From the NCBI GenBank assembly GCA_017646805.1, contig JAGCLW010000004.1:1-64000 (forward strand): DNA of 64,000 nt, in the 5' to 3' direction. Both the position numbers and the translations under genes were made by a program. The stretch is from Paludibacteraceae bacterium. Its GTDB lineage: Bacteria > Bacteroidota > Bacteroidia > Bacteroidales > Paludibacteraceae. The notes beneath the pieces were generated by a model. The model made no database searches and had not been told where the DNA came from. It was given only the letters and a program-made list of their open reading frames with translations. Of the stretch, positions 1-64,000 are shown in pieces. Within the stretch, counting starts at the first letter, position 1, and every line of letters begins with the position of its first letter.

Positions 1-2
1 GA

Positions 3-119
3 GACTATTTAAATACAAATGGAATCATTGCTACTATTCGAAAATCTCGTGGCGAAGACATTGATGCCGCATGTGGCATGCTTTCAACAAAAATAAAAAA
101 AGAAAATTCTCTATCTTAA
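3..119 (+). CDS. rlmN: 23S rRNA (adenine-2503-C2)-methyltransferase, C-terminal fragment
   Basis: The window opens inside a gene whose last 38 codons are readable in frame 3 and end at TAA 117-119. The residues include ATIRKSRGEDIDAACGML, which is the characteristic tail of RlmN, the radical-SAM enzyme that methylates A2503 of 23S rRNA and A37 of some tRNAs. The radical-SAM cysteine cluster lies upstream of the window. The next gene starts only 16 bp downstream, so they are probably co-transcribed. The call rests on the C-terminal motif alone. Confidence 0.85.
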   Translation, partial: DYLNTNGIIATIRKSRGEDIDAACGMLSTKIKKENSLS

Positions 120-135
120 AAAATTTTTATCAACT

Positions 136-1158
136 ATGAAACCAAATAAAATTTTTCTTCCCCTAATTCTATTTTTCTTTCTATTCACTTCTTGTGAGAA
201 AGGAGGAAAAATACTAACAAGTATTACAGGAAGTGCTTATGAAATCCTCGTCGTAATGCCTAAAAAGTATTGGAAAACGGATAGTGGAACAGCCCTTTTT
301 TCTTTACTTAGCAAAGACATGATCGGAATGCCACAAGCCGAACCAACACTAAGTATTTCAAAATGTTCTCCGGAAGAATTTAACAGCTTGCTAAAACCAA
401 CTCGCAACATCATCATCGTAGACATTGACAGCACACAATACACTCAAGCAAAAATAATGTTGATCAAAGACAAATGGTCATCACCACAATCAATCGCTCG
501 AATTACGGCTCCAAATCAAGAATCATTTGTCGAACTCATCAAAAAACAAGGAGATGAAATCAACAATTATTTTGTACAAGCAGAAATCTCACGCACTACC
601 AATGTGATGAAAAACAATGTCAATAAAGAATTGATGAAAATCGTTTACGATCAATTCAATATCAGCATGCAAATTCCATCAAGCATCACCATGTACAAAC
701 AAGAAGAGAATGCTCTTTGGTTGTCTTCCGGAACTACCGATGTCAGACAAGATATTATCATCTATAGTTACCCCTACTATTCCGAAAAACAATTAGAACT
801 TGATTCTTTATTAAAAAAACGCGACGAAATAATTTGTCCTTTAATTCCCGGACCGGCAGAAGGTTCTTGCATGGGAACCGAACGCATTTATGACATTCCT
901 CAACTAAAAAAAATCTCTAAAAACGGACGCTATTGTGCCGAAATTCGTGGATTATGGAAAGTTTACGGAGACGCCATGATGGGAGGTCCTTTCATCAGTC
1001 ACACTGCAATTGACGAAATTCATCAACGAATCATCACAATCGAAGGATGCATCTATGCCCCTCAACAAAAGAAAAGAACCGCAATCAGAACACTTGAAGC
1101 TGCGATTCTTACAGCACAACTACCTACAATGATGGAAGAAATAACCATTGACAACTAA
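136..1158 (+). CDS. DUF4837 family lipoprotein
   Basis: A 340-residue protein with a lipoprotein signal peptide: basic start, hydrophobic run, and lipobox FTSC with Cys20 as the probable lipidated residue. The remainder fits DUF4837, a Bacteroidetes-specific lipoprotein family of unknown function (features seen: AYEILVVMPKKYW near residue 34 and RGLWKVYGDAMMGGPFISH near residue 274). It sits between rlmN and a PdxA-like gene; I recall the same neighbourhood in Bacteroides relatives, which supports the family call. It probably faces the periplasm on the inner or outer membrane. Function unknown. Confidence 0.75.
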   Translation: MKPNKIFLPLILFFFLFTSCEKGGKILTSITGSAYEILVVMPKKYWKTDSGTALFSLLSKDMIGMPQAEPTLSISKCSPEEFNSLLKPTRNIIIVDIDSTQYTQAKIMLIKDKWSSPQSIARITAPNQESFVELIKKQGDEINNYFVQAEISRTTNVMKNNVNKELMKIVYDQFNISMQIPSSITMYKQEENALWLSSGTTDVRQDIIIYSYPYYSEKQLELDSLLKKRDEIICPLIPGPAEGSCMGTERIYDIPQLKKISKNGRYCAEIRGLWKVYGDAMMGGPFISHTAIDEIHQRIITIEGCIYAPQQKKRTAIRTLEAAILTAQLPTMMEEITIDN

Positions 1159-1169
1159 AAATTTTTTTT

Positions 1170-2069
1170 ATGATAATAGCCATATTACAAGGAAAAGAAA
1201 AAAACGAAATGGATTATCTGAAAATGGTAAAATCCATTTACGACACCTCCGTAATCGAACACCATACCGTAGTCATTTACGGAAATAAAAAACAAGCAAT
1301 CGACGGACTCCGTGGTAGCGATATGCAAGATTTCAAATACAATTTTTGCAATTCAATCAATGATTTAAAAAGAAAAAAAATCAATATACTAAACTTTTCT
1401 ACCGAAGACGATTCGTCGATAAAAACAGCAATTGAAGATTACTTCAACAATAAAATTGACGTAGTTTTGTTTGGAATCGAAAAAAACACTACGGAAAATT
1501 CTGTAGAACATCACTACAAAGACAATCTTCGCGAAAAATTATTAAGCACCGAAAATTCCAATACCGAAATTATTGTAACAAACAACATTCGACTCCTCGA
1601 TCTAAGCAAAACAACCTTAGAACAAGAATTTCTTATTGACAAAATCAAACAATTCAAAAACATTCTTTGTGAAGATTTTGGCATTCAATACCCAAGAATC
1701 GCCATCATTGATACAACATCAAAAACATTAGAGATAAGCAAAAAAATGATAGAAGATCACATCTGTTGCGTTTGCGAATCAAATCTATCTACATTTTTAA
1801 ACGAACAAAAGCATCAACACTTTGATGCAATCATCACACTACAACAAGGAAGCAAAAAAACAATACTACAATCCATCTGCAACCAATGGATAGAATACAC
1901 TCTTGTCGATAACAAACTCATTTTAAACAGCCGACAAAACAATTCAAATCAAGACAATTCGGCAGAAGACAACCAATATAATTTTCGACAAACTCTATTC
2001 TTAGCCGCAGACAATTACAAACGAAGAGAAAACGAAAAACTTTTACATTCCAACAAAATGACATTTTGA
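1170..2069 (+). CDS. degenerate PdxA-like protein (4-hydroxythreonine-4-phosphate dehydrogenase fold, probably inactive)
   Basis: A 299-residue protein starting 11 bp after the DUF4837 gene. Three segments line up in order with Bacteroidetes PdxA: CEDFGIQYPRIAII (167-180, cf. the 'DFGIxxPRIAVL' strand), FDAIITLQQGSK (218-229, at the place of 'FDGxLAMYHDQG') and NFRQTLFLAADNYKRR (271-286, cf. 'SFRQAxxxxxDIYRNR'). The PdxA signature elements are gone: the NPHAG loop, the HDQG metal/substrate motif and the 'FPGHTE' segment. PdxA oxidises 4-phosphohydroxy-L-threonine in vitamin B6 synthesis using NAD and a divalent metal; this protein lacks the visible metal ligands, so it should not catalyse that reaction. 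The frame is fully open, so it is either a pseudoenzyme or a gene in slow decay. Family call is inference from remembered family sequence. Confidence 0.6.
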   Translation: MIIAILQGKEKNEMDYLKMVKSIYDTSVIEHHTVVIYGNKKQAIDGLRGSDMQDFKYNFCNSINDLKRKKINILNFSTEDDSSIKTAIEDYFNNKIDVVLFGIEKNTTENSVEHHYKDNLREKLLSTENSNTEIIVTNNIRLLDLSKTTLEQEFLIDKIKQFKNILCEDFGIQYPRIAIIDTTSKTLEISKKMIEDHICCVCESNLSTFLNEQKHQHFDAIITLQQGSKKTILQSICNQWIEYTLVDNKLILNSRQNNSNQDNSAEDNQYNFRQTLFLAADNYKRRENEKLLHSNKMTF

Positions 2070-2103
2070 ATTTATTAAAAATTGTTAGAAAAAATCGTTT
2101 TTC

Positions 2104-2134
2104 TTGTAACTTTCAGAAAAAAAATATATATTTG
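2104..2134 (+). promoter_or_regulatory. Bacteroidetes-type promoter of uxaB
   Basis: TTG at 2104-2106 (-33) and TATATTTG at 2127-2134 (-7, consensus TAnnTTTG) separated by 20 bp. It leaves a leader of about 65 nt before the uxaB ATG. No operator was recognised. Confidence 0.7.
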
Positions 2135-2205
2135 TCATCGGTTTAAATCAAACCTTTAGACGAAAAAAATTATCAAACAATAAAATAATTATTAAATCTA
2201 ATAAC

Positions 2206-3663
2206 ATGAAAGAATTAAACAAAAGAACTGCCCCAAAAGCAGTTGCTCCTGAAAAAGTTATTCAATTCGGTGAAGGAAACTTTCTTCGTGCTTTTGTAGA
2301 TTGGATTATCTACAATATGAATCAAAAAACAGATTTCAATGGTAGTGTAGTCGCTGTACAACCTATTGAAAAAGGTATGGTTGAATGGTTAAACGGTCAA
2401 GATTGCATGTATCACGTTAACCTTCAAGGACTTGAAAAAGGACAACCTGTAAACGACATCACTCGTATTGACGTTATCAGCAGAGCACTTAATCCTTACT
2501 CTCAAAACCAAGCTTTCATGGCTTTGGCAGACCAACCAGAAATCCGTTTTGTAATCAGTAACACAACAGAAGCGGGTATTGCTTTTGACGACACTTGTAA
2601 ATTAGAAGACGCTCCTGCATCTTCTTATCCTGGAAAATTAACTCAATTACTCTATCGTCGATACAAAACATTCAATGGAGACAAATCTAAGGGATTAATC
2701 ATTTTCCCTTGCGAATTGATTTTCTTGAACGGACATCACCTTGAAGATTGTATCAACAAATACATCGAACTATGGAATCTTGGTGCAGATTTCAAAAAAT
2801 GGTTTGACGAAGCTTGTACAGTTTGTGCAACACTTGTAGACCGTATTGTTCCTGGATTCCCACGCAACGAAATTAACGAAATTCGCGAAAAAATCGGATA
2901 CCGAGACGATCTTGTTGTTCAAGCAGAAATTTTCCACCTTTGGGTAATTGAAGTAAAAGACGCTGAACGTCGTGCTCAAATCGCAGCAGAATTCCCTGCA
3001 GAAAAAGCAGGACTTCAAGTAAAATTCGTTGAAAGCGAAGCTCCTTACCATGAAAGAAAAGTAACTCTTCTCAACGGTCCTCACACAGTATTAAGCCCTG
3101 TAACATACCTTAGTGGTGTAAATATCGTGCGTGACGCATGTCATCACCCAGTACTTGGAAAATACATCGAAAAAGTACAATACGAAGAATTAATGGAAAC
3201 ATTAAATCTACCAAAAGACGAATTGATGCAATTTGCAGCAGACGTGGTAGAACGTTTCAAAAACCCATTCGTAGATCACCAAGTGACATCTATCATGCTT
3301 AACTCATTCCCTAAATATGAGACACGTGATCTTCCTGGAGTTAAAGAATTCTTAAAACGCAAAGGAGAACTTCCTAAAGGATTAGTATTTGGACTTGCAG
3401 CAATCATCACATACTACAAAGGAGGCGTACGTGAAGATGGAGCTCCAATCCAACCAAACGACGATCAAAAAATCATGGACAAATTAACAGAACTTTGGGC
3501 TACCGGAGATACTCAAAAAGTTGCAGAAGGAGTTCTTGCATTTGATTACGTTTGGAAAGAAGACTTGAACAAAACTGTACCTGGAATGACTGCCATGGTA
3601 AAAGAATATCTTGATCTTATCCAAGAAAAAGGAATGTTGGAAGCAGTAAAAACAATCCTTTAA
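2206..3663 (+). CDS. uxaB: tagaturonate reductase (altronate oxidoreductase)
   Basis: A 485-residue polyol/hexuronate dehydrogenase. The N-terminal dinucleotide-binding segment IQFGEGNFLRAF is at 19-30; the conserved active-site block KVTLLNGPHTVLSP is at 285-298. UxaB reduces D-tagaturonate to D-altronate with NADH in the galacturonate branch of hexuronate catabolism, in the cytoplasm. The next gene is altronate dehydratase, the following step, which strengthens UxaB over the related mannitol or fructuronate enzymes (UxuB, MtlD). It has its own promoter at 2104-2134 and terminator at 3681-3712, so it is transcribed separately from uxaA. Length is normal for the family; ATG start. Confidence 0.93.
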   Translation: MKELNKRTAPKAVAPEKVIQFGEGNFLRAFVDWIIYNMNQKTDFNGSVVAVQPIEKGMVEWLNGQDCMYHVNLQGLEKGQPVNDITRIDVISRALNPYSQNQAFMALADQPEIRFVISNTTEAGIAFDDTCKLEDAPASSYPGKLTQLLYRRYKTFNGDKSKGLIIFPCELIFLNGHHLEDCINKYIELWNLGADFKKWFDEACTVCATLVDRIVPGFPRNEINEIREKIGYRDDLVVQAEIFHLWVIEVKDAERRAQIAAEFPAEKAGLQVKFVESEAPYHERKVTLLNGPHTVLSPVTYLSGVNIVRDACHHPVLGKYIEKVQYEELMETLNLPKDELMQFAADVVERFKNPFVDHQVTSIMLNSFPKYETRDLPGVKEFLKRKGELPKGLVFGLAAIITYYKGGVREDGAPIQPNDDQKIMDKLTELWATGDTQKVAEGVLAFDYVWKEDLNKTVPGMTAMVKEYLDLIQEKGMLEAVKTIL

Positions 3664-3680
3664 TAATAAAAAAATAAACA

Positions 3681-3712
3681 AAAAAAGCAGAGAAAAATCT
3701 CTGCTTTTTTTT
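3681..3712 (+). terminator. intrinsic terminator of uxaB
   Basis: Stem GCAGAGA (3687-3693) / TCTCTGC (3698-3704) with an AAAA loop, flanked by an A-run and followed by a T-run. Confidence 0.85.
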
Positions 3713-3759
3713 ATTTGATACAAACGAAAAAAAAATTAAAAAAAAATAAAATATTTATG

Positions 3760-3767
3760 TATCTTTG
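3760..3767 (+). promoter_or_regulatory. -7 promoter element of uxaA
   Basis: TATCTTTG matches TAnnTTTG, 65 bp before the uxaA ATG. No good -33 TTG is visible at 19-21 bp upstream, so the element may need an activator. Confidence 0.55.
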
Positions 3768-3832
3768 CAAAGATAGTTAATCGTATTTTTTCAAAAAAAA
3801 TATAAATATCAATCAATTTTATTTATTATACT

Positions 3833-5323
3833 ATGACAAATTACTTAAAAATTAATCCGGCAGACAACGTTGCAGTAGCAATCGTAACTCTTGCTAAAGG
3901 AACAAAAGTAACCATTGACGGAATTGAAATTACACTTCAAGATGAAATTGGTGCAGGACATAAATTTGCACTCAAAGATCTTGCAGCAAAAGAAAATGTA
4001 ATTAAATACGGTTACCCAATCGGACATGCAAAAACAGATCTTAAACAAGGAGCTTTGGTAAACGATTCAAACGTAAAAACAAACCTTGAAGGTCTTCTTG
4101 ATTATGAATACAATCCTATCAAAGTTGACTTAAATATTCCTAATCGAAATCTTACATTCAAAGGTTACAAACGTAAAAATGGCGATGTAGGTATTCGAAA
4201 TGAAATCTGGATTGTACCTACTGTAGGTTGTGTAAACGGAATCGCAGATACAATCATTCGTGAATTTAAGAAAACTCTAAATGGCGAAATGAAAGTTGAT
4301 GCTATTGAAGCATTCAAACACAACTACGGATGTTCTCAACTTGGAGACGACCACGAAGCCACAAAAATGATTCTTCGTAACATCGTAAAACACCCTAACG
4401 CGGGAGGTGTGCTTGTGCTTGGTCTCGGTTGCGAAAACAATCAACCTGATGTGTTCAAAGAATTTCTCGGAGAATACGACACAGATCGTGTAAAATTCAT
4501 TGTTTCTCAACAAGTAAACGATGAAATCGCAGACGGAGTTGCCGTTCTTAAGGATTTGTACGAAAAAGCAAGCAAAGATGTCCGTACAGAATTGCCTATC
4601 AGCGAATTAAAAATTGGTTTGAAATGTGGTGGTTCTGATGGATTCTCTGGTATAACCGCAAATCCGTTGCTTGGAGTATTCTCTGACTTTATGGTGGCTC
4701 AAGGAGCAACTACAGTACTAACAGAAGTTCCTGAAATGTTTGGTGCAGAAACAATCCTCATGAATCGTTGCGAATCTGTTGATTTGTTCAACAAAACAGT
4801 ACACTTAATCAACGATTTCAAACAATACTTCCTTTCTCATGGAGAACCTGTAGGAGAAAATCCTTCTCCAGGAAACAAAGCCGGAGGAATTTCAACTTTG
4901 GAAGAAAAAGCTTTGGGTTGTACGCAAAAATGCGGTAAAGCTTATGTCAAAGATGTATTAATGTATGGAGATTGCATCAAAACAAAAGGTCTTAACCTTT
5001 TGTCAGCTCCAGGAAACGACCTCGTTGCTGCAACAGCTTTAGGTGCAGCAGGTTGTCAAATGGTTCTTTTCACCACCGGACGTGGAACACCATTCGGAAG
5101 TTTCGTTCCAACAATGAAAGTATCTACAAACACTCCACTTTTTGAAAAGAAACCTCAATGGATCGACTTTAATGCCGGAAGCCTTCTTCAAGGAAAATCA
5201 ATGGAAGACCTTTGCGAAGAATTTATCCAATACGTAATAAAAGTTGCCAACGGAGAATTTGTAAATCACGAAAAGAAAGAAGCAAGAGAAATTGCAATCT
5301 TCAAACGTGGTGTCACTCTTTAA
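3833..5323 (+). CDS. uxaA: altronate dehydratase, full-length
   Basis: A 496-residue UxaA/GarD-family dehydratase. The N-terminal ~100 residues form the small SAF-like domain; the large catalytic part follows, with conserved blocks GLGCENNQ (about 200), GLKCGGSDGFSGITANP (about 264-280), GCTQKCGKA (about 363) and TTGRGTPFGSF (about 415). The enzyme removes water from D-altronate to give 2-keto-3-deoxygluconate and needs iron. It follows uxaB, so together they turn tagaturonate into KDG. No uxaC isomerase, kdgK or transporter lies in the window. Both domains are present in one chain, as in E. coli. Confidence 0.93.
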   Translation: MTNYLKINPADNVAVAIVTLAKGTKVTIDGIEITLQDEIGAGHKFALKDLAAKENVIKYGYPIGHAKTDLKQGALVNDSNVKTNLEGLLDYEYNPIKVDLNIPNRNLTFKGYKRKNGDVGIRNEIWIVPTVGCVNGIADTIIREFKKTLNGEMKVDAIEAFKHNYGCSQLGDDHEATKMILRNIVKHPNAGGVLVLGLGCENNQPDVFKEFLGEYDTDRVKFIVSQQVNDEIADGVAVLKDLYEKASKDVRTELPISELKIGLKCGGSDGFSGITANPLLGVFSDFMVAQGATTVLTEVPEMFGAETILMNRCESVDLFNKTVHLINDFKQYFLSHGEPVGENPSPGNKAGGISTLEEKALGCTQKCGKAYVKDVLMYGDCIKTKGLNLLSAPGNDLVAATALGAAGCQMVLFTTGRGTPFGSFVPTMKVSTNTPLFEKKPQWIDFNAGSLLQGKSMEDLCEEFIQYVIKVANGEFVNHEKKEAREIAIFKRGVTL

Positions 5324-5330
5324 TAACAAA

Positions 5331-5363
5331 AAAAAGGTCAAGAAAATTCTTGACCTTTTTTTT
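5331..5363 (+). terminator. intrinsic terminator of uxaA
   Basis: Stem AAGGTCAAGAA / TTCTTGACCTT with a two-base loop, followed by eight T. Confidence 0.85.
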
Positions 5364-5390
5364 AAACATTAAAATAAAACGATAAAACCT

Positions 5391-6170
5391 ATGAAAAATT
5401 TTTATTTAAACACATTGATTATTCTATCTTTATTAGGAATAACCTCTTGTAAAAACACGGCAGAAGAATTTGAAAATCCTTTTGCTGTGGAAACGGTCAA
5501 AGATTGCGAAGGCAATATTTATCCCGTTGTTAAAATCGGAGAACAATATTGGATGGCAGAAAACATGAAAGCAACTAAATATGACTCCGAAAGTGAACGT
5601 GCAGGAGAAACAATTCCTCAATTTTCTGAAAAAACCTATCTTCCCTTTTATCTTTCGGTAGACACAACGACTTCTGAATACGTTGATTTTCTGACAGAAA
5701 AAGAAATGAAAAAAATGGGACTTTTATACAATTGGGCTGCGGCTGTTGGAGCAACAAACGAAGAAGCCGAAAATCTGACTGATTTTATAGAACAACGACA
5801 AGGTATTTGCCCAAATGGATTTCATATCCCGACAAAAGAAGAATGGGAACAACTTGATGCTTTTATTGCTCAAGATGGAAAAAATGTAGGGACAGCTCTA
5901 CGAACAATTGAAGGTTGGGACGAAGAACCGGTAGGATTTTTTCGGGGGACAAACGATTACGGTTTTGATGCTGTACCGGCAGCTTACTCCGATGCCGGAG
6001 AAAACGTATTTGTTGGTTACGAAGCGTTTTTTTGGAGTTCTACGTCAAACAAAGAAGACAAATCCATCGCCTACAATCGTGGTCTGATTTGCAACGAAAA
6101 CACGCTTTATCTCAACGATTATCATAAATATGCCGCAGAAAGCGTTCGTTGTATAAAAAACAACCCTTAA
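5391..6170 (+). CDS. FISUMP-domain lipoprotein
   Basis: A 259-residue lipoprotein: signal peptide with lipobox ITSC (Cys20). The rest is a Fibrobacter succinogenes major paralogous domain: an early DCEGNIYPVVKIGEQYWMAENM block (about 40-60), GLLYNWAAAVG (about 107), CPNGFHIPTKEEWEQL (about 140), GFDAVPAAY (about 193), FWSSTS (about 217) and terminal SVRCIKNN. This family has a formylglycine-generating-enzyme-like (C-type-lectin-like) look and no known activity. It is a single-gene unit between the uxa genes and an oppositely oriented operon. The EQYWMAENM subtype differs from the 'DLGLPSGLKWAT' subtype at the right end of the window. Confidence 0.85.
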   Translation: MKNFYLNTLIILSLLGITSCKNTAEEFENPFAVETVKDCEGNIYPVVKIGEQYWMAENMKATKYDSESERAGETIPQFSEKTYLPFYLSVDTTTSEYVDFLTEKEMKKMGLLYNWAAAVGATNEEAENLTDFIEQRQGICPNGFHIPTKEEWEQLDAFIAQDGKNVGTALRTIEGWDEEPVGFFRGTNDYGFDAVPAAYSDAGENVFVGYEAFFWSSTSNKEDKSIAYNRGLICNENTLYLNDYHKYAAESVRCIKNNP

Positions 6171-6180
6171 AAAAGAGAAC

Positions 6181-6220
6181 AAAAAAACTCCCTGAAAATA
6201 ATTTTCAGGGAGTTTTTTTT
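6181..6220. terminator. bidirectional terminator between convergent units
   Basis: Long stem ACTCCCTGAAAAT / ATTTTCAGGGAGT (6187-6212) with A-run on one side and T-run on the other. It can end the plus-strand FISUMP gene and the minus-strand operon that stops at 6237. Confidence 0.85.
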
Positions 6221-6236
6221 ATTTAAAACACATCAC

Positions 6237-6443
6237 TTAAGAATTTTCCCATTCATCATCATCCTTTTTCTCTTCTTCATCTGCCTTTGCTCTACTAATT
6301 AAAAATAATCCTAAAACAAGGTCCATAATTATTCCAGAAATTATATGTGAAGGAATATCTTGCCCATTAATTATCCCAATAAATAATGCAATAATACCTA
6401 CAATAGCTAATACTAAAAATACTATTCCACAACCGTATTTCAT
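6237..6443 (-). CDS. small membrane protein with acidic/basic tail
   Basis: A 68-residue protein with two likely membrane helices (about 5-25 and 33-50) and a charged tail rich in E, K and D (DEEEKKDDDE). I do not recognise a family. It is the last gene of the operon running leftward from 8560, 6 bp after the previous stop. Its 5' junction is an exact copy of the junction after the gene at 7035-7229 (30 bp repeat at 6438-6467 and 7023-7052). Confidence 0.55.
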   Translation of the reverse strand: MKYGCGIVFLVLAIVGIIALFIGIINGQDIPSHIISGIIMDLVLGLFLISRAKADEEEKKDDDEWENS

Positions 6444-6449
6444 AATCTT

Positions 6450-7028
6450 TTAATTTTCTTCTTTAAAATCAATTTTGCGAATAAAAATTTTAATCATTAC
6501 AACTACTACTAAAAACAATCCTAATCCTAATACTAATGGTAATACTTTTTCTTTAAATTCCTCCTCTTTCAGGCTTTCTACAGCGTCTTGATAAGCCCCT
6601 TCAGAAGGTAAAAAGCCAGTGTATTTACCGTATTTTTCATAAATAGGGTCACCCTGTGCTGCAGCTCTTTCTGCAGCTCTTTCAGCATTCCTTTGGTCCA
6701 TTATGGCTTTATTACGATCTCGATGAATTACACCCAGTACAGCCATTTGTTTTGGAGTGTATCTATTATTAGCTATATCGTCTACTAAGTAAATATATGC
6801 AAGCTCTGGGTCACGTTCAAATAATTCTTTACGTCTCTGTAATTCTTCTTCAGAGACATTACTAGGTTTTAAAAACTCTTCTAAATTTTCTATATTATAA
6901 TATTCTATCAAATCTTCTAAATCTTCCATATTATAATCCACATTATAATAATCTGTCTCTGCCCATAAAACTTGAGGAATAAATAAAGAGAAAAAAGTAA
7001 TTCCAATAAAAAATAAAATCTTTTTCAT
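6450..7028 (-). CDS. secreted single-pass membrane protein of unknown function
   Basis: A 192-residue protein: signal peptide (cleavage probably near residue 22, after LWA), an acidic Asp/Tyr/Glu-rich stretch (25-60), a charged helical region containing RNAERAAERAAAQG (about 113-126), then a C-terminal membrane helix (about 160-183) and a short KEEN tail. The topology predicts a periplasmic domain anchored by its C-terminus. No family recognised. It lies 6 bp from each neighbour in the operon. Confidence 0.6.
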   Translation of the reverse strand: MKKILFFIGITFFSLFIPQVLWAETDYYNVDYNMEDLEDLIEYYNIENLEEFLKPSNVSEEELQRRKELFERDPELAYIYLVDDIANNRYTPKQMAVLGVIHRDRNKAIMDQRNAERAAERAAAQGDPIYEKYGKYTGFLPSEGAYQDAVESLKEEEFKEKVLPLVLGLGLFLVVVVMIKIFIRKIDFKEEN

Positions 7029-7034
7029 AATCTT

Positions 7035-7229
7035 TTAATTTTCTTCTTTAAATCGTTTATTATTTTTCTTTTTTGAACAAAGAGTTATTATCAATCCGAT
7101 AAGTGGACTCAAAAAAAAACTAAGTAAAAATCCCCACAAAAAACCAATTTTTCTTTTTTCCGCTAAGCCACCTATCAATAATGATAAGATCAAACAGATA
7201 CTTATTGTAAAGATTGTATAATCATTCAT
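7035..7229 (-). CDS. small two-helix membrane protein
   Basis: I place the start at the ATG of MNDYTIF (7229), giving 64 residues, because a longer frame to 7256 would run into the end of the previous gene. Two hydrophobic segments flank a basic turn (LLIGGLAEKRKIGFLWGF), and the second reads LSPLIGLIITL before a lysine-rich tail. This GlyX-rich pattern occurs in small membrane modules of unknown role. It ends in FKEEN, like its downstream neighbour. Confidence 0.5.
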   Translation of the reverse strand: MNDYTIFTISICLILSLLIGGLAEKRKIGFLWGFLLSFFLSPLIGLIITLCSKKKNNKRFKEEN

Positions 7230-7242
7230 AATTATAACTTTT

Positions 7243-7674
7243 TTAAAATTTAACATTCAATTCTTTTTCTGCTCTCACTTTTAATTCTTCCAATTTCTTA
7301 ATATTATTTTTATTTTTTGAAATTTCTTGAAATATCTCATTCGCAAGTGCATTTTTGTTTGAATCTATAAATCGATCCGGATGACATTTAACTTTCAACA
7401 TATCATACAATTCCTTAGAATTAAACGCACTATTAAGAATATTCGTAAAATCAACTTCTTTTCCTGAAATCTCTCTTTTTAAATTTCGTAATTTTTCAAA
7501 TTTTGAATTTCGTCGTTTAAACAACAACACAATAATTATCAAAATAAATTCAATCCCTGCAATTATGGTCCATCCATTACAAGTCCAGAAGTCATTCTTT
7601 TCCAAAACCAAATCTTTTCCAATCGGGTTCTTCATACAAACAAATTGTTTGTTTTCTGCAGAATCTTTATTCAT
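7243..7674 (-). CDS. membrane-anchored J-domain-like protein
   Basis: A 143-residue protein with one membrane helix (about 34-52) followed by a basic linker and a C-terminal segment KELYDMLKVKCHPDRF (about 87-102), then a helix ending IFQEISKNKNNIKKLEEL. The HPD tripeptide after an LY-x-LLKV helix is the core of a J domain, so this may recruit a DnaK-type Hsp70 at the membrane. The glycine/phenylalanine and zinc-finger parts of true DnaJ are absent. It is in the middle of a small-protein operon, 16 bp after the gene at 7691-8080. J-domain call is from the motif and could be coincidental, but the length and helical context fit. Confidence 0.55.
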   Translation of the reverse strand: MNKDSAENKQFVCMKNPIGKDLVLEKNDFWTCNGWTIIAGIEFILIIIVLLFKRRNSKFEKLRNLKREISGKEVDFTNILNSAFNSKELYDMLKVKCHPDRFIDSNKNALANEIFQEISKNKNNIKKLEELKVRAEKELNVKF

Positions 7675-7690
7675 ACTTATACATTTAAAA

Positions 7691-8080
7691 TTAAGACTCT
7701 AATTGTAAAAATGTTTTTAACTGCCATTTACAACCATAATTACCAACATCACAACACACTTCCAACGTGTCAAATCCCAAAACAACTAATTTTCGAATCA
7801 AAACCTCATCAGAAAGAATCACCTTCCCTATTGTAACAATCTCTTCTCTTGAAAGTTGTCTTCCCTTAAAAGTTTGTATTCTAAAACCTGAATTCAACCA
7901 ATGAGAAAACTGATGTTTATAATTTGAATCGCCTCGAGAAATTGAGGCCTTCAGCAATGTTGGCACCATAAGATTATAAAACGACGAGCGAGCGGATTCA
8001 TTAAATTGCCTTATCAATATCGAACGCTCATTTCGTTCTCTAAACCAATCTAAAATAGAATTCCAAGTATTTTCAAACAT
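7691..8080 (-). CDS. conserved hypothetical cytoplasmic protein
   Basis: A 129-residue soluble protein with no signal peptide or membrane helix. Features: helical start WNSILDWFRERNERSILIRQFNESARSSF (given here only as residues about 6-33: W-rich, R/E-rich), then APTLLKAS-like VPTLLKASISRGD (about 39-51), FSHWLNSGFRIQTFKGRQLS (about 58-77) and the tail CCDVGNYGCKWQLK (about 109-122). I recall similar proteins in other Bacteroidetes but no function. It is immediately upstream of the J-domain-like gene. Confidence 0.6.
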   Translation of the reverse strand: MFENTWNSILDWFRERNERSILIRQFNESARSSFYNLMVPTLLKASISRGDSNYKHQFSHWLNSGFRIQTFKGRQLSREEIVTIGKVILSDEVLIRKLVVLGFDTLEVCCDVGNYGCKWQLKTFLQLES

Positions 8081-8090
8081 ATTTTTTTAT

Positions 8091-8261
8091 TTAATTTTTA
8101 AAACAAACCATATATAATAAGGAAATAGCACCCAAAACACAGATATTAACACAGATACTAACAAAAACTCCTTGCCAGCCTGCTTGTCTTACAAGTCCAT
8201 ACACAAACGAAATAACCAAAAGTCCTAATACAAAAATTAGAATTTTAAAACCTTTTTTCAT
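8091..8261 (-). CDS. 56-residue small membrane protein
   Basis: A short frame not usually called: ATG at 8261-8259, TAA at 8093-8091. The translation starts MKKGFKILIFVLGLLVISF, then VYGLVRQAGWQGVF and a second hydrophobic stretch, ending LLYMVCFKN. Two membrane helices are likely. It fits exactly between its neighbours, 5 bp after the upstream stop and 10 bp before the downstream start, in the same spacing pattern as the rest of the operon, which is the main argument that it is real. Confidence 0.55.
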   Translation of the reverse strand: MKKGFKILIFVLGLLVISFVYGLVRQAGWQGVFVSICVNICVLGAISLLYMVCFKN

Positions 8262-8266
8262 AATTA

Positions 8267-8560
8267 TTAATTTTTTTCTATAAGAACAACTAACGTTGAA
8301 CCATCTTTATAATATGAAGCTCTCAAAGAGGAGAAACAAGAGGTAGAAATAAACAATTCATCTTCAAAAAACATCTGCTCTCCAGACGAAAAAACCGTAG
8401 TTCCATTACAAGAAATGATACAATTAGAATAATTGCGAACTTTAATAGAATAAAAATACGGCAACCCATTTTCCCCAGAAGCAAAAAACCAACGAGAATC
8501 AGCATTTGCGACTCCTATTCCAAAAACAAAAAAACAAACAATAGCAAACATTTTTTTCAT
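8267..8560 (-). CDS. small secreted protein of unknown function
   Basis: A 97-residue protein with a signal peptide (MKKMFAIVCFFVFGIGVANA, probable cleavage after residue 20). The mature part begins DSRWFFASGENG and contains three cysteines, so a periplasmic or exported location is likely. First gene of the leftward operon; a TATCTTTG element at 8696-8703 lies about 135 bp upstream. No family recognised. Confidence 0.55.
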   Translation of the reverse strand: MKKMFAIVCFFVFGIGVANADSRWFFASGENGLPYFYSIKVRNYSNCIISCNGTTVFSSGEQMFFEDELFISTSCFSSLRASYYKDGSTLVVLIEKN

Positions 8561-8641
8561 AATCTATAAATTAAAATAAAACAATAATTAAAAAAAACTA
8601 AAATCTCAACAAAAAAAAACACTAATAAACAAGCGTTTAGC

Positions 8642-8687
8642 AAAAAATATTTTGTTTTTGACGCAAGAAAAAAACAAAATATTTTTT
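8642..8687. repeat. perfect 18-bp inverted repeat in the leader of the small-protein operon
   Basis: Arms 8642-8659 and 8670-8687 are exact reverse complements (AAAAAATATTTTGTTTTT) around a 10-base loop. It lies just downstream of the -7 element at 8696-8703 as read on the minus strand, so in the 5' end of the transcript. No T-run follows on either side outside the stem, so it is not a normal terminator; an operator or a 5' stabilising hairpin are possible. Confidence 0.5.
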
Positions 8688-8695
8688 ATCTGAAA

Positions 8696-8703
8696 CAAAG
8701 ATA
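8696..8703 (-). promoter_or_regulatory. -7 promoter element of the small-protein operon
   Basis: Reads TATCTTTG on the minus strand. No TTG at the ideal -33 distance. Confidence 0.5.
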
Positions 8704-8709
8704 AAAAAC

Positions 8710-8746
8710 GAAAAAAAACACTTCTTACAAGTTTGTAAGAAGTGTT
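8710..8746 (-). terminator. intrinsic terminator of the thioredoxin/lipoprotein unit
   Basis: Stem ACACTTCTTAC / GTAAGAAGTGT with a six-base loop (8718-8745), followed on the minus strand by a T-run. It sits about 40 bp past the thioredoxin stop and overlaps the upstream side of the next operon's promoter. Confidence 0.8.
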
Positions 8747-8784
8747 TCTCTTGAAAAATATTAAAAATTTTTTATTCTTTTTCC

Positions 8785-9234
8785 TTATTCAAACAAATAA
8801 ACATCGATCATTCGTTTCAAATCATCTTTGGTTATCCCACCGATTTTTATTGGTTTTGGACGTGTTTTTTGCCCTGGTTTAATAAACAAAAGCGTTGGAA
8901 TTGATTCAAACTTAAATAAATTTGGATAATCAGGTTTTCGGCTTGCTTCTTTATCAATATTGATACGATAAATAATCAATTTATCACCATATTCATATTG
9001 CAATTCTTCCAAAATCGGATGTACTTTTTTACAAGGAGCACACCAATCTGCATAAAAATCAATCACAACCGGTTTGTCTCCTTGAAAAACGAACTTTTTG
9101 TTTTTCGTCATGTCCCAAACCAATTGTTTAAATTCTTTTTTGTTGATTTCTTTCAACGTTGCTTTTTGTGCAAAAAAAGTTGATACAAAAAGAGGAAAAC
9201 AACAAAATAGTAGTACTAAAACATTTCTTTTCAT
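8785..9234 (-). CDS. secreted thioredoxin-family protein
   Basis: With the start at the second ATG (9234; MKRNVLVL), a 149-residue protein with a clear signal peptide (cleavage near FFA-Q23). The thioredoxin fold follows: PVVIDFYADWCAPCKK with the WCAPC redox centre at 64-68, and a cis-proline loop SIPTLLF (about 107-113). Thioredoxins of this type reduce or exchange disulfides in the periplasm. It follows a lipoprotein gene by 27 bp and is probably in one unit with it. The DsbD-like protein at 31729-33609 is a plausible electron donor, but that is inference. Confidence 0.85.
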   Translation of the reverse strand: MKRNVLVLLFCCFPLFVSTFFAQKATLKEINKKEFKQLVWDMTKNKKFVFQGDKPVVIDFYADWCAPCKKVHPILEELQYEYGDKLIIYRINIDKEASRKPDYPNLFKFESIPTLLFIKPGQKTRPKPIKIGGITKDDLKRMIDVYLFE

Positions 9235-9261
9235 AAAAAATAAGCGATTAAAATCCGACAA

Positions 9262-10104
9262 TCATTCCGTTTTCAACGTTTGAAGTTCTTGTTGAAACAC
9301 AGATAATTTATTGTTTGCTATATTCAAATTTCGTTCCAATTCTCTCAAATCCGTCAAACGTACCGACAATGCATACGCATCAATCAAAGCATTTTTTTCG
9401 GTTGGTGTAAGCACATACGTATAACCTCGTTTGCCATTATTTAAAGTAACTTTTATCGTTTGTTGAAAATGATCTTCCACAAATGAAGCAATTTCTTTGT
9501 TTCGATCCGAACGATAAATAACCGTTTCGTTCACATATTCTCCATCATTAAATGTATAATTATATCCCGAAGCGACCGGAACATCTTCAGATTCTATCGA
9601 CATATCGCCAACTTTCAAACGAATCGAAATATGCTTCAACGCATATTCTCCCACATAAAGACTATGAATCAAAAAACGACCATTTTCTTCCACAAAAGAT
9701 TTCAACATCACACCTCCGTTTGGCATCGTATAATCTTGACTTTTCAAAATATAATTGCCGACGGTTTGATATTTTTCATCTTTTTCAAACTTAAATTTTG
9801 ACACATTTTGATTAAAATCTTCTCGCTTTTCGACCAACAAACTATCAATAAAAATGCGATTTCGCTCTTGCTCTTCAATTTGAATTTGAAGAAAAATTTC
9901 ACGAGCTTGTTTCCGATATTTCACTTGTTTTGAATACAACGTATTGAGCGTATCTATATGATTAAGAGCCGAAGAATAAAGCTTTTCAGAATAACATTGT
10001 TGTATCATACCCAATCGTTCTTCCGCCAATTCACTTTCCGACTTTTCTCGCTTACAAGAAACCATAGCCAACAAGACGACCACTCCTAAAAGAATCTTTT
10101 TCAT
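9262..10104 (-). CDS. lipoprotein with coiled-coil regions, unknown function
   Basis: The start is placed at 10104 (MKKILLGVVVLLAMVSC, lipobox Cys17), giving 280 residues; a longer frame to 10176 would begin upstream of the promoter's -7 element (10132-10139). The mature protein has an N-terminal charged helical region (to about residue 75), a central beta-rich region with repeated GxY/GxG turns (GNYILKSQDYTMPNGG, about 116-131), and a C-terminal coiled coil rich in L, E and Q (about 245-280). No family recognised. Co-transcribed with the periplasmic thioredoxin downstream. Confidence 0.65.
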   Translation of the reverse strand: MKKILLGVVVLLAMVSCKREKSESELAEERLGMIQQCYSEKLYSSALNHIDTLNTLYSKQVKYRKQAREIFLQIQIEEQERNRIFIDSLLVEKREDFNQNVSKFKFEKDEKYQTVGNYILKSQDYTMPNGGVMLKSFVEENGRFLIHSLYVGEYALKHISIRLKVGDMSIESEDVPVASGYNYTFNDGEYVNETVIYRSDRNKEIASFVEDHFQQTIKVTLNNGKRGYTYVLTPTEKNALIDAYALSVRLTDLRELERNLNIANNKLSVFQQELQTLKTE

Positions 10105-10131
10105 AAAAAAACTTAAAAAATTTTTATCGCA

Positions 10132-10139
10132 CAAAGATA
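10132..10139 (-). promoter_or_regulatory. -7 promoter element of the lipoprotein/thioredoxin unit
   Basis: TATCTTTG on the minus strand, about 28 bp before the chosen ATG at 10104. It decides the start: a start at 10176 would not be on the transcript. Confidence 0.6.
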
Positions 10140-10265
10140 ACATTTTCAATCGAATGAAAAAACCACAAATAAACAATTTTCAAAAAAGAAAAATTTCTCA
10201 ACAAAACCCTTTACGGAAAAAGAAGAAGAAAGATTTTGCATAACTTAAAAGTAAGATTTTTTTAC

Positions 10266-10273
10266 TAATTTTG
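10266..10273 (+). promoter_or_regulatory. -7 promoter element of cca
   Basis: TAATTTTG (TAnnTTTG), 32 bp before the cca ATG. A TTG codon at 10278 would lie at or before the transcription start, so the ATG at 10305 is preferred. Confidence 0.55.
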
Positions 10274-10304
10274 CGAATTGAAAAAAAATACATTTTACAA
10301 AAAC

Positions 10305-11717
10305 ATGAATCTAAAAGAACATTTAAAAAATAAAATCTTTCAAATCATAAAAAAATGTGCTACAAATCTCAACGTTGAAACTTATGTCATCGGAGGTTAT
10401 GTCAGAGATATTCTTTTGCAACGTCCATCAAAAGATATTGACGTGGTGGTTGTTGGGAGCGGCATAGAAATGGCAGAAGCTGTCAGCAAAGAATTAGGAA
10501 AAGGAACACATTTGGCTGTTTATAAAAATTTTGGAACGGCTCAAGTTCACAAAAAAGATATAGAGGTTGAATTTGTCGGTGCACGCAAAGAATCCTACCA
10601 ACGAGATAGCCGAAAACCTATTGTCGAAGATGGAACTCTTGAAGATGACCAAAATCGTAGAGACTTCACAATCAACGCTTTAGCATTGTCGCTCAACGAA
10701 CAAAATTTTGGAGAATTGGTAGATCCATTCAACGGATTAAAGGATTTGGAAATGAAAATCATACGTACGCCATTGGATCCCGACATCACATTTAGCGATG
10801 ACCCTTTGCGTATGATGAGAGCCATTCGTTTTGCCACACAACTAAACTTTTATATCGAAAGCAAAACGTTTGAAGCCATCGAGAGAAACAAAAAACGCAT
10901 TGCCATCATTTCCAAAGAACGCATCATTGACGAACTAAACAAAATCATTCTTAGCAACAAACCAAGCATTGGATTTAAATTGCTGGAAGAAAGCGGTTTG
11001 TTGGAAATAATTTTCCCCGAAATGCAAGCTTTGAAAAAGAATGAAACCATTGAAAATCAAAGTTATAAGGACAATTTTTTACACACGCTGACAGTTTTGG
11101 ACAACATCGCTCAAAAAAGCGACAACTTGTGGTTGCGTTGGGCGGCTATTTTTCATGATATTGGCAAACCAATTTGCAAACGTTTTGACGAACGTTTGGG
11201 TTGGACTTTCCACAATCACAATTTCGTTGGCGAAAAAATGGTTCCCGGCATTTTCAGAAAAATGAAATTGCCAATGAATGAAAAAATGAAATACGTAAAA
11301 AAAATGGTAAGTCTCCACATGCGTCCTATCGTACTAAGCGAAGACGAAATCACAGACTCCGCCATTCGACGATTATTGTTTGATGCCGGCGACGACATTG
11401 AAGATTTGATGCTTCTTTGCGAAGCTGACATTACGTCAAAAAATCAGGAAAAAGTAAAACGTTATCTCAATAATTTTCAAATTGTCCGACAAAAAATGAA
11501 AGATCTTGAAGAACGCGATCGCATTCGCAATTTTCAACCGCCCATTTCAGGACAACTAATCATGGAAACATTCAACCTAACGCCTTGCTCGTTGGTCGGC
11601 GAAATCAAAATGATAATCAAAGACGCAATCCTCGACGGAATTATTCCAAACGAATACGATGCCGCCTACAATTACATGATAAAAATCGGTAAAGAAAAAG
11701 GAGTTTATAATGGCTGA
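10305..11717 (+). CDS. cca: CCA tRNA nucleotidyltransferase / poly(A) polymerase family with HD domain
   Basis: A 470-residue class II nucleotidyltransferase. The head domain has YVIGGYVRD (28-35) and the catalytic DIDVVV (44-49); RRDFTINALA (about 126) is the conserved block that follows; the C-terminal part has an HD domain, AAIFHDIGKP (about 280), and a short helical tail. It adds or repairs the CCA end of tRNAs; some members are instead poly(A) polymerases and sequence alone does not separate them. The last codons overlap the start of a 43-codon gene by 8 nt, indicating translational coupling. Confidence 0.88.
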   Translation: MNLKEHLKNKIFQIIKKCATNLNVETYVIGGYVRDILLQRPSKDIDVVVVGSGIEMAEAVSKELGKGTHLAVYKNFGTAQVHKKDIEVEFVGARKESYQRDSRKPIVEDGTLEDDQNRRDFTINALALSLNEQNFGELVDPFNGLKDLEMKIIRTPLDPDITFSDDPLRMMRAIRFATQLNFYIESKTFEAIERNKKRIAIISKERIIDELNKIILSNKPSIGFKLLEESGLLEIIFPEMQALKKNETIENQSYKDNFLHTLTVLDNIAQKSDNLWLRWAAIFHDIGKPICKRFDERLGWTFHNHNFVGEKMVPGIFRKMKLPMNEKMKYVKKMVSLHMRPIVLSEDEITDSAIRRLLFDAGDDIEDLMLLCEADITSKNQEKVKRYLNNFQIVRQKMKDLEERDRIRNFQPPISGQLIMETFNLTPCSLVGEIKMIIKDAILDGIIPNEYDAAYNYMIKIGKEKGVYNG

Positions 11718-11841
11718 CAATTATTTAGAAAAGCAATACGAAGACTACGAACGAAAAAAAACGGAATATCTTAAACGAAAAAATTTGGGTCTTCCACCTA
11801 AAAGAAAAAAAACAAAAAATAGTGAGAACGTTCAAGACTGA
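11710..11841 (+). CDS. 43-residue highly basic protein, unknown function
   Basis: ATG at 11710 lies inside the end of cca (8-nt overlap) and TGA is at 11839-11841, 20 nt into the next gene. The product begins MADNYLEKQYEDYERKK and continues with lysine/arginine-rich sequence (KRKNLGLPPKRKK). I recall short MADNxLE proteins of this kind in other Bacteroidetes, sometimes mis-annotated as dehydrogenases. The double overlap and recognisable start make it a likely real gene. Its charge suggests nucleic-acid binding, which would suit its tRNA/rRNA-modifying neighbours; that is inference. Confidence 0.6.
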   Translation: MADNYLEKQYEDYERKKTEYLKRKNLGLPPKRKKTKNSENVQD

Positions 11842-13444
11842 TATTTCAAACATCGAAGTTCCCAAACAATTTACCTACCCTTTTTTTTACCAACCACACG
11901 ATTTGTGCAAAATTGCCGCAAAAGAAATCGAAACCGAAATTTTGCAATCACACACAAATACAAAACTTCTTGAAGGTAAAATGTTTGGTGTACTTGTCGT
12001 TTCTGATCAAAACGGAAAAATCGGTTACTTAGCCGGATTTTCCGGATTATGGAATCAAAAAAGTACCGCAAAAGGATTCGTCCCTCCAATATACGACATC
12101 ACCCAACCGTCTTCTTACTTCAAAAAAAAAGAAAATGAAATTTCGCTCATCAACCAAAAAATTGATGCGTTGAAATGCGATGAAATTTTTCAAACTAAAA
12201 TTAAACAACTTGAAAAACTAAAACTACAACAATCTCAACAACTGACACAACTAAAACTCTCATTTGACGAACACAAAAGATTGCGAGACGAAAAACGAAA
12301 ATCCATTCTTTCTGAACAAGAAAACAAACAACTTATTCGCGAAAGTCAATTTGAAAAAGCAGAACTCAAACGACAAAAAAAACAATTCGACATTGATATT
12401 CAAAATCTTGAACAAGAAATTGACGTTTTTTCTCAACAAATCAAAGACTTGCAATCGTTGCGAAAAAAAATGAGTTTTAATCTTCAACAATGGATTTTTG
12501 ACCAATTCAAAATACAAAATGCCAACGGAGAAACAATTTCAATCTCCAATCTGTTTGCCATTCATTACAACGACAACAATCAATTGCCTCCTGCCGGAGC
12601 TGGAGATTGTGCCGGACCAAAACTATTGCAATATGCTTATAATCAAAACTATAAACCTATTTGCATGGCAGAATTTTGGATTGGCAAAAACTCGTCCGAC
12701 AACATTCGGAAACACGGAAATTTTTACCCGGCATGTCAAAACAAATGCAAACCGATTTTATCATTCATGATGAAAGGCTTAGACGTCGAACCGAATCCGC
12801 TTCTTTCGTCAAACGCCGACATCAAAATCATTCACGAAGATGACGAAATTCTCGTCGTTGACAAACCAGCAGGTTTGCAAACCGTAGATGGGAAAGAAAA
12901 TGTCATTTCGTTGGAAAAAATCATTCGCGAACGATACAATCTGTTCGACGTTCCGCTCATCGTTCATCGACTGGATATGCACACTTCGGGAATTGTCGTA
13001 ATGGCAAAAACAAAAGCGATGCACAAATACCTTCAACAACAATTTGCCGAACAAAAAGTCAAAAAAACTTATATCGCTATTTTGGAAGGAAAAATCAATC
13101 AAACAAAAGGAACAATTGATTTGCCACTCATTGCCGACATCGAAAATCGACCGTATCAAAAAGTGGATTTCAAAAAAGGGAAAAAAGCCGTCACAACCTT
13201 TCAAGTCATTGACGAAAACGAAAATCGCTCAATCGTAAAATTCTGTCCCATCACCGGACGAACACACCAATTACGCGTTCATGCGGCACACCCAATGGGG
13301 TTGAATTGTGCCATTTTGGGCGACCGACTCTACGGCACACTACCGGCTGATAGACTTTATTTGCATGCCCAAGAAATTGAAATTTTCTCAAAACAAAACA
13401 AAAAAATGATTTTTCAATCAAAAAAAACATTTGACAATTTCTAA
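11822..13444 (+). CDS. RluA-family pseudouridine synthase with long N-terminal extension
   Basis: A 540-residue protein. Residues about 345-535 are an RluA-type pseudouridine synthase domain: DDEILVVDKPAGLQTVDG (about 339-356), catalytic-loop HRLDMHTSG with the essential Asp at 385, and ITGRTHQLRVHAAH (about 477). The N-terminal half holds a GKMFGVLVV segment, a long coiled coil (about 100-220, rich in K, Q, E) and a GAGDCAGPKLLQYA block; this extension is typical of one Bacteroidetes branch. Substrate RNA cannot be told. The start is GTG at 11822; the first in-frame ATG is at codon 54, too late. It overlaps the 43-residue gene by 20 nt. Confidence 0.85.
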   Translation: MRTFKTDISNIEVPKQFTYPFFYQPHDLCKIAAKEIETEILQSHTNTKLLEGKMFGVLVVSDQNGKIGYLAGFSGLWNQKSTAKGFVPPIYDITQPSSYFKKKENEISLINQKIDALKCDEIFQTKIKQLEKLKLQQSQQLTQLKLSFDEHKRLRDEKRKSILSEQENKQLIRESQFEKAELKRQKKQFDIDIQNLEQEIDVFSQQIKDLQSLRKKMSFNLQQWIFDQFKIQNANGETISISNLFAIHYNDNNQLPPAGAGDCAGPKLLQYAYNQNYKPICMAEFWIGKNSSDNIRKHGNFYPACQNKCKPILSFMMKGLDVEPNPLLSSNADIKIIHEDDEILVVDKPAGLQTVDGKENVISLEKIIRERYNLFDVPLIVHRLDMHTSGIVVMAKTKAMHKYLQQQFAEQKVKKTYIAILEGKINQTKGTIDLPLIADIENRPYQKVDFKKGKKAVTTFQVIDENENRSIVKFCPITGRTHQLRVHAAHPMGLNCAILGDRLYGTLPADRLYLHAQEIEIFSKQNKKMIFQSKKTFDNF

Positions 13445-13486
13445 AAAAAAAAACGATATTGAAAAAAATCAATATCGTTTTTTTTT
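13443..13486. terminator. bidirectional terminator between rluA-type gene and tyrA
   Basis: Stem AAACGATATTGA / TCAATATCGTTT (13451-13480) with an A-rich loop, A-run before and T-run after; serves both convergent units. Confidence 0.85.
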
Positions 13487-13500
13487 ACAAAAGACATTAT

Positions 13501-14274
13501 TTATTTGATATTTTCTCGTGCTTTGGTTATGAACGATTGAAAACGCTCCTTATCTTTCGTTCGACAAATATCCAAAAGAAGATTCATTTCGTTGCAAATT
13601 TTTTCCAACTGATCTCCCGTATATGGATTGAAAAGAATTTCAGATAATAAATAATCGTCTTCACTCAACAATCCACGAGCAATATCCATGTGACGTTTGA
13701 AAGTCGTTCCCGGAGCATCTTGATGTTTCATTACCGAACAAAACGCCAACGTAGAAGCAAAAGGAATAGACAATGAATAAGCCGTTGTTTTTTCGTGTTC
13801 TTCAAACGAATATTCAAACAAATTGAGCCTCAACGAACCATAAAAATCTTTGAAAAAGGTTTTTCCCATGTGGTCACTTTCCGAGATAATAATTGCGTTA
13901 TGATTCATCAAATCCGTAAGATTGGCAAACGTAGGTCCAAACATCGGGTGAGTAGAGACAAATCGATGACCACATGTTGCATAAAATTCCGGCAATCCGG
14001 TTTTTACAGAAGCAATATCAGACAAAATACATTGCGACGAAATATAAGGCATTATTTGCTGAAATGCGTCAATTGTATATTTAATTGTCACAGAATTTAT
14101 TACCATTTCGGGATCAAAATTCTTAATTTCTTCCAACTTGCTCAATCGTTGCGTATTAAACACAAAACGAAGTTTGCTAATATCGGTATCAAATACAGCG
14201 ACTTCATGTTTGAAGCATAAAGCATCGGTAAGGAAAGTTCCCATTTTACCTGCTCCAACAATTAAAATTTTCAT
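13501..14274 (-). CDS. tyrA: prephenate dehydrogenase
   Basis: A 257-residue enzyme with an N-terminal Rossmann motif GAGKMG (7-12) and the prephenate-dehydrogenase block STHPMFGPTFANL (about 108-120), followed by the all-helical dimerisation domain. It converts prephenate to 4-hydroxyphenylpyruvate, the committed step to tyrosine. No ACT domain is present, so direct feedback control through one is not expected. Last gene of the pheA operon, 24 bp after the DAHPS/chorismate mutase gene. Confidence 0.9.
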   Translation of the reverse strand: MKILIVGAGKMGTFLTDALCFKHEVAVFDTDISKLRFVFNTQRLSKLEEIKNFDPEMVINSVTIKYTIDAFQQIMPYISSQCILSDIASVKTGLPEFYATCGHRFVSTHPMFGPTFANLTDLMNHNAIIISESDHMGKTFFKDFYGSLRLNLFEYSFEEHEKTTAYSLSIPFASTLAFCSVMKHQDAPGTTFKRHMDIARGLLSEDDYLLSEILFNPYTGDQLEKICNEMNLLLDICRTKDKERFQSFITKARENIK

Positions 14275-14298
14275 TTCTTATTGCACTTTTTTCGTTTG

Positions 14299-15372
14299 TT
14301 ATTTATTCATAATTTGCATTTGACGATGCACCGATTCGGAGTGAATTGCTTCGAGTACAACTTTCATAAACGCAGCACTCAATCCCATTTGTTCGCCCAT
14401 GAGACAACGTTTTTCAAGAATTTCATCGTAACGTGTCGTTTGCAAAATCGAAATATTATGTTCTTTTTTATACAATCCTATTTCGTCCGAAACTCGCATT
14501 CGTCGAGCCAAAACTTCAAGCAATTGAGTATCCAATTCATCAATTTGCTTACGAAGATCTTCCAAACTTTCGGTCGATTGTTTCATATCACGAAGAATCA
14601 ACGAATCAAGAATCGCTCTCAACGACTCTGGCGTAACTTGTTGAGAAGCATCACTCCACGCACAGTCAGGATTGCAATGTGATTCTACAATTAAACCTTC
14701 AAATTGCAAATCCATCGCTTGTTGAGAAAGAGATTGAATCAAATCTCTTTTGCCTCCGATATGACTTGGATCACAGAAAATCGGCAACTGAGGAAACCGA
14801 CGTTTCATTTCCACCGGCAAATGCCATTGAGGAAGATTTCGGTAAATCTTTTTATCATAAGAACTAAAACCACGATGAATCACACCAAGTCGTTTGATTC
14901 CTGCTCGATTAAGTCGAAGTAACGCTCCAATCCACAATTCAAGATCCGGATTGACAGGATTTTTTACCAAAACAGGAATATCCACACCTTTCAACGCATC
15001 TGCAATTTCTTGTACAGCAAAAGGATTTGCCGTAGTACGAGCTCCAATCCATAAAATATCCACACCATATTTCAACGCTTCATATACGTGATGAGCAGTG
15101 GCAACTTCGGTAGCCGTGAACATTCCAGTTTCCTTTTTAACTCGTTTCAACCAAGCAAGACCTTCTGATCCTATACCTTCAAAACCTCCCGGTTTTGTTC
15201 TTGGTTTCCAAATTCCGGCACGAAAAATTTTTAGTCCTTGAGCAGCAAGTTCGTGTGCCGTTTGCATAACTTGTTCTTCAGTTTCGGCACTACAAGGTCC
15301 GGCAATCACCATAGGACGTTCTGCCAAACCAACATTTTCCAATTCTAATGGTAAAAGATCTAATGTATCCAT
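14299..15372 (-). CDS. bifunctional DAHP synthase / chorismate mutase
   Basis: A 357-residue fusion. Residues 1-260 are a KDO8P-type DAHP synthase: MVIAGPCSAE (21-30), AGIWKPRTKPGGFEG (about 52-66), CDPSHIGGKRDL (about 195-206). Residues about 268-355 are an AroQ-type chorismate mutase: LRKQIDELDTQLLEVLARRM, then a helix with GLYKKEHN. The protein therefore performs the first step of the shikimate pathway and the conversion of chorismate to prephenate. In related enzymes the mutase domain also lets prephenate or chorismate inhibit the synthase; that applies here only by analogy. It lies between the aminotransferase and tyrA. Confidence 0.93.
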   Translation of the reverse strand: MDTLDLLPLELENVGLAERPMVIAGPCSAETEEQVMQTAHELAAQGLKIFRAGIWKPRTKPGGFEGIGSEGLAWLKRVKKETGMFTATEVATAHHVYEALKYGVDILWIGARTTANPFAVQEIADALKGVDIPVLVKNPVNPDLELWIGALLRLNRAGIKRLGVIHRGFSSYDKKIYRNLPQWHLPVEMKRRFPQLPIFCDPSHIGGKRDLIQSLSQQAMDLQFEGLIVESHCNPDCAWSDASQQVTPESLRAILDSLILRDMKQSTESLEDLRKQIDELDTQLLEVLARRMRVSDEIGLYKKEHNISILQTTRYDEILEKRCLMGEQMGLSAAFMKVVLEAIHSESVHRQMQIMNK

Positions 15373-15382
15373 ATTATTTTTT

Positions 15383-16537
15383 TTATTTTAAAATTCGATT
15401 TAAAGCTTCTTGTAATTTTTCTTCTTTTGCACAAAGTGAAAGACGAATATATCGTTGTCCTTTATCTCCAAAAACAAATCCCGGAGTGAGAAAGACTCTT
15501 TTTTCATATAACAATTTGTCCGAAAGTTCTCCGGCATCGGCGTATTCATTTGGAATTTTTCCCCAAAGAAACATTCCGACTTGCGATTCGTCAAACGTAC
15601 AACCAATTGCCTTCATGATTTGTCCGGCCAAATCTCGCCGACGACGATAAGTTTCATAATTTGCTTGTTCGTGCCATTCGTCCGAATTATTCAATGCCAC
15701 AACTGCTGCTTTTTGCATTGGTCGAAACATTCCCGAATCCATATTGCTTTTTACTTTCAAAATCCATTGTATGAATTGCGAATTCCCAGCCACCATTGCC
15801 ATACGCCAACCCGGCATGTTATGACTTTTACTGAGCGAATTCATTTCAAGACAAACATCTTTTGCTCCTTCGACCGACAACAAACTAAGCGGTTTTTTGT
15901 TAAGAATAAAACTATACGGATTGTCATTGACGATAAGAATGTTATGTTTTTTTCCGAAAGCGACAAGACGCTCAAATAATTCTTTTGTTGCATTCGCTCC
16001 GGTCGGCATGTTCGGATAATTGACCCACATCAATTTTACTTTTGACAAATCCATTTGTTCCAAAACATCAAAATCCGGCATCCAACCATTATTTTCGTCT
16101 AATTCGTAAGGAATAATTTCTGCTTGAACCAATCTTGACACCGAACTATAAGTTGGATAGCCGGGATTAGGAACAAGCACCTTATCTCCAACATTTAAAA
16201 ATGCCAACGAAATGTGCATAATTCCTTCTTTAGAACCAATCAAAGGCTGTATTTCATTTGTTGGATTAAGTTCAACATCATACCATTTTTTATAAAATTT
16301 TGCAAACGATTGTCTAAGTTCCGGAATACCGACATAACTTTGATATCCATGAGCATCAAGACATTTTGCATCATCGCAAAGAGCTTGTATCGTTTCTTCC
16401 GATGGTGGCATATCCGGACTTCCTACGCCTAAACTAATTATATCCCAACCTTCGGCATTCAATTGAGCAATTTCACGCAATTTAGTAGAAAAATAATATT
16501 CTGTAACTGTATTTAATCGATTAGCAGGAGTAATCAT
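15383..16537 (-). CDS. class I pyridoxal-phosphate aminotransferase of the Phe/Tyr operon
   Basis: A 384-residue fold-type I aminotransferase. Cofactor-binding landmarks: SKEGIMHISLAFLN (about 102-115), NYPNMPTGA (173-181), NDNPYSF (204-210) and SLSKSHNMPGWRM with the Schiff-base Lys237; the terminal RLSLCA motif carries the substrate-carboxylate arginine. The position between pheA and DAHPS/chorismate mutase implies that it aminates phenylpyruvate and 4-hydroxyphenylpyruvate, but related sequences include LL-diaminopimelate and aspartate aminotransferases, so specificity is inferred from context. Confidence 0.82.
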   Translation of the reverse strand: MITPANRLNTVTEYYFSTKLREIAQLNAEGWDIISLGVGSPDMPPSEETIQALCDDAKCLDAHGYQSYVGIPELRQSFAKFYKKWYDVELNPTNEIQPLIGSKEGIMHISLAFLNVGDKVLVPNPGYPTYSSVSRLVQAEIIPYELDENNGWMPDFDVLEQMDLSKVKLMWVNYPNMPTGANATKELFERLVAFGKKHNILIVNDNPYSFILNKKPLSLLSVEGAKDVCLEMNSLSKSHNMPGWRMAMVAGNSQFIQWILKVKSNMDSGMFRPMQKAAVVALNNSDEWHEQANYETYRRRRDLAGQIMKAIGCTFDESQVGMFLWGKIPNEYADAGELSDKLLYEKRVFLTPGFVFGDKGQRYIRLSLCAKEEKLQEALNRILK

Positions 16538-16551
16538 AATTGTTATTTTTT

Positions 16552-17388
16552 TTAAATTGTTTGTTCACCAATAGCATAATTTCCTAAAATTCGCAAATCT
16601 ATAGACAATGGTTTGATTGCTAAAATCGCTTGACAATATCGTTCGTAATCTTCATAACATAAATCCACATAGAAGAAATATTCCCACTCTTTTCCAATAA
16701 TTGGATTTGATTGAATTTTTGTCAAATTAATATCATAAAACGAAAGAATGGTTAAAATCTTTGACAATGCACCTGAAGCGTGAGGAACGGCAAAAGCGAT
16801 AGAACTTTTATTCATCACCGGATGAAGCGAAGGCTCATCTTTATGTGCCAAAACAAGAAATCGTGTAAAATTATGTTTATTCGTTTCTATCCCGTCTTCG
16901 ATTACATTCAATCCATAAAGTTTCGCCGCATGAGTACTACAAATAACTCCAACTCCTTTCAAATTTTCGTTAGCTACTTTTTTCGCCGAACCTGCAGTAT
17001 CTCCTCCTTCTACGACTCTTAAATGTGGTTTTCGATCCAAAAAATCACCGCACTGCATCAATGCCACCGGATGAGAAATTACCTCATGAAGATCTTCTAT
17101 TTTTTGTCCTTCCAACGCACACAAACAATGTTTGATTCGCAATTTGTGTTCTCCAACAATAGTCAATCCACTCTTAAGCAACAACTCATAATTTTGCAAC
17201 AAACTACCGGCAATCGTATTTTCTATTGCCACCAACGCATACATTGACTCATCTTCTTTTACAACTTTAAATTCTTCTTTAAAAGAAGCACATTCAACAA
17301 TTTCAATTTCTTCATTTTTAAAAAACAAATGCGATGCTAAATCATGAAAGCATCCATAAGTACCTTGAATTGCAACTCTACGTTTCAT
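16552..17388 (-). CDS. pheA: prephenate dehydratase with ACT domain
   Basis: A 278-residue monofunctional enzyme. Catalytic domain: RVAIQGTYGCFHDLASHLFF (3-22) and the ENTIAGSLLQNYELL block (about 56-70), with the conserved HNFTRFLVL (about 172-180, the Thr-Arg-Phe motif). ACT domain from about 193: GALSKILTILSFYDINLTKI. It converts prephenate to phenylpyruvate; the ACT domain is the usual site of phenylalanine feedback. First structural gene of the operon; the ATG lies about 12 nt beyond the T-run of an attenuator, so read-through of that terminator controls the four genes. Confidence 0.92.
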   Translation of the reverse strand: MKRRVAIQGTYGCFHDLASHLFFKNEEIEIVECASFKEEFKVVKEDESMYALVAIENTIAGSLLQNYELLLKSGLTIVGEHKLRIKHCLCALEGQKIEDLHEVISHPVALMQCGDFLDRKPHLRVVEGGDTAGSAKKVANENLKGVGVICSTHAAKLYGLNVIEDGIETNKHNFTRFLVLAHKDEPSLHPVMNKSSIAFAVPHASGALSKILTILSFYDINLTKIQSNPIIGKEWEYFFYVDLCYEDYERYCQAILAIKPLSIDLRILGNYAIGEQTI

Positions 17389-17400
17389 ATCATTTTTTCA

Positions 17401-17447
17401 AAAAAAAAAGAATCCCGCTATCATCAAATTGAAAGCGGGATTCTTTT
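17401..17447 (-). terminator. attenuator terminator upstream of pheA, with competing antiterminator
   Basis: On the minus strand the stem AAAAGAATCCCGCT (17447-17434) / AGCGGGATTCTTTT (17419-17406) closes a 14-base loop and runs into a T-run ending at 17401, just before the pheA ATG (17388). The leader-peptide region 17498-17486 (AGCGGGTGTTCTT) can pair with the left arm 17445-17434 as AGCGGG/CCCGCT plus TTCTT/AAGAA with a small internal loop, which would form an antiterminator. This is the layout of ribosome-mediated attenuation. Confidence 0.85.
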
Positions 17448-17468
17448 CTATTATTTATTATAAAAATA

Positions 17469-17561
17469 CTAATTCACATATACACAAGAACACCCGCTCT
17501 TACTAAAAAAGTAAAAGTAATAATAAAAAAAGAAAAAATATGGGCGTTGCAAATTTTGCAT
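17469..17561 (-). CDS. Phe/Tyr-rich leader peptide of the pheA operon
   Basis: A 30-codon frame, ATG 17561-17559 to TAG 17471-17469. After MQNLQRP come YFFFFYYYFYFF: twelve aromatic codons in a row (seven Phe, five Tyr), then SKSGCSC and VYVN. Those two amino acids are the end products of the operon's genes. A ribosome stalled in the aromatic run would leave the downstream AGCGGG segment (17498-17493) free to pair with the terminator's left arm, permitting transcription; a ribosome that reads through would cover it and let the terminator form. The frame starts about 50 nt after the predicted transcription start. No Shine-Dalgarno, as usual in this phylum. Confidence 0.85.
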   Translation of the reverse strand: MQNLQRPYFFFFYYYFYFFSKSGCSCVYVN

Positions 17562-17615
17562 ATAAAAAACTTATTTTTAATAAAATTTTGTCGTCAACAC
17601 TCATCTACGACGGTG

Positions 17616-17645
17616 CAAATGTAGTACACTTTTTTTTTTAAACAA
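17616..17645 (-). promoter_or_regulatory. promoter of the Phe/Tyr operon
   Basis: On the minus strand, TTG at 17645-17643 and TACATTTG at 17623-17616, with a 19-bp spacer: a near-perfect Bacteroidetes promoter. It points to the leader peptide, attenuator and pheA, so a transcript of about 200 nt precedes pheA. Confidence 0.8.
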
Positions 17646-17677
17646 AAGAAATTTACTATTTTTTTTTCAAAAAAAAA

Positions 17678-19681
17678 TCATTTTTGCTTTCGAAGAACAA
17701 CTGCCGAACGAGCCGGAAGATACAAATAAAGCCATTCTTTACTTTTTACTTTTGTCGCATTTTTTTGCGTAAAATGAACAACTGAATCATCCGTCAATCC
17801 AAACCCACCAAATTCTTTACTATCCGTATTCAAAACGACTTTATATGCTCCTTTTTTGACAAGAATACCATAATCGGTAAATGATTTTTCAGGATTAAAA
17901 TTAAACACAAAAAGTAAATCTTTTCGTTGATAAGCCAAAACCTGATCTCCTTGATTATCCCAAACCTCCACAATTTCCGTATCTTGAAAATTTTTGACAT
18001 CTTTGATCAATTCTATCATTTCTCTATCAAAATCTCCTAACCACTTATATTTCAAATCAATATCATCAACCAAATTCCATTGACGACGAGCATATTTATA
18101 ACTCCAACCATTTCCTTCACGTGGAAAATCAATCCATTCCGGATGACCAAATTCATTCCCCATAAAATTGAGGTATCCTCCATTTATTGTTGATGCCGTA
18201 ATTAAACGAATCATTTTATGCAACGCCAATCCCCGATCAACCATATAAGTAGACCCTCCAACAAGACGCGACATGTGGGTATACATTTCGGCATCTATCA
18301 AACGGAAAATCAAAGTCTTATCTCCAACCAAAGCTTGATCATGACTCTCTGCATACGAAATTGTTTTTTCATCTACCCTACGATTGGTTAATGTATATAA
18401 AATATGACCAACTCGCCACCATTCATCTTTTTCTTCTTTTATCGTTTTAATCCAAAAATCAGGAATCCCCATCGCCAATCGATAATCAAATCCCATTCCT
18501 CCATCTTTGATTTTCACTGCTAATCCAGGCATTCCACTCATATCTTCAGCAATTGTAATAGCATAAGGATTAACTTCGTGGATCAATTTGTTTGCCAATG
18601 TCAAATAACAAATCGCATCTCCATCTTGATTGCCATTATAATAATCTTCATATCCGTTAAAATCCTGTTCCAAACCATGATTCAAATACAACATAGAAGT
18701 CACTCCATCAAATCGAAATCCATCAAAGTGATATTCTTCCAACCAAAATTTACAATTAGATAACAAATAATGAAGAACTGTTCCGCTACCATAATTAAAG
18801 CACAAAGAATCCCAAGCCGGATGTTCTCTTCGATGACCATCATGAAAATAAAGATATGGCGTACCATCAAACAATGCCAAACCTTCTCTTGTATTCTTAA
18901 CCGAATGAGAATGAACAATATCCATAATCACAGCGATTCCCATAGAATGAGCCTCATCTATCAACTCTTTTAGTTCATCTGGAGTTCCAAAACGTGAAGA
19001 TGCAGCAAAAAAATTACTCACATGATATCCAAACGAACCATAATAAGGATGTTCCTGAATCGCCATCAATTGAATACAATTATATCCTGCTTTTGCAATA
19101 CGAGGAAGCACAAAAACACGAAACTCATTATAAGTTGAAACACCTTCACTTTCTCCGGCCATACCTATATGAGCTTCATAAATCATCAACGGAGATGTAT
19201 TTGGTTTAAATTTTTTCTTTTTAAATTCATACGGACGAGGCGGTGCCCAAACTTGTGCCGAAAAGATTTTTGTACTTTCATCTTGCACAACACGACGGGC
19301 ATAAGAAGGGATTCTCTCTCCAAATCCATCTTTCCAATGAACCATCAATTTATATAAATCCTCATGTCGAATAGAAAAAATCGGCAACTCTATTTCCCAA
19401 ATTCCATTACCAATATGAGTTAATTGATATTCTGGAGCTTGAGTCCAATTATTAAAATCTCCTATCAAATAAATTTCCGTTGCATTAGGAGCATATTCAC
19501 GAAAAATCCAAGATTTTTTCGTTTGATGAAGTCCAAAATACAAATGTCCATTTGCAAAATCTGTTAGATTTCCTTTTTTTCCAACTAACTCATATTCCTT
19601 ATCAATAGCATATTGACAACGTGCTTTAATAGCGGATTCAAATGGTAATAAATACGGATCATTACTTATAAAATTCACCAT
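17678..19681 (-). CDS. glgB: 1,4-alpha-glucan branching enzyme
   Basis: With ATG at 19681 (MVNFISNDPYLLPF), a 667-residue protein; the longer frame to 19708 would start close to the -7 element. Domains: N-terminal CBM48-like beta-sandwich (about 35-130, with DFNNWTQAPEY), then a GH13 barrel with FRFDGVTSM (nucleophile Asp at about 324), IAEDMSGMP (acid/base Glu at about 379) and YAESHDQALVGDK, and a C-terminal all-beta domain. It makes alpha-1,6 branches in glycogen. No glgA or glgC is in the window. Single gene with its own promoter. Confidence 0.92.
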   Translation of the reverse strand: MVNFISNDPYLLPFESAIKARCQYAIDKEYELVGKKGNLTDFANGHLYFGLHQTKKSWIFREYAPNATEIYLIGDFNNWTQAPEYQLTHIGNGIWEIELPIFSIRHEDLYKLMVHWKDGFGERIPSYARRVVQDESTKIFSAQVWAPPRPYEFKKKKFKPNTSPLMIYEAHIGMAGESEGVSTYNEFRVFVLPRIAKAGYNCIQLMAIQEHPYYGSFGYHVSNFFAASSRFGTPDELKELIDEAHSMGIAVIMDIVHSHSVKNTREGLALFDGTPYLYFHDGHRREHPAWDSLCFNYGSGTVLHYLLSNCKFWLEEYHFDGFRFDGVTSMLYLNHGLEQDFNGYEDYYNGNQDGDAICYLTLANKLIHEVNPYAITIAEDMSGMPGLAVKIKDGGMGFDYRLAMGIPDFWIKTIKEEKDEWWRVGHILYTLTNRRVDEKTISYAESHDQALVGDKTLIFRLIDAEMYTHMSRLVGGSTYMVDRGLALHKMIRLITASTINGGYLNFMGNEFGHPEWIDFPREGNGWSYKYARRQWNLVDDIDLKYKWLGDFDREMIELIKDVKNFQDTEIVEVWDNQGDQVLAYQRKDLLFVFNFNPEKSFTDYGILVKKGAYKVVLNTDSKEFGGFGLTDDSVVHFTQKNATKVKSKEWLYLYLPARSAVVLRKQK

Positions 19682-19715
19682 AATCATTAATTTTTTAGAA
19701 AAAAACATCTACGAA

Positions 19716-19723
19716 CAAAGGTA
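19716..19723 (-). promoter_or_regulatory. -7 promoter element of glgB
   Basis: TACCTTTG on the minus strand, 34 bp before the chosen ATG. Confidence 0.55.
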
Positions 19724-19792
19724 GAGAATTATAGTGAAAAAAATTCTTATTATTCTAATTTTTTATACAAAAATGCCCAATAACATAAAAAT

Positions 19793-19833
19793 AAAAAAAG
19801 GATGCTACTCAAAAAGTAACATCCTTTTTTATT
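19793..19833 (-). terminator. intrinsic terminator of tsf
   Basis: Stem AAAAAAGGATG(C)TACT / AGTA(A)CATCCTTTTTT around a short A-rich loop, with T-run on the minus strand, about 15 bp past the tsf stop. Confidence 0.8.
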
Positions 19834-19847
19834 TATTTTGTCAAAAA

Positions 19848-20672
19848 TTACTCTTCGTTAAGAGTAACTCGTTTGAACGCTACACAAGTAGCATTATTCT
19901 TTTTCAAATATGCTGCTACAGAATCTTTTCCTGCATCTTCTGCAATTGATGCTTGTTCCAAAAGAACTGATTCTTGATAAAATTTATTCAAACGACCTTC
20001 TGCAATCTTATCAAGAATTGCTTCTGGTTTTCCTTCTTGACGAGCTTTTTCGCGAGCAATTTCTTTTTCTTTCTCAACTACTTCAGCAGAAACACTATCT
20101 CGATCAAGTGCTATTGGAGCCATTGCAGCTGCTTGCATCGCAATGTTACGAGCAACTACAGTTTCTACATTTGCTTCTGCAAAAGCAACTACAGTTGCCA
20201 ATTTATTTCCTAAGTGATTGTATGCAACAACAGTCTCTCCTGAAACTGTTTCATAATAACTTAGTTCCATTTTTTCGCCTGTAACACCAGAACGTTCTGC
20301 TACAAGTTCTGCAATTGTACGTCCTTCTATTGTTGCATTTTTCAATTCCTCAACAGATGAAGGTTGAGTAGAAAGAGCAACTTCAAGAATATTTTTCGCA
20401 AGAGCAACAAAATCTGCGTTCTTCGCAACGAAATCAGTTTCACAACAAAGTGCTATAACTGCCGCAAAATTCCCATTTGTTCCTGCCAAAACACAACCTT
20501 CTGAAGCTTCTCTATCGCTACGTTTTGCTGCAATAGCTTGTCCACGTTCACGAATTAACTTCATAGCTTGATCGAAATCGCCATCTGCTTCTGTCAAAGC
20601 TTTCTTTACATCAGCAAGACCTGCTCCTGACATTGCACGCAATTTCTTAATATCTTCCATTGATACTGCCAT
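19848..20672 (-). CDS. tsf: translation elongation factor Ts
   Basis: A 274-residue EF-Ts: N-terminal UBA-like segment with LRAMSGAGLADVKKALTEADGD (about 11-32; written here as its core MSGAGLADVKKAL), and the TDFVAKN motif (about 79-85) that contacts EF-Tu. It exchanges GDP for GTP on EF-Tu. Follows rpsB by 33 bp, the conserved rpsB-tsf pair. Complete and of normal length. Confidence 0.97.
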   Translation of the reverse strand: MAVSMEDIKKLRAMSGAGLADVKKALTEADGDFDQAMKLIRERGQAIAAKRSDREASEGCVLAGTNGNFAAVIALCCETDFVAKNADFVALAKNILEVALSTQPSSVEELKNATIEGRTIAELVAERSGVTGEKMELSYYETVSGETVVAYNHLGNKLATVVAFAEANVETVVARNIAMQAAAMAPIALDRDSVSAEVVEKEKEIAREKARQEGKPEAILDKIAEGRLNKFYQESVLLEQASIAEDAGKDSVAAYLKKNNATCVAFKRVTLNEE

Positions 20673-20705
20673 AGTTCTTCTTTTTTTTCAATTAAACAAT
20701 TTTAA

Positions 20706-21485
20706 TTATGCTTCAGCAACATCAACTTTTTTCTTTCTTGCCACACGTGTCTTCTTTTCTTTAGGAGCTTCAGCTTCTTCAGACTCTGACTTTTCTGCTT
20801 TACGTTCTGCAACTCCTTCTGCTATTGCTTCCACCATAGTTTTAAGAATTATATCGATTGATTTTGTTGCATCATCATTCGCAGGAATAACAAAGTCAAT
20901 ATCATTAGGATTAGAATTTGTATCAACAATACCAAATACTGGAATTCCCAAACGTTTAGCTTCACGCACTGCGATATTTTCTTTCATAACATCAACAACA
21001 AACAATGCTGCAGGAAGACGATTCAAATCAGCAATTGAACCTAAATTTTTTTCCAATTTAGCACGTTGACGTGTAATTTGCAACTTTTCGCGTTTCGACA
21101 TATTGTCAAACGTTCCATCTGTAGCCATTTTATCAATAGCTGTCATTTTCTTTACTGCCTTACGAATAGTAGGGAAATTTGTTAACATTCCACCTGCCCA
21201 ACGTTCTGCGATATATGGCATTTGAACTGAGCCAGCACGTTCTGCAACAACTTCTTTTGCTTGCTTTTTTGTTGCAACAAAAAGAATACGTTTACCAGAT
21301 TTTGCAATTTGTTTGATCGCAGCGGCTGCCTCATCAATTTTAGCTGCTGTTTTATGCAAATCAAAAATGTGAATACCATTACGCTCCATAAATATGTAAG
21401 GAGCCATTGCTGGATTCCATTTTCTTTTTAGGTGTCCAAAATGACAACCTGCGTCTAATAAATCTTGAAATTCTACTTTTGACAT
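20706..21485 (-). CDS. rpsB: 30S ribosomal protein S2
   Basis: A 259-residue S2 starting at MSKVEFQDLLDAGCHFGH (21485); an upstream in-frame start at 21536 falls in the hairpin leader and adds residues foreign to S2. Family landmarks: GHLKRKWNPAMAPYIF, FVATKKQAKE, PYIAERWAGGMLTNF, VDTNSNPNDIDFVIPANDDA. The tail after about residue 230 is a charged Glu/Lys-rich extension ending in KKKVDVAEA. Part of rplM-rpsI-rpsB-tsf. Confidence 0.96.
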   Translation of the reverse strand: MSKVEFQDLLDAGCHFGHLKRKWNPAMAPYIFMERNGIHIFDLHKTAAKIDEAAAAIKQIAKSGKRILFVATKKQAKEVVAERAGSVQMPYIAERWAGGMLTNFPTIRKAVKKMTAIDKMATDGTFDNMSKREKLQITRQRAKLEKNLGSIADLNRLPAALFVVDVMKENIAVREAKRLGIPVFGIVDTNSNPNDIDFVIPANDDATKSIDIILKTMVEAIAEGVAERKAEKSESEEAEAPKEKKTRVARKKKVDVAEA

Positions 21486-21518
21486 TTTTTTTATTTTTTT
21501 TAGTCGTTTACATTCTTT

Positions 21519-21563
21519 TTGCTTAGTTCTAAGCAATCGAAGAGTAAGTTAAAACGTCTCTTC
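21519..21563 (-). promoter_or_regulatory. two hairpins in the rpsB leader
   Basis: In the 126-nt gap between rpsI and rpsB, two stems can form: TTGCTTA / TAAGCAA (21519-21536) and GAAGAG / CTCTTC (21539-21563). The gap is unusually long within this ribosomal operon. It may be a binding site for S2 or a regulatory leader; no known motif is claimed. Confidence 0.35.
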
Positions 21564-21611
21564 AATTTAGATACTAAACGTACATTTATCCGATAAATAA
21601 ACAAACTGATA

Positions 21612-21998
21612 TTAACGTTTGCTAAATTGGAATCTTTTACGAGCTTTAGGACGTCCTGGTTTTTTACGTTCTACCACACGAGGGTCACGAGTCATAAATC
21701 CTTCTGCCTTTAAAGCTGGTTTATCTTCTGGATTAATTTTAACCAAAGCACGAGCAATTGCAAGACGAAGTGCTTCTGCTTGTCCTTTATATCCACCTCC
21801 ATCAAGATTAACTTTTATATCGTACTTCTCTGTAACGCCCAATGTATTCAATGGTTGTTTTACGATATATTGAAGAGTTTCTTGAGGGAAATATGTTGCA
21901 AGATCTTTTTTGTTTATTACAATTTGGCCATTACCTTCGCTTACGAATACGCGAGCTACAGCAGCCTTTCTTCTACCAAGGGCATTTATTACTTCCAT
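21612..21998 (-). CDS. rpsI: 30S ribosomal protein S9
   Basis: A 128-residue S9 with the expected start (VINALGRRKAAVARVFV), GGGYKGQAEALRLAIARAL (about 66-84) and the basic tail ERKKPGRPKARKRFQFSKR, which reaches the P-site tRNA. Starts 2 bp after rplM ends. Confidence 0.97.
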   Translation of the reverse strand: MEVINALGRRKAAVARVFVSEGNGQIVINKKDLATYFPQETLQYIVKQPLNTLGVTEKYDIKVNLDGGGYKGQAEALRLAIARALVKINPEDKPALKAEGFMTRDPRVVERKKPGRPKARKRFQFSKR

Positions 21999-22000
21999 AA

Positions 22001-22456
22001 TTATTTAAGCGAATTAAGGTCAATTACTTTAGGTTGTTGTGCAGCCATATTATGTTCTGCACCAGCAAACACATACAAATTTGATAAAAGTTTTGCTCCA
22101 AGACGATTTTTAGGAAGCATTCCTTTTACAACTTTTTCGATCAATTTTACCGGATTTTCTTTAATCAAACGTTCAGGTGTCATTTCTCTTTGACCGCCTG
22201 GATAACCCGTATGACGAAGATAAACACGATCAGTCATTTTATTTCCTGTAAGTCTCACTTTACTTGCATTGATAATAATGACATTATCTCCACAATCCAC
22301 ATGTGGAGTAAAACTTGGTTTGTACTTTCCTCTAAGAAGTTTTGCAACTTTTGAGCTCATACGACCCAATACCATATCTGTAGCATCTACGACAACCCAC
22401 TCTTTTTGAGCTGTTTCTTTATTTACAGAGAGGCTTTTAAAACTTAATGTATCCAC
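22001..22456 (-). CDS. rplM: 50S ribosomal protein L13
   Basis: L13 with EWVVVDATDMVLGRMSSKVA, HVDCGDNVIIINA and HTGYPGGQ. I place the start at GTG (22456), translated VDTLSFKSLSVNKE..., because Bacteroidetes L13 proteins begin MDTLSYK at this point. An ATG at 22507 would add 17 residues unlike L13 and sits directly next to a leader hairpin. Length with the GTG start is 151, normal. First gene of rplM-rpsI-rpsB-tsf. Confidence 0.9.
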   Translation of the reverse strand: MDTLSFKSLSVNKETAQKEWVVVDATDMVLGRMSSKVAKLLRGKYKPSFTPHVDCGDNVIIINASKVRLTGNKMTDRVYLRHTGYPGGQREMTPERLIKENPVKLIEKVVKGMLPKNRLGAKLLSNLYVFAGAEHNMAAQQPKVIDLNSLK

Positions 22457-22509
22457 TTTACTGTAATTTGTTAAATTTTCACTTGTTACACTTCTTCCAA
22501 AAAACATTC

Positions 22510-22533
22510 ATCAATGTAGGCTAATCCATTGAT
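22510..22533 (-). promoter_or_regulatory. leader hairpin of the rplM operon
   Basis: ATCAATG / CATTGAT around a 10-base loop in the roughly 125-nt leader between the promoter (22586-22593) and the GTG start. A short upstream frame ending at a TAG inside the loop (MLQSNGSVSMD) is also present. A site for autoregulation by L13 is possible but not shown. Confidence 0.35.
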
Positions 22534-22585
22534 ACACTGCCATTAGACTGAAGCATTTTATATTATAGGATAATAATTGGGAGTG

Positions 22586-22593
22586 CAAAAGTA
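22586..22593 (-). promoter_or_regulatory. -7 promoter element of the rplM operon
   Basis: TACTTTTG (TAnnTTTG) on the minus strand. Confidence 0.6.
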
Positions 22594-22624
22594 CGACTTT
22601 TTATTTAATAAAAAAAATTTTTAA

Positions 22625-22657
22625 TAAAAAAAGGACAGACTTTCTTGTCTGTCCTTT
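22625..22657 (-). terminator. intrinsic terminator of the gene at 22670-23413
   Basis: Stem AAAGGACAGAC / GTCTGTCCTTT with a six-base loop and a T-run on the minus strand, 12 bp past the stop. Confidence 0.85.
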
Positions 22658-22669
22658 AAATAGATATTT

Positions 22670-23413
22670 TCACTCTTGAACTTCAAACATATAACTCATC
22701 CAAAGTTTTTTTGAATACGCTTTAAAATCCGGAGGTAACATACGATAATTATCGTCTTGTCGAACTTCTCCTCCCGCCAATTTTTCACCTCTTTTTATTG
22801 CTTGCAATCCTCTCATCGAATATCTTTCTGTTCCCATATAAAGCCACTGTTTCATTGCTAATGGAACATTGTTGTTTGCTCGACAACCTAAACGGAACAT
22901 AATCCAAATTTCTCCTATTTTGTCTTTGTCAATGTCCGTCACAACCGGATCACAAAAAAAGTTAATTGTTAAATTTTTTGCAGCACAATCCGAAACAAAA
23001 TCGCGATCTTTCCAAACTAACGAAGTTTCCTTTTTGCTCACAACATAATGATACACATTAAGTGCTTTTATACGATAATCAGCTTCTATATTTCGTACCG
23101 TATCTGCGACCCCATTATTGTAAACAATCTCATAATTACGAATAGTATCTATTCTTCCGCTATTAGGATTAGTCACATATTTTACCGGCAAACTTGCTTC
23201 TCGAGCAGCATTCGTCATAAGCATTGGAGTTTCTGCTTGTATCACATAGTGCAAACCACCTTTGTCTTTCCACGAAATTGCAGAAACAAAATCTCCCTTA
23301 TAAGTCACTTCTTCAGGCAACTCATTGGCATCAATTTGTTTAACCGAAAATTGAGACATAACAAGAGAACAAAACGACAAAAATAAAGTCATTAAAAAAA
23401 TTTTAATTCTCAT
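22670..23413 (-). CDS. secreted protein resembling the M949_RS01915 family
   Basis: A 247-residue protein with a signal peptide (cleavage near residue 20, VMS-Q). The segment VVTDIDKDKIGEIWIMFRLGCRANN (about 156-180) followed by KQWLYMGTERYSMRG (about 187-201) matches what I recall of the M949_RS01915 family, sometimes labelled surface-polysaccharide biosynthesis, in Bacteroidetes: a beta-rich domain with a calcium-loop-like D-x-D-x-D/K-x-G. The function is not established. It follows a SPOR-like gene by 18 bp. Confidence 0.55.
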   Translation of the reverse strand: MRIKIFLMTLFLSFCSLVMSQFSVKQIDANELPEEVTYKGDFVSAISWKDKGGLHYVIQAETPMLMTNAAREASLPVKYVTNPNSGRIDTIRNYEIVYNNGVADTVRNIEADYRIKALNVYHYVVSKKETSLVWKDRDFVSDCAAKNLTINFFCDPVVTDIDKDKIGEIWIMFRLGCRANNNVPLAMKQWLYMGTERYSMRGLQAIKRGEKLAGGEVRQDDNYRMLPPDFKAYSKKLWMSYMFEVQE

Positions 23414-23431
23414 AAAATTTAGTTTTTAAAA

Positions 23432-24133
23432 TTAATTATTATTTGTTAAATAATTTTTATACAAAGAAAATTCAACAACAATTGCATCGTGATATCCAAG
23501 TGTCCGCACTTTTTGCAATAATTCTTCAACTTCGCTACCAACAACACGATCCGTCGTATATCTGTACATTTCATCTCCCGGCATAAAAAACTCCAACACA
23601 TCTCCAACTCCTTCAAAAGAATATTTACTCATAGGGAATCGCGTTGCACTCAATTGAATCACAAAAATTCCATCTTCTTCAATTTTTGATTGAATCACAC
23701 TATCTGCAATCGCCTCAACTATTGTTTCTTTTTGCTGATTCAACGTCTTTACTTTCATTTCATTCAAACGCTTAACTATAGCCACTTGAACGGTATCAAT
23801 TTGTGCTGACAATTTCAATCGTCGCGTATCAACAACAAATGCGTCATTATACTTTTGTTTATACACACTCAACGAATCCATTGCTTGTTCATACGATTCA
23901 TATTGACCAACCAAATACCGATTAAATCCATCGATACAACAAAATTGACGAACTTTTGAAACATGTTGAAAATACAATGTGTCGGGTTGATACTGCTCTA
24001 ACGCAAGCAATTGAATGGAAAAATAAGGAGATGTAATTTCTTCTGTTGGACGAATTCTTTCATTTTTAACATCTTCAGCATAAAGACTTCCAACAAACAT
24101 ACTCACAATCAATAATAATAGTTGTTTTTTCAT
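23432..24133 (-). CDS. secreted protein with two SPOR-like repeats
   Basis: A 233-residue protein with a signal peptide (MKKQLLLLIVSMFVGSLYA). Two segments look like SPOR-type peptidoglycan-binding repeats: YFSIQLLALEQY...YLVGQYESYEQAMDSLSVYKQKYNDAFVV (about 36-101) and FVIQLSATRFP...LLQKVRTLGYHDAIVVEF (about 155-225). They share the beta-alpha-beta layout with an aromatic-Q start and a final 'DAxVV'. A periplasmic role at the cell wall is plausible. Upstream neighbour of 22670-23413. Confidence 0.55.
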   Translation of the reverse strand: MKKQLLLLIVSMFVGSLYAEDVKNERIRPTEEITSPYFSIQLLALEQYQPDTLYFQHVSKVRQFCCIDGFNRYLVGQYESYEQAMDSLSVYKQKYNDAFVVDTRRLKLSAQIDTVQVAIVKRLNEMKVKTLNQQKETIVEAIADSVIQSKIEEDGIFVIQLSATRFPMSKYSFEGVGDVLEFFMPGDEMYRYTTDRVVGSEVEELLQKVRTLGYHDAIVVEFSLYKNYLTNNN

Positions 24134-24146
24134 TTTATAATCTATT

Positions 24147-24201
24147 AAAAAAGAAACGGAGAATAGAGATTTCCTTCAAAAAAAGACTCAATCCTCCGTT
24201 T
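24147..24201 (-). terminator. probable terminator of secG
   Basis: AAACGGAG (24154-24161) and CTCCGTTT (24194-24201) pair across a 32-base loop; T-run follows on the minus strand. Confidence 0.6.
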
Positions 24202-24242
24202 TTAATATTTAATTCCCTCAAAAAATATGAGTATAAACTTCA

Positions 24243-24569
24243 TTATTCTGCAGGAACTCCTGGCAAATTCGTTGTCGCAGACTCAGTCTGTTCTTTCACC
24301 GCTTTACTTGCTTCATTCACAACTTTTGAAGATGATTCAACATCAGAAGAAGACGCAAATCCAGCTGCTAAAACACTTACAACAACCATAAAAATCACAA
24401 GCGTCCAAGTTGCCTTTGTGAGAAATTTATTTGTTCCTTCAACTCCCATGTATTGATTTCCTCCACCAAAAGTTTGAGACAAACCTCCACCTTTAGGATT
24501 TTGAGCCAAAACAATAAGAATCAAACAAATAGCAGCAATAACAACAAGAGCAATTAAAAAATTAAACAT
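24243..24569 (-). CDS. secG: preprotein translocase subunit SecG
   Basis: A 108-residue inner-membrane protein: helix 1 (about 3-23), the conserved loop LAQNPKGGGLSQTFGGGN (about 22-39), helix 2 (about 54-72), then a Ser/Glu/Thr-rich tail. SecG supports protein translocation by SecYEG. It has its own -7 element (24634-24641) rather than depending on lptE upstream. Confidence 0.92.
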   Translation of the reverse strand: MFNFLIALVVIAAICLILIVLAQNPKGGGLSQTFGGGNQYMGVEGTNKFLTKATWTLVIFMVVVSVLAAGFASSSDVESSSKVVNEASKAVKEQTESATTNLPGVPAE

Positions 24570-24633
24570 TTTATATCAAATTTTATTTGTTAACACAATT
24601 TAAATACAACAACACTTTTCTAAAAATCAAGCA

Positions 24634-24641
24634 CAAAGATA
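24634..24641 (-). promoter_or_regulatory. -7 promoter element of secG
   Basis: TATCTTTG on the minus strand, about 65 bp before the ATG. Confidence 0.55.
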
Positions 24642-24744
24642 AAACTTTTTTTTGAAAAGATATTATTCAACATAAAAAACATACAACTCTTCTATCAGAT
24701 ATTCATAATAATCTACAACACAACAAACTTCTTTTCAAAAAAAA

Positions 24745-25260
24745 TCACCAATCCGCAACCGTCTGATTAAAAATAGTTTCCACTAATTCATCTACAATAG
24801 TCTGACAAAGTTCATCTTGAACTTGAACCAAAGTTTGCGTATTAGAAAACGATTGATACGCAGAAAAACTTCGTTCAAAATCCTTATTTGGATTAACCCG
24901 ATTGGAAAAACGAACATTCACGGTGATTGTCAATCGAGTTTCTGATGCAATTCCGTCGCCGGCGATTGACATCGGAGTCAAGACATATCCCGTTATTTCT
25001 CCTTCAAGCTCCAAATCGCCTCCAGACCTTACTTGAACCAACCTTGTTTGCTTTGAATACGCATCTCTTAATGATTCATTCAATAACGGAGCCAAAGACG
25101 GATTAACCAAAGGAGCTAAATTATTAAAATTAGAAATTGTCAATGTTTTTATCTGTGAATAATCTATTGATGCTCCATTGAATCTATAGCTTACCGTACA
25201 ACTCGCCACCAACAACATCAAAAAACAAACCAACGAAAATATTCTTAATTTTATTTTCAT
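24745..25260 (-). CDS. lptE: LPS-assembly lipoprotein LptE, Bacteroidetes type
   Basis: A 171-residue lipoprotein with lipobox VASC (Cys21) followed by TVSYRFNGASIDYSQIKTL, LAPLLNESLRDAY and a beta-rich region. This is the Bacteroidetes LptE family, which plugs the LptD barrel and helps deliver lipopolysaccharide to the cell surface. The start overlaps the stop of the upstream sigma-54-type activator by 4 nt (ATGA), so the two are translationally coupled. Conserved neighbourhood: activator, lptE, secG. Confidence 0.82.
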   Translation of the reverse strand: MKIKLRIFSLVCFLMLLVASCTVSYRFNGASIDYSQIKTLTISNFNNLAPLVNPSLAPLLNESLRDAYSKQTRLVQVRSGGDLELEGEITGYVLTPMSIAGDGIASETRLTITVNVRFSNRVNPNKDFERSFSAYQSFSNTQTLVQVQDELCQTIVDELVETIFNQTVADW

Positions 25261-26516
25261 AATCCATATTGCTTTATTTTTCGAAACAAAGTTCGTTCTG
25301 AAATATTCAATGCTTTAGCCGCATCCTTTCGTCTTCCTCCACATCGATTAAGCATTTTTCTAATCACCTCTTTTTCAGCTTCTTCAAGTGTAATCGGAGA
25401 TTTCACTTCCTCATAATCCTCCAATTCTTGAATCACAGAACTAGAATCCATTGGTGCTGAATAAGTTGATGGCAAATGAGCCGAAGAAGACTCCAACAAT
25501 TTTGTTGACGGCAAATCTGCAGACATTGGATAAGAAGAAAAATCACCTTGTTGTTTTGATAAAATCGAAGAATCTACAGATATATTCGTTTTAGAAATAA
25601 TCTCATTCACCAACTGCTTAAGATCATTCATGTCTTTTTTCATATCAAAAAGAACTTTATAAAGGATTTCTCTTTCCGTATTAAATTGTTCTTGTTGAAT
25701 TTTAGACAATACAATTTCTGAAGAATGATTTATTTCTGGCAAATAATTTCTTAACACATCAATTGAAATTTCTCTCGCTCCTTCTATCACAGAAATTTGC
25801 TCCGCAATATTTTTTAACTGACGAATATTTCCACTAAAATAATATTCTCTCAACAATTGTTGAGCCTCATCAGAAAGACGAACAGGTGGTCGTTTGTATT
25901 TTTCTGCAAAATCTAAAGCAAACTTCCGAAACAACAAATTGACATCTTCTTTTCTTTCTCGAAGCGAAGGGACAAACAATGGTATTGTACTTAATCGATA
26001 ATATAAATCTTCTCGAAAACGACCATCTTCAATCGCTTTTTGCATATTAACATTTGTTGCTGCAACAACTCGAACATTCGAATGCGTCACTTTACTCGAA
26101 CCCAAACGCATATACTCTCCATATTCTAACACTCGCAACAACTTCACTTGTATATCCAAAGGCAATTCTCCAACTTCATCTAAAAAAATCGTACCACCTT
26201 CTGCCTCCTGAAAATATCCCTTTCGATCGGATTTTGCATCGGTATAAGAACCTTTTTCATGACCAAACAATTCCGAATCGACAGTCCCTTTCGGAATAGC
26301 TCCACAATTGACAACAACAAAAGGAAAATGTTTTCGAGCACTATACTGATGTATAATTTTTGCAATATTTTCCTTTCCAACTCCACTCTCTCCATTTATA
26401 AGTACAGAAAGATCCGTAGAAGCTACCTGAATAGCAACTTCTACAACTCGATTAAGAAGTGGAGAATTTCCTATAATTCCAAGACGCTGTTTCGCTATTT
26501 GAACCTCTGAAGACAC
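25257..26516 (-). CDS. sigma-54-dependent-type transcriptional activator with altered GAFTGA loop
   Basis: A 419-residue AAA+ activator without an N-terminal receiver domain. Walker A GESGVGKE (42-49), Walker B GTIFLDEVGE (about 109-118), RLRERKED sensor region, and a C-terminal Fis-type helix-turn-helix (about 378-419, KDAAKALNISERTLFRKI). The sigma-54 contact loop, normally GAFTGA, reads GSYTDA (89-94): the fifth position is Asp rather than Gly. That glycine is nearly invariant in working activators, so contact with sigma-54 may be altered. Conserved next to lptE and secG in the phylum. Targets unknown. Confidence 0.85.
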   Translation of the reverse strand: MSSEVQIAKQRLGIIGNSPLLNRVVEVAIQVASTDLSVLINGESGVGKENIAKIIHQYSARKHFPFVVVNCGAIPKGTVDSELFGHEKGSYTDAKSDRKGYFQEAEGGTIFLDEVGELPLDIQVKLLRVLEYGEYMRLGSSKVTHSNVRVVAATNVNMQKAIEDGRFREDLYYRLSTIPLFVPSLRERKEDVNLLFRKFALDFAEKYKRPPVRLSDEAQQLLREYYFSGNIRQLKNIAEQISVIEGAREISIDVLRNYLPEINHSSEIVLSKIQQEQFNTEREILYKVLFDMKKDMNDLKQLVNEIISKTNISVDSSILSKQQGDFSSYPMSADLPSTKLLESSSAHLPSTYSAPMDSSSVIQELEDYEEVKSPITLEEAEKEVIRKMLNRCGGRRKDAAKALNISERTLFRKIKQYGL

Positions 26517-26547
26517 TCTTTCTAAATATTTAATAATATAAACACCG

Positions 26548-26555
26548 CAAAGATA
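26548..26555 (-). promoter_or_regulatory. -7 promoter element of the activator-lptE unit
   Basis: TATCTTTG on the minus strand, about 32 bp before the ATG. Confidence 0.55.
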
Positions 26556-26577
26556 AGCAAAATAGATTCAAGAAAAA

Positions 26578-26615
26578 TAAAAAAAGTGCGAAGAATAAAA
26601 TCTCCGCACTTTTTA
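26578..26615 (-). terminator. intrinsic terminator of the OmpA-like gene
   Basis: Stem AAAAAGTGCG / CGCACTTTTT (26581-26614) with a 14-base loop and T-run on the minus strand. Confidence 0.8.
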
Positions 26616-26634
26616 CGACAATTAATGAAATATA

Positions 26635-27288
26635 TTATTTTACAATAATAACTTCTACACGACGGTTTTTAGATCTGTTATTTGCATCGTCATTGCAAAC
26701 AACTGGTTTTGAAGATCCCATTCCTTTAACTGAAATACGTTCTGCTTCGATACCTTTTTTAGAAAGATATTTCTTAACAGATTCTGCACGTTTAACAGAA
26801 AGAGCATCATTTACTTTATCAGAACCAGTGTTGTCTGTGTGTCCAAACACTTTTACTGACCAAGTTTTGTTTTCTTGCAATTGTGGAACAAGATTATCCA
26901 ATGCTTGTTGTGCTTTTGCAGAAAGTTTTGCTGAACCTACTTTGAATCCATCTTCACGAAGATCGAATTGAGCAGAATCTCCCATAAGACCTCCTACTTC
27001 TTGAAGGTGACGATAAAGATCTTTACGAGCTTTTGTCAATTGCTTATTCATTTGTTCGATTTGGTATTGTTGACCAATAATAATGTCTTTGATCGCAACA
27101 CCATCGATAGAATCATTAGCAGATTGATCTTGAAGTTTTTTAATTTCTTCAGCTTGACGAGAAAGTTCGTATTGAATCTTGCTAATAGCTTGTTGGTTAG
27201 CAGCTACATCTTGAGTAAGTTTCTTGTTACAACCTGTAGAAACGATTGCAAAAAGAGCAGCAAGAGAAAGAATAACTGACTTTTTCAT
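26635..27288 (-). CDS. OmpA-family peptidoglycan-associated lipoprotein
   Basis: A 217-residue protein: lipobox STGC (Cys20), a coiled coil (about 28-105), then an OmpA/MotB C-terminal domain with VKVFGHTDNTGSDKVNDALS (about 147-166) and NRSKNRRVEVIIVK at the end, which includes the Asp and Arg that bind diaminopimelate in peptidoglycan. It tethers the outer membrane to the cell wall. Single gene with a promoter partly overlapping the rpsA terminator. Confidence 0.88.
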   Translation of the reverse strand: MKKSVILSLAALFAIVSTGCNKKLTQDVAANQQAISKIQYELSRQAEEIKKLQDQSANDSIDGVAIKDIIIGQQYQIEQMNKQLTKARKDLYRHLQEVGGLMGDSAQFDLREDGFKVGSAKLSAKAQQALDNLVPQLQENKTWSVKVFGHTDNTGSDKVNDALSVKRAESVKKYLSKKGIEAERISVKGMGSSKPVVCNDDANNRSKNRRVEVIIVK

Positions 27289-27335
27289 AATTGTTTAAGA
27301 ATTTATAAATTTATGTTAAAATTATTTTCACGTTG

Positions 27336-27366
27336 CAAACATAAAAAAAAACTACAATAAATACAA
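27336..27366 (-). promoter_or_regulatory. promoter of the OmpA-like gene
   Basis: On the minus strand TTG at 27366-27364, a 20-bp spacer, and TATGTTTG at 27343-27336. The -33 lies inside the loop of the rpsA terminator. Confidence 0.6.
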
Positions 27367-27406
27367 AAAAAAGTTAATAATTCTTTACTCTTTATTGTAG
27401 TTTTTT
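27343..27406 (-). terminator. probable terminator of rpsA
   Basis: ACTACAATAAA (27351-27361) pairs with TTTATTGTAGT (27391-27401) across a long loop, with a T-run on the minus strand. Confidence 0.65.
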
Positions 27407-27424
27407 ATGTTTTTTTCTAACAAT

Positions 27425-29257
27425 TTATTTTCCACCCTCTAATTGATCTTTCAAATCTGCAAGAGATTGAATGTCGCCAAGAGTTGTTTTTTCAATTTGA
27501 GTTACAGGAGCTGCTTCTTTTTTCGCTTTTTTTGCTACTTTTTTAGCAGCAACTGTTTCTTCTCCTTTTGCTTCACGAGCAGCATCTTCATGAATTCGGC
27601 TATGAGAAAGAATAATTCTCTTTGATTCTTTATTAAATTCTATCACTTTAAAATTCAATTTTTCTTCAACTTGAGCTTGAGAACCATCTTCTTTTACCAA
27701 ATGTTTTGGAGTCGCAAATCCTTCAACTCCATATTGAAGAGCAATCACAGCTCCACGTTCTTGAAGATCTACAATTGTTCCTTCATGAATAGATCCTACG
27801 GTGAAAACAGTTTCAAACACGTCCCAAGGATTTTCTTCCAATTGTTTGTGTCCTAATGAAAGACGGCGATTTTCTTTATCAATATCAAGAACAACAACTT
27901 CTATTGTTGCACCAACTTGAGTAAATTCATTTGGATGTTTTACTTTTTTAGTCCAAGAAAGATCTGAAATATGAATCAATCCATCTACGCCTTCTTCGAT
28001 TTCAACAAACACTCCAAAACCTGTAAAGTTGCGTACTTTAGCTGTATGTTTTGATCCTACCGCATATTTTTCATCTATATTTTCCCATGGATCTGCTTTA
28101 AGTTGCTTGATTCCAAGAGACATTTTTCGTTCTTCACGATCCAAAGTTAAAATTACAGCTTCTACATCGTCTCCAACTTTCAAGAAATCTTGTGCTGAAC
28201 GAAGATGTTGACTCCAACTCATTTCTGAAACATGAATAAGTCCTTCTACGCCTGTAGCAATTTCTACAAATGCTCCATAATCAGCCATAACAACGACTTT
28301 TCCTTGCACTTTATCGCCTACTTTAAGATCTGCGTCAAGAGCATCCCAAGGATGAGGTGTCAATTGTTTAAGACCAAGAGCAATACGTTTCATATCTTCA
28401 TCAAAGTCAAGAATAACCACGTTCAATTTTTGATCAAGAGAAACAATTTCTTCTGGGTGATTTACACGACCCCAAGAAAGATCCGTGATATGAATAAGAC
28501 CATCTACACCTCCAAGATCAATGAATGCTCCGTATGTAGTAATGTTTTTAACCACACCTTCAAGAACTTGACCTTTTTCAAGTTTAGAAACGATTTCTTT
28601 CTTTTGAGCTTCCAATTCTGCTTCGATAAGAGCTTTGTGAGAAACAACAACATTACGGAATTCATGGTTGATTTTCACAACTTTAAATTCCATTATTTTC
28701 CCTACAAATACATCGTAGTCACGAATTGGTTTAACGTCAATTTGAGATCCTGGAAGGAATGCTTCAATACCAAACACATCAACGATCATACCGCCTTTAG
28801 TACGACATTTGATATAACCCTTTATGATTTCATCATTTTCAAGAGCTTCATTGACACGTTCCCAAGAACGAGATTGACGTGCTTGTTTGTGAGAAAGGAT
28901 CAATTGTCCTTTTTTATCTTCTTGATTTTCAATATAAACTTCTACTTTATCTCCAACTTTTAAGTCAGGATTATAGCGAAATTCGCTCATTGGAACAACA
29001 CCGTCTGATTTAAAGCCGATATTAACCACTACTTCACGTTTGTTCATTGAAATAACTGTACCTTCAATCACTTCTCCTTCTTTTACAAGAGTAAGTGTTT
29101 GATCGTAAGCTTTTTCAAGATCTTCTTTGCTAACAGAAGTATTGATTGCTCCATTTTCATAAGCATCCCAATCAAATGCCTCTGTTGTAGATACTGATGC
29201 TGGTGCACCATTTACTTTTGAAGAAACTGCTTCTTCAATAATTTCTTTTTCTGACAT
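27425..29257 (-). CDS. rpsA: 30S ribosomal protein S1
   Basis: A 610-residue S1 with six S1 (OB-fold) repeats. Repeats 3-6 are easily seen from VDGLIHITDLSW, VEGLIHVSEMSW, VDGLIHISDLSW and the last VEGFATPKHLV block; each is followed by a 'RISLGxKQLxxxPW' spacer. The C-terminal ~60 residues are Lys/Ala-rich and unique. S1 binds mRNA and helps initiation; in a phylum that lacks Shine-Dalgarno use, its role may be large. Has its own -7 element at 29374-29381. Confidence 0.96.
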   Translation of the reverse strand: MSEKEIIEEAVSSKVNGAPASVSTTEAFDWDAYENGAINTSVSKEDLEKAYDQTLTLVKEGEVIEGTVISMNKREVVVNIGFKSDGVVPMSEFRYNPDLKVGDKVEVYIENQEDKKGQLILSHKQARQSRSWERVNEALENDEIIKGYIKCRTKGGMIVDVFGIEAFLPGSQIDVKPIRDYDVFVGKIMEFKVVKINHEFRNVVVSHKALIEAELEAQKKEIVSKLEKGQVLEGVVKNITTYGAFIDLGGVDGLIHITDLSWGRVNHPEEIVSLDQKLNVVILDFDEDMKRIALGLKQLTPHPWDALDADLKVGDKVQGKVVVMADYGAFVEIATGVEGLIHVSEMSWSQHLRSAQDFLKVGDDVEAVILTLDREERKMSLGIKQLKADPWENIDEKYAVGSKHTAKVRNFTGFGVFVEIEEGVDGLIHISDLSWTKKVKHPNEFTQVGATIEVVVLDIDKENRRLSLGHKQLEENPWDVFETVFTVGSIHEGTIVDLQERGAVIALQYGVEGFATPKHLVKEDGSQAQVEEKLNFKVIEFNKESKRIILSHSRIHEDAAREAKGEETVAAKKVAKKAKKEAAPVTQIEKTTLGDIQSLADLKDQLEGGK

Positions 29258-29373
29258 AATGTCAATTTTCTTTTTTTATGTCGAAAGTAAAAAAATTTCT
29301 TTCAACGGGGTTAAACAATAAATTAATTAAAAATATATTCTTTTTGAATCATAAAGATTGCAAAAAAACGGCA

Positions 29374-29381
29374 CAAAGATA
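29374..29381 (-). promoter_or_regulatory. -7 promoter element of rpsA
   Basis: TATCTTTG on the minus strand, about 117 bp before the ATG; the leader shows no obvious strong hairpin. Confidence 0.55.
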
Positions 29382-29421
29382 CAAAGTTTTTTTTGATTTA
29401 AAAAACGATAAATATTTTATT

Positions 29422-29820
29422 TTACTCCAAAAAATACAATTGAAACAAACGGGGAAATTCCATGATGCAATAAGTTTGTCCATTAATATTTTTTTGAATA
29501 GAAAAAACTCCGTTTTCGTTTTCTTTTTGACATTTAAATTTACGACTTATTCCTTTTTCGTCTTCAATTTCTCCAAGATAGGAAAGTATCGTGTATTTTT
29601 CTATGTTATTTTTCGAAGTAATACTAATTTCTTTGGTATTCGAATCAACACTTATTTCAGAAACAAAGGGTTCCGGAGCGGAAGAATTTTTCCATTTTCC
29701 GGAAAGAGAATCCGCCACTCGTTGCATACGATATGTCGTCTTAAATGAAAATGATTGAGACGACAAGAGTAGTGAAGAAAAAGAAAAAATCAACAAGCAA
29801 AGTAAATGTCGTAATGTCAT
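29422..29820 (-). CDS. small secreted protein of unknown function
   Basis: A 132-residue protein with a signal peptide (MTLRHLLCLLIFSFSSLLLSSQS, cleavage near residue 22). Mature part: SFKTTYRMQRVADSLSGKWKNS (about 24-45), then a beta-rich region with DSNTKEISITSKN. It starts 11 bp after dnaJ and is probably co-transcribed with grpE-dnaJ. No family recognised. Confidence 0.6.
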   Translation of the reverse strand: MTLRHLLCLLIFSFSSLLLSSQSFSFKTTYRMQRVADSLSGKWKNSSAPEPFVSEISVDSNTKEISITSKNNIEKYTILSYLGEIEDEKGISRKFKCQKENENGVFSIQKNINGQTYCIMEFPRLFQLYFLE

Positions 29821-29831
29821 TTTTTATTTTT

Positions 29832-30965
29832 TTAGTTAAACATGCTTTTAAACTTACGGAATAAATCTCGAGCTACTGAAGATGATGGTTTCATATTTTC
29901 TGAACCTTTCAGTTTTTCGATCAACGTTCGTTCTTCCTTGTTTAAATTTTCCGGCACATAAACACTGACGTGAACAATCAAATCTCCTGTTCCATAACCA
30001 TTTACGCTTGGCAAGCCTTTTCCTCTCAAACGCAATTGTTTGGAAGGTTGAATTCCCGAAGGAATTGTCATTTTCACTTTCCCATCTACTGTCGGAATTT
30101 CAACAGAACCTCCAAGTATTGCTGTTGGAATATCCAACAAAAGATTATAAATCAAATCATTTTCATCTCGAATCAGTTCTTCATGTTCTTCTTCTTCTAT
30201 GAGTACCAACAAATCGCCATTGACTCCTCCTCGACGTGCCGCATTTCCTTTTCCTCGCACAGAAAGTTGCATTCCTTCCACTACACCTGCAGGAATTTTA
30301 ACTTCCACTTCTTCTTCTCCACGCACGATTCCTTCTCCATTACAATGCGGACATTTCTTCTTAATGATTTTTCCTTCTCCATTACAATGCGGACATGGAG
30401 ACTGCACTTGCATAGCACCAAACATGGTTTGTTGCATTCGTGTAACAGAACCTGTTCCATGACAATTCGGACAAGTTTCAGTTTGTCCATCAGCCGAACC
30501 CGACCCTTGACAATGAGAACAAACTACATATTTTTTTACTTTAAACTTTTTCTCTACTCCTGAAGCAATATCTTTCAAAGACAAACGCACTTTTACTCGA
30601 AGATCTGCTCCTCGATTAACTCGTTGAGATCCTCTACCACTTCTCGAACCGCCCATGTGACCGCCAAAAATATCTCCAAACATGGAAAATATATCATCCA
30701 TGTTCATTCCGCCACTGAATCCTCCAAAACCACCATTTCCGCCCATTCCGGCATGACCAAATTGATCATAACGTTGGCGTTTTTGCGGATCGCTCAATAC
30801 TTCATAAGCTTCTGCGGCTTCTTTGAATTTTTCTTCCGCCACTTTATCTCCCGGATTCTTATCAGGGTGAAATTCTATGGCTTTTTTGCGGTAAGCTTTC
30901 TTTATTTCATCGGCCGTAGCAGACTTGCTAATGCCTAACACTTCATAGTAATCTCTTTTCGACAT
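29832..30965 (-). CDS. dnaJ: chaperone DnaJ
   Basis: A 377-residue type I DnaJ: J domain (1-70) with [16 protein letters not shown] and the HPD motif, Gly/Phe-rich linker (about 75-110), four CxxCxGxG zinc repeats (about 148-210: [32 protein letters not shown]), then the substrate-binding C-terminal part. Works with DnaK and GrpE. Follows grpE by 42 bp. Confidence 0.97.
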
Positions 30966-31007
30966 AATCTAAAAAAATAGAGGGGTTTTCTTTTAATTTC
31001 AAAAAAA

Positions 31008-31589
31008 TCATTCTCCCACAACAACTTGAGAATAACGAATTACTTTATCCGACAACATATAACCTTTTTTCGTACAATCAATTACTTTTCCTTTCATATC
31101 TTCCGTAGGTGCCGGAATCATCGTAATTGCTTCATGAAAATCGGTATTAAAATCCTGACCAATGGCATCTATAGCTTTCACGCCTTGACTATTAAGAAAT
31201 GCTACAAATTTATCATAAATCAAAGACAATCCTTCTCGAACTGCATCAATATCCTCCGCTTTTGCTGAAGCTTGGATTCCTCGTTCAAAATCATCGACCA
31301 AAGGCAAAATTTCTACCAAAACACGTTCTGAAGCAGATTTCAACAAATCAGCTTTTTCTTTCATCGTACGTTTACGATAATTTTCAAATTCAGCACGCAA
31401 ACGTAGATGTGCATCTTCCATTTCCGCCAATTTTTCTTCTACAGAAGGTCCTTCTGCCGATTCTACTTCCGCTTCTTCTGTTTTCTCAACTTTTTGTTCT
31501 TCCTGAATTTGTTCCGTATTCAATTCATTTACTTGTTCTTCTGTCGCTTGATTAACGTTTTGTTCTGTTTGATTCTTTTTCTTATTCAT
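31008..31589 (-). CDS. grpE: nucleotide exchange factor GrpE
   Basis: A 193-residue GrpE from MNKKKNQTEQ (31589); the longer frame to 31631 adds residues unlike GrpE. An acidic Gln/Glu-rich N-terminal region precedes the long dimer coiled coil (AEFENYRKRTMKEKADLLK) and the small beta domain with FDTDFHEAITMIPAP-like FNTDFHEAITMIP and KGYMLSDKVIRYSQVVV. It releases ADP from DnaK. Confidence 0.95.
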   Translation of the reverse strand: MNKKKNQTEQNVNQATEEQVNELNTEQIQEEQKVEKTEEAEVESAEGPSVEEKLAEMEDAHLRLRAEFENYRKRTMKEKADLLKSASERVLVEILPLVDDFERGIQASAKAEDIDAVREGLSLIYDKFVAFLNSQGVKAIDAIGQDFNTDFHEAITMIPAPTEDMKGKVIDCTKKGYMLSDKVIRYSQVVVGE

Positions 31590-31663
31590 AATTTTTCTAT
31601 TAAAAAAACTTAAAATTTTATCTATTTTCAAAACTATTGCTCACTTAACAATTTCATTGCCAA

Positions 31664-31722
31664 AAAGAAAAAACTGACAAAATGTCAGCATTTCAATCTT
31701 TAAGAAAAGAAAATATGTCAGT
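31664..31722 (-). terminator. terminator of the dsbD-like gene
   Basis: On the minus strand CTGACA / TGTCAG (31688-31674) with a three-base loop and a T-run. A further TGACAT copy lies upstream at 31716-31722 and could form an alternative stem. Confidence 0.7.
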
Positions 31723-31728
31723 CTTTTT

Positions 31729-33609
31729 TTATTCAACACTATTCAACCAATTCAAAAACTTTTCAATATTTTCATCGTAAGCATAAGGTTTTGAAAGCAA
31801 TTTTCCTTCTGAAGACAATATCAAATAATAGGGTTGAGCATTTGCCTTAAATTTATATTGTTGGAGGAAACTCCATTTTTCTCCAACCGTCATAATCGTA
31901 TCATTTATTTCAGAAATGACAAAAGGATTTTGCAACGTTGTTCGATCATCTACAAACAATTGAATTTGAACAAAATCCGCCAATCTTTCCTTCACTTTTT
32001 CGTTTGAAAAAACCGCTCCTTCCATTTTCCGACAATTAACACAACCATATCCCGTAAAATCAAGAAAAACCATTTTGTTATTCTTTTGAGCAAAAGCCAT
32101 TCCTTCATCATAATCATTAAAAACATGATTTTCTGTAGGTTGTGGAGGCAAAAATGCACTAACTTGCTTCAACGAATTGCCAAAAAATCCGGTTGTTAAA
32201 TAAATTGCAAACAACAAAGGAATTAACGCCAAGATTTTTCTGCCAAAAAATATTTTCACTTTTCCTTCGGCCGGGAAACGCAAAATTCCAAATAAATAAA
32301 ATGAGAAACACAGTGAAATAATGATCCAACATAAAATAAATACATTACGTGGCAAAATTTCCCACCCCATTGTTAAATCTGCAACCGAAAGAAATTTCAA
32401 AGCAAAATACAATTCTATAAATGCCAATACAATTTTTATCATGCCCATCCAAGAACCCGAACGAGGCATTTTATCTATCCAAGAAGGAAAAATTGCAAAC
32501 AACGAGAACGGCAACGCCAATGCTAACGCAAAACCCGCCATTCCTACCAACGGAGAAAGTATCGATTGCATTGTGGATAATTCCACCAACAATGTTCCTA
32601 TGATCGGACCCGTACAAGAAAATGACACAATCACCAGCACGAATGCCATGAATAAAATGCTGATTATTCCTGTTGTATTAGAAGCTTTGCTATTCAAAAC
32701 ATTAGCCCAAGATGACGGCAATTCTATTTCAAAATAGCCAAAAAATGATACGGCAAAAACAACCAATAAAACAAAGAAAAAAATATTTACAAAAGCATTC
32801 GTTGACAAAACATTCAAAGCGTCTGCACCCAACACAAGAGTCACAAAAACGCCCAACGTCAAATATATAACAAAAATAGACAATCCATAAAACGTTGCTT
32901 CAAAAATTCCTCGCCGACGAGATTGAGAACGTTTTAAGAAAAAACTTACCGTCATCGGTATAATCGGCCAAACGCAAGGTGTAAACAATGCCAATATTCC
33001 GCCTAACAATCCTGCAAAAAAGACATACCACAAGGATAATTTTTTTGATAAAGAATCCGTCTCATTCTCCTCTGATACAGGTTGCCAATAATCTGGCAAC
33101 GAACGAAACAATCCCAAATCTTCTTCTACATCATCAATTGTTGATGAAGATATTTCGTTTGAAGAAAAAACAAATTCCACATTTTTCGGAGGCATACAAC
33201 TCTCTTCATTGCAACACATAAAACGAACATATCCACGAATAAAAAAATCCGTCGAATCTTCTATTTTGATCAATTGAGACAAATTCACATTCCCATCATA
33301 CCACGACAAATTCATCGCAAAAGCCTCATCGTATTTTGTAACAATCGGAATTTCAGATTCCAAATCTCCAACAAGAATGACATTTGACAAAGAATCAAAA
33401 ATTATTTGTGTCGGAACAGGTCCATCATCAGGAAGCGATGTTGTATAAACATGCCAACCTTCTTCAACCAATGCCGAAAACAAAATCGTTGATGAAGAAG
33501 ATTCTTTTTCAGACAAAGAAATCGACCATTTCACCGGTTGTTGCAATTGTTGAGCAAACATGCTACAACAAACAAAACACAAAAAAAGAAAACTTAAAAA
33601 TCGTTTCAT
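31729..33609 (-). CDS. DsbD-type thiol:disulfide transporter
   Basis: A 626-residue inner-membrane protein: signal peptide (cleavage FAQ near 20), an N-terminal periplasmic DsbD-alpha-like domain with CCNEESCMPPKNVEF (about 131-145), a transmembrane domain of about eight helices with FTPCVWPIIPMTVSFFL (about 209-225, the conserved Cys) and SFSCTGPIIGTLL (about 327), and a C-terminal thioredoxin domain with FLDFTGYGCVNCRKME (CVNC near 525). It moves electrons from the cytoplasm to periplasmic thiols. Encoded 19 bp after sprA; possible partner of the thioredoxin at 8785-9234. Confidence 0.88.
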   Translation of the reverse strand: MKRFLSFLFLCFVCCSMFAQQLQQPVKWSISLSEKESSSSTILFSALVEEGWHVYTTSLPDDGPVPTQIIFDSLSNVILVGDLESEIPIVTKYDEAFAMNLSWYDGNVNLSQLIKIEDSTDFFIRGYVRFMCCNEESCMPPKNVEFVFSSNEISSSTIDDVEEDLGLFRSLPDYWQPVSEENETDSLSKKLSLWYVFFAGLLGGILALFTPCVWPIIPMTVSFFLKRSQSRRRGIFEATFYGLSIFVIYLTLGVFVTLVLGADALNVLSTNAFVNIFFFVLLVVFAVSFFGYFEIELPSSWANVLNSKASNTTGIISILFMAFVLVIVSFSCTGPIIGTLLVELSTMQSILSPLVGMAGFALALALPFSLFAIFPSWIDKMPRSGSWMGMIKIVLAFIELYFALKFLSVADLTMGWEILPRNVFILCWIIISLCFSFYLFGILRFPAEGKVKIFFGRKILALIPLLFAIYLTTGFFGNSLKQVSAFLPPQPTENHVFNDYDEGMAFAQKNNKMVFLDFTGYGCVNCRKMEGAVFSNEKVKERLADFVQIQLFVDDRTTLQNPFVISEINDTIMTVGEKWSFLQQYKFKANAQPYYLILSSEGKLLSKPYAYDENIEKFLNWLNSVE

Positions 33610-33628
33610 AAAGAAAACAGAAAAAAAA

Positions 33629-36600
33629 TTATCTGGTCAACAAAAGTTTCACACTGATTCCAAAATTATGACTGGACGTTGGATATGAAGTCGAAACCAA
33701 TGGTTTGTTTGATTGCCAATCATAGAAAAATCTAAAATTCAATTTCGAACTAAAAATATATTCCGCAGAAAATTGAACTGCATAAGAATCCTCTCCTGAA
33801 GTCGCTTGCGTAATCGACTCATCGTCCAATTTTCGAATCAAAGAAGAAGTGTTTCGTTTTGAAAAATCAAGACGAAGATTTACATCATTACTTACTTTTG
33901 TTTCCTTATTTTTTATTTTCAAAATTGCATTAAAATTTGATATTTTGTATCCGATTCCAAATACCATTTCTCCATTCCCAGATTCCACCAACTGCATACT
34001 TGCCACATTCAACGCAAGCATTCTTCCACAACGATATTCTCCCGAAAAGGTCAAACTATTCTTCAATGTTGCATCGACACGAATCAATGGGCTGAAATTT
34101 TCTGAAATTGAAACCGCAGAAATATCAAATTGAGAAGACGGAATTGGAAGTCCGGTTTCTACATTTTGAACAAATCCGGTATTCACATCGCCACCTATAT
34201 TCACAAAATTTGCATACGAAGAAAATGCTCCAATGCTGTATTTACACGTATATGCGTGAGTGATATTTAGATTTTTCAAATATTTTTTGACAATTGGCAA
34301 TTTTGACAAACCATCATACGAAATACGCCAGTTAGGCAACATTCTTAAAAATCCCGGAATCAACTCTGTTTGCGTAATAGACGTTCCTGTATATGCCGAA
34401 AGGAATGCAGGAATAAGCACATCTGCAGAGTTTTCCGAAAACGTTCCATTGACCGGATCAAAAGGTTTTCCGGCCAAAGAAGAAGCTTCACCGTCCGACA
34501 TAAATCCAAACGAAGGATAAATCGTTCCTGCGTATTTTTGTTCCAAGACTTGTTTCACACGAGAACGATTAGCTTTGAATTGCTCAAACGTTTTACTATA
34601 ATAATTATTATCAATATTTCCTCGTTTTTCAAACAACGTTCCCAAAGCTATCGTTGTCATAGAAAACGAACCGGAGAAAGTGCGTGGCATTCCTTCATAC
34701 TGATATTGATATTGAGTATTTGACGCATAATTTCGTTGAAAACCTACATCTATACGAAGACCGGGAATCGGTTCAACATTAGCTTTGATTGACAAATCTG
34801 AAGTTCGCGTTTGATCAATAGGAGAAATCGTTGAATCTTGAGACAACCAACCTTTTTCTATTGCTTTTTCTATAAAATTAATATCTTGATAACCAAAAGC
34901 GAATGCACCTCCAGGAGCTCCATCTTGTTGTCCAAAGAAAGAGCCATGAGGCAAAAATCCGCTCATAGACATACCCGAAGATTGAGAATAATTGAACGAA
35001 ACATTTCGGACCATCATCAAAAATCTTGCAGCTCCTTGCACCACAGCAGCAAAACCTTTCGGTTGTTCGTCCATCGCTTTGCCTTTCACTGTCACCACCA
35101 ATTCTATATCTTCCTTCGCGATCAATTCTACACTATTCCGATCTTTTATATCGTATCGTATTTTATATTTCGTACTATCCAATCGTTGAGCAAAAACTTT
35201 AACCCGAGTCGTATTCAATCGATGCGAAAGACGTTTTGATTTTCCTTTTTTCAATTTAACGATCTCTGTTTTTACAAGCGGTTTTTGTTCTTTCTCCACT
35301 TGAGTTTTTGGTTTTGGTCTGCTATTTCGAGAAGAAAAACGCTGATTTGCACGTTTCAAATACGGCGATTTATTATACAATTGTTCAAGATTTATACGTC
35401 CGTCCCACTGAAACGTTCCAAGCGAAGTAATATCATTTCCAAGAGACGGATTCGTTCTTCCCGCTTGTTCATCTTCAACGGTCAACGCTCCTCTATCCCA
35501 CGTATAATTTGCAGTATACATCGCATTTGATGTAATCCAATTCAAAAACGGAATTTTATTAAATGGCAACGATACGTTTGCCGTAAATGTCTGTTGATAA
35601 GACAACGGACGCCCACCGGTGGACATGGAGTGCAAAACGGTATCTTTCCAATTTTGATATTCCGTAGGGAATAATTCTCTATTGACGGGAGTAAATTTTG
35701 TTTCATCAAATTGAGCATTCGTCGCATTAGAAAACGAGAATCGAATGCTTCGACTTAAATCATATTTTATATCAAATTGACGAGACCAAAGAAAATCTTT
35801 GCTTGAAGACAACAACGGATTATATGCGTCGGCATAGTTAATATCCGGATTATTCATATTCCGATCTTGTTGTTCGGAATATGTTCGCATCATATTGATA
35901 TTATAACTGATTGACGATGGATAATAAAACAAATGAAAATCCGAAATCAATTTATATGCAGGCTTTTTGAGAGCCTTAATATTTTTAAATGGCTCCCAAG
36001 GTTTTGGTGTAATGCTGTATTGATAAGTAAACGATCCTTTGTGATCTTTTGTCACGCTACGTTCTACGTCCGGATTATGTTCGTTGCTTTCATTATAAGC
36101 ATAACTCAACGAAAAGTTGGCCGGATCATACGGCATCGGAGTTTTGCTTTTTATATCAACTTTTAAATTTGTAACATTAAAACTATGCGTGGTATAAACT
36201 GTTTTTGCCAATGTATTCAAAGAATCTCGCTCAGCTCCCGTTCCTAAATTTTCCAACGATTCTTTCAATAAAAGATCAGTATTTGTCGGATCATATTTTG
36301 GTTTTGTTTCTTCCAATCCATAAGCATAATAAACCGGAATTCTCACGTTGGCTTTTTCCGGGAAAAATTTTCCAAGTTCGGCATTTGTTGTCACATTCAA
36401 TTGCGAAAAATCATCCATGCGACGAGCTTGAATATTATCTTCTATACTTCCAAAACCTGCCGTTTCAATTTTTCCGGAAACATTGACGCTTGCAAAATCG
36501 GACAAATTAAGCGAGGCATTTCCAAGTGCTGCCCAACCTCCGTCTTCATCAAATCCGGACATGCGTAATTCATTGATCCATACTTCTCCACTCTTTATTT

Positions 36601-39600
36601 GACGAGATTGATTTCTCACTCCAATCATAATTGATTGCACATCGCCAAGCGATGGATTTCCCATAATGGTTACTTTATTTCGCACATTATCAGGATCATA
36701 CTCCGAATATCGTTTGGTTAACGTGATTGCACTTCCGGCTTTTCGTTTTTCACGATTTCGAGATTTTTTCAAATTGGTAAATACCGAAAAAGGAATATCC
36801 ATTTGATTTTCTGCCGGCCAAACTATTGCTCTATCAGGAGATTCTTCTGCCAAACTATACGTGCCTGCCGGAGTCAATTTTAGCGGGATTTCATATTCAT
36901 AATAATTTTCTGTCAAATCCGAACCAAGACGAATAAACGCAGTCAATTCAGAATCTTTCAAATCGGTTGCATCATCAATCAATTGTTCGGCATGAAGGAA
37001 TAACTGCAAACGCTTGTAAGTTCGCATGTCATACGTAATATTTTTATATACCGCACGAGCATCTCCCGGAGAAAGATCAAGCACTTTCATCGCCAACGAT
37101 TGTTCGTTTTGCTGACGAATTTGCGTTTGCCCGGGATCTTGTTCGCGAACGACTCCCGGTGGCAAAATATAATTCACCGGTTTTTTGCCTGCATTTTCTT
37201 CCACACTCACAACCGACATATCTAAAGACGTGGCATTCGTAATCGGAGGGACATTGACATCGTACAAATCTTTCTTATACTTTCGCCAATCTCCTCGCAC
37301 AAGTTCCAACGTTCCAAAGCGAAGATGCGTTTCTTTTTCAAATTGAGTCAAATACATTCGTACAAAACGAATGGATTTCATATTGACTCCTCCAACTTTT
37401 GATTCCGGATCTCTCACAGGAATTTTAAATTGATACCACGATACTTCTGCCGTTTTTTCATTAGGTAAAGTAACAACGGTGGTTAATTTATCCGTAATAT
37501 GATTTCGTCCGACAACCATATCTTGAGGACGAATTGAGACACGATATTCAAAATATTTTTCGTACTCATTCATATTGTTATCCTGATTTATATCTTCCAT
37601 ATTCGGAATATTTGTCGCAGACGTAGTATAATCCGAAGATGAAGATGCCACGGGAGAATTGCCTTCCATTCCATTATAGCGTTTGTATCGCTCTATTACA
37701 CTTGCTTTTCTCTCATCTAAATCAGTTCCTCGATAATAATGAAAGTCATCGCCGGCCGGGTCGTTGATTGGAGAATACGGATCCGACGTCAAAGAATCCA
37801 AAAAAATTGGATCTATTTTCGCTTTAAATTCTTCGACAACCGTTTTATAGGTAGGAAACAATAATTCATCTTCCGAACGCAATCCATCAAGACCTACATC
37901 TTGATATTTTCGGGCAGAAGGATCATTGTCAAACGCATTGACAACCATTTGAGTTTGCGAAACAACACCCCACGTTGTTGTATCACATTGAGATGCATCT
38001 CCATTTGAAGGATTTCCATTTTCAAAAGATTTTTTTCCATCTTTCAACACATCTTCGGATATTTCTCCAAGATTAAAATACAAATCCCCACCAGTCGATT
38101 CTTTGTCATCAATAAATGGATCCAACAACCAAAATTCAATATATTCTACATTTGCCGTCTCAAAATCTGTAACATCTAATTTTCGCATCATTCCACCCCA
38201 ACGATCTGTCGGATTTTTAAGCGAACCATCAGAATTTATACGATCAACATCAAGATTGTACGGACCGCGTTCTGTAGGATAATACGATAGATTAAGAGTT
38301 GTCAATGTGTTGGTTTGTCCTGGAATTGGCTCTCTGTTCGGGAAAATTTCTTGCTCTGAAATTTCACGAACCATGTGTTTTGATTGTTCATCTTTATCCT
38401 CTTTGATGTGCTTTGGAGTAGTCGTTGTTGTTCTTGTAAAAATTGGATCTACCGTATACCACGAAAGCAATGCACGATTTTTTCCATAATTCACATCATT
38501 TCCTAATTCTCCTTCCGAGAAACGAGCTCGTGGAGTACTTGCCAAGTACCAAGAATACGGATAAAGAATATTGATTGTTGTTGTAGCCGCTTCAAAATCA
38601 TCCAAATATGAAAAACCTTCACGACCTACGGCTTTGGAATGTCCAGGAATTAAATGGGCAAATTCTCCACTAATAGAGAACGACGATGGAGCTTTTGCAT
38701 TAAGAAACGGAATTTTATTAAGCCAATTTGTCAATGTTTTTGATTCTTTTTTGTACGAAAGATTCAATCCCCAAATTGTATTTGAAATTGGTTCTTCTCC
38801 AAAAGACACTTTGTTGGTCAATGGTTTTTCCGAAAGATGCATCAACGTTCCGCCTATGCTAAAATCTTTAGAAAACGCATATTCAAGATGAGTCCCGACA
38901 AGCGTTTTTCTTTTCATTGAAAAAAGCGATTGACTTTCCATCGAAACATCGATATTGGTTCCGCTCTCAAGAATTGCTTGATTCAAAATCGTTACGGTTC
39001 CCATATTATAATCAACCGTATAATCCACGTTTTCAGTAAGTTTTACACCTCCTGCCGTAACACTTACCGATCCTCTCGGCACATTCATCGCATTAAGACG
39101 AATTTCATTGCTACTTGATGCTTTATAACGCCCACGAATAACGAATTTATTTCGTTCGCTATATTCCTCAGCATCTATTTTCGTCATGTCATACAATTCG
39201 TCATAAACATATTTTTTCGCCAAAGCATCATCGCCAATCGTTTCTCGAAGATTATCACCAAAAGGCTCCAAAACAGGAAATATCATTCGTCCCGTTTGTG
39301 CCAAAATCGTATACCCTTCCACGTAATCAAAATTTCCATCAGGATTCAATCGATTTCGTTCATCTAAACGATCAAGTCCCAATATGCGAATCAGCGGTTT
39401 GTTTTTTGATTTTCCTGCCGGCAAATATGGAATATAAACTCCTGACGAATCACTTTGATAAGCTATTTCTAATTCAAAATCTTCGGGCTGAATTTGTGTT
39501 GCTCCAAGATTATACACATTCTTCATCATCAAATCCCAGTTGGGTAGTTGAGGTTCGAACGCCGTTCCTTTCAACAATTTTAAGATTAAAGCTTTTGGAG

Positions 39601-41068
39601 CATCGATTCCATCAGAAGAAAATTCTCCTACTTGATACACTTTTCCTCCGGCAGTATACTCATACGCCACCATAAGAACTTCGTCCGATGTCAATTGCGT
39701 ACGCAAAGATATGAATCCCATTTGCCGGTTCACCGTATATTCATTTTCTTCCAAACGACGAGCACTTTCTACTTTTTCATAATCTTCGCCTCCGGTGATT
39801 CCTAATCCGGCATACAACGAACTTAGTGTCGCATTTGCTTTTTGAATATCTCGCAAACCGTCGCCAATAGCAACTATTTCTTCGTAAAGAGAATTTGATT
39901 TGTTGGTTGGATATTTGGAAGTTGGATTTGCCACCCAATGAGGATTATGAATGCGACGTGTTTCACCAAGGTCGAGAAACCCAATCACATTTCGAGCAGA
40001 AGTGAAATCCGCACGTTTATTTGTAACCCAAACTTCTACACGATTGATTTCTATTCCCGTTGCCATATTTGGCAAGCGTGACATTGCTTTTTCAAAATTA
40101 TCACGAAAATAATGAGAAAGAAAGAAATGTCGATTTTCATCATAATCAGAACTCATAACCTCAAACGGCGTTTTTTGAGCTCCATTCTTTAAACTCATCG
40201 TCTTTGTTTCGCTCTCTTGTTGCGAAAGGACTGCCGCCACATTCAATTTTCCAAATTGCAATTCTGTTTTAATTCCAAAAAGTGCACTACTTCCTCGAAT
40301 CAACGCACTATTGAGAGGCATCGATACATTTCCGGCTTCAAGACTTTTTATAATATCATCTTCTTTTCCTTCGTAAGCCAATTTTATTTTGGATTGATCA
40401 AAAGAGAAAGAAGCTTCGGTGTTGTAATTAAGTCCAAAATTAATTTTATCTCCAACTTTTCCATTTACATTTAATTGTATTTTTTCATCAAAATCAAATA
40501 CTGGAGCCGGATTTCTCATTCGCTCACTAAGCATCGGATTTTGCACTTTATTGATTTTGAATCCGAACAATAATTCTGCACTTCCTTGCATTTTCAATTG
40601 CACTCCTCCAGGACCGAAAACTCGTTCGGCTTTTCCTAACCCAAATTGAATATCTGTAAGCGAAAATTTCTTCTTTTTTTGCGTTTCGGTTTCTTCCGCC
40701 ACACGTTGATTCCAATAATGACGAAGACTCTCCTTCATACTATGATCAAGATACTCACTTTCTGTCATTGAAAACGGCGTCACAACATCTTGATCTCCAA
40801 CTCTTGTGCGATAAAAATAAAGGCCTGTCAACGGATCATATTCCACACCACTCTTCACCACTTCCGGATCTTCAAGATCGGCAGGATGTTTTTCTCCTAA
40901 ATCTTCAAACGATTCCATTCCGGCATTTTTCACGCCAAAACGAGATTGTTTCTTTTTTGTCTCTTGAGGTCGGTCTTCATCTTCTGAAACAACAATTGAT
41001 GCCGATGAATTAAAATCCATCAACTGCGGTTGTGCCAAAGCATAGGTTGTAAAAATCAAGACAACCAA
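33629..41068 (-). CDS. sprA: cell-surface protein SprA, type IX secretion outer-membrane channel
   Basis: A giant beta-barrel protein of about 2480 residues. Recognisable SprA blocks include VEVWVTNKRADF (about 347), RRLEENEYTVNRQMGFISL, the plug/barrel signature GTHLEYAFSKDFSIGGTLMHLSEKP, FSYLDDFEAATTTINI, LYPYSWYLASTPRARF and YTANYTWDRGAL. SprA is the 36-strand channel through which type IX cargo crosses the outer membrane. The frame begins at a TTG (41068) with only VVLIFTTYALAQ before the cut site, which lacks the basic start of a signal peptide; the codons upstream to 41107 extend it as IIFNFQKIAILFTL without any ATG. An ATT or ATC start near 41107 or 41104, or a TTG, must be used. Followed by the dsbD-like gene. 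Confidence 0.95.
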   Translation of the reverse strand: MVVLIFTTYALAQPQLMDFNSSASIVVSEDEDRPQETKKKQSRFGVKNAGMESFEDLGEKHPADLEDPEVVKSGVEYDPLTGLYFYRTRVGDQDVVTPFSMTESEYLDHSMKESLRHYWNQRVAEETETQKKKKFSLTDIQFGLGKAERVFGPGGVQLKMQGSAELLFGFKINKVQNPMLSERMRNPAPVFDFDEKIQLNVNGKVGDKINFGLNYNTEASFSFDQSKIKLAYEGKEDDIIKSLEAGNVSMPLNSALIRGSSALFGIKTELQFGKLNVAAVLSQQESETKTMSLKNGAQKTPFEVMSSDYDENRHFFLSHYFRDNFEKAMSRLPNMATGIEINRVEVWVTNKRADFTSARNVIGFLDLGETRRIHNPHWVANPTSKYPTNKSNSLYEEIVAIGDGLRDIQKANATLSSLYAGLGITGGEDYEKVESARRLEENEYTVNRQMGFISLRTQLTSDEVLMVAYEYTAGGKVYQVGEFSSDGIDAPKALILKLLKGTAFEPQLPNWDLMMKNVYNLGATQIQPEDFELEIAYQSDSSGVYIPYLPAGKSKNKPLIRILGLDRLDERNRLNPDGNFDYVEGYTILAQTGRMIFPVLEPFGDNLRETIGDDALAKKYVYDELYDMTKIDAEEYSERNKFVIRGRYKASSSNEIRLNAMNVPRGSVSVTAGGVKLTENVDYTVDYNMGTVTILNQAILESGTNIDVSMESQSLFSMKRKTLVGTHLEYAFSKDFSIGGTLMHLSEKPLTNKVSFGEEPISNTIWGLNLSYKKESKTLTNWLNKIPFLNAKAPSSFSISGEFAHLIPGHSKAVGREGFSYLDDFEAATTTINILYPYSWYLASTPRARFSEGELGNDVNYGKNRALLSWYTVDPIFTRTTTTTPKHIKEDKDEQSKHMVREISEQEIFPNREPIPGQTNTLTTLNLSYYPTERGPYNLDVDRINSDGSLKNPTDRWGGMMRKLDVTDFETANVEYIEFWLLDPFIDDKESTGGDLYFNLGEISEDVLKDGKKSFENGNPSNGDASQCDTTTWGVVSQTQMVVNAFDNDPSARKYQDVGLDGLRSEDELLFPTYKTVVEEFKAKIDPIFLDSLTSDPYSPINDPAGDDFHYYRGTDLDERKASVIERYKRYNGMEGNSPVASSSSDYTTSATNIPNMEDINQDNNMNEYEKYFEYRVSIRPQDMVVGRNHITDKLTTVVTLPNEKTAEVSWYQFKIPVRDPESKVGGVNMKSIRFVRMYLTQFEKETHLRFGTLELVRGDWRKYKKDLYDVNVPPITNATSLDMSVVSVEENAGKKPVNYILPPGVVREQDPGQTQIRQQNEQSLAMKVLDLSPGDARAVYKNITYDMRTYKRLQLFLHAEQLIDDATDLKDSELTAFIRLGSDLTENYYEYEIPLKLTPAGTYSLAEESPDRAIVWPAENQMDIPFSVFTNLKKSRNREKRKAGSAITLTKRYSEYDPDNVRNKVTIMGNPSLGDVQSIMIGVRNQSRQIKSGEVWINELRMSGFDEDGGWAALGNASLNLSDFASVNVSGKIETAGFGSIEDNIQARRMDDFSQLNVTTNAELGKFFPEKANVRIPVYYAYGLEETKPKYDPTNTDLLLKESLENLGTGAERDSLNTLAKTVYTTHSFNVTNLKVDIKSKTPMPYDPANFSLSYAYNESNEHNPDVERSVTKDHKGSFTYQYSITPKPWEPFKNIKALKKPAYKLISDFHLFYYPSSISYNINMMRTYSEQQDRNMNNPDINYADAYNPLLSSSKDFLWSRQFDIKYDLSRSIRFSFSNATNAQFDETKFTPVNRELFPTEYQNWKDTVLHSMSTGGRPLSYQQTFTANVSLPFNKIPFLNWITSNAMYTANYTWDRGALTVEDEQAGRTNPSLGNDITSLGTFQWDGRINLEQLYNKSPYLKRANQRFSSRNSRPKPKTQVEKEQKPLVKTEIVKLKKGKSKRLSHRLNTTRVKVFAQRLDSTKYKIRYDIKDRNSVELIAKEDIELVVTVKGKAMDEQPKGFAAVVQGAARFLMMVRNVSFNYSQSSGMSMSGFLPHGSFFGQQDGAPGGAFAFGYQDINFIEKAIEKGWLSQDSTISPIDQTRTSDLSIKANVEPIPGLRIDVGFQRNYASNTQYQYQYEGMPRTFSGSFSMTTIALGTLFEKRGNIDNNYYSKTFEQFKANRSRVKQVLEQKYAGTIYPSFGFMSDGEASSLAGKPFDPVNGTFSENSADVLIPAFLSAYTGTSITQTELIPGFLRMLPNWRISYDGLSKLPIVKKYLKNLNITHAYTCKYSIGAFSSYANFVNIGGDVNTGFVQNVETGLPIPSSQFDISAVSISENFSPLIRVDATLKNSLTFSGEYRCGRMLALNVASMQLVESGNGEMVFGIGYKISNFNAILKIKNKETKVSNDVNLRLDFSKRNTSSLIRKLDDESITQATSGEDSYAVQFSAEYIFSSKLNFRFFYDWQSNKPLVSTSYPTSSHNFGISVKLLLTR

Positions 41069-41178
41069 TGTGAATAAAATCGCTATTTTTTGAAAATTAA
41101 AGATAATCTAAAAATTTATTGTCGACAATGAATTTATTAACCACAAATCCATATTACGCCATGATACTTAAAATCTTG

Positions 41179-41186
41179 CAAAAATA
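41179..41186 (-). promoter_or_regulatory. -7 promoter element of sprA
   Basis: TATTTTTG (TAnnTTTG) on the minus strand, 70-110 bp before the possible starts. The 253 bp between sprA and argG also hold the argG terminator; nothing else was seen. Confidence 0.45.
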
Positions 41187-41262
41187 ACATTTTTTTTACA
41201 AGGAATATGTTTTTTAACCTATTTTAAGACACTTAAATGAAACAAAAAAAATGACTTCAATA

Positions 41263-41303
41263 CAAAAAAAAGAGAACTCTAAAATAGGAGTTCTCTTTTT
41301 TTT
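41263..41303 (-). terminator. intrinsic terminator of argG
   Basis: Stem AAAGAGAACTC / GAGTTCTCTTT (41269-41298) with an eight-base loop; T-run on the minus strand. Confidence 0.85.
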
Positions 41304-41321
41304 ATAAAAATGGAAACAATT

Positions 41322-42521
41322 TTATTTTCCATTTCGTTTTTGAACATTATGATAAATTTTCATTTGATTGCCAAGAATTTTAGTAAATCCTTTAACATCA
41401 TCTGCAGTCCAAGCTTTATTCATTTCTCCATATTCTCCAAAATCAGTTTTCATTAAATCAAATGAAGATTCAACGCCAACCAATGTATATCCATAAGGAC
41501 GAAGATTCAAAATTACTGTTCCTGTTACATTTTCTTGACTTTGAGCAAGAAATGCTTCTATATCACGCATCACAGGCTCAAGATATTGTGCTTCGTGCAA
41601 AAACATTCCATACCAAGTTCCCAATTGATCTTTCCAATATTGTTGCCACTTAGTCAGAGTGTGTTTTTCCAACATTTTATGAGCATTGATGATAAGTAAA
41701 GCTCCTGCAGCTTCAAATCCCACTCGCCCTTTTATTCCAATTATTGTGTCTCCAATATGCATATCCCGACCAATTCCAAACTTCGCTCCAATTGCCTCAA
41801 CCGCATTGATCGCTTCTATTTTATTTTCATACACTTTTCCATTCACACTAACAATTTCTCCCTTTTCAAAACCAATCGTCAATTGTTCTCCTTGCATTTG
41901 CGTCACTTGCGAAGGATATGCACTTTCTGGAAGTGTTTGATTTGATTTTAATGTTTCTTTTCCACCAATAGAAGTTCCCCAAAGTCCTTTATTGATAGAA
42001 TATTCCATTTTTACAAAATCAGCTTCATATCCATTCTCTTTCAAATAATTAATTTCGTATTCACGAGTAAGCACCATGTCGCGAGTTGGTGTAAGAATCT
42101 TAATATTTGGTGCTAAAATTTCAAATGTAAGGTCAAAACGAACTTGATCATTTCCAGCCCCTGTTGATCCATGAGCAACATAATCCACTCCAAGTTCTTT
42201 TGCATATTCTATTATGGCAATTGCTTGAAAAATACGTTCCGAACTTACCGATATTGGATAAGTTCCATTACGAAGCACATTTCCAAACACCATATATTTA
42301 ATGCTCTTTTCATAATAATCCTTAGTCACATCAAGAGTTTTATGTGACTTTACTCCAAGTCGATAGGCTTTTTCTTCTATAATTGCTAATTCTTCAGCAG
42401 AAAAACCGCCAGTATTTGCAATCGCCGTATGCACCTCATAACCTTTTTCTTTTGCCAAATACATAGCACAAAAAGAAGTGTCTAAGCCACCACTAAAAGC
42501 TAATAAAACTTTTTCTTTCAT
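41322..42521 (-). CDS. argG: argininosuccinate synthase
   Basis: A 399-residue enzyme with the ATP-binding LLAFSGGLDTSFC (6-18), VAHGSTGAGNDQVRFD (about 114-129) and the citrulline/aspartate-binding region. It joins citrulline and aspartate, the penultimate step of arginine synthesis. Last gene of argR-GNAT-argG, 8 bp after the acetyltransferase; in Bacteroides argC and argD usually follow, but here a terminator and sprA follow instead. Confidence 0.95.
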   Translation of the reverse strand: MKEKVLLAFSGGLDTSFCAMYLAKEKGYEVHTAIANTGGFSAEELAIIEEKAYRLGVKSHKTLDVTKDYYEKSIKYMVFGNVLRNGTYPISVSSERIFQAIAIIEYAKELGVDYVAHGSTGAGNDQVRFDLTFEILAPNIKILTPTRDMVLTREYEINYLKENGYEADFVKMEYSINKGLWGTSIGGKETLKSNQTLPESAYPSQVTQMQGEQLTIGFEKGEIVSVNGKVYENKIEAINAVEAIGAKFGIGRDMHIGDTIIGIKGRVGFEAAGALLIINAHKMLEKHTLTKWQQYWKDQLGTWYGMFLHEAQYLEPVMRDIEAFLAQSQENVTGTVILNLRPYGYTLVGVESSFDLMKTDFGEYGEMNKAWTADDVKGFTKILGNQMKIYHNVQKRNGK

Positions 42522-42529
42522 TTTCTTAT

Positions 42530-43213
42530 TTATTTTTTATCGTCAGATTTTCCTTTAAATGTTTTCACAGCAATCGGAAGAGAAATTATTTTACGAAACG
42601 CATCCCGCCAAATACTGTGTTTTTCTTCCTTTGTACGATTACGATAACACAAAGGCGTTGCATTATCATTATACTTGTGTTCTTCAGGATCATACAACAT
42701 TCCCGTACAAAGACAGCGTGTGTAATTATTTCGTTTCAAAACATCAAAATTAATACATGCTTCGCAACTTTTCCAAAATTGAGGATCATCGGTCAATTCT
42801 GAAAATGTTACAGGACGATACCCCAACTCTGTGTTAATTCTCATAACGGCCAACCCTGTTGTGAGTCCAAAAATTTTTGCATCCGGATAACGCTCACGTG
42901 AAAGTTCAAACGCTTTTCGTTTTATCGCTTTCGCCAATCCTTTTCCTCGAAATTCCGGAGCGACAATAAGCCCCGAATTTGCAACAAATTTTTTATCACT
43001 CCACGCTTCAATATAACAAAAACCAGCAAAAACACCATTTACAAATGCTATAATTGCTTTTTGCTCTTTCATCTTTGAAAGAACATAATCAGGCGAACGT
43101 CTTGCAATCCCCGTTCCTCGTGCCTTTGCAGCCTTTTCTATTGTCTCAAGAATCGTATCTACATATCCATAATGAGACTCATTTGCTATCAATATTTCAA
43201 CTTTATCTTCCAT
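42530..43213 (-). CDS. GNAT-family N-acetyltransferase of the arg operon
   Basis: A 227-residue protein with a GNAT fold: VAPEFRGKGLAKAIKRKAFEL (about 86-106, the acetyl-CoA loop as RGKGLA) and a C-terminal extension containing cysteine pairs (SCEAC, CLC). Its placement between argR and argG suggests acylation of glutamate or another arginine-pathway substrate; whether acetyl or succinyl is used cannot be seen. The gene is complete. Confidence 0.75.
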   Translation of the reverse strand: MEDKVEILIANESHYGYVDTILETIEKAAKARGTGIARRSPDYVLSKMKEQKAIIAFVNGVFAGFCYIEAWSDKKFVANSGLIVAPEFRGKGLAKAIKRKAFELSRERYPDAKIFGLTTGLAVMRINTELGYRPVTFSELTDDPQFWKSCEACINFDVLKRNNYTRCLCTGMLYDPEEHKYNDNATPLCYRNRTKEEKHSIWRDAFRKIISLPIAVKTFKGKSDDKK

Positions 43214-43230
43214 TTTTTTGTTATTAGGAA

Positions 43231-43671
43231 TTATTTTTTTATCATTCGTTGTATATCATTTCGATCAGCTCCTTCTCGCAAAATAAGTAAAATCGTATCA
43301 TCACCAGCTATCGTTCCTAAAATATCAGAATTATTCATTTTATCAATCATCGAGGCTATCGCACCAGCATATCCGGGAATCGTCTTCACAACTGCTATAT
43401 TTCCCGAAAATTCAAGAGAAATATCTCCCGAAGACAATCCTGTCACACTTGTATCTACAAAAGACGATGAAAACGAATTCGAAACATAAACATACTGTCC
43501 TTCTATCAATCGTTTCACAATATGTAGCTGATTTATATCCCGACTAAGTGTTGCTTGTGTTGTCTTATAACCCTTAGTTGCCAACAAATCCACCAACTGT
43601 TCTTGATTCGAAACCCGATGTTCTCGAAGTATTTCCAATATTGCTTGATGCCGAGCTCCTTTGCCTTTCAT
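43231..43671 (-). CDS. argR: arginine repressor
   Basis: A 146-residue ArgR. The start at MKGKGARHQAILEIL (43671) is chosen because the -7 element (43696-43703) overlaps the ATG of the longer frame at 43698. N-terminal winged helix: VSNQEQLVDLLATKGYKTTQATLSRDINQL (residue stretch about 18-47; core TQATLSRD), C-terminal hexamerisation/arginine-binding domain with GYAGAIASMIDKMN and GTIAGDDTILLI (the Asp-Asp that binds arginine). Leads its own operon, so autoregulation is likely. Confidence 0.92.
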   Translation of the reverse strand: MKGKGARHQAILEILREHRVSNQEQLVDLLATKGYKTTQATLSRDINQLHIVKRLIEGQYVYVSNSFSSSFVDTSVTGLSSGDISLEFSGNIAVVKTIPGYAGAIASMIDKMNNSDILGTIAGDDTILLILREGADRNDIQRMIKK

Positions 43672-43695
43672 AATACTCAAAATCATTAGAGAGGA

Positions 43696-43703
43696 CAAAG
43701 GTA
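43696..43703 (-). promoter_or_regulatory. -7 promoter element of argR-GNAT-argG
   Basis: TACCTTTG on the minus strand. Upstream 43704-43864 is very AT-rich; I could not identify a convincing ARG box. Confidence 0.5.
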
Positions 43704-43864
43704 GTATAAATACTTTAAAAAAAAGTATATTTTTGAATAAAATAATAAAAACAATAAATATTTATGCATATTTATACAATACAAAACACAAAAATTTACT
43801 TTTCAATATATTTTTCTAAATTCAAATATATACTTGATTACACTAAAAAAAATAAAATAAAATA

Positions 43865-43908
43865 AAAAACGCTTTGATTTCCCATTGAAAAATCAAAGCG
43901 TTTTTTTT
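43865..43908 (-). terminator. second terminator after the exb operon
   Basis: Stem AAAACGCTTTGATTT / AAATCAAAGCGTTTT around a short loop, T-run on both strands. Confidence 0.75.
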
Positions 43909-43924
43909 TGAATATGTTACATTA

Positions 43925-43958
43925 TAAAAAAAGACACCAATTATTAAATTAGTGTCCT
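43925..43958 (-). terminator. first terminator after the exb operon
   Basis: GACACYAATT-type stem (43933-43956) with a short loop and T-run on the minus strand, 8 bp past the exbD stop. Confidence 0.75.
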
Positions 43959-43965
43959 TTTTATT

Positions 43966-44439
43966 TTAATAATCTTTTAAACGCTCAGATGCAGCATAAC
44001 TAATTTTTAACGCATATGCACGACGCAAAGCTTGCTTAATATCAGTAATAATACCCATCTTCGTCGCTTGATCAGCTTTAATCGATACGGTCATTTGTCC
44101 TTGATCACTTTCTTTCATCGAACTACGTTCTTGAGATATGTATTCTTCCAATTGAGAAACATCTCCAAACGAGTCGTCCAACTGCATTCGTGTCTCAGAT
44201 CCAAATTGACGTTGTAAATCTCGACGAGGTTGTCCAACATAGATATACTTCACTAAAGACTTCTTCTCTAACTTTTGAAGTTCTGTTGCCTCCGGAACCT
44301 TGATGTCAACCATATACGTCACTTCTTTCATTGTCGTTGTTGCCATAAAAAAGAATAACAACATGAAAATGATATCTGGAAGAGATGCAGTACTAATCTC
44401 AGGGATTTCCTTTTTCCCTTTTTTTCGAATATTAGCCAT
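43966..44439 (-). CDS. exbD: ExbD/TolR-family biopolymer transport protein
   Basis: A 157-residue protein: basic N-terminus, one membrane helix with PDIIFMLLFFFMATTTM (about 21-37, containing the Asp22 proton-path residue), then a periplasmic domain. Part of a proton-driven motor with ExbB that powers outer-membrane import through TonB-type proteins. Start overlaps the stop of the upstream exbD-like gene by one base. Confidence 0.88.
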   Translation of the reverse strand: MANIRKKGKKEIPEISTASLPDIIFMLLFFFMATTTMKEVTYMVDIKVPEATELQKLEKKSLVKYIYVGQPRRDLQRQFGSETRMQLDDSFGDVSQLEEYISQERSSMKESDQGQMTVSIKADQATKMGIITDIKQALRRAYALKISYAASERLKDY

Positions 44440-45020
44440 TACTTATTTCCTCCATAATTTTTAGGTTCTGCTTCCGATATTTTTTGAGGGAAAACTTTTT
44501 GAATCGCTTCTTGTTTTTCCTCTGGAAGAGCCTCATAGTGAGTACTAAATTTTTTCATTGCTAACTCTTCTCGCAACTCATTATATGCCGCAACCAATTC
44601 ATTCTGAACTTCAAGATAAGCTTGATAATCAGTTCCTCGGTCATTTTGAAGAGAAATCACATGATCTTTTGTTACATTTACCTTACCAAGTAACGGAATC
44701 TCTTCTGTTGTCACCGTAGGTAAATCTGGTGAATTAAATTCATTAAGAATAAATTCTTTTGCTTTTTGCTTCAAATCACGAATATGCACCAACTGACCTT
44801 GAGCCATAATCTGATTATTGCTATTAATAAGCACAACAAAAACATTTCGCTTATTAATCTCAACATCAGGTTGCTCTGCTCCTGGAGGAAGCGGTGGTGG
44901 CAACTTTCTAGACAACCCACTAGTGACCGACATAGAAGTTGTAACCAAAAAGAAAATAAGAAGCAAAAATGAAATGTCTGCCATAGAACCGGCATTTATC
45001 CCAGGTACTTTCTTTGCCAT
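44439..45020 (-). CDS. exbD: ExbD/TolR-family protein, second copy
   Basis: A 193-residue paralogue: NAGSMADISFLLLIFFLVTTSM (helix about 10-30, with Asp16), then a periplasmic region and a charged tail. Two tandem exbD genes are typical in Bacteroidetes. 12 bp from the gene at 45033-45506. Confidence 0.88.
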   Translation of the reverse strand: MAKKVPGINAGSMADISFLLLIFFLVTTSMSVTSGLSRKLPPPLPPGAEQPDVEINKRNVFVVLINSNNQIMAQGQLVHIRDLKQKAKEFILNEFNSPDLPTVTTEEIPLLGKVNVTKDHVISLQNDRGTDYQAYLEVQNELVAAYNELREELAMKKFSTHYEALPEEKQEAIQKVFPQKISEAEPKNYGGNK

Positions 45021-45032
45021 AAAGTCAACAAA

Positions 45033-45506
45033 CTATTTTTTTATCTTTTTATATACAGAAGAACCAATAATTGCTACTACTGCAACAATCAATAGTACAT
45101 AAACTGAATAAATACACATATCTGTAAACTGTGCCCAAAAGCCTACATTATCAGTTCCTTCATATCCTACAATATCAATTTTTTCTCCACTACCAAGAAA
45201 AAATGTCACAACAAATAGAAGAACTACCAACAAAATAGACAACAACGATTTAATAGCTCCTTTTGCATTAACTTTAAAATCGATTGCGTAAGCTAATACT
45301 ACAGACACAATTGTAGCAATAAGAGCTACGCCAAAAAGGATATAAGTCCAATTAAGCAATGTATCTGTAAATGCAGGAATATCAAATACATCAGTCCCTG
45401 ACTCAAGTGTACCATCAGTTCCACCTAAATAGAACAACCCTAAGATTACTGCAGAAAAAACCAACAGTGACCAAAGTGTAATTCTTGATATCAATGAGGA
45501 TTTCAT
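45033..45506 (-). CDS. four-helix membrane protein of the exb cluster
   Basis: A 157-residue protein with likely helices at about 10-27, 50-72, 84-106 and 126-150, and no soluble domain. It is always found between exbB and exbD in such clusters as I recall, but the function is not known. The helix after position 84 contains the hydrophobic LLSILLVVLLFVVTFFLG run. Confidence 0.65.
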   Translation of the reverse strand: MKSSLISRITLWSLLVFSAVILGLFYLGGTDGTLESGTDVFDIPAFTDTLLNWTYILFGVALIATIVSVVLAYAIDFKVNAKGAIKSLLSILLVVLLFVVTFFLGSGEKIDIVGYEGTDNVGFWAQFTDMCIYSVYVLLIVAVVAIIGSSVYKKIKK

Positions 45507-45560
45507 ATTTTACAATTTAAAAAAATTAAAAGTGTAGATCAAAACTTCAATCACGAACAA

Positions 45561-46367
45561 TTATTTATTGTCCTTGTTGTATTTTACAATAATATCAAGC
45601 AACGAAATAGAAGAATCTTCCATATCATTTACAAGATCTTCAATTTTAGAAAGGACTAAAGTGTAAAATACTTGAAGAATAACTGCAACAATAAGACCCA
45701 AAAGTGTTGTCAAAAGAGCCACTTTAATACCTCCGGCAACTACTGTTGCAGAAATATCACCTACTTGTTGAATCTTATCAAATGCTTCAATCATACCAAT
45801 CACCGTTCCCATGAATCCAAGCATTGGAGCAAGACCGATAAACAAACCTATCCAAGAAAGATTTTTCTCTAAATTTCCAAGTTGAACACCACCATAAGAA
45901 GCAACTGTTTTTTCCACAACTTCAATTCCTTCATCATAACGAGAAAGACCTTGATAAAAAATTGAAGCAACAGGTCCGCGTGTATTACGACAAACTTCCA
46001 TAGCAGCATCAACACCACCTTCATTGATTGCTTTTTCTACTTCTGCAAGCAATTTTTTTGTATTAGTAGAAGATAGAGTCAAATAAATAATACGTTCAAT
46101 TGCAAGGGCAAGACCAAAAATCAAACAGAATGTAACTGCTGCCATAAACCCAGCACCACCTTCGATAAATTTAGTCTTCAATGCTTTGTGAATACCACCT
46201 TCTTCAGCAACTACTTCTTCTACAACAGCGTCATCTGCAGGAGCAGGAGTAGCTACAGAATCTAATTGAGTAGTTTCTGCAGTTGCAGTAGAATCTTGAG
46301 CAACTACAGTAGAAATACCAAATGCCATTACAGCAAATAGAGCAACAATTGCAAGTACTTTTTTCAT
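45561..46367 (-). CDS. exbB: MotA/TolQ/ExbB proton channel family protein
   Basis: A 268-residue ExbB with a leading hydrophobic signal-like segment (1-23), an acidic linker, and three membrane helices, including AAVTFCLIFGLALAIERIIYL (about 75-95) and the GLAPMLGFMGTVIGMIEAF block (about 175-193). It forms the proton channel with ExbD. First gene of the four-gene cluster. Confidence 0.9.
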   Translation of the reverse strand: MKKVLAIVALFAVMAFGISTVVAQDSTATAETTQLDSVATPAPADDAVVEEVVAEEGGIHKALKTKFIEGGAGFMAAVTFCLIFGLALAIERIIYLTLSSTNTKKLLAEVEKAINEGGVDAAMEVCRNTRGPVASIFYQGLSRYDEGIEVVEKTVASYGGVQLGNLEKNLSWIGLFIGLAPMLGFMGTVIGMIEAFDKIQQVGDISATVVAGGIKVALLTTLLGLIVAVILQVFYTLVLSKIEDLVNDMEDSSISLLDIIVKYNKDNK

Positions 46368-46493
46368 TGTTTCTTTTTTTTTGAATGAATGATTAATTAT
46401 TTAATTTATTTATTTTCAAACAATTGAACGCATACTTATAAAATAAAGCACGCATTTCAGCGGTAAAAATACGCTTTTTTCTGCAGATTACAA

Positions 46494-46501
46494 CAAAATT
46501 A
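46494..46501 (-). promoter_or_regulatory. -7 promoter element of the exb cluster
   Basis: TAATTTTG on the minus strand, about 125 bp before exbB. Confidence 0.4.
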
Positions 46502-46555
46502 AACGATATTTTTTCAAAAAAAATAAATATTGATTTTTCAACGCAACACTTTTTT

Positions 46556-47317
46556 TTACAACAAAAATAAGTCTTTTGCATTTTTTGTTGTTATTTCATC
46601 TATTTTTTCAATAGACACATTATATATTTCTGCTAATTTTTCCACTATGTATTGTAAATATGCAGGTTCATTTCGTTGACCTCGATATGGTTGAGGGGTT
46701 AAATATGGAGCATCTGTTTCCAAGACGATTTTTTCAAGAGGAATTGACGTTAAAACTTCCGGCAATTTACAATTTTTAAACGTCAATACACCATTGATTC
46801 CCAAAAACCAATCTCCATTTAAGGATAAAATCTGTAAAGCTTCTTCTTTTGAGCCACTAAAAGAATGAAAAACTCCGCGTTTAACACCGCTATTTTTCAC
46901 CATTGTTATCGTCTCTTGCATAGCTTTACGAGAATGGATAATCACAGGAAGTTCAGACTCTTTTGCCCAATCCAATTGCAATCTAAAAGCATCTATTTGT
47001 TGATTTTTAAATTGAGTGTCCCAATAATAATCTAACCCGACCTCTCCAATTGCGATATATTTTCCCTCTCTCAACTCCTGACTTATTATCTCCAATTGGT
47101 CTAAATAATCAAAAGTCACATCTGTCGGATGAAGTCCTATTGCCATCAATAATTTATTTGGAAACGATTCATGCAAAGATTTCATTTGTTGAATGCTTTC
47201 TACATTGATATTCGGCAAAATCATTTGTGTCACGCCTATCAACTCGGCTCTCGCCATCACATCTTTAATATCCAAATCAAAATCATTTACATAAATATGT
47301 GTATGTGTATCTATCAT
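46556..47317 (-). CDS. tatD: TatD-family metal-dependent hydrolase
   Basis: A 253-residue TIM-barrel deoxyribonuclease-like protein: MIDTHTHIYV (HxH), GEVGLDYYWD (about 92-101), VIIHSRKA, FHSFSG and ETDAPYLTPQPYRGQRNEP (about 199-217). The metal ligands are present. Members degrade DNA from the 3' end. Separate unit upstream of exbB. Confidence 0.9.
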   Translation of the reverse strand: MIDTHTHIYVNDFDLDIKDVMARAELIGVTQMILPNINVESIQQMKSLHESFPNKLLMAIGLHPTDVTFDYLDQLEIISQELREGKYIAIGEVGLDYYWDTQFKNQQIDAFRLQLDWAKESELPVIIHSRKAMQETITMVKNSGVKRGVFHSFSGSKEEALQILSLNGDWFLGINGVLTFKNCKLPEVLTSIPLEKIVLETDAPYLTPQPYRGQRNEPAYLQYIVEKLAEIYNVSIEKIDEITTKNAKDLFLL

Positions 47318-47321
47318 ATAT

Positions 47322-47365
47322 CAAAAAAAAACAGACTATAAAAGTCGAACAACTATATAGTCTGT
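47322..47365 (-). terminator. terminator of the DUF1573 pair
   Basis: ACAGACTATA / TATAGTCTGT (47331-47365) with a T-run on the minus strand. Confidence 0.75.
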
Positions 47366-47375
47366 CAATTAAAAT

Positions 47376-48476
47376 TTATTTAACAAAATTTCCTCTAACA
47401 TTGATTGTTTTTTGAGGAGATAATGGATCATTTGTGATCAAAACAATGGTTCGATTGAATGATTGTTCAGACAATGCTTTTGCATCTATTACAATTTTCA
47501 TTTTAGACGATTTTCCGACATTTAATTTTGATGGTATCTTTACAGACACTCCTTTCGGATTATCTTTGAACGATGCTTTATGAAAAATCAATTGAGATAA
47601 ACCTTTATTTGCAATATCTAATTTTATGGTTTTCTTTTTGCCAATTTTTAATTCACCAAAATCAACAACTCCCAAAACATCAAGAACCGGAGCTTTTTCT
47701 TTTTGTTCTTTTGTAAATTTTTCATAAACAGAAAGTATTACACGAAAAGATTGTTTGGTTGAGCGTTTTTCATTGACAATTGTTACAAATTCTAAATCTT
47801 CTGCGATAGTTCCCCAATCATTTTTCAATTTTGTGTCGTAAACAAACTCGATTTGAGTCGTAGTTTTTGGAGCAATTTCAATATTTGGATTTTTCAACGT
47901 AACATGCTTTGGCAACTTCAAGAATTCTATTTTCACTGGGTTTAAACCAACATTTGCCAAAGGTAATTTTGCCACCTTTTTTTCTCCAAAAGTTGTAGAC
48001 CCGAGATTTACATTTTCGGTTTTAAATCGAATATCTCCTTTTACAATACTATAAATTTCTTCTAACTTTTTTCCCTTTGGAGTTACATTTCCTTTTATTA
48101 TCAAAGTTTTTCTTGGAGCGTTAGATGTAATTGTAATAGATTTTGTAAATGGACCTGGACGACCCGCAGCATTGTATTGTACTTTTATTGATCCTTTTTC
48201 TCCCGGAGCGATTGGTTCTCGACTCCATTGTGGCGTTGTACAACCGCATGATGCACGAACGTTTGAAAGAATCAAATCTACATTTCCATCGTTTTCAAAC
48301 TCAAAAACATGCGAAACCTTTCCTTCTTCTTCTCGAATCGTTCCAAAATCATACGTAAATTCAAAGAATTTTATACTTGGTTTTTCGCCATCTTTATTTT
48401 TTTTTTCGTCGTTTGACTGAGCCAATCCATTCAAAGCAAACGCCAACAAAAAAACAAACGTCAAAAACTTTTTCAT
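47376..48476 (-). CDS. secreted DUF1573 protein, three repeats
   Basis: A 366-residue protein with a signal peptide (MKKFLTFVFLLAFALNGLAQ). The first DUF1573 domain (about 35-130) has the diagnostic ASCGCTTPQW and RPGPFTKSITITSNA; two further immunoglobulin-like repeats follow (FKTENVNLGS near 145, VVDFGELKIG near 265). DUF1573 domains resemble ASH/MSP folds; the family is abundant in Bacteroidetes and of unknown function, probably outer-surface or periplasmic. Next to a shorter paralogue. Confidence 0.8.
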   Translation of the reverse strand: MKKFLTFVFLLAFALNGLAQSNDEKKNKDGEKPSIKFFEFTYDFGTIREEEGKVSHVFEFENDGNVDLILSNVRASCGCTTPQWSREPIAPGEKGSIKVQYNAAGRPGPFTKSITITSNAPRKTLIIKGNVTPKGKKLEEIYSIVKGDIRFKTENVNLGSTTFGEKKVAKLPLANVGLNPVKIEFLKLPKHVTLKNPNIEIAPKTTTQIEFVYDTKLKNDWGTIAEDLEFVTIVNEKRSTKQSFRVILSVYEKFTKEQKEKAPVLDVLGVVDFGELKIGKKKTIKLDIANKGLSQLIFHKASFKDNPKGVSVKIPSKLNVGKSSKMKIVIDAKALSEQSFNRTIVLITNDPLSPQKTINVRGNFVK

Positions 48477-48485
48477 AAACTCTGA

Positions 48486-49028
48486 CTATTTTGAATTGGT
48501 TTTATTATTTTTTTTATCCTTTTTAGATCCTTTTGCTTTTTTAGATTTCTTCTCTTTTTTATCAGATTTTTTTTCAGATTTTTTTTCAATGTTTTTTTGA
48601 GCATTCATCTCTGTAGAAGAAGGTTGAGTTGTATTTGAAACCTCAGGTTTCGCCTTTGGAGTCACCTCACCCTTAATAATCAAAACAATTTTTTGCTTTT
48701 CAGAATTATTGGTTACCGTAATAGATTTTGTAAATGGACCCGGACGATTCATTGGATTATATGTCACAGTCACACTACCTTTTTCTCCTGGAGCGATTGG
48801 TTTTTTGCTCCATTTTGGAGTTGTGCAACCGCATGAAGCTTGAATTTGTGTAAAAATAAGAGGAGCATCTCCTGTATTTGTCACTTCAAAATCATGAGTT
48901 ACTTTTCCTCCATCTTCTTTAATTGTACCAAAATCATACTTTGTTTCTGTAAATTCAGCCACAGGTTTTTGTGCAAAAACACTCAACCCTACTGTCACAA
49001 ATAGACATAATAACAAATTCTTTTTCAT
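48486..49028 (-). CDS. secreted DUF1573 protein with lysine-rich tail
   Basis: With the start at MKKNLLLCLFVTVGL (49028), 180 residues with a signal peptide (cut near FAQ). One DUF1573 domain: FGTIKEDGGKVTHDF, ASCGCTTPKW and RPGPFTKSITVT, closely matching the first domain of its neighbour. The last ~40 residues are a repetitive Lys/Ser/Glu tail (KKSEKKSDKKEKKSKKAK), unusual for an exported protein and possibly a surface or cell-wall interaction tail. Confidence 0.78.
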   Translation of the reverse strand: MKKNLLLCLFVTVGLSVFAQKPVAEFTETKYDFGTIKEDGGKVTHDFEVTNTGDAPLIFTQIQASCGCTTPKWSKKPIAPGEKGSVTVTYNPMNRPGPFTKSITVTNNSEKQKIVLIIKGEVTPKAKPEVSNTTQPSSTEMNAQKNIEKKSEKKSDKKEKKSKKAKGSKKDKKNNKTNSK

Positions 49029-49094
49029 AATATTTAATTTTAAAATTTTACCCATAAACATTTTTCAAACAAAAACCATGCTGTTTTTTCAATT

Positions 49095-50252
49095 TCATTT
49101 CGTCCACTTCGGACAAATCATCGAATCATCCACTTCTATTGGTTCTATTACTTTTGCTAAACGATTATTAGATTCCGATGAACCGTAAATCTTCAAATCC
49201 GAGACATTTATCATACAACCGGGAGGCAATTGAAAACCAAACAAATCTCCTCCTAAATCGACAGTTATTTCATCACAATAAACACATTTTCCATTAAGAT
49301 AATAATACAATTTTTTATCTTTTTTTCTGATACCAAAAGTCACACTGTTTAACGCATAAACGTCTGTCTGCAAATCCGTATACCAACCATAAGAAACATT
49401 ATTTCCTATGTATGCTATTCCACGACAATCAAGCAAGAAATAATGATAATTTTGAAGTGTCGCACCTATACTTTTTCCAAAATAAATCCCAACCTTATTT
49501 GTTTGTTTAGGAATTGAAACTCCATGTATTTTTACTTCATAATAAAAATCTTGCTTATTCGACACTTCTATGTTTTGAAAAGCAAAAGCAAATCGCTTAT
49601 CAACCGAATTATTTTTTACCGTATACTTTTCGTCTACACACGAACCTTCCCACTCATACGAATTTCCATGACCAACATAAACGTGAGAAGAAATAGTATT
49701 TATCGTTTGATCTGCTTCCGAAAATCCCGTCTTGGGTTCAAAAGAAGGAGAAACCCAATAAGGCAATTCACTTCCTTCCACCAAAAACAATTCATCTAAA
49801 TAATATTGCTGTCTAATCGACCGAAAATTGATATTCCAAGAACGATTTTCTACACCGACATCTCCACCACACATGATCGATCTCCATTCAGAATTAGGGA
49901 ATAAAGAATTTTCATGCCGACGATCAATCAATCCATGCCCCAATTCATGATAAATCAATTCCTTTTTCAAATCTTGCTCATTGGCATATCCCGCCAGATT
50001 ATTCCAATATTCTTGATCAATTTCTATTCGCAAAGGATTTTCATGATAACAAATCCCCGCTTTTGAATCTTCCAAATCCGCAAATTCCATAACAAGCCCT
50101 TCCACCATCGGAGAATAATCAAATCCTCGTTTTTGAGCTTCCTCGACAAAGGTATTCAAATATGGTTCCAATGATGTGTTTACTTCATAATCTGATTCTC
50201 TCACACATGAAGAGACCAAAAACAAACACAATATAAAGCAAACTATTTTCAT
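49095..50252 (-). CDS. lipoprotein with zincin metallopeptidase motif
   Basis: A 385-residue protein with lipobox VSSC (Cys16). The HELGH motif at 102-106 inside IYHELGHGLIDRRH, plus SIMCGG near 127 (a Met-turn-like site), indicate a zinc metallopeptidase. The C-terminal half (about 190-365) looks like a beta-sandwich, LamG-like, with a DCRG turn. Substrate unknown. Lies between the DUF1573 pair and the alanine symporter. Confidence 0.72.
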   Translation of the reverse strand: MKIVCFILCLFLVSSCVRESDYEVNTSLEPYLNTFVEEAQKRGFDYSPMVEGLVMEFADLEDSKAGICYHENPLRIEIDQEYWNNLAGYANEQDLKKELIYHELGHGLIDRRHENSLFPNSEWRSIMCGGDVGVENRSWNINFRSIRQQYYLDELFLVEGSELPYWVSPSFEPKTGFSEADQTINTISSHVYVGHGNSYEWEGSCVDEKYTVKNNSVDKRFAFAFQNIEVSNKQDFYYEVKIHGVSIPKQTNKVGIYFGKSIGATLQNYHYFLLDCRGIAYIGNNVSYGWYTDLQTDVYALNSVTFGIRKKDKKLYYYLNGKCVYCDEITVDLGGDLFGFQLPPGCMINVSDLKIYGSSESNNRLAKVIEPIEVDDSMICPKWTK

Positions 50253-50275
50253 TTCGAATTATAGATTATCAACAA

Positions 50276-51628
50276 TTAATTAATTTCCAAATCTCTATCC
50301 GACAATCGATTATTCCACAAATATTGTTTTGTTTCTTGAACAATCACGCCACTTAAAAATAATAATGCTATCAAATTAGGAATCGCCATCAATGCATTAA
50401 AAATATCTCCGATATTCCATACTAAATCCACAGATAAAACACAACCAAAAAACACACAACAAAGGTATATCAAACGATAGAAAATTATCAAACGATTACC
50501 ACAAAGATATTTTATGCTTTTTTCCGCATAAAACGACCAACCTAAAATCGTAGTAAACGAAAATGCCACTAATGCCAGACATAAAAAAACTTCTCCAAAC
50601 GGCAAATCTCCAAACGCAACTTTCGTCATCATGGCACCTTCTCCGGCCACTTTCCATGCTCCCGTATTAACAACAACCAATCCCGTCAACGCACACCCCA
50701 CAATAGTATCCCAAAATGTCCCCGTTGATGCAACCAGTGCTTGATGCACAGCATTGGGAGTTTGTGCACTTGCCGCCACTATTGGAGCCGATCCTAATCC
50801 GCTTTCATTAGAAAACAATCCTCGAGCAATTCCATATCGTGCGGCCAAAATCATTCCTCCACCTAAAAATCCTCCACCAACAGATTGCAAACTAAACGCC
50901 TCGTTCCAAATCAAAAACAAAGTATCATCAATAGAAGAATAGTCCAACAACAACAAAACAACACAACCCAAAATATAAAAAAGTGCCATTACCGGAACTA
51001 TTTTTGCACAAACTTTTGCAATTGCTCGCACTCCTCCGACGATAACAATTCCTGCTAATATTGTTGTAAAAAAGGCAATTATCCAAACATTTATCCCAAA
51101 ACTATCATGAATCGCAATCGAAAGAGAATTTGCTTGCACAGAACTTCCTATCAAAAACGAAGCAAAGATAGTAAAAACTGAAAATAATATTGCCAACCAT
51201 TTACATTTTAAACCTCTTTCAATGACATACATCGGTCCTCCGGAATACGAACCATCATCATTTTTAATCCGATATTTTACAGACAACAAACATTCTCCAT
51301 ATTTTGTCGCAATACCAAAAAATCCTGTCATCCATAACCAAAAAACAGCTCCCGGACCTCCTAATGCCACTGCCGTTGCCACGCCAACTATATTCCCCGT
51401 TCCCATCGTGGCCGCCAACTGCGTCGATAACGCCTTAAAAGGAGAAATATCACCATGTTTTCCATCTACAGATTTAAAACTCAATTTTATGGCTTTAAAA
51501 ATATATCGCTGTACAAATCTCAATCGAAATGTAAGAAACAAATGCGTACCACAAAGCAATATAATGAGTGGCAATCCCCAAATCCAAGAGGCAATTGATG
51601 ATATTATTGTATTTATAGATTCCAACAA
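50276..51628 (-). CDS. AGCS-family sodium:alanine/glycine symporter
   Basis: A 450-residue transporter with about ten helices and the family blocks QLAATMGTGNIVGVATAVALGGPGAVFWLW (given by its core GTGNIVGVATA, about 77-87), GGPMYVIERGL and FSNESGLGSAPIVAASA (about 274-290). It imports alanine or glycine with Na+. 7 bp from the ABC exporter. Confidence 0.9.
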   Translation of the reverse strand: MLESINTIISSIASWIWGLPLIILLCGTHLFLTFRLRFVQRYIFKAIKLSFKSVDGKHGDISPFKALSTQLAATMGTGNIVGVATAVALGGPGAVFWLWMTGFFGIATKYGECLLSVKYRIKNDDGSYSGGPMYVIERGLKCKWLAILFSVFTIFASFLIGSSVQANSLSIAIHDSFGINVWIIAFFTTILAGIVIVGGVRAIAKVCAKIVPVMALFYILGCVVLLLLDYSSIDDTLFLIWNEAFSLQSVGGGFLGGGMILAARYGIARGLFSNESGLGSAPIVAASAQTPNAVHQALVASTGTFWDTIVGCALTGLVVVNTGAWKVAGEGAMMTKVAFGDLPFGEVFLCLALVAFSFTTILGWSFYAEKSIKYLCGNRLIIFYRLIYLCCVFFGCVLSVDLVWNIGDIFNALMAIPNLIALLFLSGVIVQETKQYLWNNRLSDRDLEIN

Positions 51629-51634
51629 AAAAAA

Positions 51635-53476
51635 TTAAAATGATTGCATATCACAAAGACGTTTGTAGTATCCATCTTTCAAAATTAACTCTTCGTGCTT
51701 GCCAAGTTCTACGATTCTTCCTTCGTTCATCACGCAAATCAAATCTGCATTTTTTATTGTTGACAAACGATGTGCAACAACGATCGAAGTTCTATTTTTC
51801 ATCAAATTGTCAATTGCTTCTTGCACCAACTTTTCACTTTCCGTATCCAAAGCAGATGTCGCTTCGTCCAAAATAAGAATTGGTGGATTTTTCAATATTG
51901 CTCGTGCTATACTAACGCGTTGCCGTTGTCCTCCCGACAATTTGCTTCCTCTATCTCCAATATTTGTTTCATATCCAGATTCTGATGCCATAATAAAATC
52001 GTGAGCATTTGCAATTTTAGCAGCCGCTATCACTTCTTCCATCGTTGGATTTTCAACACCAAAAGTTATATTATTATAAAACGTGTCATTAAACAAAATT
52101 GCTTCCTGATTTACATTTCCCATCAAAGCACGAAGATCATAAGTGCGAACGTCTCTCACATCTATTCCATCAATTGTCACACTTCCTTTTTGCACATCAT
52201 AGAAACGAGGAATCAAATCAACCATTGTTGATTTTCCACTTCCAGACTGACCTACAAGGGCAACCATTTGACCTTTTTTTATTTTCAAAGAAATATCTTT
52301 CAACACCCAATCCGACTGATATTTAAACGAAACGTTATTGAACGATATTTCATCTTTGAATGCTTCGATTTGTGTTGGATTTTCTTTTTCTTTAATCACA
52401 TTTTCCGCTCCAAGAATCACATCAACCCGAGCCAACGAAGCCAATCCTCTTTGAATCGTATAAACGGCTTTTGACAATTCTTTACACGGATTTATCAAAC
52501 TATAAAAAATCACCAAATAATAGATAAACGCCGGAGCCGAAATTGTATTGGCATTTTCTGACAAAATCAACGTTCCGCCGTACCAAAGCACTATAACAAT
52601 AATCGCTGTACCCAAGAATTCACTTACCGGATGTGCCAAAATATATCTACGCTCAATTTTGTTGAACGTATTCATTACGGTTGTGTTCAATTGTTCAAAT
52701 CGTGACGAAGCTTTTTTTTCGGCATTGAATGCTTTGATAATACGAAGACCGCCAAGCGTTTCTTCTATGATAGAAAGCAAACTTCCTTGTTGTGTTTGTC
52801 CGAGCATAGATCTTGTTTTCAACGACTTTCCTACTCTTCCAATTATAACTCCAACAATTGGCAACATCACAAGAATGAACAACGTTAGCTCCCAACTAAT
52901 TGCAATCATGACAGAAAAATAAATAATGATCATTATCGGATTTTTAAAAATCGCTTCCAACGATGTCATTATTGACGTTCCTACTTCTGTCACGTCATTC
53001 GTCATTCTTGCCATAATATCTCCTTTTCGCTCTTCCGAATAAAATCCCATTGGCAAAGAAAGAATTTTATTATACAAATCCATACGAATATCTCGAAGAA
53101 CTCCAAAGCGAATAGGAATCATAAAATATCCCGCCAAATAAGCCGTTCCCGTTTTCAAAAACGTCATAAAAATCATAAACACACCCAATATCAACATCGT
53201 ATTTGCACCTCCATAGGTGCGAATATAATCTTCTATATAGAAAAACAAATTATTTTTCAACGCATCAACGATATATTTGAAAGAGTCCGCAAAAGTCCAT
53301 GTCATATATTCATGCGATGCGGTTTCCATTCCAAACAAAATTTGCAATATCGGAATAATCGTACCGAATGAAAACAAACTAAAAATCGTTGTCAGTATGT
53401 AGCAAATCACATTGGCTACTACACACCCTTTATATTTTGGCAAAAAACGAGTAAATATTCGAACGAAATCCTTCAT
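51635..53476 (-). CDS. MsbA-like ABC exporter (membrane and ATPase fused)
   Basis: A 613-residue half-transporter: six helices in the first ~330 residues, then an ATPase with Walker A GQSGSGKST (about 395), LSGGQRQR signature (about 506-513), Walker B ILILDEATSALD and the H-loop VAHRLSTI. Similar proteins flip lipid A or other lipids; specificity cannot be read from sequence. Its start is 83 bp from purB. Confidence 0.88.
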   Translation of the reverse strand: MKDFVRIFTRFLPKYKGCVVANVICYILTTIFSLFSFGTIIPILQILFGMETASHEYMTWTFADSFKYIVDALKNNLFFYIEDYIRTYGGANTMLILGVFMIFMTFLKTGTAYLAGYFMIPIRFGVLRDIRMDLYNKILSLPMGFYSEERKGDIMARMTNDVTEVGTSIMTSLEAIFKNPIMIIIYFSVMIAISWELTLFILVMLPIVGVIIGRVGKSLKTRSMLGQTQQGSLLSIIEETLGGLRIIKAFNAEKKASSRFEQLNTTVMNTFNKIERRYILAHPVSEFLGTAIIVIVLWYGGTLILSENANTISAPAFIYYLVIFYSLINPCKELSKAVYTIQRGLASLARVDVILGAENVIKEKENPTQIEAFKDEISFNNVSFKYQSDWVLKDISLKIKKGQMVALVGQSGSGKSTMVDLIPRFYDVQKGSVTIDGIDVRDVRTYDLRALMGNVNQEAILFNDTFYNNITFGVENPTMEEVIAAAKIANAHDFIMASESGYETNIGDRGSKLSGGQRQRVSIARAILKNPPILILDEATSALDTESEKLVQEAIDNLMKNRTSIVVAHRLSTIKNADLICVMNEGRIVELGKHEELILKDGYYKRLCDMQSF

Positions 53477-53502
53477 AAAAAGGAAAATTATTTTTTACGA
53501 CA

Positions 53503-53538
53503 AAACCACAAATCATAAATTCTTATAATTTGTGGTTG
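53503..53538 (-). terminator. weak terminator after purB
   Basis: AACCACAAAT / ATTTGTGGTT stem (53504-53537) with a short loop; the T-run on the minus strand is only four T, so the end is weaker than at other genes. Confidence 0.55.
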
Positions 53539-53558
53539 TCCCATATTCTATTAGTAAA

Positions 53559-54902
53559 TTAAATTCCTGTATAATTAAATGGAGATATTTTTCTCAATTC
53601 TTCTTTTACACTTTCACAAACATCTAATGTTTCTATGAACTCTTTAATCGACTTTTCTGTTATTGCCGAATTTGTACGAGTCAATGCCTTCAATGCTTCA
53701 TAAGGTTTTGGATAACCTTCACGACGAAGAATTGTTTGAATTCCTTCGGCAACAACTGCCCACGTATTATCCAAATCTTTTTCTATTGCCGACTCATTCA
53801 ACAACAACTTATTCAATCCTTTCAACGTACTTTCTATGGCAATTACCATGTGAGCAAAAGGCACTCCGGCATTGCGAAGAACTGTCGAGTCTGTCAAATC
53901 GCGTTGAAGTCGAGAAACTGGAAGTTTTGCCGCCAAATGTTCCAAAATCGCATTTGCCATTCCTAAATTACCTTCGGAATTTTCAAAATCAATTGGATTG
54001 ACTTTGTGTGGCATTGCCGACGAACCAACTTCTCCGGCTTTTATTTGTTGCTTGAAATATTCCATCGAAATATATGTCCAAAAATCTCGATCCAAATCAA
54101 TAATAATCGTGTTGATACGTTTTGCCGCATCAAAAAGTGCCGCTAAATTATCATAATTGGAAATTTGAGTTGTCCATTGTTCGCGTTCCAAACCAAGACT
54201 TTTGCTAACGAATTGATTTCCAAAAGCTCGCCAATCATCATTTGGGTAAGCCACATGGTGTGCGTTAAAATTTCCTGTTGCACCACCAAATTTAGCTGAA
54301 TAAGGAACTGATTTTGCCACCGACAATTGCACATTAAGACGATTAACAAAAACCATCACTTCTTTTCCTAAACGTGTTGGAGAAGCTGGTTGTCCGTGCG
54401 TTTTGGCCAACATTGGAATCTCCATCCAATCATTAGATAAAGCAGTCAATTTTTCAACCAATTTTTCAACCAAAGGAAACATCACATCTTGCATTGCTTC
54501 ACGGATAGACAACGGAATCGCCGTGTTATTTATGTCTTGAGAAGTCAATCCAAAATGAATAAATTCTTTATAAGCTTCTAATCCAAGATTATCAAATTTC
54601 TCTTTAATAAAATACTCAACCGCTTTTACATCATGATTGGTAACCTTTTCAATATCTTTAATTTTTTGAGCATCTTCTTCCGAAAAATTTTCATAAATTG
54701 CTCGTAATTGAGGAAAAATCGAAGAATCCACTTGTTTTAACTGCTCTAATGGCAATTCACAAAGTGCAATGAAATATTCTATTTCTACTCGAACTCGATA
54801 TTTGATAAGTGCATATTCAGAAAAATAATTCGCCAAAACTTCACATTTTGAACGATAACGTCCATCAATTGGCGAAATAGCGTTTAGATTCGTTAAAACC
54901 AT
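53559..54902 (-). CDS. purB: adenylosuccinate lyase
   Basis: A 447-residue enzyme of the long type: LNAISPIDGRYRSKCEVLANYFSEYAL start, FGLTSQDINNTAIPL (about 116-130), TH motif in LAKTHGQPASPTRLG (about 161) and the signature SSAMPHKVNPIDFENSEGN (about 292-310). It acts twice in purine synthesis. Single gene with its own -7 element. Confidence 0.96.
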   Translation of the reverse strand: MVLTNLNAISPIDGRYRSKCEVLANYFSEYALIKYRVRVEIEYFIALCELPLEQLKQVDSSIFPQLRAIYENFSEEDAQKIKDIEKVTNHDVKAVEYFIKEKFDNLGLEAYKEFIHFGLTSQDINNTAIPLSIREAMQDVMFPLVEKLVEKLTALSNDWMEIPMLAKTHGQPASPTRLGKEVMVFVNRLNVQLSVAKSVPYSAKFGGATGNFNAHHVAYPNDDWRAFGNQFVSKSLGLEREQWTTQISNYDNLAALFDAAKRINTIIIDLDRDFWTYISMEYFKQQIKAGEVGSSAMPHKVNPIDFENSEGNLGMANAILEHLAAKLPVSRLQRDLTDSTVLRNAGVPFAHMVIAIESTLKGLNKLLLNESAIEKDLDNTWAVVAEGIQTILRREGYPKPYEALKALTRTNSAITEKSIKEFIETLDVCESVKEELRKISPFNYTGI

Positions 54903-54945
54903 ATTAAATATATTTTACATCAAAAATACGTATAAAAATAAAGTA

Positions 54946-54953
54946 CAAAGATA
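54946..54953 (-). promoter_or_regulatory. -7 promoter element of purB
   Basis: TATCTTTG on the minus strand, 44 bp before the ATG. Confidence 0.55.
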
Positions 54954-54993
54954 ATATTTTTTTATGAGATACCCGACAACAAACTTTTTTTCA

Positions 54994-55030
54994 CAAAAAA
55001 AATCCTATAAAATTTTTTATAGGATTTTTT
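54994..55030 (-). terminator. intrinsic terminator of yidC
   Basis: AAATCCTATAAAA / TTTTATAGGATTT stem with T-runs on both strands. Confidence 0.8.
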
Positions 55031-55047
55031 CTTTTAACAAAATAAGA

Positions 55048-56943
55048 TTATTTACGTTTTTTAGCTGCTTGACGTTGCATTTCCATTTGCTGACGTTGCA
55101 TTTCTTCGAGACGTTGCATAAACCCAGATTTCTTTTTCTTCTTTGTTTTTGCGTTTTCGTTCAATTTACGAAGCAATCGTTCTTCATCTACCGTCTTACG
55201 AATAATAACCGTTTGCAAAATTGTGATCAACGTAGAAATAAAATAGTAATAACTCAATCCCGACGCATAATCGTTAAAAATAAACAAAAACATCAACGGC
55301 ATGATATACATCATTGTTTTCATTCCGGGCATTTGATTTGTACCCGTATCCGTTGTTTTCATATTGATATGCGTGTATATAAGATTGGTAAGCGTCATCA
55401 ACAAACAGAAAAGAGAAATGTGATTACCAAAATACGTTGATACAAACGGAATATGTGTCGACCACGAAACTATCGCATCATACGATGAAAGATCTTCTGC
55501 CCAAAGGAAACTTTGTTGACGCAATTCTATTGCGGCAGGGAAGAAACAAAACATTGCAAAAAGAATCGGCATTTGAAGCAACATTGGCACACATCCACTC
55601 ATTGGATTTACTCCAACTTTACTATAAAGTGCCATTACTGCCGCTTGACGTTCTTGCGGTTTTGTTTCCGGAATTTTTGCATTTATTTCATCAATTTGAG
55701 GTTTCAAAACTCGCATTTTCGCCGTTGACATATACGATTTGTAAGTCAATGGAAAAAGTACAAGTTTAATAATTATCGTCAAAAGTAAAATGATGATTCC
55801 GAAATTAGAAATGAAACGATTCAAAAAATTAAATATCGGAATAATGCAATATTCATTTACCCAACCAAAAATTCCCCAACCAAGAGGAATAATTTCTTCC
55901 AAATGCCACTTTTCCGACGATTTTCGTCCATCGTCATAATCTTCTAACAACGAAAATTTGTTCGGTCCAAAGAAAAACGAAAATTGAGCAACCGTATCAT
56001 TCGCCATTGAAAAAGGAACTTTCAATGTTGCGGCATACTCTTTCAAATAACGATCGTCATCTTCAACCAACTTACTTTCCAATGTCGCAGAAGAAAAATC
56101 ATCGTGAGCAATCAAAATAGTAGAAAAAAACTGATCTTTAAACGCCACCCACTTCACTTTTGTTGTCAAATCTTCCTCATCATCAGACGTTTCGCTCAAT
56201 TTATCCACATCATCACTCGTCGGCTTATAATAAATTTGGGCATAACGATTTTCAAATTTCTTACTTCTCTCTTGTTGTTTAATTTTTGAATACCAATTCA
56301 TCTCCAAATTTTTCTCATTCGGACGAAGTACCATTTGAAGATTTTTTGAATATATATCAAAATCTATCAAATAATCATCTGCCGGCAATGTATAGACATA
56401 GTCGATATACGCTCCTGCCGTTGTATTCAAGCGAAAAATGTGCGATGTCGAACCATCTTTCAACTTTTTTATATCAAAATATTGAAAATACAAATTCGCT
56501 GTCGATAATATACGATCATTATTCGTTAATAAAGTAAACGACAAATTCGTATTATCCTCCGGTTGATTAAACAAAACAAGTGGCTGACCATCATTTGTCG
56601 TATATCCTTTCAATTCCGCAGAAATGATTTGTCCACCTTTCGACGATACTTGCAATTTCACCTTTTCATTCTCAAGTGTGTAAACCGTATCCACACCTTT
56701 TGCAGACGAAGCAAAAGCTCCATAAACAGAAGTCAAGACACTATCTGACTCTACTTTTGTCGTATCCAAAACTGCAATATCTATCGTTGTAGATTGTTCA
56801 GTCTCTGCATTTACTTGAGCTTGTTGTTGTTCATACGCCTCTCTCTGACGAGCCAATTCCTCCTCTGATGGCTGATTATACCACGAAAAACCAAAAAGCA
56901 AAAGTCCTATCAATAAGAACCCAATAATTGTATTTTTATCCAC
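55048..56943 (-). CDS. yidC: membrane protein insertase YidC
   Basis: A 631-residue YidC of the Bacteroidetes type: N-terminal helix (about 5-21), a long periplasmic beta domain, then the insertase core with helices beginning near FNFLNRFISNFGIIILLLTI (about 370), KVGVNPMSGCVPMLLQMPILFAM (about 450) and a basic tail. It inserts inner-membrane proteins with or without SecYEG. Promoter at 56985-57014. Confidence 0.94.
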   Translation of the reverse strand: MDKNTIIGFLLIGLLLFGFSWYNQPSEEELARQREAYEQQQAQVNAETEQSTTIDIAVLDTTKVESDSVLTSVYGAFASSAKGVDTVYTLENEKVKLQVSSKGGQIISAELKGYTTNDGQPLVLFNQPEDNTNLSFTLLTNNDRILSTANLYFQYFDIKKLKDGSTSHIFRLNTTAGAYIDYVYTLPADDYLIDFDIYSKNLQMVLRPNEKNLEMNWYSKIKQQERSKKFENRYAQIYYKPTSDDVDKLSETSDDEEDLTTKVKWVAFKDQFFSTILIAHDDFSSATLESKLVEDDDRYLKEYAATLKVPFSMANDTVAQFSFFFGPNKFSLLEDYDDGRKSSEKWHLEEIIPLGWGIFGWVNEYCIIPIFNFLNRFISNFGIIILLLTIIIKLVLFPLTYKSYMSTAKMRVLKPQIDEINAKIPETKPQERQAAVMALYSKVGVNPMSGCVPMLLQMPILFAMFCFFPAAIELRQQSFLWAEDLSSYDAIVSWSTHIPFVSTYFGNHISLFCLLMTLTNLIYTHINMKTTDTGTNQMPGMKTMMYIMPLMFLFIFNDYASGLSYYYFISTLITILQTVIIRKTVDEERLLRKLNENAKTKKKKKSGFMQRLEEMQRQQMEMQRQAAKKRK

Positions 56944-56984
56944 CTTTTTTAATTTAAAATTTTTATTCTAAAAAAAACGAAATG

Positions 56985-57014
56985 CAAAGATAAAGAATTA
57001 TTTTATTTGAGCAA
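56985..57014 (-). promoter_or_regulatory. promoter of yidC
   Basis: TTG at 57014-57012, a 19-bp spacer and TATCTTTG at 56992-56985 on the minus strand. Confidence 0.75.
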
Positions 57015-57037
57015 GACTTAACCTTTTGATTTGCGAC

Positions 57038-57072
57038 AAAAAAAAGGAAATATCTACCGATATTTCCTTTTT
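57038..57072 (-). terminator. intrinsic terminator of the YhcH-family gene
   Basis: GGAAATATC / GATATTTCC stem (57046-57067) with short loop and T-run on the minus strand. Confidence 0.8.
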
Positions 57073-57083
57073 ATTTTTCTTTG

Positions 57084-57533
57084 TTATTTCACTTTTACTT
57101 TCACGATAATTTTCCGAAAAGCACCCTCTCCAATTCCGGGTTGATGTCCGTCTTCAGGAAAGAAAATTGCAAATTGTCCAGGTTGTACCGTAAAATAATC
57201 TTGTCCCTGATCTGTATATTTTGTTATATCTTTTTCCGCATTGTAAGGTTCAATCGGAAATTTCAAATCTTTTGCCGGAATATATCCCATTGTTTCGGGC
57301 TGTGTAAAAGGAATTTGAATATCGATATATTCATTATGCGTTTCCATTTTGGCTTCTTCCTTTGTTTTTCCTTTGCCTTCCGCAAAATTGATAAACAAAT
57401 TTTTTTCGTCCAAATAAATCTTACCGGGATCTTGTTTTGTCCAATCTGTTGACTTTACAAAATCAAAAGCTGCTTTAAATCGAGGGTGCATGCCTTCGTA
57501 AAGAGCCGAATTTTCTAATGCATCAAGTACCAT
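57084..57533 (-). CDS. YhcH/YjgK/YiaL family protein
   Basis: A 149-residue cupin-like protein: METHNEYIDIQIPFTQPETMGY (about 64-86), FFPEDGHQPGIGEG (about 126-138) with His residues that bind metal in the family. Such proteins are linked to sialic acid or sugar-acid metabolism (EbgC, NanQ); here no neighbour helps. Own -7 element at 57562-57569. Confidence 0.85.
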   Translation of the reverse strand: MVLDALENSALYEGMHPRFKAAFDFVKSTDWTKQDPGKIYLDEKNLFINFAEGKGKTKEEAKMETHNEYIDIQIPFTQPETMGYIPAKDLKFPIEPYNAEKDITKYTDQGQDYFTVQPGQFAIFFPEDGHQPGIGEGAFRKIIVKVKVK

Positions 57534-57561
57534 AAATAAAAATTAAAAAAATTAGAGAAAG

Positions 57562-57569
57562 CAAAGGTA
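57562..57569 (-). promoter_or_regulatory. -7 promoter element of the YhcH-family gene
   Basis: TACCTTTG on the minus strand, 29 bp before the ATG. Confidence 0.55.
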
Positions 57570-57603
57570 AAAAAACTTTTTGAGAAAAAAATAACTTTCC
57601 AAA

Positions 57604-57641
57604 ACAAAAAAAAGACTTGTAAAAAATACAAGTCTTTTTTA
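57604..57641 (-). terminator. intrinsic terminator of the FISUMP-type unit
   Basis: AAAGACTTGT / ACAAGTCTTT stem with T-runs on both sides, just past the stop at 57645. Confidence 0.85.
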
Positions 57642-57644
57642 TTT

Positions 57645-58406
57645 TTATTCTTCACTTCCACCCTCACTTTCACTCTCACTCTCTTTTTTTTGCCAAACTC
57701 CACGAATCGTAAATCCATTACAACGATTGTAATAAGAAACACGAACAAGATCTGAATAAAAAGAAAGATAATGAGCATAATTAAAATCTTCGTTTCCTTC
57801 TTCATCTTTATGAGAAGAACTTGACCAATAACATCCGGAAGTGCCATCGCCACTCAACTCATCGCGACTACGATAACCGGCTGCTGGCAAAAAAATAAAA
57901 TTACCATTTGGTCCTATCACTTTATAGCCATTCACACCATTTTGTGTAATCCATTTCCAAGTACATTTTTTCTCCAACTCCTCCATTTCTTCTTCTGTCG
58001 GCATTCTCCAATTTCCCTCTACTTTTGTCTTAACAACATCTTCAAAAGAAAAAATAGAATCATACTTTTCATAATAATATTCTCCAGGAATATACTTTTC
58101 TCTTACAATCGTATCTCCCCAAGCATAATAATCGCCGAAATCTTCAGGAGAAGAAGCTCCAACGTTGCGAGTTGCCCATTTCAATCCACTTGGCAAACCA
58201 AGATCTATATATTCATAACCCTTCTCAACACAAACTGTATCAAATTGAATACTGTCTATTCCAGACACTTCAAATTGAATTTTTTGTCCATCTTTTTGAT
58301 AAACATTCATTCTATATATCGTCGATTCTGCTGATACCGAAAATAAACCAAACAACAATAAAATTGTTGTCAAACACATTCCTATTCTAAAAAAATATTT
58401 TTTCAT
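57645..58406 (-). CDS. secreted FISUMP-like protein ('DLGLPSGLKWAT' subtype)
   Basis: A 253-residue protein with a signal peptide (cut near VSA-E27). The domain starts YEYIDLGLPSGLKWATRNVG (about 64-83), DYYAWGD, GNWRMPTEEEMEEL (about 131), GPNGNFIFLPAAGYRS (about 166), CYWSSSS and GFTIRGVW. The tail is a short ESESESEGGSEE acidic patch. A Ser/Glu repeat tail is a feature not shared with its paralogues. Overlaps the upstream gene by 4 nt. Confidence 0.85.
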   Translation of the reverse strand: MKKYFFRIGMCLTTILLLFGLFSVSAESTIYRMNVYQKDGQKIQFEVSGIDSIQFDTVCVEKGYEYIDLGLPSGLKWATRNVGASSPEDFGDYYAWGDTIVREKYIPGEYYYEKYDSIFSFEDVVKTKVEGNWRMPTEEEMEELEKKCTWKWITQNGVNGYKVIGPNGNFIFLPAAGYRSRDELSGDGTSGCYWSSSSHKDEEGNEDFNYAHYLSFYSDLVRVSYYNRCNGFTIRGVWQKKESESESEGGSEE

Positions 58407-58876
58407 CGTTTAAAAATTTTACACGTTAATGATTCTGTTTTTACTATATACACGCCTTCGTTAAATCCCGAAATGCTAAACAAAACACTTCCTTGAAAAT
58501 CCGTTTTGTAAGAAGCAAACACTCTTCCATCGATTCCAATCAACCAAACTTTCTGAAAAGGTTTTGCTCCCGAAATGCAAACTGTATTTTCTTTCAATTG
58601 CAATTGAGACTGTTTTTCCACAATTTGAATCGCAGAAACAGACTCCTGCTCATCTGTAAATGTAAATTTAGCAACATCTTTTAGCAAAATCTTCAATTCA
58701 GCATCAGTTGTTTTCAACTCCAACTCCTTTTCTGTGTAAGTAATAACCGGCTTTTTCGAAAAAACATAACTAATCGTTTCTCCCGTTTTTTGATGAATTG
58801 TCACCGCATTTTGTGCTGTCGCATAAAAAATAGATGCACAAAACATAAAAAAACAAATCATTTTCTTCATAGGCAA
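58403..58876 (-). CDS. secreted protein with type IX sorting-like C-terminus
   Basis: A 157-residue protein with signal peptide (to about residue 21, YATAQ). The C-terminal ~70 residues (QLQLKENTVCISGAKPFQKVWLIGIDGRV... GVYIVKTESLTCKIFKR) have the look of a Por-secretion tail: a 'GxxVxxLxGxV' start and a 'GVYIVK...KIxK' end. This is consistent with sprA in the window. Its first half is a small beta domain common in Bacteroides proteins with tails. Start overlaps the FISUMP-like gene downstream (ATGA). Confidence 0.65.
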   Translation of the reverse strand: MPMKKMICFFMFCASIFYATAQNAVTIHQKTGETISYVFSKKPVITYTEKELELKTTDAELKILLKDVAKFTFTDEQESVSAIQIVEKQSQLQLKENTVCISGAKPFQKVWLIGIDGRVFASYKTDFQGSVLFSISGFNEGVYIVKTESLTCKIFKR

Positions 58877-58914
58877 TTGTTTTTTTAAGAGAAGTCGGTT
58901 CCTAACAACCCAAT

Positions 58915-59195
58915 TAAAAAAAAGAAAGCGTGGAACCCTATTTTTGCTTATTCTCCTTCTTGAGGTTCCTGCAAGACCCTACACACAAGAATAAGCAGCA
59001 ACGTCCACGCCGATATGTAGAGTCATCACTATTGTAATGTCACAAACATACCAAGGGACGTTTACCGCTTTCTTGTTTTGGGCATGTGAAATTTTTGCAG
59101 GATTTCAAGAAGCCAAAACAAGCGCCAATAAACGCCTTTTAAATACTATGTCAGCCCTCCACTCCAAAGACATAGTTCCCCGGTGTGGATTCGCA
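58915..59195 (-). ncRNA. putative structured non-coding RNA, about 280 nt
   Basis: A GC-richer stretch in an AT-rich gap. On the minus strand it begins after TATCTTTG (59207-59200) and ends in a T-run (58916-58927). Four compound hairpins in order: ACTATGTC / GACATAGT (59145-59176); GGCGTTTA / TAAACGTC (59057-59136) enclosing CTTGTTTTGG / CCAAAACAAG; GGTATGT / ACATATC (59012-59052) enclosing CATTAC / GTGATG; GCGTGGA / TCCACGC (58928-59010) enclosing GCTTATTCT / AGAATAAGC. The last stem plus T-run would also terminate it. A 5' TCCAC (59189-59185) can pair with GTGGA in the first loop as a pseudoknot. It is not RNase P, tmRNA, SRP or 6S RNA by motif; an assigned Bacteroidales RNA family such as Bacteroidales-1 is possible. 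Confidence 0.7.
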
Positions 59196-59199
59196 CAAG

Positions 59200-59207
59200 C
59201 AAAGATA
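59200..59207 (-). promoter_or_regulatory. -7 promoter element of the structured RNA
   Basis: TATCTTTG on the minus strand, placing the first transcribed base near 59195. Confidence 0.6.
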
Positions 59208-59310
59208 AATCTTTTTATTCGATATTCGATTATTCAATCAAATATTTTACACTTTTTTTTTTCAATTCAAAATCTTCTAAAAATTTTTAAAACACTTGAA
59301 TATCCAAAAC

Positions 59311-59343
59311 AAAAAAAGAGGTCTGTCGCAAAAACAAACCTCC
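59311..59343 (-). terminator. possible terminator of the lipoprotein/outer-membrane unit
   Basis: GAGGTCTGT / ACAAACCTC-type stem (59318-59342) and T-run on the minus strand, about 140 bp past the stop at 59479. The region 59344-59478 between them shows no gene. Confidence 0.55.
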
Positions 59344-59478
59344 TATAAATCAATATTAAATTGATAAAAAAAATGAAATAAAAAAACTATTACAGTCCGA
59401 CAAAAATAATATGACAACAGCCAATTCTCATATAGTCTCCGGAATTTTTAATTATCCTTCCAATAAATATTATTACAA

Positions 59479-60030
59479 TCACTTTATGCAATAACGTAGT
59501 GCTATGCCCAAACTCCAGTCAAACATATGGTATTCTGTTTTTAGTCCCAATGGAACACCAATCATATATGCATAACCTGGTCTAAAATCTACACCTATAG
59601 AAAATGGTATTCCTTCAAAAACATATTCTATACCGGCAATAGCATTCGTCCCTATCTTACCATAAAGATATGAATAACCGAATTCCTTAACCAAACCACC
59701 ACTTAAACCTACACCTGCAAAATAGTTCAACCACCCTACTTTAACATCGCAAATAGGAGCTTGATACATCACATTGGGGTTAAGAGCAAAATCCCAATGC
59801 TTTTCTCCACTTATGGTACCAAAATCTATATCTTCTAAAACCATTTTACCCGCTGTTTTATGCAATCCCACATAAAGATCAGTTTGTAAAACAATATTAT
59901 CCGAACAATACATTTTATAACTACCTCCATATAAAGATCCTATAATCGGACCCGAAGCATAACGATATTGTGCATTAGCGGTAATTGTACATGCTATTGC
60001 AGCAATAGCAATAATAAAAAACTTTTTCAT
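59479..60030 (-). CDS. outer-membrane beta-barrel-like protein
   Basis: With start at MKKFFIIAIAAIA (60030), 183 residues with a signal peptide (cut near ANA-Q). The remainder alternates hydrophobic and polar residues as in a small barrel (YGGSYKMYCSDNIVLQTDLYVGL, WLNYFAGVGLSGGLVKEFGY, GIPFSIGVDFRPGYAYMIGVP) and ends in LGIALRYCIK with an aromatic near the end. No family assigned. Ends the minus-strand unit that includes 60053-61654. Confidence 0.6.
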   Translation of the reverse strand: MKKFFIIAIAAIACTITANAQYRYASGPIIGSLYGGSYKMYCSDNIVLQTDLYVGLHKTAGKMVLEDIDFGTISGEKHWDFALNPNVMYQAPICDVKVGWLNYFAGVGLSGGLVKEFGYSYLYGKIGTNAIAGIEYVFEGIPFSIGVDFRPGYAYMIGVPLGLKTEYHMFDWSLGIALRYCIK

Positions 60031-60052
60031 AAGAATAAATTTTAAAGATTGT

Positions 60053-60580
60053 TTATCTATTGTCAAATATCAACATTCTAACGGAATACTGTCCATTTGT
60101 TGTTTTGGGGTTAATCAGGCGCACTACGCGTAGATAATTAGAGGTAATGGCTTCTACATTGAGTTCTACTTGATTGGAGACGACTTCTGTTCCTAATTGC
60201 AGATTTCTGCCGTAAATGATGACCTTATTACCATTCCTTCTCCAAGTAAGTTGCTGCCCATTACTTCCGTATAACCCCGATTCGTAGCATGTATGATTGG
60301 AATTAAATTGAATCCACTGGCTTCTATAATAGTTCTTTGCCTCATTTGTTGTGGCGGATAGAAACTGACCATTCTTATAATAATGAGTAGAAATTTCTCC
60401 ATAAGTCAACTCCCAACGCCGGGAGCAGAGAAGCTGGTCTGAAGTATAAATATATTCAGAGGAACTTGAACTGCTTGTAGAGGATGATTTAGAACCAGAA
60501 CTTGCAGAGGAAAGAAAGAAGCAACCTGTTTGTCCCATACACAATAGCATAAAAATAAGAATTTTGAATACATTTTTCAT
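60053..60580 (-). CDS. lipocalin-like lipoprotein with serine-rich linker
   Basis: A 175-residue lipoprotein: signal with TGC (Cys20), a run of serines (about 25-41), then LCSRRWELTYGEISTHYYKNG and a beta-rich region with NKVIIYGRNLQLG that resembles lipocalin-type lipoproteins of Bacteroidetes ('xxWxLtx' start). Function unknown. Followed 22 bp later by the barrel gene. Confidence 0.55.
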   Translation of the reverse strand: MKNVFKILIFMLLCMGQTGCFFLSSASSGSKSSSTSSSSSSEYIYTSDQLLCSRRWELTYGEISTHYYKNGQFLSATTNEAKNYYRSQWIQFNSNHTCYESGLYGSNGQQLTWRRNGNKVIIYGRNLQLGTEVVSNQVELNVEAITSNYLRVVRLINPKTTNGQYSVRMLIFDNR

Positions 60581-60702
60581 TTTGATCTGTTATTAAGTTG
60601 TTGAACTATTAAAGTATATAATTTTTTGTTGATGAAAATAAATGAATGAGGCGAAAGTTTTATATATTTCGTCTATACATTTTGATAAATAAGGACGGTG
60701 TG

Positions 60703-61137
60703 TCATTTTTTTTGCAGGGCACCAGCCGTACCTCCTTGAGGCTTGTTGGTGGGTGGCTTTATATAAGTTTCTTCTGTCCATGTTCCATTTATGACATCTC
60801 CCATATATAGCACTAATGTTGAACTTTTAATTGTTATATAGTAATTATTGCTAACTTCACCATGTGATAGGGTTAACATTTTGTTACCGTCGTACATCCA
60901 AATGCCATTTTCATAGCGACCTGATGCGTGCCAATACTTTATATATTGACCGGATTTTTCAAGTGTTAACGTAATGTAAGGAGCAGAACTTTCTGTTCTG
61001 TTGTTGGTTTTGAGTTTGCTTAATTCCCATGTACCAACAAGTTGGTGGGAATAGTCAACATTTGTTTAGGAAAAGTCGCAACTTGGCAGCATAATTAATA
61101 CTACCAGTGCACAAAATAATAGTTTAAAGGATTTCAT
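60703..61137 (-). pseudogene. lipocalin-like lipoprotein interrupted by a nonsense codon
   Basis: From ATG 61137 the reading is MKSFKLLFCALVVLIMLPSC DFS (lipobox LPSC, Cys20), then TAA at codon 24 (61068-61066), and then a continuous frame of 120 codons: LVGTWELSKLKTNNRTES, ITLTLEKSGQYIKYWHASG, KMLTLSHGEVSNNYYITI, TLVLYMGDVINGTWTEET, ending at 60703. The frame is intact apart from one stop, and the stop splits the signal peptide from the lipocalin-like body. Either a recent nonsense mutation, a sequencing error, or stop-codon read-through. 13 bp downstream of 61151-61654. Confidence 0.75.
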
Positions 61138-61150
61138 TAGTTTGTAGATA

Positions 61151-61654
61151 CTACCTTATTTTTCTTGCTTCTAAAGTAGCTTCTACATACGAACAAAAAA
61201 TTTCACTACCATCAGAATTTGTTACCTCAACCCACGAATATGACCCACTTTCTACCGTAAATTCTTTCATATTATATTTTACAGGAACATTTTTCCAATC
61301 ACAAAATGCTTTATATTGTTTTCCATTTTCTGACCATCCAAAATCTTCTCCAGTAAATCCAAGTCGCAATTCTCCATACATTTCTAAAAAATCACCAATA
61401 GTTCCATCTAAATATGAATATTCAATATCCCCCTCCAACAATCCATATAAATCCTCATCCCATGTAAAAGTGCCAGAAAACATCTTCGTCTCAGAGATGG
61501 ATTGATTTGTGTTATAATTCGTTCCTTTAAATGAAATTTCGATCGTATATTCCCATTTTCCAACTAATGATTTTTTAATAGACTCTTCGCTATTACATGA
61601 AGCAAGAAATGCCATTAACAATATAGTAATCAACAATTTAACAATAGATCTCAT
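61151..61654 (-). CDS. lipocalin-like lipoprotein
   Basis: A 167-residue lipoprotein with lipobox LASC (Cys20). The mature part starts SEESIKKSLVGKWEYTIEI ('LVGKW' like the neighbouring broken gene) followed by a beta-rich body. Related lipoproteins in tandem suggest local duplication. Upstream gene of the broken copy. Confidence 0.6.
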   Translation of the reverse strand: MRSIVKLLITILLMAFLASCNSEESIKKSLVGKWEYTIEISFKGTNYNTNQSISETKMFSGTFTWDEDLYGLLEGDIEYSYLDGTIGDFLEMYGELRLGFTGEDFGWSENGKQYKAFCDWKNVPVKYNMKEFTVESGSYSWVEVTNSDGSEIFCSYVEATLEARKIR

Positions 61655-61689
61655 AATATCTTTTTCATTGATTTATAATTTATTACTTT

Positions 61690-62487
61690 TTATTTTACAT
61701 CTTGAACAAGGCGAACACTTAATCCACTTGCAACATTGGTATTAAACTCAGGAAAACTCACATTAAATGGCATAATACATAAACTCCACGCATATTCTGC
61801 TCCAAGACATGTTGAAGACCAATAAAATCCACGATATTGCTCAAAACTTATAAAATTTCCCATACGAGCATCCGCTGCTGGCAAAAATATAGCTCCAGCA
61901 TCTTCCATCTTTTTCCAATCTATACGATTAAAATTTTGATACTCTGCATAATATTCTTCACCAATCTTTTCGTGACTTCCTGATTTAAAACTTATTCTTT
62001 TAGGACAAACCCAATTGTCTGGTAATAAAATTAAACCATTTACCCCAACAACTTGTGCTATTCCCCACAACATCGAACTATTTGGTCGTTCAAAAATTAA
62101 ATAATACCATTCATCATATGTTAATGTACGCCACGCATTAGGAGATTCACCATCTATTTTATTTATCCCCCAATCTGTAAATTTTTGGTATTTGCTCTCA
62201 AATGTACTTGAATTCGTAGGATTATTGCCTGTACCCCAACCAAATAAATCAATCCAACCATCGTAATTTGAACTTATATTTTTATTATCCCAACCAATAC
62301 AATCATATTGATTAGGAGCAAAACGCCACTTATCATTTTTAGGATGGTATTGCAAATTACCAGGAGAGAACGTTACCTTTTTATTTGCACTTACAGAAAA
62401 TACGCTCAACTCATTAGATTCATTAGATTCGCAACTCGCAAACACAAATACCATGAACAAAATGGCTAAATAATGAAACTTTTTCAT
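61690..62487 (-). CDS. FISUMP-like lipoprotein ('SPGNLQY' subtype)
   Basis: With start at MKKFHYLAILFMVFVFASC (62487; Cys19), 265 residues. Family features: VSANKKVTFSPGNLQYHPKNDKWRFAPNQYDCIG (given here by core VTFSPGNLQY, about 37-46), DLFGWGTGNN, GLILLPDNW, FLPAADAR, FYWSSTC and a C-terminal SVRLVQDV. This is a second flavour of the FISUMP/formylglycine-enzyme-like group. No catalytic cysteine for formylglycine formation was recognised. Confidence 0.8.
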   Translation of the reverse strand: MKKFHYLAILFMVFVFASCESNESNELSVFSVSANKKVTFSPGNLQYHPKNDKWRFAPNQYDCIGWDNKNISSNYDGWIDLFGWGTGNNPTNSSTFESKYQKFTDWGINKIDGESPNAWRTLTYDEWYYLIFERPNSSMLWGIAQVVGVNGLILLPDNWVCPKRISFKSGSHEKIGEEYYAEYQNFNRIDWKKMEDAGAIFLPAADARMGNFISFEQYRGFYWSSTCLGAEYAWSLCIMPFNVSFPEFNTNVASGLSVRLVQDVK

Positions 62488-62549
62488 TGACATACAAAGT
62501 TTTGTAAAAAAATATTTTATAGGCAATTACGGTTTTTTATGACTTTTTT

Positions 62550-63221
62550 CTACTTAAAAACTCCACGCACTGACAATCCATCATAACGTTCACAATCTGG
62601 TTTCTCGCCATCCCAAAAATTATAATAAGTTGCCCGATTTATATCACTCGAAGAAAGATTTCTTGTCCAATAACAACCATACGTTCCCACTCCTTTCTTA
62701 TTACTACCTTGGTAAACTCCAGCTTGAGGTAACAAGATAAATTGACCATTTGGTCCGGTTCCTTTACGACCTTGTATACTCCATTCCCAAGTACATTCGT
62801 CTATCAACTCTTGCCATTCTTCTTTTGTTGGCATTCTCCATTTTCCTCCCATATTGACAGTGGCAGCATCGTCTTCCGGTGCAAGAATAGTTTTTCCACT
62901 TCCTAAATTATATTTGATACACGAAAGTTCTCCTTCCGAATCAAAATAAGTATTCAAATCATATACGAATTTTGGAGACGTTTCGCCCCAAGCAAAATAA
63001 TCTCCAAGATCTTCAGGAGAAGAAGATCCAACATTGCAAGTTGCCCATTTTAATCCACTTGGCAAACCAAGATCAACGTATTCATAACCATTTTCTATTC
63101 CAGACACATTTTTCTTTGTTGTTTTTCTATCGTCCGAAATATCTTTCTCTTCACAAGACGATAACCCAGCCATCAACAATAAGCCGACAAAAAAGAAGGG
63201 AAACAAAAAATATTTTTTCAT
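62550..63221 (-). CDS. FISUMP-like lipoprotein ('DLGLPSGLKWAT' subtype)
   Basis: A 223-residue lipoprotein (lipobox LSSC, Cys23). NGYEYVDLGLPSGLKWATCNVG (about 44-65; core DLGLPSGLKWAT), DYFAWGET, GGKWRMPTKEEWQEL, GPNGQFILLPQAGVYQ and LSVRGVFK. Close paralogue of the gene at 63272-63916: the DNA segments 63043-63083 and 63777-63817 (41 bp) are identical. Confidence 0.85.
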   Translation of the reverse strand: MKKYFLFPFFFVGLLLMAGLSSCEEKDISDDRKTTKKNVSGIENGYEYVDLGLPSGLKWATCNVGSSSPEDLGDYFAWGETSPKFVYDLNTYFDSEGELSCIKYNLGSGKTILAPEDDAATVNMGGKWRMPTKEEWQELIDECTWEWSIQGRKGTGPNGQFILLPQAGVYQGSNKKGVGTYGCYWTRNLSSSDINRATYYNFWDGEKPDCERYDGLSVRGVFK

Positions 63222-63271
63222 AAGCTTTTATATTTTTATTAAACATTACGTTTTTTTACCGAAAAAAACTC

Positions 63272-63916
63272 TTACTTGCAAACCCCACGAACTGATCGTC
63301 CTACAAAACGATTAGAATGAAAACAAGCAACTTTTTCAGGATTAAAACCCAAATAATATGATGATTCTGAATCCATTGGATAAAGCGAACTCGACCAATA
63401 GTGTCCGCAAACGCCCACATCATGACGATCTGAACCATCAACAGCTCCTGCCGCCGGTAAAAAAATAAAATTACCATTCGGTCCAATGACTTTATATCCT
63501 CCTCCAATCCATTCCCATCTACAGAAATCACGCAATTCATCTTGTTCTGTTCGCGTCGGCAATCTCCATCTGCCACCCATTTTTACCGATACAATATCAT
63601 CAGCATCATCAAGAATTCTTTTATCATCTAAATCTATGCTATATTTTGTCATTTCTCCATCTGAAAAATTACGCCATTTATAAGTCGTCCGTACATAGCT
63701 GTTTTTTGTAGATGTTTCACCCCAAGCATAATAATCTCCTAAATCTTCGGGATAAGATGCTCCAACGTTGCAAGTCGCCCATTTTAATCCACTTGGCAAA
63801 CCAAGATCAACGTATTCGTGATCATTGTAAGGATCATATTTAAAATCACAAGAGACAACTCCAAGGTTTAATATAACCGATACTATTGTCAATAAAAAAA
63901 TCTGCTTTTTTCTCAT
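63272..63916 (-). CDS. FISUMP-like lipoprotein ('DLGLPSGLKWAT' subtype)
   Basis: With start at MRKKQIFLLTIVSVILNLGVVSC (63916; Cys23), 214 residues: HEYVDLGLPSGLKWATCNVG, DYYAWGET, GGRWRLPTRTEQDEL, GPNGNFIFLPAAGAVDG, HYWSSS and RSVRGVCK. A longer frame to 63985 would overlap the end of the gene at 63951-64000. Member of the local cluster. Confidence 0.85.
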   Translation of the reverse strand: MRKKQIFLLTIVSVILNLGVVSCDFKYDPYNDHEYVDLGLPSGLKWATCNVGASYPEDLGDYYAWGETSTKNSYVRTTYKWRNFSDGEMTKYSIDLDDKRILDDADDIVSVKMGGRWRLPTRTEQDELRDFCRWEWIGGGYKVIGPNGNFIFLPAAGAVDGSDRHDVGVCGHYWSSSLYPMDSESSYYLGFNPEKVACFHSNRFVGRSVRGVCK

Positions 63917-63950
63917 ATTTTCTATATTAAAAATTTTTTTTACAAAAAAT

Positions 63951-64000
63951 TTATGGTACATAAACCGGTCGTATCGAACGACCATAATAACGAAGCATTC
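63951..64000 (-). CDS. C-terminal fragment of another FISUMP-like protein
   Basis: The edge of the window, minus strand, in frame: ...MLRYYGRSIRPVYVP then TAA (63953-63951). 'GRSIRPV' is the ending seen in this family (GRSVRG, LSVRGV, LSVRLV). The rest of the gene lies beyond the window. Confidence 0.55.
   Translation of the reverse strand, partial: MLRYYGRSIRPVYVP

Follow-up and report, generated by a model that had tools for sequence, protein, structure and literature searches.

The window analysed here, a stretch of 64,000 nucleotides from a Paludibacteraceae bacterium (assembly GCA_017646805.1), contains on its minus strand the genes pheA, a class I/II aminotransferase (AT), a DAHP synthase fused to a type II chorismate mutase (DAHPS/CM) and tyrA, in this order (Table 1). 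Upstream of pheA, a TTG-N19-TACATTTG promoter (17645-17616) is followed by a short leader ORF and then by a hairpin with a T-run (17445-17401). Further upstream, on the same strand, lies a glgB-like branching enzyme gene that ends at 17678. A small hairpin (CGTCG...CGACG, 17590-17612 of the minus strand) was also seen at the 5´ tip of the predicted transcript, ahead of the ATG of the leader. The original prediction had described the promoter with its 19-bp spacer, a 30-codon ORF with 12 aromatic codons (7 Phe, 5 Tyr), a terminator and a T-run ending 12 nt before pheA, and all of these are present. The segment 17498-17486, claimed to pair with the left arm of the terminator, is found as strand 2 of an antiterminator, with its bounds refined to 17500-17486.

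Table 1. Features of the pheA leader and operon, in the direction of transcription.
Feature	Position	Strand	Basis or remark
Promoter: TTG (17645-17643), 19-nt spacer, TACATTTG (17623-17616)	17616..17645	minus	Bacteroidetes TAnnTTTG type
Leader peptide ORF, 30 codons, MQNLQRPYFFFFYYYFYFFSKSGCSCVYVN	17469..17561	minus	kept as a class, sequence not fixed
Strand 1, AACGCCCATA, at the run start; pairs beside or with strand 2	17539..17548	minus	CATA:TATG; AACGCCC:GGGTGTT
Regulatory codon run YFFFFYYYFYFF, 12 consecutive codons (7 Phe, 5 Tyr)	17505..17540	minus	translation
Strand 2, AGAGCGGGTGTTCTT, 5´ strand of the antiterminator	17486..17500	minus	covariation, folding
Strand 2b, TATATGTG, partner of the strand 1 CATA	17475..17482	minus	motif, permutation test
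Strand 3, AAGAATCCCGCTTT, common to antiterminator (with 2) and terminator (with 4)	17432..17445	minus	folding, covariation
Strand 4, TAGCGGGATTCTT, 3´ arm of the terminator	17408..17420	minus	folding, covariation
T-run of the intrinsic terminator	17401..17410	minus	ends 12 nt before the pheA ATG (17388)
pheA, prephenate dehydratase	16552..17388	minus	PF00800, E 3e-54; ATG at 17388
AT, class I/II aminotransferase	15383..16537	minus	PF00155
DAHPS/CM, DAHP synthase and chorismate mutase type II fusion	14299..15372	minus	PF00793 and PF01817
tyrA, prephenate dehydrogenase	13501..14274	minus	PF02153

Several sequence features of a ribosome-mediated attenuator are found together at this locus: a short leader ORF in which codons for the end products abound, an intrinsic terminator between this ORF and the first gene, an antiterminator (2:3) that is mutually exclusive with the terminator (3:4), and an upstream promoter motif from which the leader would be transcribed together with the operon. 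The terminator region folds with -30.8 kcal/mol (z -5.3) and the antiterminator with -19.1 kcal/mol (z -3.1); folding of both alternatives had been proposed as a check of the original prediction. With all strands present the terminator (-33.0 kcal/mol) is far more stable than the antiterminator (-19.1 kcal/mol), thus the switch must act during transcription. Strand 1 was absent from the original prediction. Its CATA (17542-17539) can pair with the TATG in the middle of 17482-17475, and since this helix encloses the codon run and strand 2, it opposes the 2:3 pairing. In addition, AACGCCC (17548-17542) can pair directly with strand 2 (GGGTGTT), a helix that is formed in the minimum free energy fold of the window. 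The strand 1 helix would give the classical three-helix layout.

To collect relatives we used PheA, which yielded the upstream regions of 154 Bacteroidales loci, some of them nearly identical, and of 44 loci from the rest of the class or phylum. We called a leader any ORF that begins with ATG, is no longer than 60 amino acids and has at least seven Phe or Tyr residues in 12 codons. Such an ORF is located upstream of pheA in 134 of the 154 Bacteroidales loci and in 26 of the 44 others. The reverse strand gave 4 and 0, and dinucleotide shuffles gave means of 1.0 and 0.2; control windows from the same loci contained it in 11 of 3253 cases. About 13% of the Bacteroidales pheA upstream regions are without a detectable leader, and four distant loci in the sample from the phylum (L198-L201) lack one. 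Named species with the leader include Phocaeicola vulgatus, P. coprophilus, Paraprevotella clara and Dysgonomonas alginatilytica; in P. vulgatus ATCC 8482 it is predicted on the complement of NC_009614.1 at 2675491-2675402. The leader also occurs in Bacteroides finegoldii, where the collection's gene table, which is incomplete, contains no gene. One B. finegoldii record with the aromatic operon and leader (NZ_OY725947.1, L212) is labelled as a plasmid and may be a mislabelled piece of the chromosome. The gene order pheA-AT-DAHPS/CM-tyrA is retained in most of the named loci of relatives. A TAnnTTTG motif within 130 nt of the leader ATG was found in 95 of 103 relatives (mean of 7 in mononucleotide shuffles), mostly 20-30 nt before this ATG and with a TTG 18-20 nt upstream.

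The leader peptides themselves gave no match in Pfam or NCBIfam. Phe is encoded by TTT in 77% of the Phe codons of the leaders and in 36% of those in long ORFs. The last four codons of the run are often exactly TACTTTTACTTT, with third positions more fixed than the choice of amino acid requires. Other Phe/Tyr codon runs in the genome were considered as a second leader and rejected: the C43 and C68 runs are antisense to coding regions, and the C37 run sits in low-complexity sequence.

Covariation was determined on a MAFFT alignment of 69 non-redundant core leaders, with 500 shuffles and with the register slid as control. For the antiterminator, 90.7% of the cells are paired and 49 show a double change (16.5 in shuffles, 0/500; other registers at most 14), and for the terminator the values are 95.6% and 86 (27.7 in shuffles, 0/500; other registers at most 21). 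Among 110 leaders we found 79 distinct 2:3 pairings, and the pairs formed by a locus' own strands 2 and 3 beat those of mismatched loci in 84% of draws, or 87% in the distant set alone. The 1:2 stem is not countable on this alignment since its spacing shifts, and we therefore anchored it by motif and assessed it by permutation. Of 72 core leaders, 37 have a CATA:TATG stem, that of the window among them, and the same motif did not detect it in the others; its outer flank pairs covary (114/148, permutation 0/2000). Some relatives have terminators with short T-runs (TTTTAC). Aligning Bacteroidales pheA leaders had been suggested as a way to detect covarying stems and conservation of the Phe/Tyr run, and the alignment revealed both.

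The geometry of the leaders can be compared with the footprint of a ribosome. In the relatives, strand 2 mostly begins 11-14 nt past the last aromatic codon, and a ribosome covers approximately 12 nt downstream (PMC4833913), so the usual strand 2 start is about one ribosome front edge from this codon. In the window the distance from the run to the start of strand 2 is 4-7 nt, shorter than usual. The leader stop codon of the relatives lies where strand 2 begins or else well beyond this strand; a ribosome that has reached the stop or its vicinity would cover strand 2 either way.

The original prediction proposed that one leader reads both end products of the operon. This is supported by 109 of 110 non-redundant leaders, which contain both Phe and Tyr (means 5.5 and 4.2), and by the Tyr content, which tracks the downstream genes. 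Where pheA has no downstream operon partner, the Phe/Tyr composition of the run is 7/0 (G018), 9/0 (G028), 6/1 (G099) and 6/0 (G038), with two Tyr codons outside the run in the G028 leader. The rest of the operon is located elsewhere in G018, G028, G142, G108 and G099 and has its own Tyr-rich leader in each of them, so that Phe-only-type and Tyr-rich leaders occur side by side in the genomes G018, G028 and G099. The Tyr-rich leaders of such AT/DAHPS/tyrA operons without pheA are MNNTFGYYAFYYYFFYNN, MIKNISVFAYFYYYFYFSKK, MSTFAYFYYYFYFNIK, MATQLFVYSYYFYFSWTS and the tandem MTTYTFSYFYYWFRTP / MVNFEFYYGFYYYLD. The Tyr fraction is 0-0.14 for lone pheA, 0.44 on average for pheA operons and 0.56-0.63 for tyrA operons; the corresponding p values (3e-4 and 7e-4) are indicative, because they rest on few loci and on groups drawn up once the outliers had been seen. 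The leader can be absent where pheA sits behind another gene or alone (L004, L092, L109, L025), and pheA copies relocated behind another gene have apparently lost it. Judged from these sequences, the match between codon content and downstream genes would be a natural experiment, and it supports amino-acid sensing.

Two Phe/Tyr leaders in series, each with its own terminator, were found at no fewer than 15 loci from about ten families, and at most of these loci each unit has its own 2:3 match. The tandem loci in front of pheA are L003, L005, L009, L011, L026, L038-L040, L126, L137, L139, L145, L148, L151 and L156. By eye, L028 appears to contain another tandem arrangement, and tandem units were seen before a tyrA operon at L275.

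Leaders for other amino acids may also be present in the collection. At L284 (G105), a His-leader candidate (MKRTVLHHHHHHYNGQ) and a hairpin precede an ORF starting with MLRIAVQ (hisG-like), which suggests His attenuation in the same order. In G165, G133, G041 and G105, short ATG-started frames end in YWWW or NWWW (for example MSTPKKDYWWW, MSTPNNDYWWW and MRTILVNTYWWW) and look like candidate Trp leader peptides. A pattern search for Trp runs gave mostly matches inside genes.

Taken at about 92% probability, our main reading is that a ribosome-mediated transcription attenuator controls the pheA-AT-DAHPS/CM-tyrA operon. The layout of ribosome-mediated attenuation had been recognised in the original prediction, and the conservation of the leader and the covariation of both helices support it; ribosome stalling, coupling of transcription and translation, and termination are inferred. 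RNA polymerase would start near 17610, and a ribosome would begin the leader ORF. With both Phe-tRNA and Tyr-tRNA charged, the ribosome would clear the 12-codon run, reach the end of the ORF and cover strand 2, whereupon strand 3 would pair with strand 4 and transcription would stop at the T-run. When charged Phe-tRNA or Tyr-tRNA runs short, the ribosome would stall in the run, covering strand 1 and leaving strand 2 free, so that 2:3 could form before strand 4 is made and RNA polymerase would enter pheA. If no ribosome is loaded, strand 1 would pair with strand 2 or around it, and the terminator would form.

The leader might instead control the translation of pheA, by re-initiation or by sequestration of the start site, and the hairpin of the window, which ends just 12 nt before the pheA ATG, speaks for this. 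However, in relatives the hairpin is located from about 10 to more than 100 nt away from pheA while the T-run is kept, and the tandem copies stack two hairpin/T-run units. Since the distance to the gene varies and the T-run stays, we consider translational control very unlikely. Arrest by the nascent peptide, in which the aromatic peptide binds free Phe or Tyr in the exit tunnel as in TnaC and charged tRNA is not sensed, is a shade less probable still. In its favour, the run often ends with YFYF in the core set, but no residue and no length is fixed: Phe and Tyr swap freely, the length of the run varies, and the residues beyond it change along with strand 2, which they encode. It is the lack of a fixed peptide, together with a codon composition that follows the products of the operon, that disfavours this mechanism. 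Finally, a chance ORF over the ordinary, unregulated terminator of the glgB-like gene could be imagined in an AT-rich region with a same-strand gene ending upstream, but this is refuted, as such ORFs hardly occur in shuffles or control windows, the order of promoter, ORF and terminator is conserved, and both 2:3 and 3:4 covary.

The attenuator proposed here can be compared with known systems. The enterobacterial leaders of pheA (pheL; Rfam Phe_leader) and pheST (pheM) likewise contain a short Phe-rich ORF, alternative 2:3 and 3:4 helices and a terminator before a Phe gene; here, in contrast, Phe and Tyr codons are mixed, the operon has four genes including tyrA, and the promoter is of the Bacteroidetes type. 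Neither the window nor the relatives matched any Rfam family at gathering score, and permissive thresholds gave chance-level matches only; Phe_leader was absent even at E<=1, and the search matched no known T-box or riboswitch aptamer family. Bacteroid-trp RNA (RF01692; PMC2864571), a likely cis-regulatory RNA associated with trp by its name, comes from the same phylum, but its model matched neither the window nor the genome of the window. For Flavobacterium psychrophilum, a structured 5´ element upstream of pheA has been reported that is conserved in Flavobacteriaceae and has no Rfam match, together with hints of attenuation by leader peptides at operons for amino acids (PMC9723704). The passages seen state no mechanism, codon content or covariation for the element, which is possibly identical with the one described here. 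In B. thetaiotaomicron, sORFs in long 5´ UTRs are reminiscent of attenuation leader peptides, with no aromatic leader named in the main-text passages seen (PMC7366714). The uORF attenuator of Corynebacterium ilvB-II also has a single leader whose codons stand for several end products of its pathway (PMC10272879); it differs in that it concerns branched-chain amino acids in Actinobacteria and was reporter-tested. Leader peptides were known only from Proteobacteria and Actinobacteria before Firmicutes were added (PMC2965389, 2010). We found no description of dual sensing with operon-matched codons or of tandem units in the searchable literature; the attenuation survey by Lopatovskaya et al. 2010 might include Bacteroidetes predictions. 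The principle is a textbook one, but the element is unannotated, it occurs across the class, and its codons match the genes that it would control.

We consider it probable that these leaders form a class-wide, uncatalogued attenuator family in which one leader senses Phe and Tyr, in which the codons were re-tuned when operons were split (to Phe-only where pheA is alone, to Tyr-rich in front of tyrA operons) and in which two attenuators in series evolved repeatedly. Bacteroidota hardly use Shine-Dalgarno sites. Attenuation needs a ribosome close behind RNA polymerase, and the leader makes this testable in Bacteroidota, for instance in the cultured Phocaeicola vulgatus; if the family is real, close coupling of transcription and translation across Bacteroidia would be implied. 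Very many genomes would gain a leader gene that their annotation lacks; the leader also offers a candidate Phe/Tyr-responsive control element for engineering, and it predicts how the synthesis of Phe and Tyr is regulated in gut Bacteroidales.
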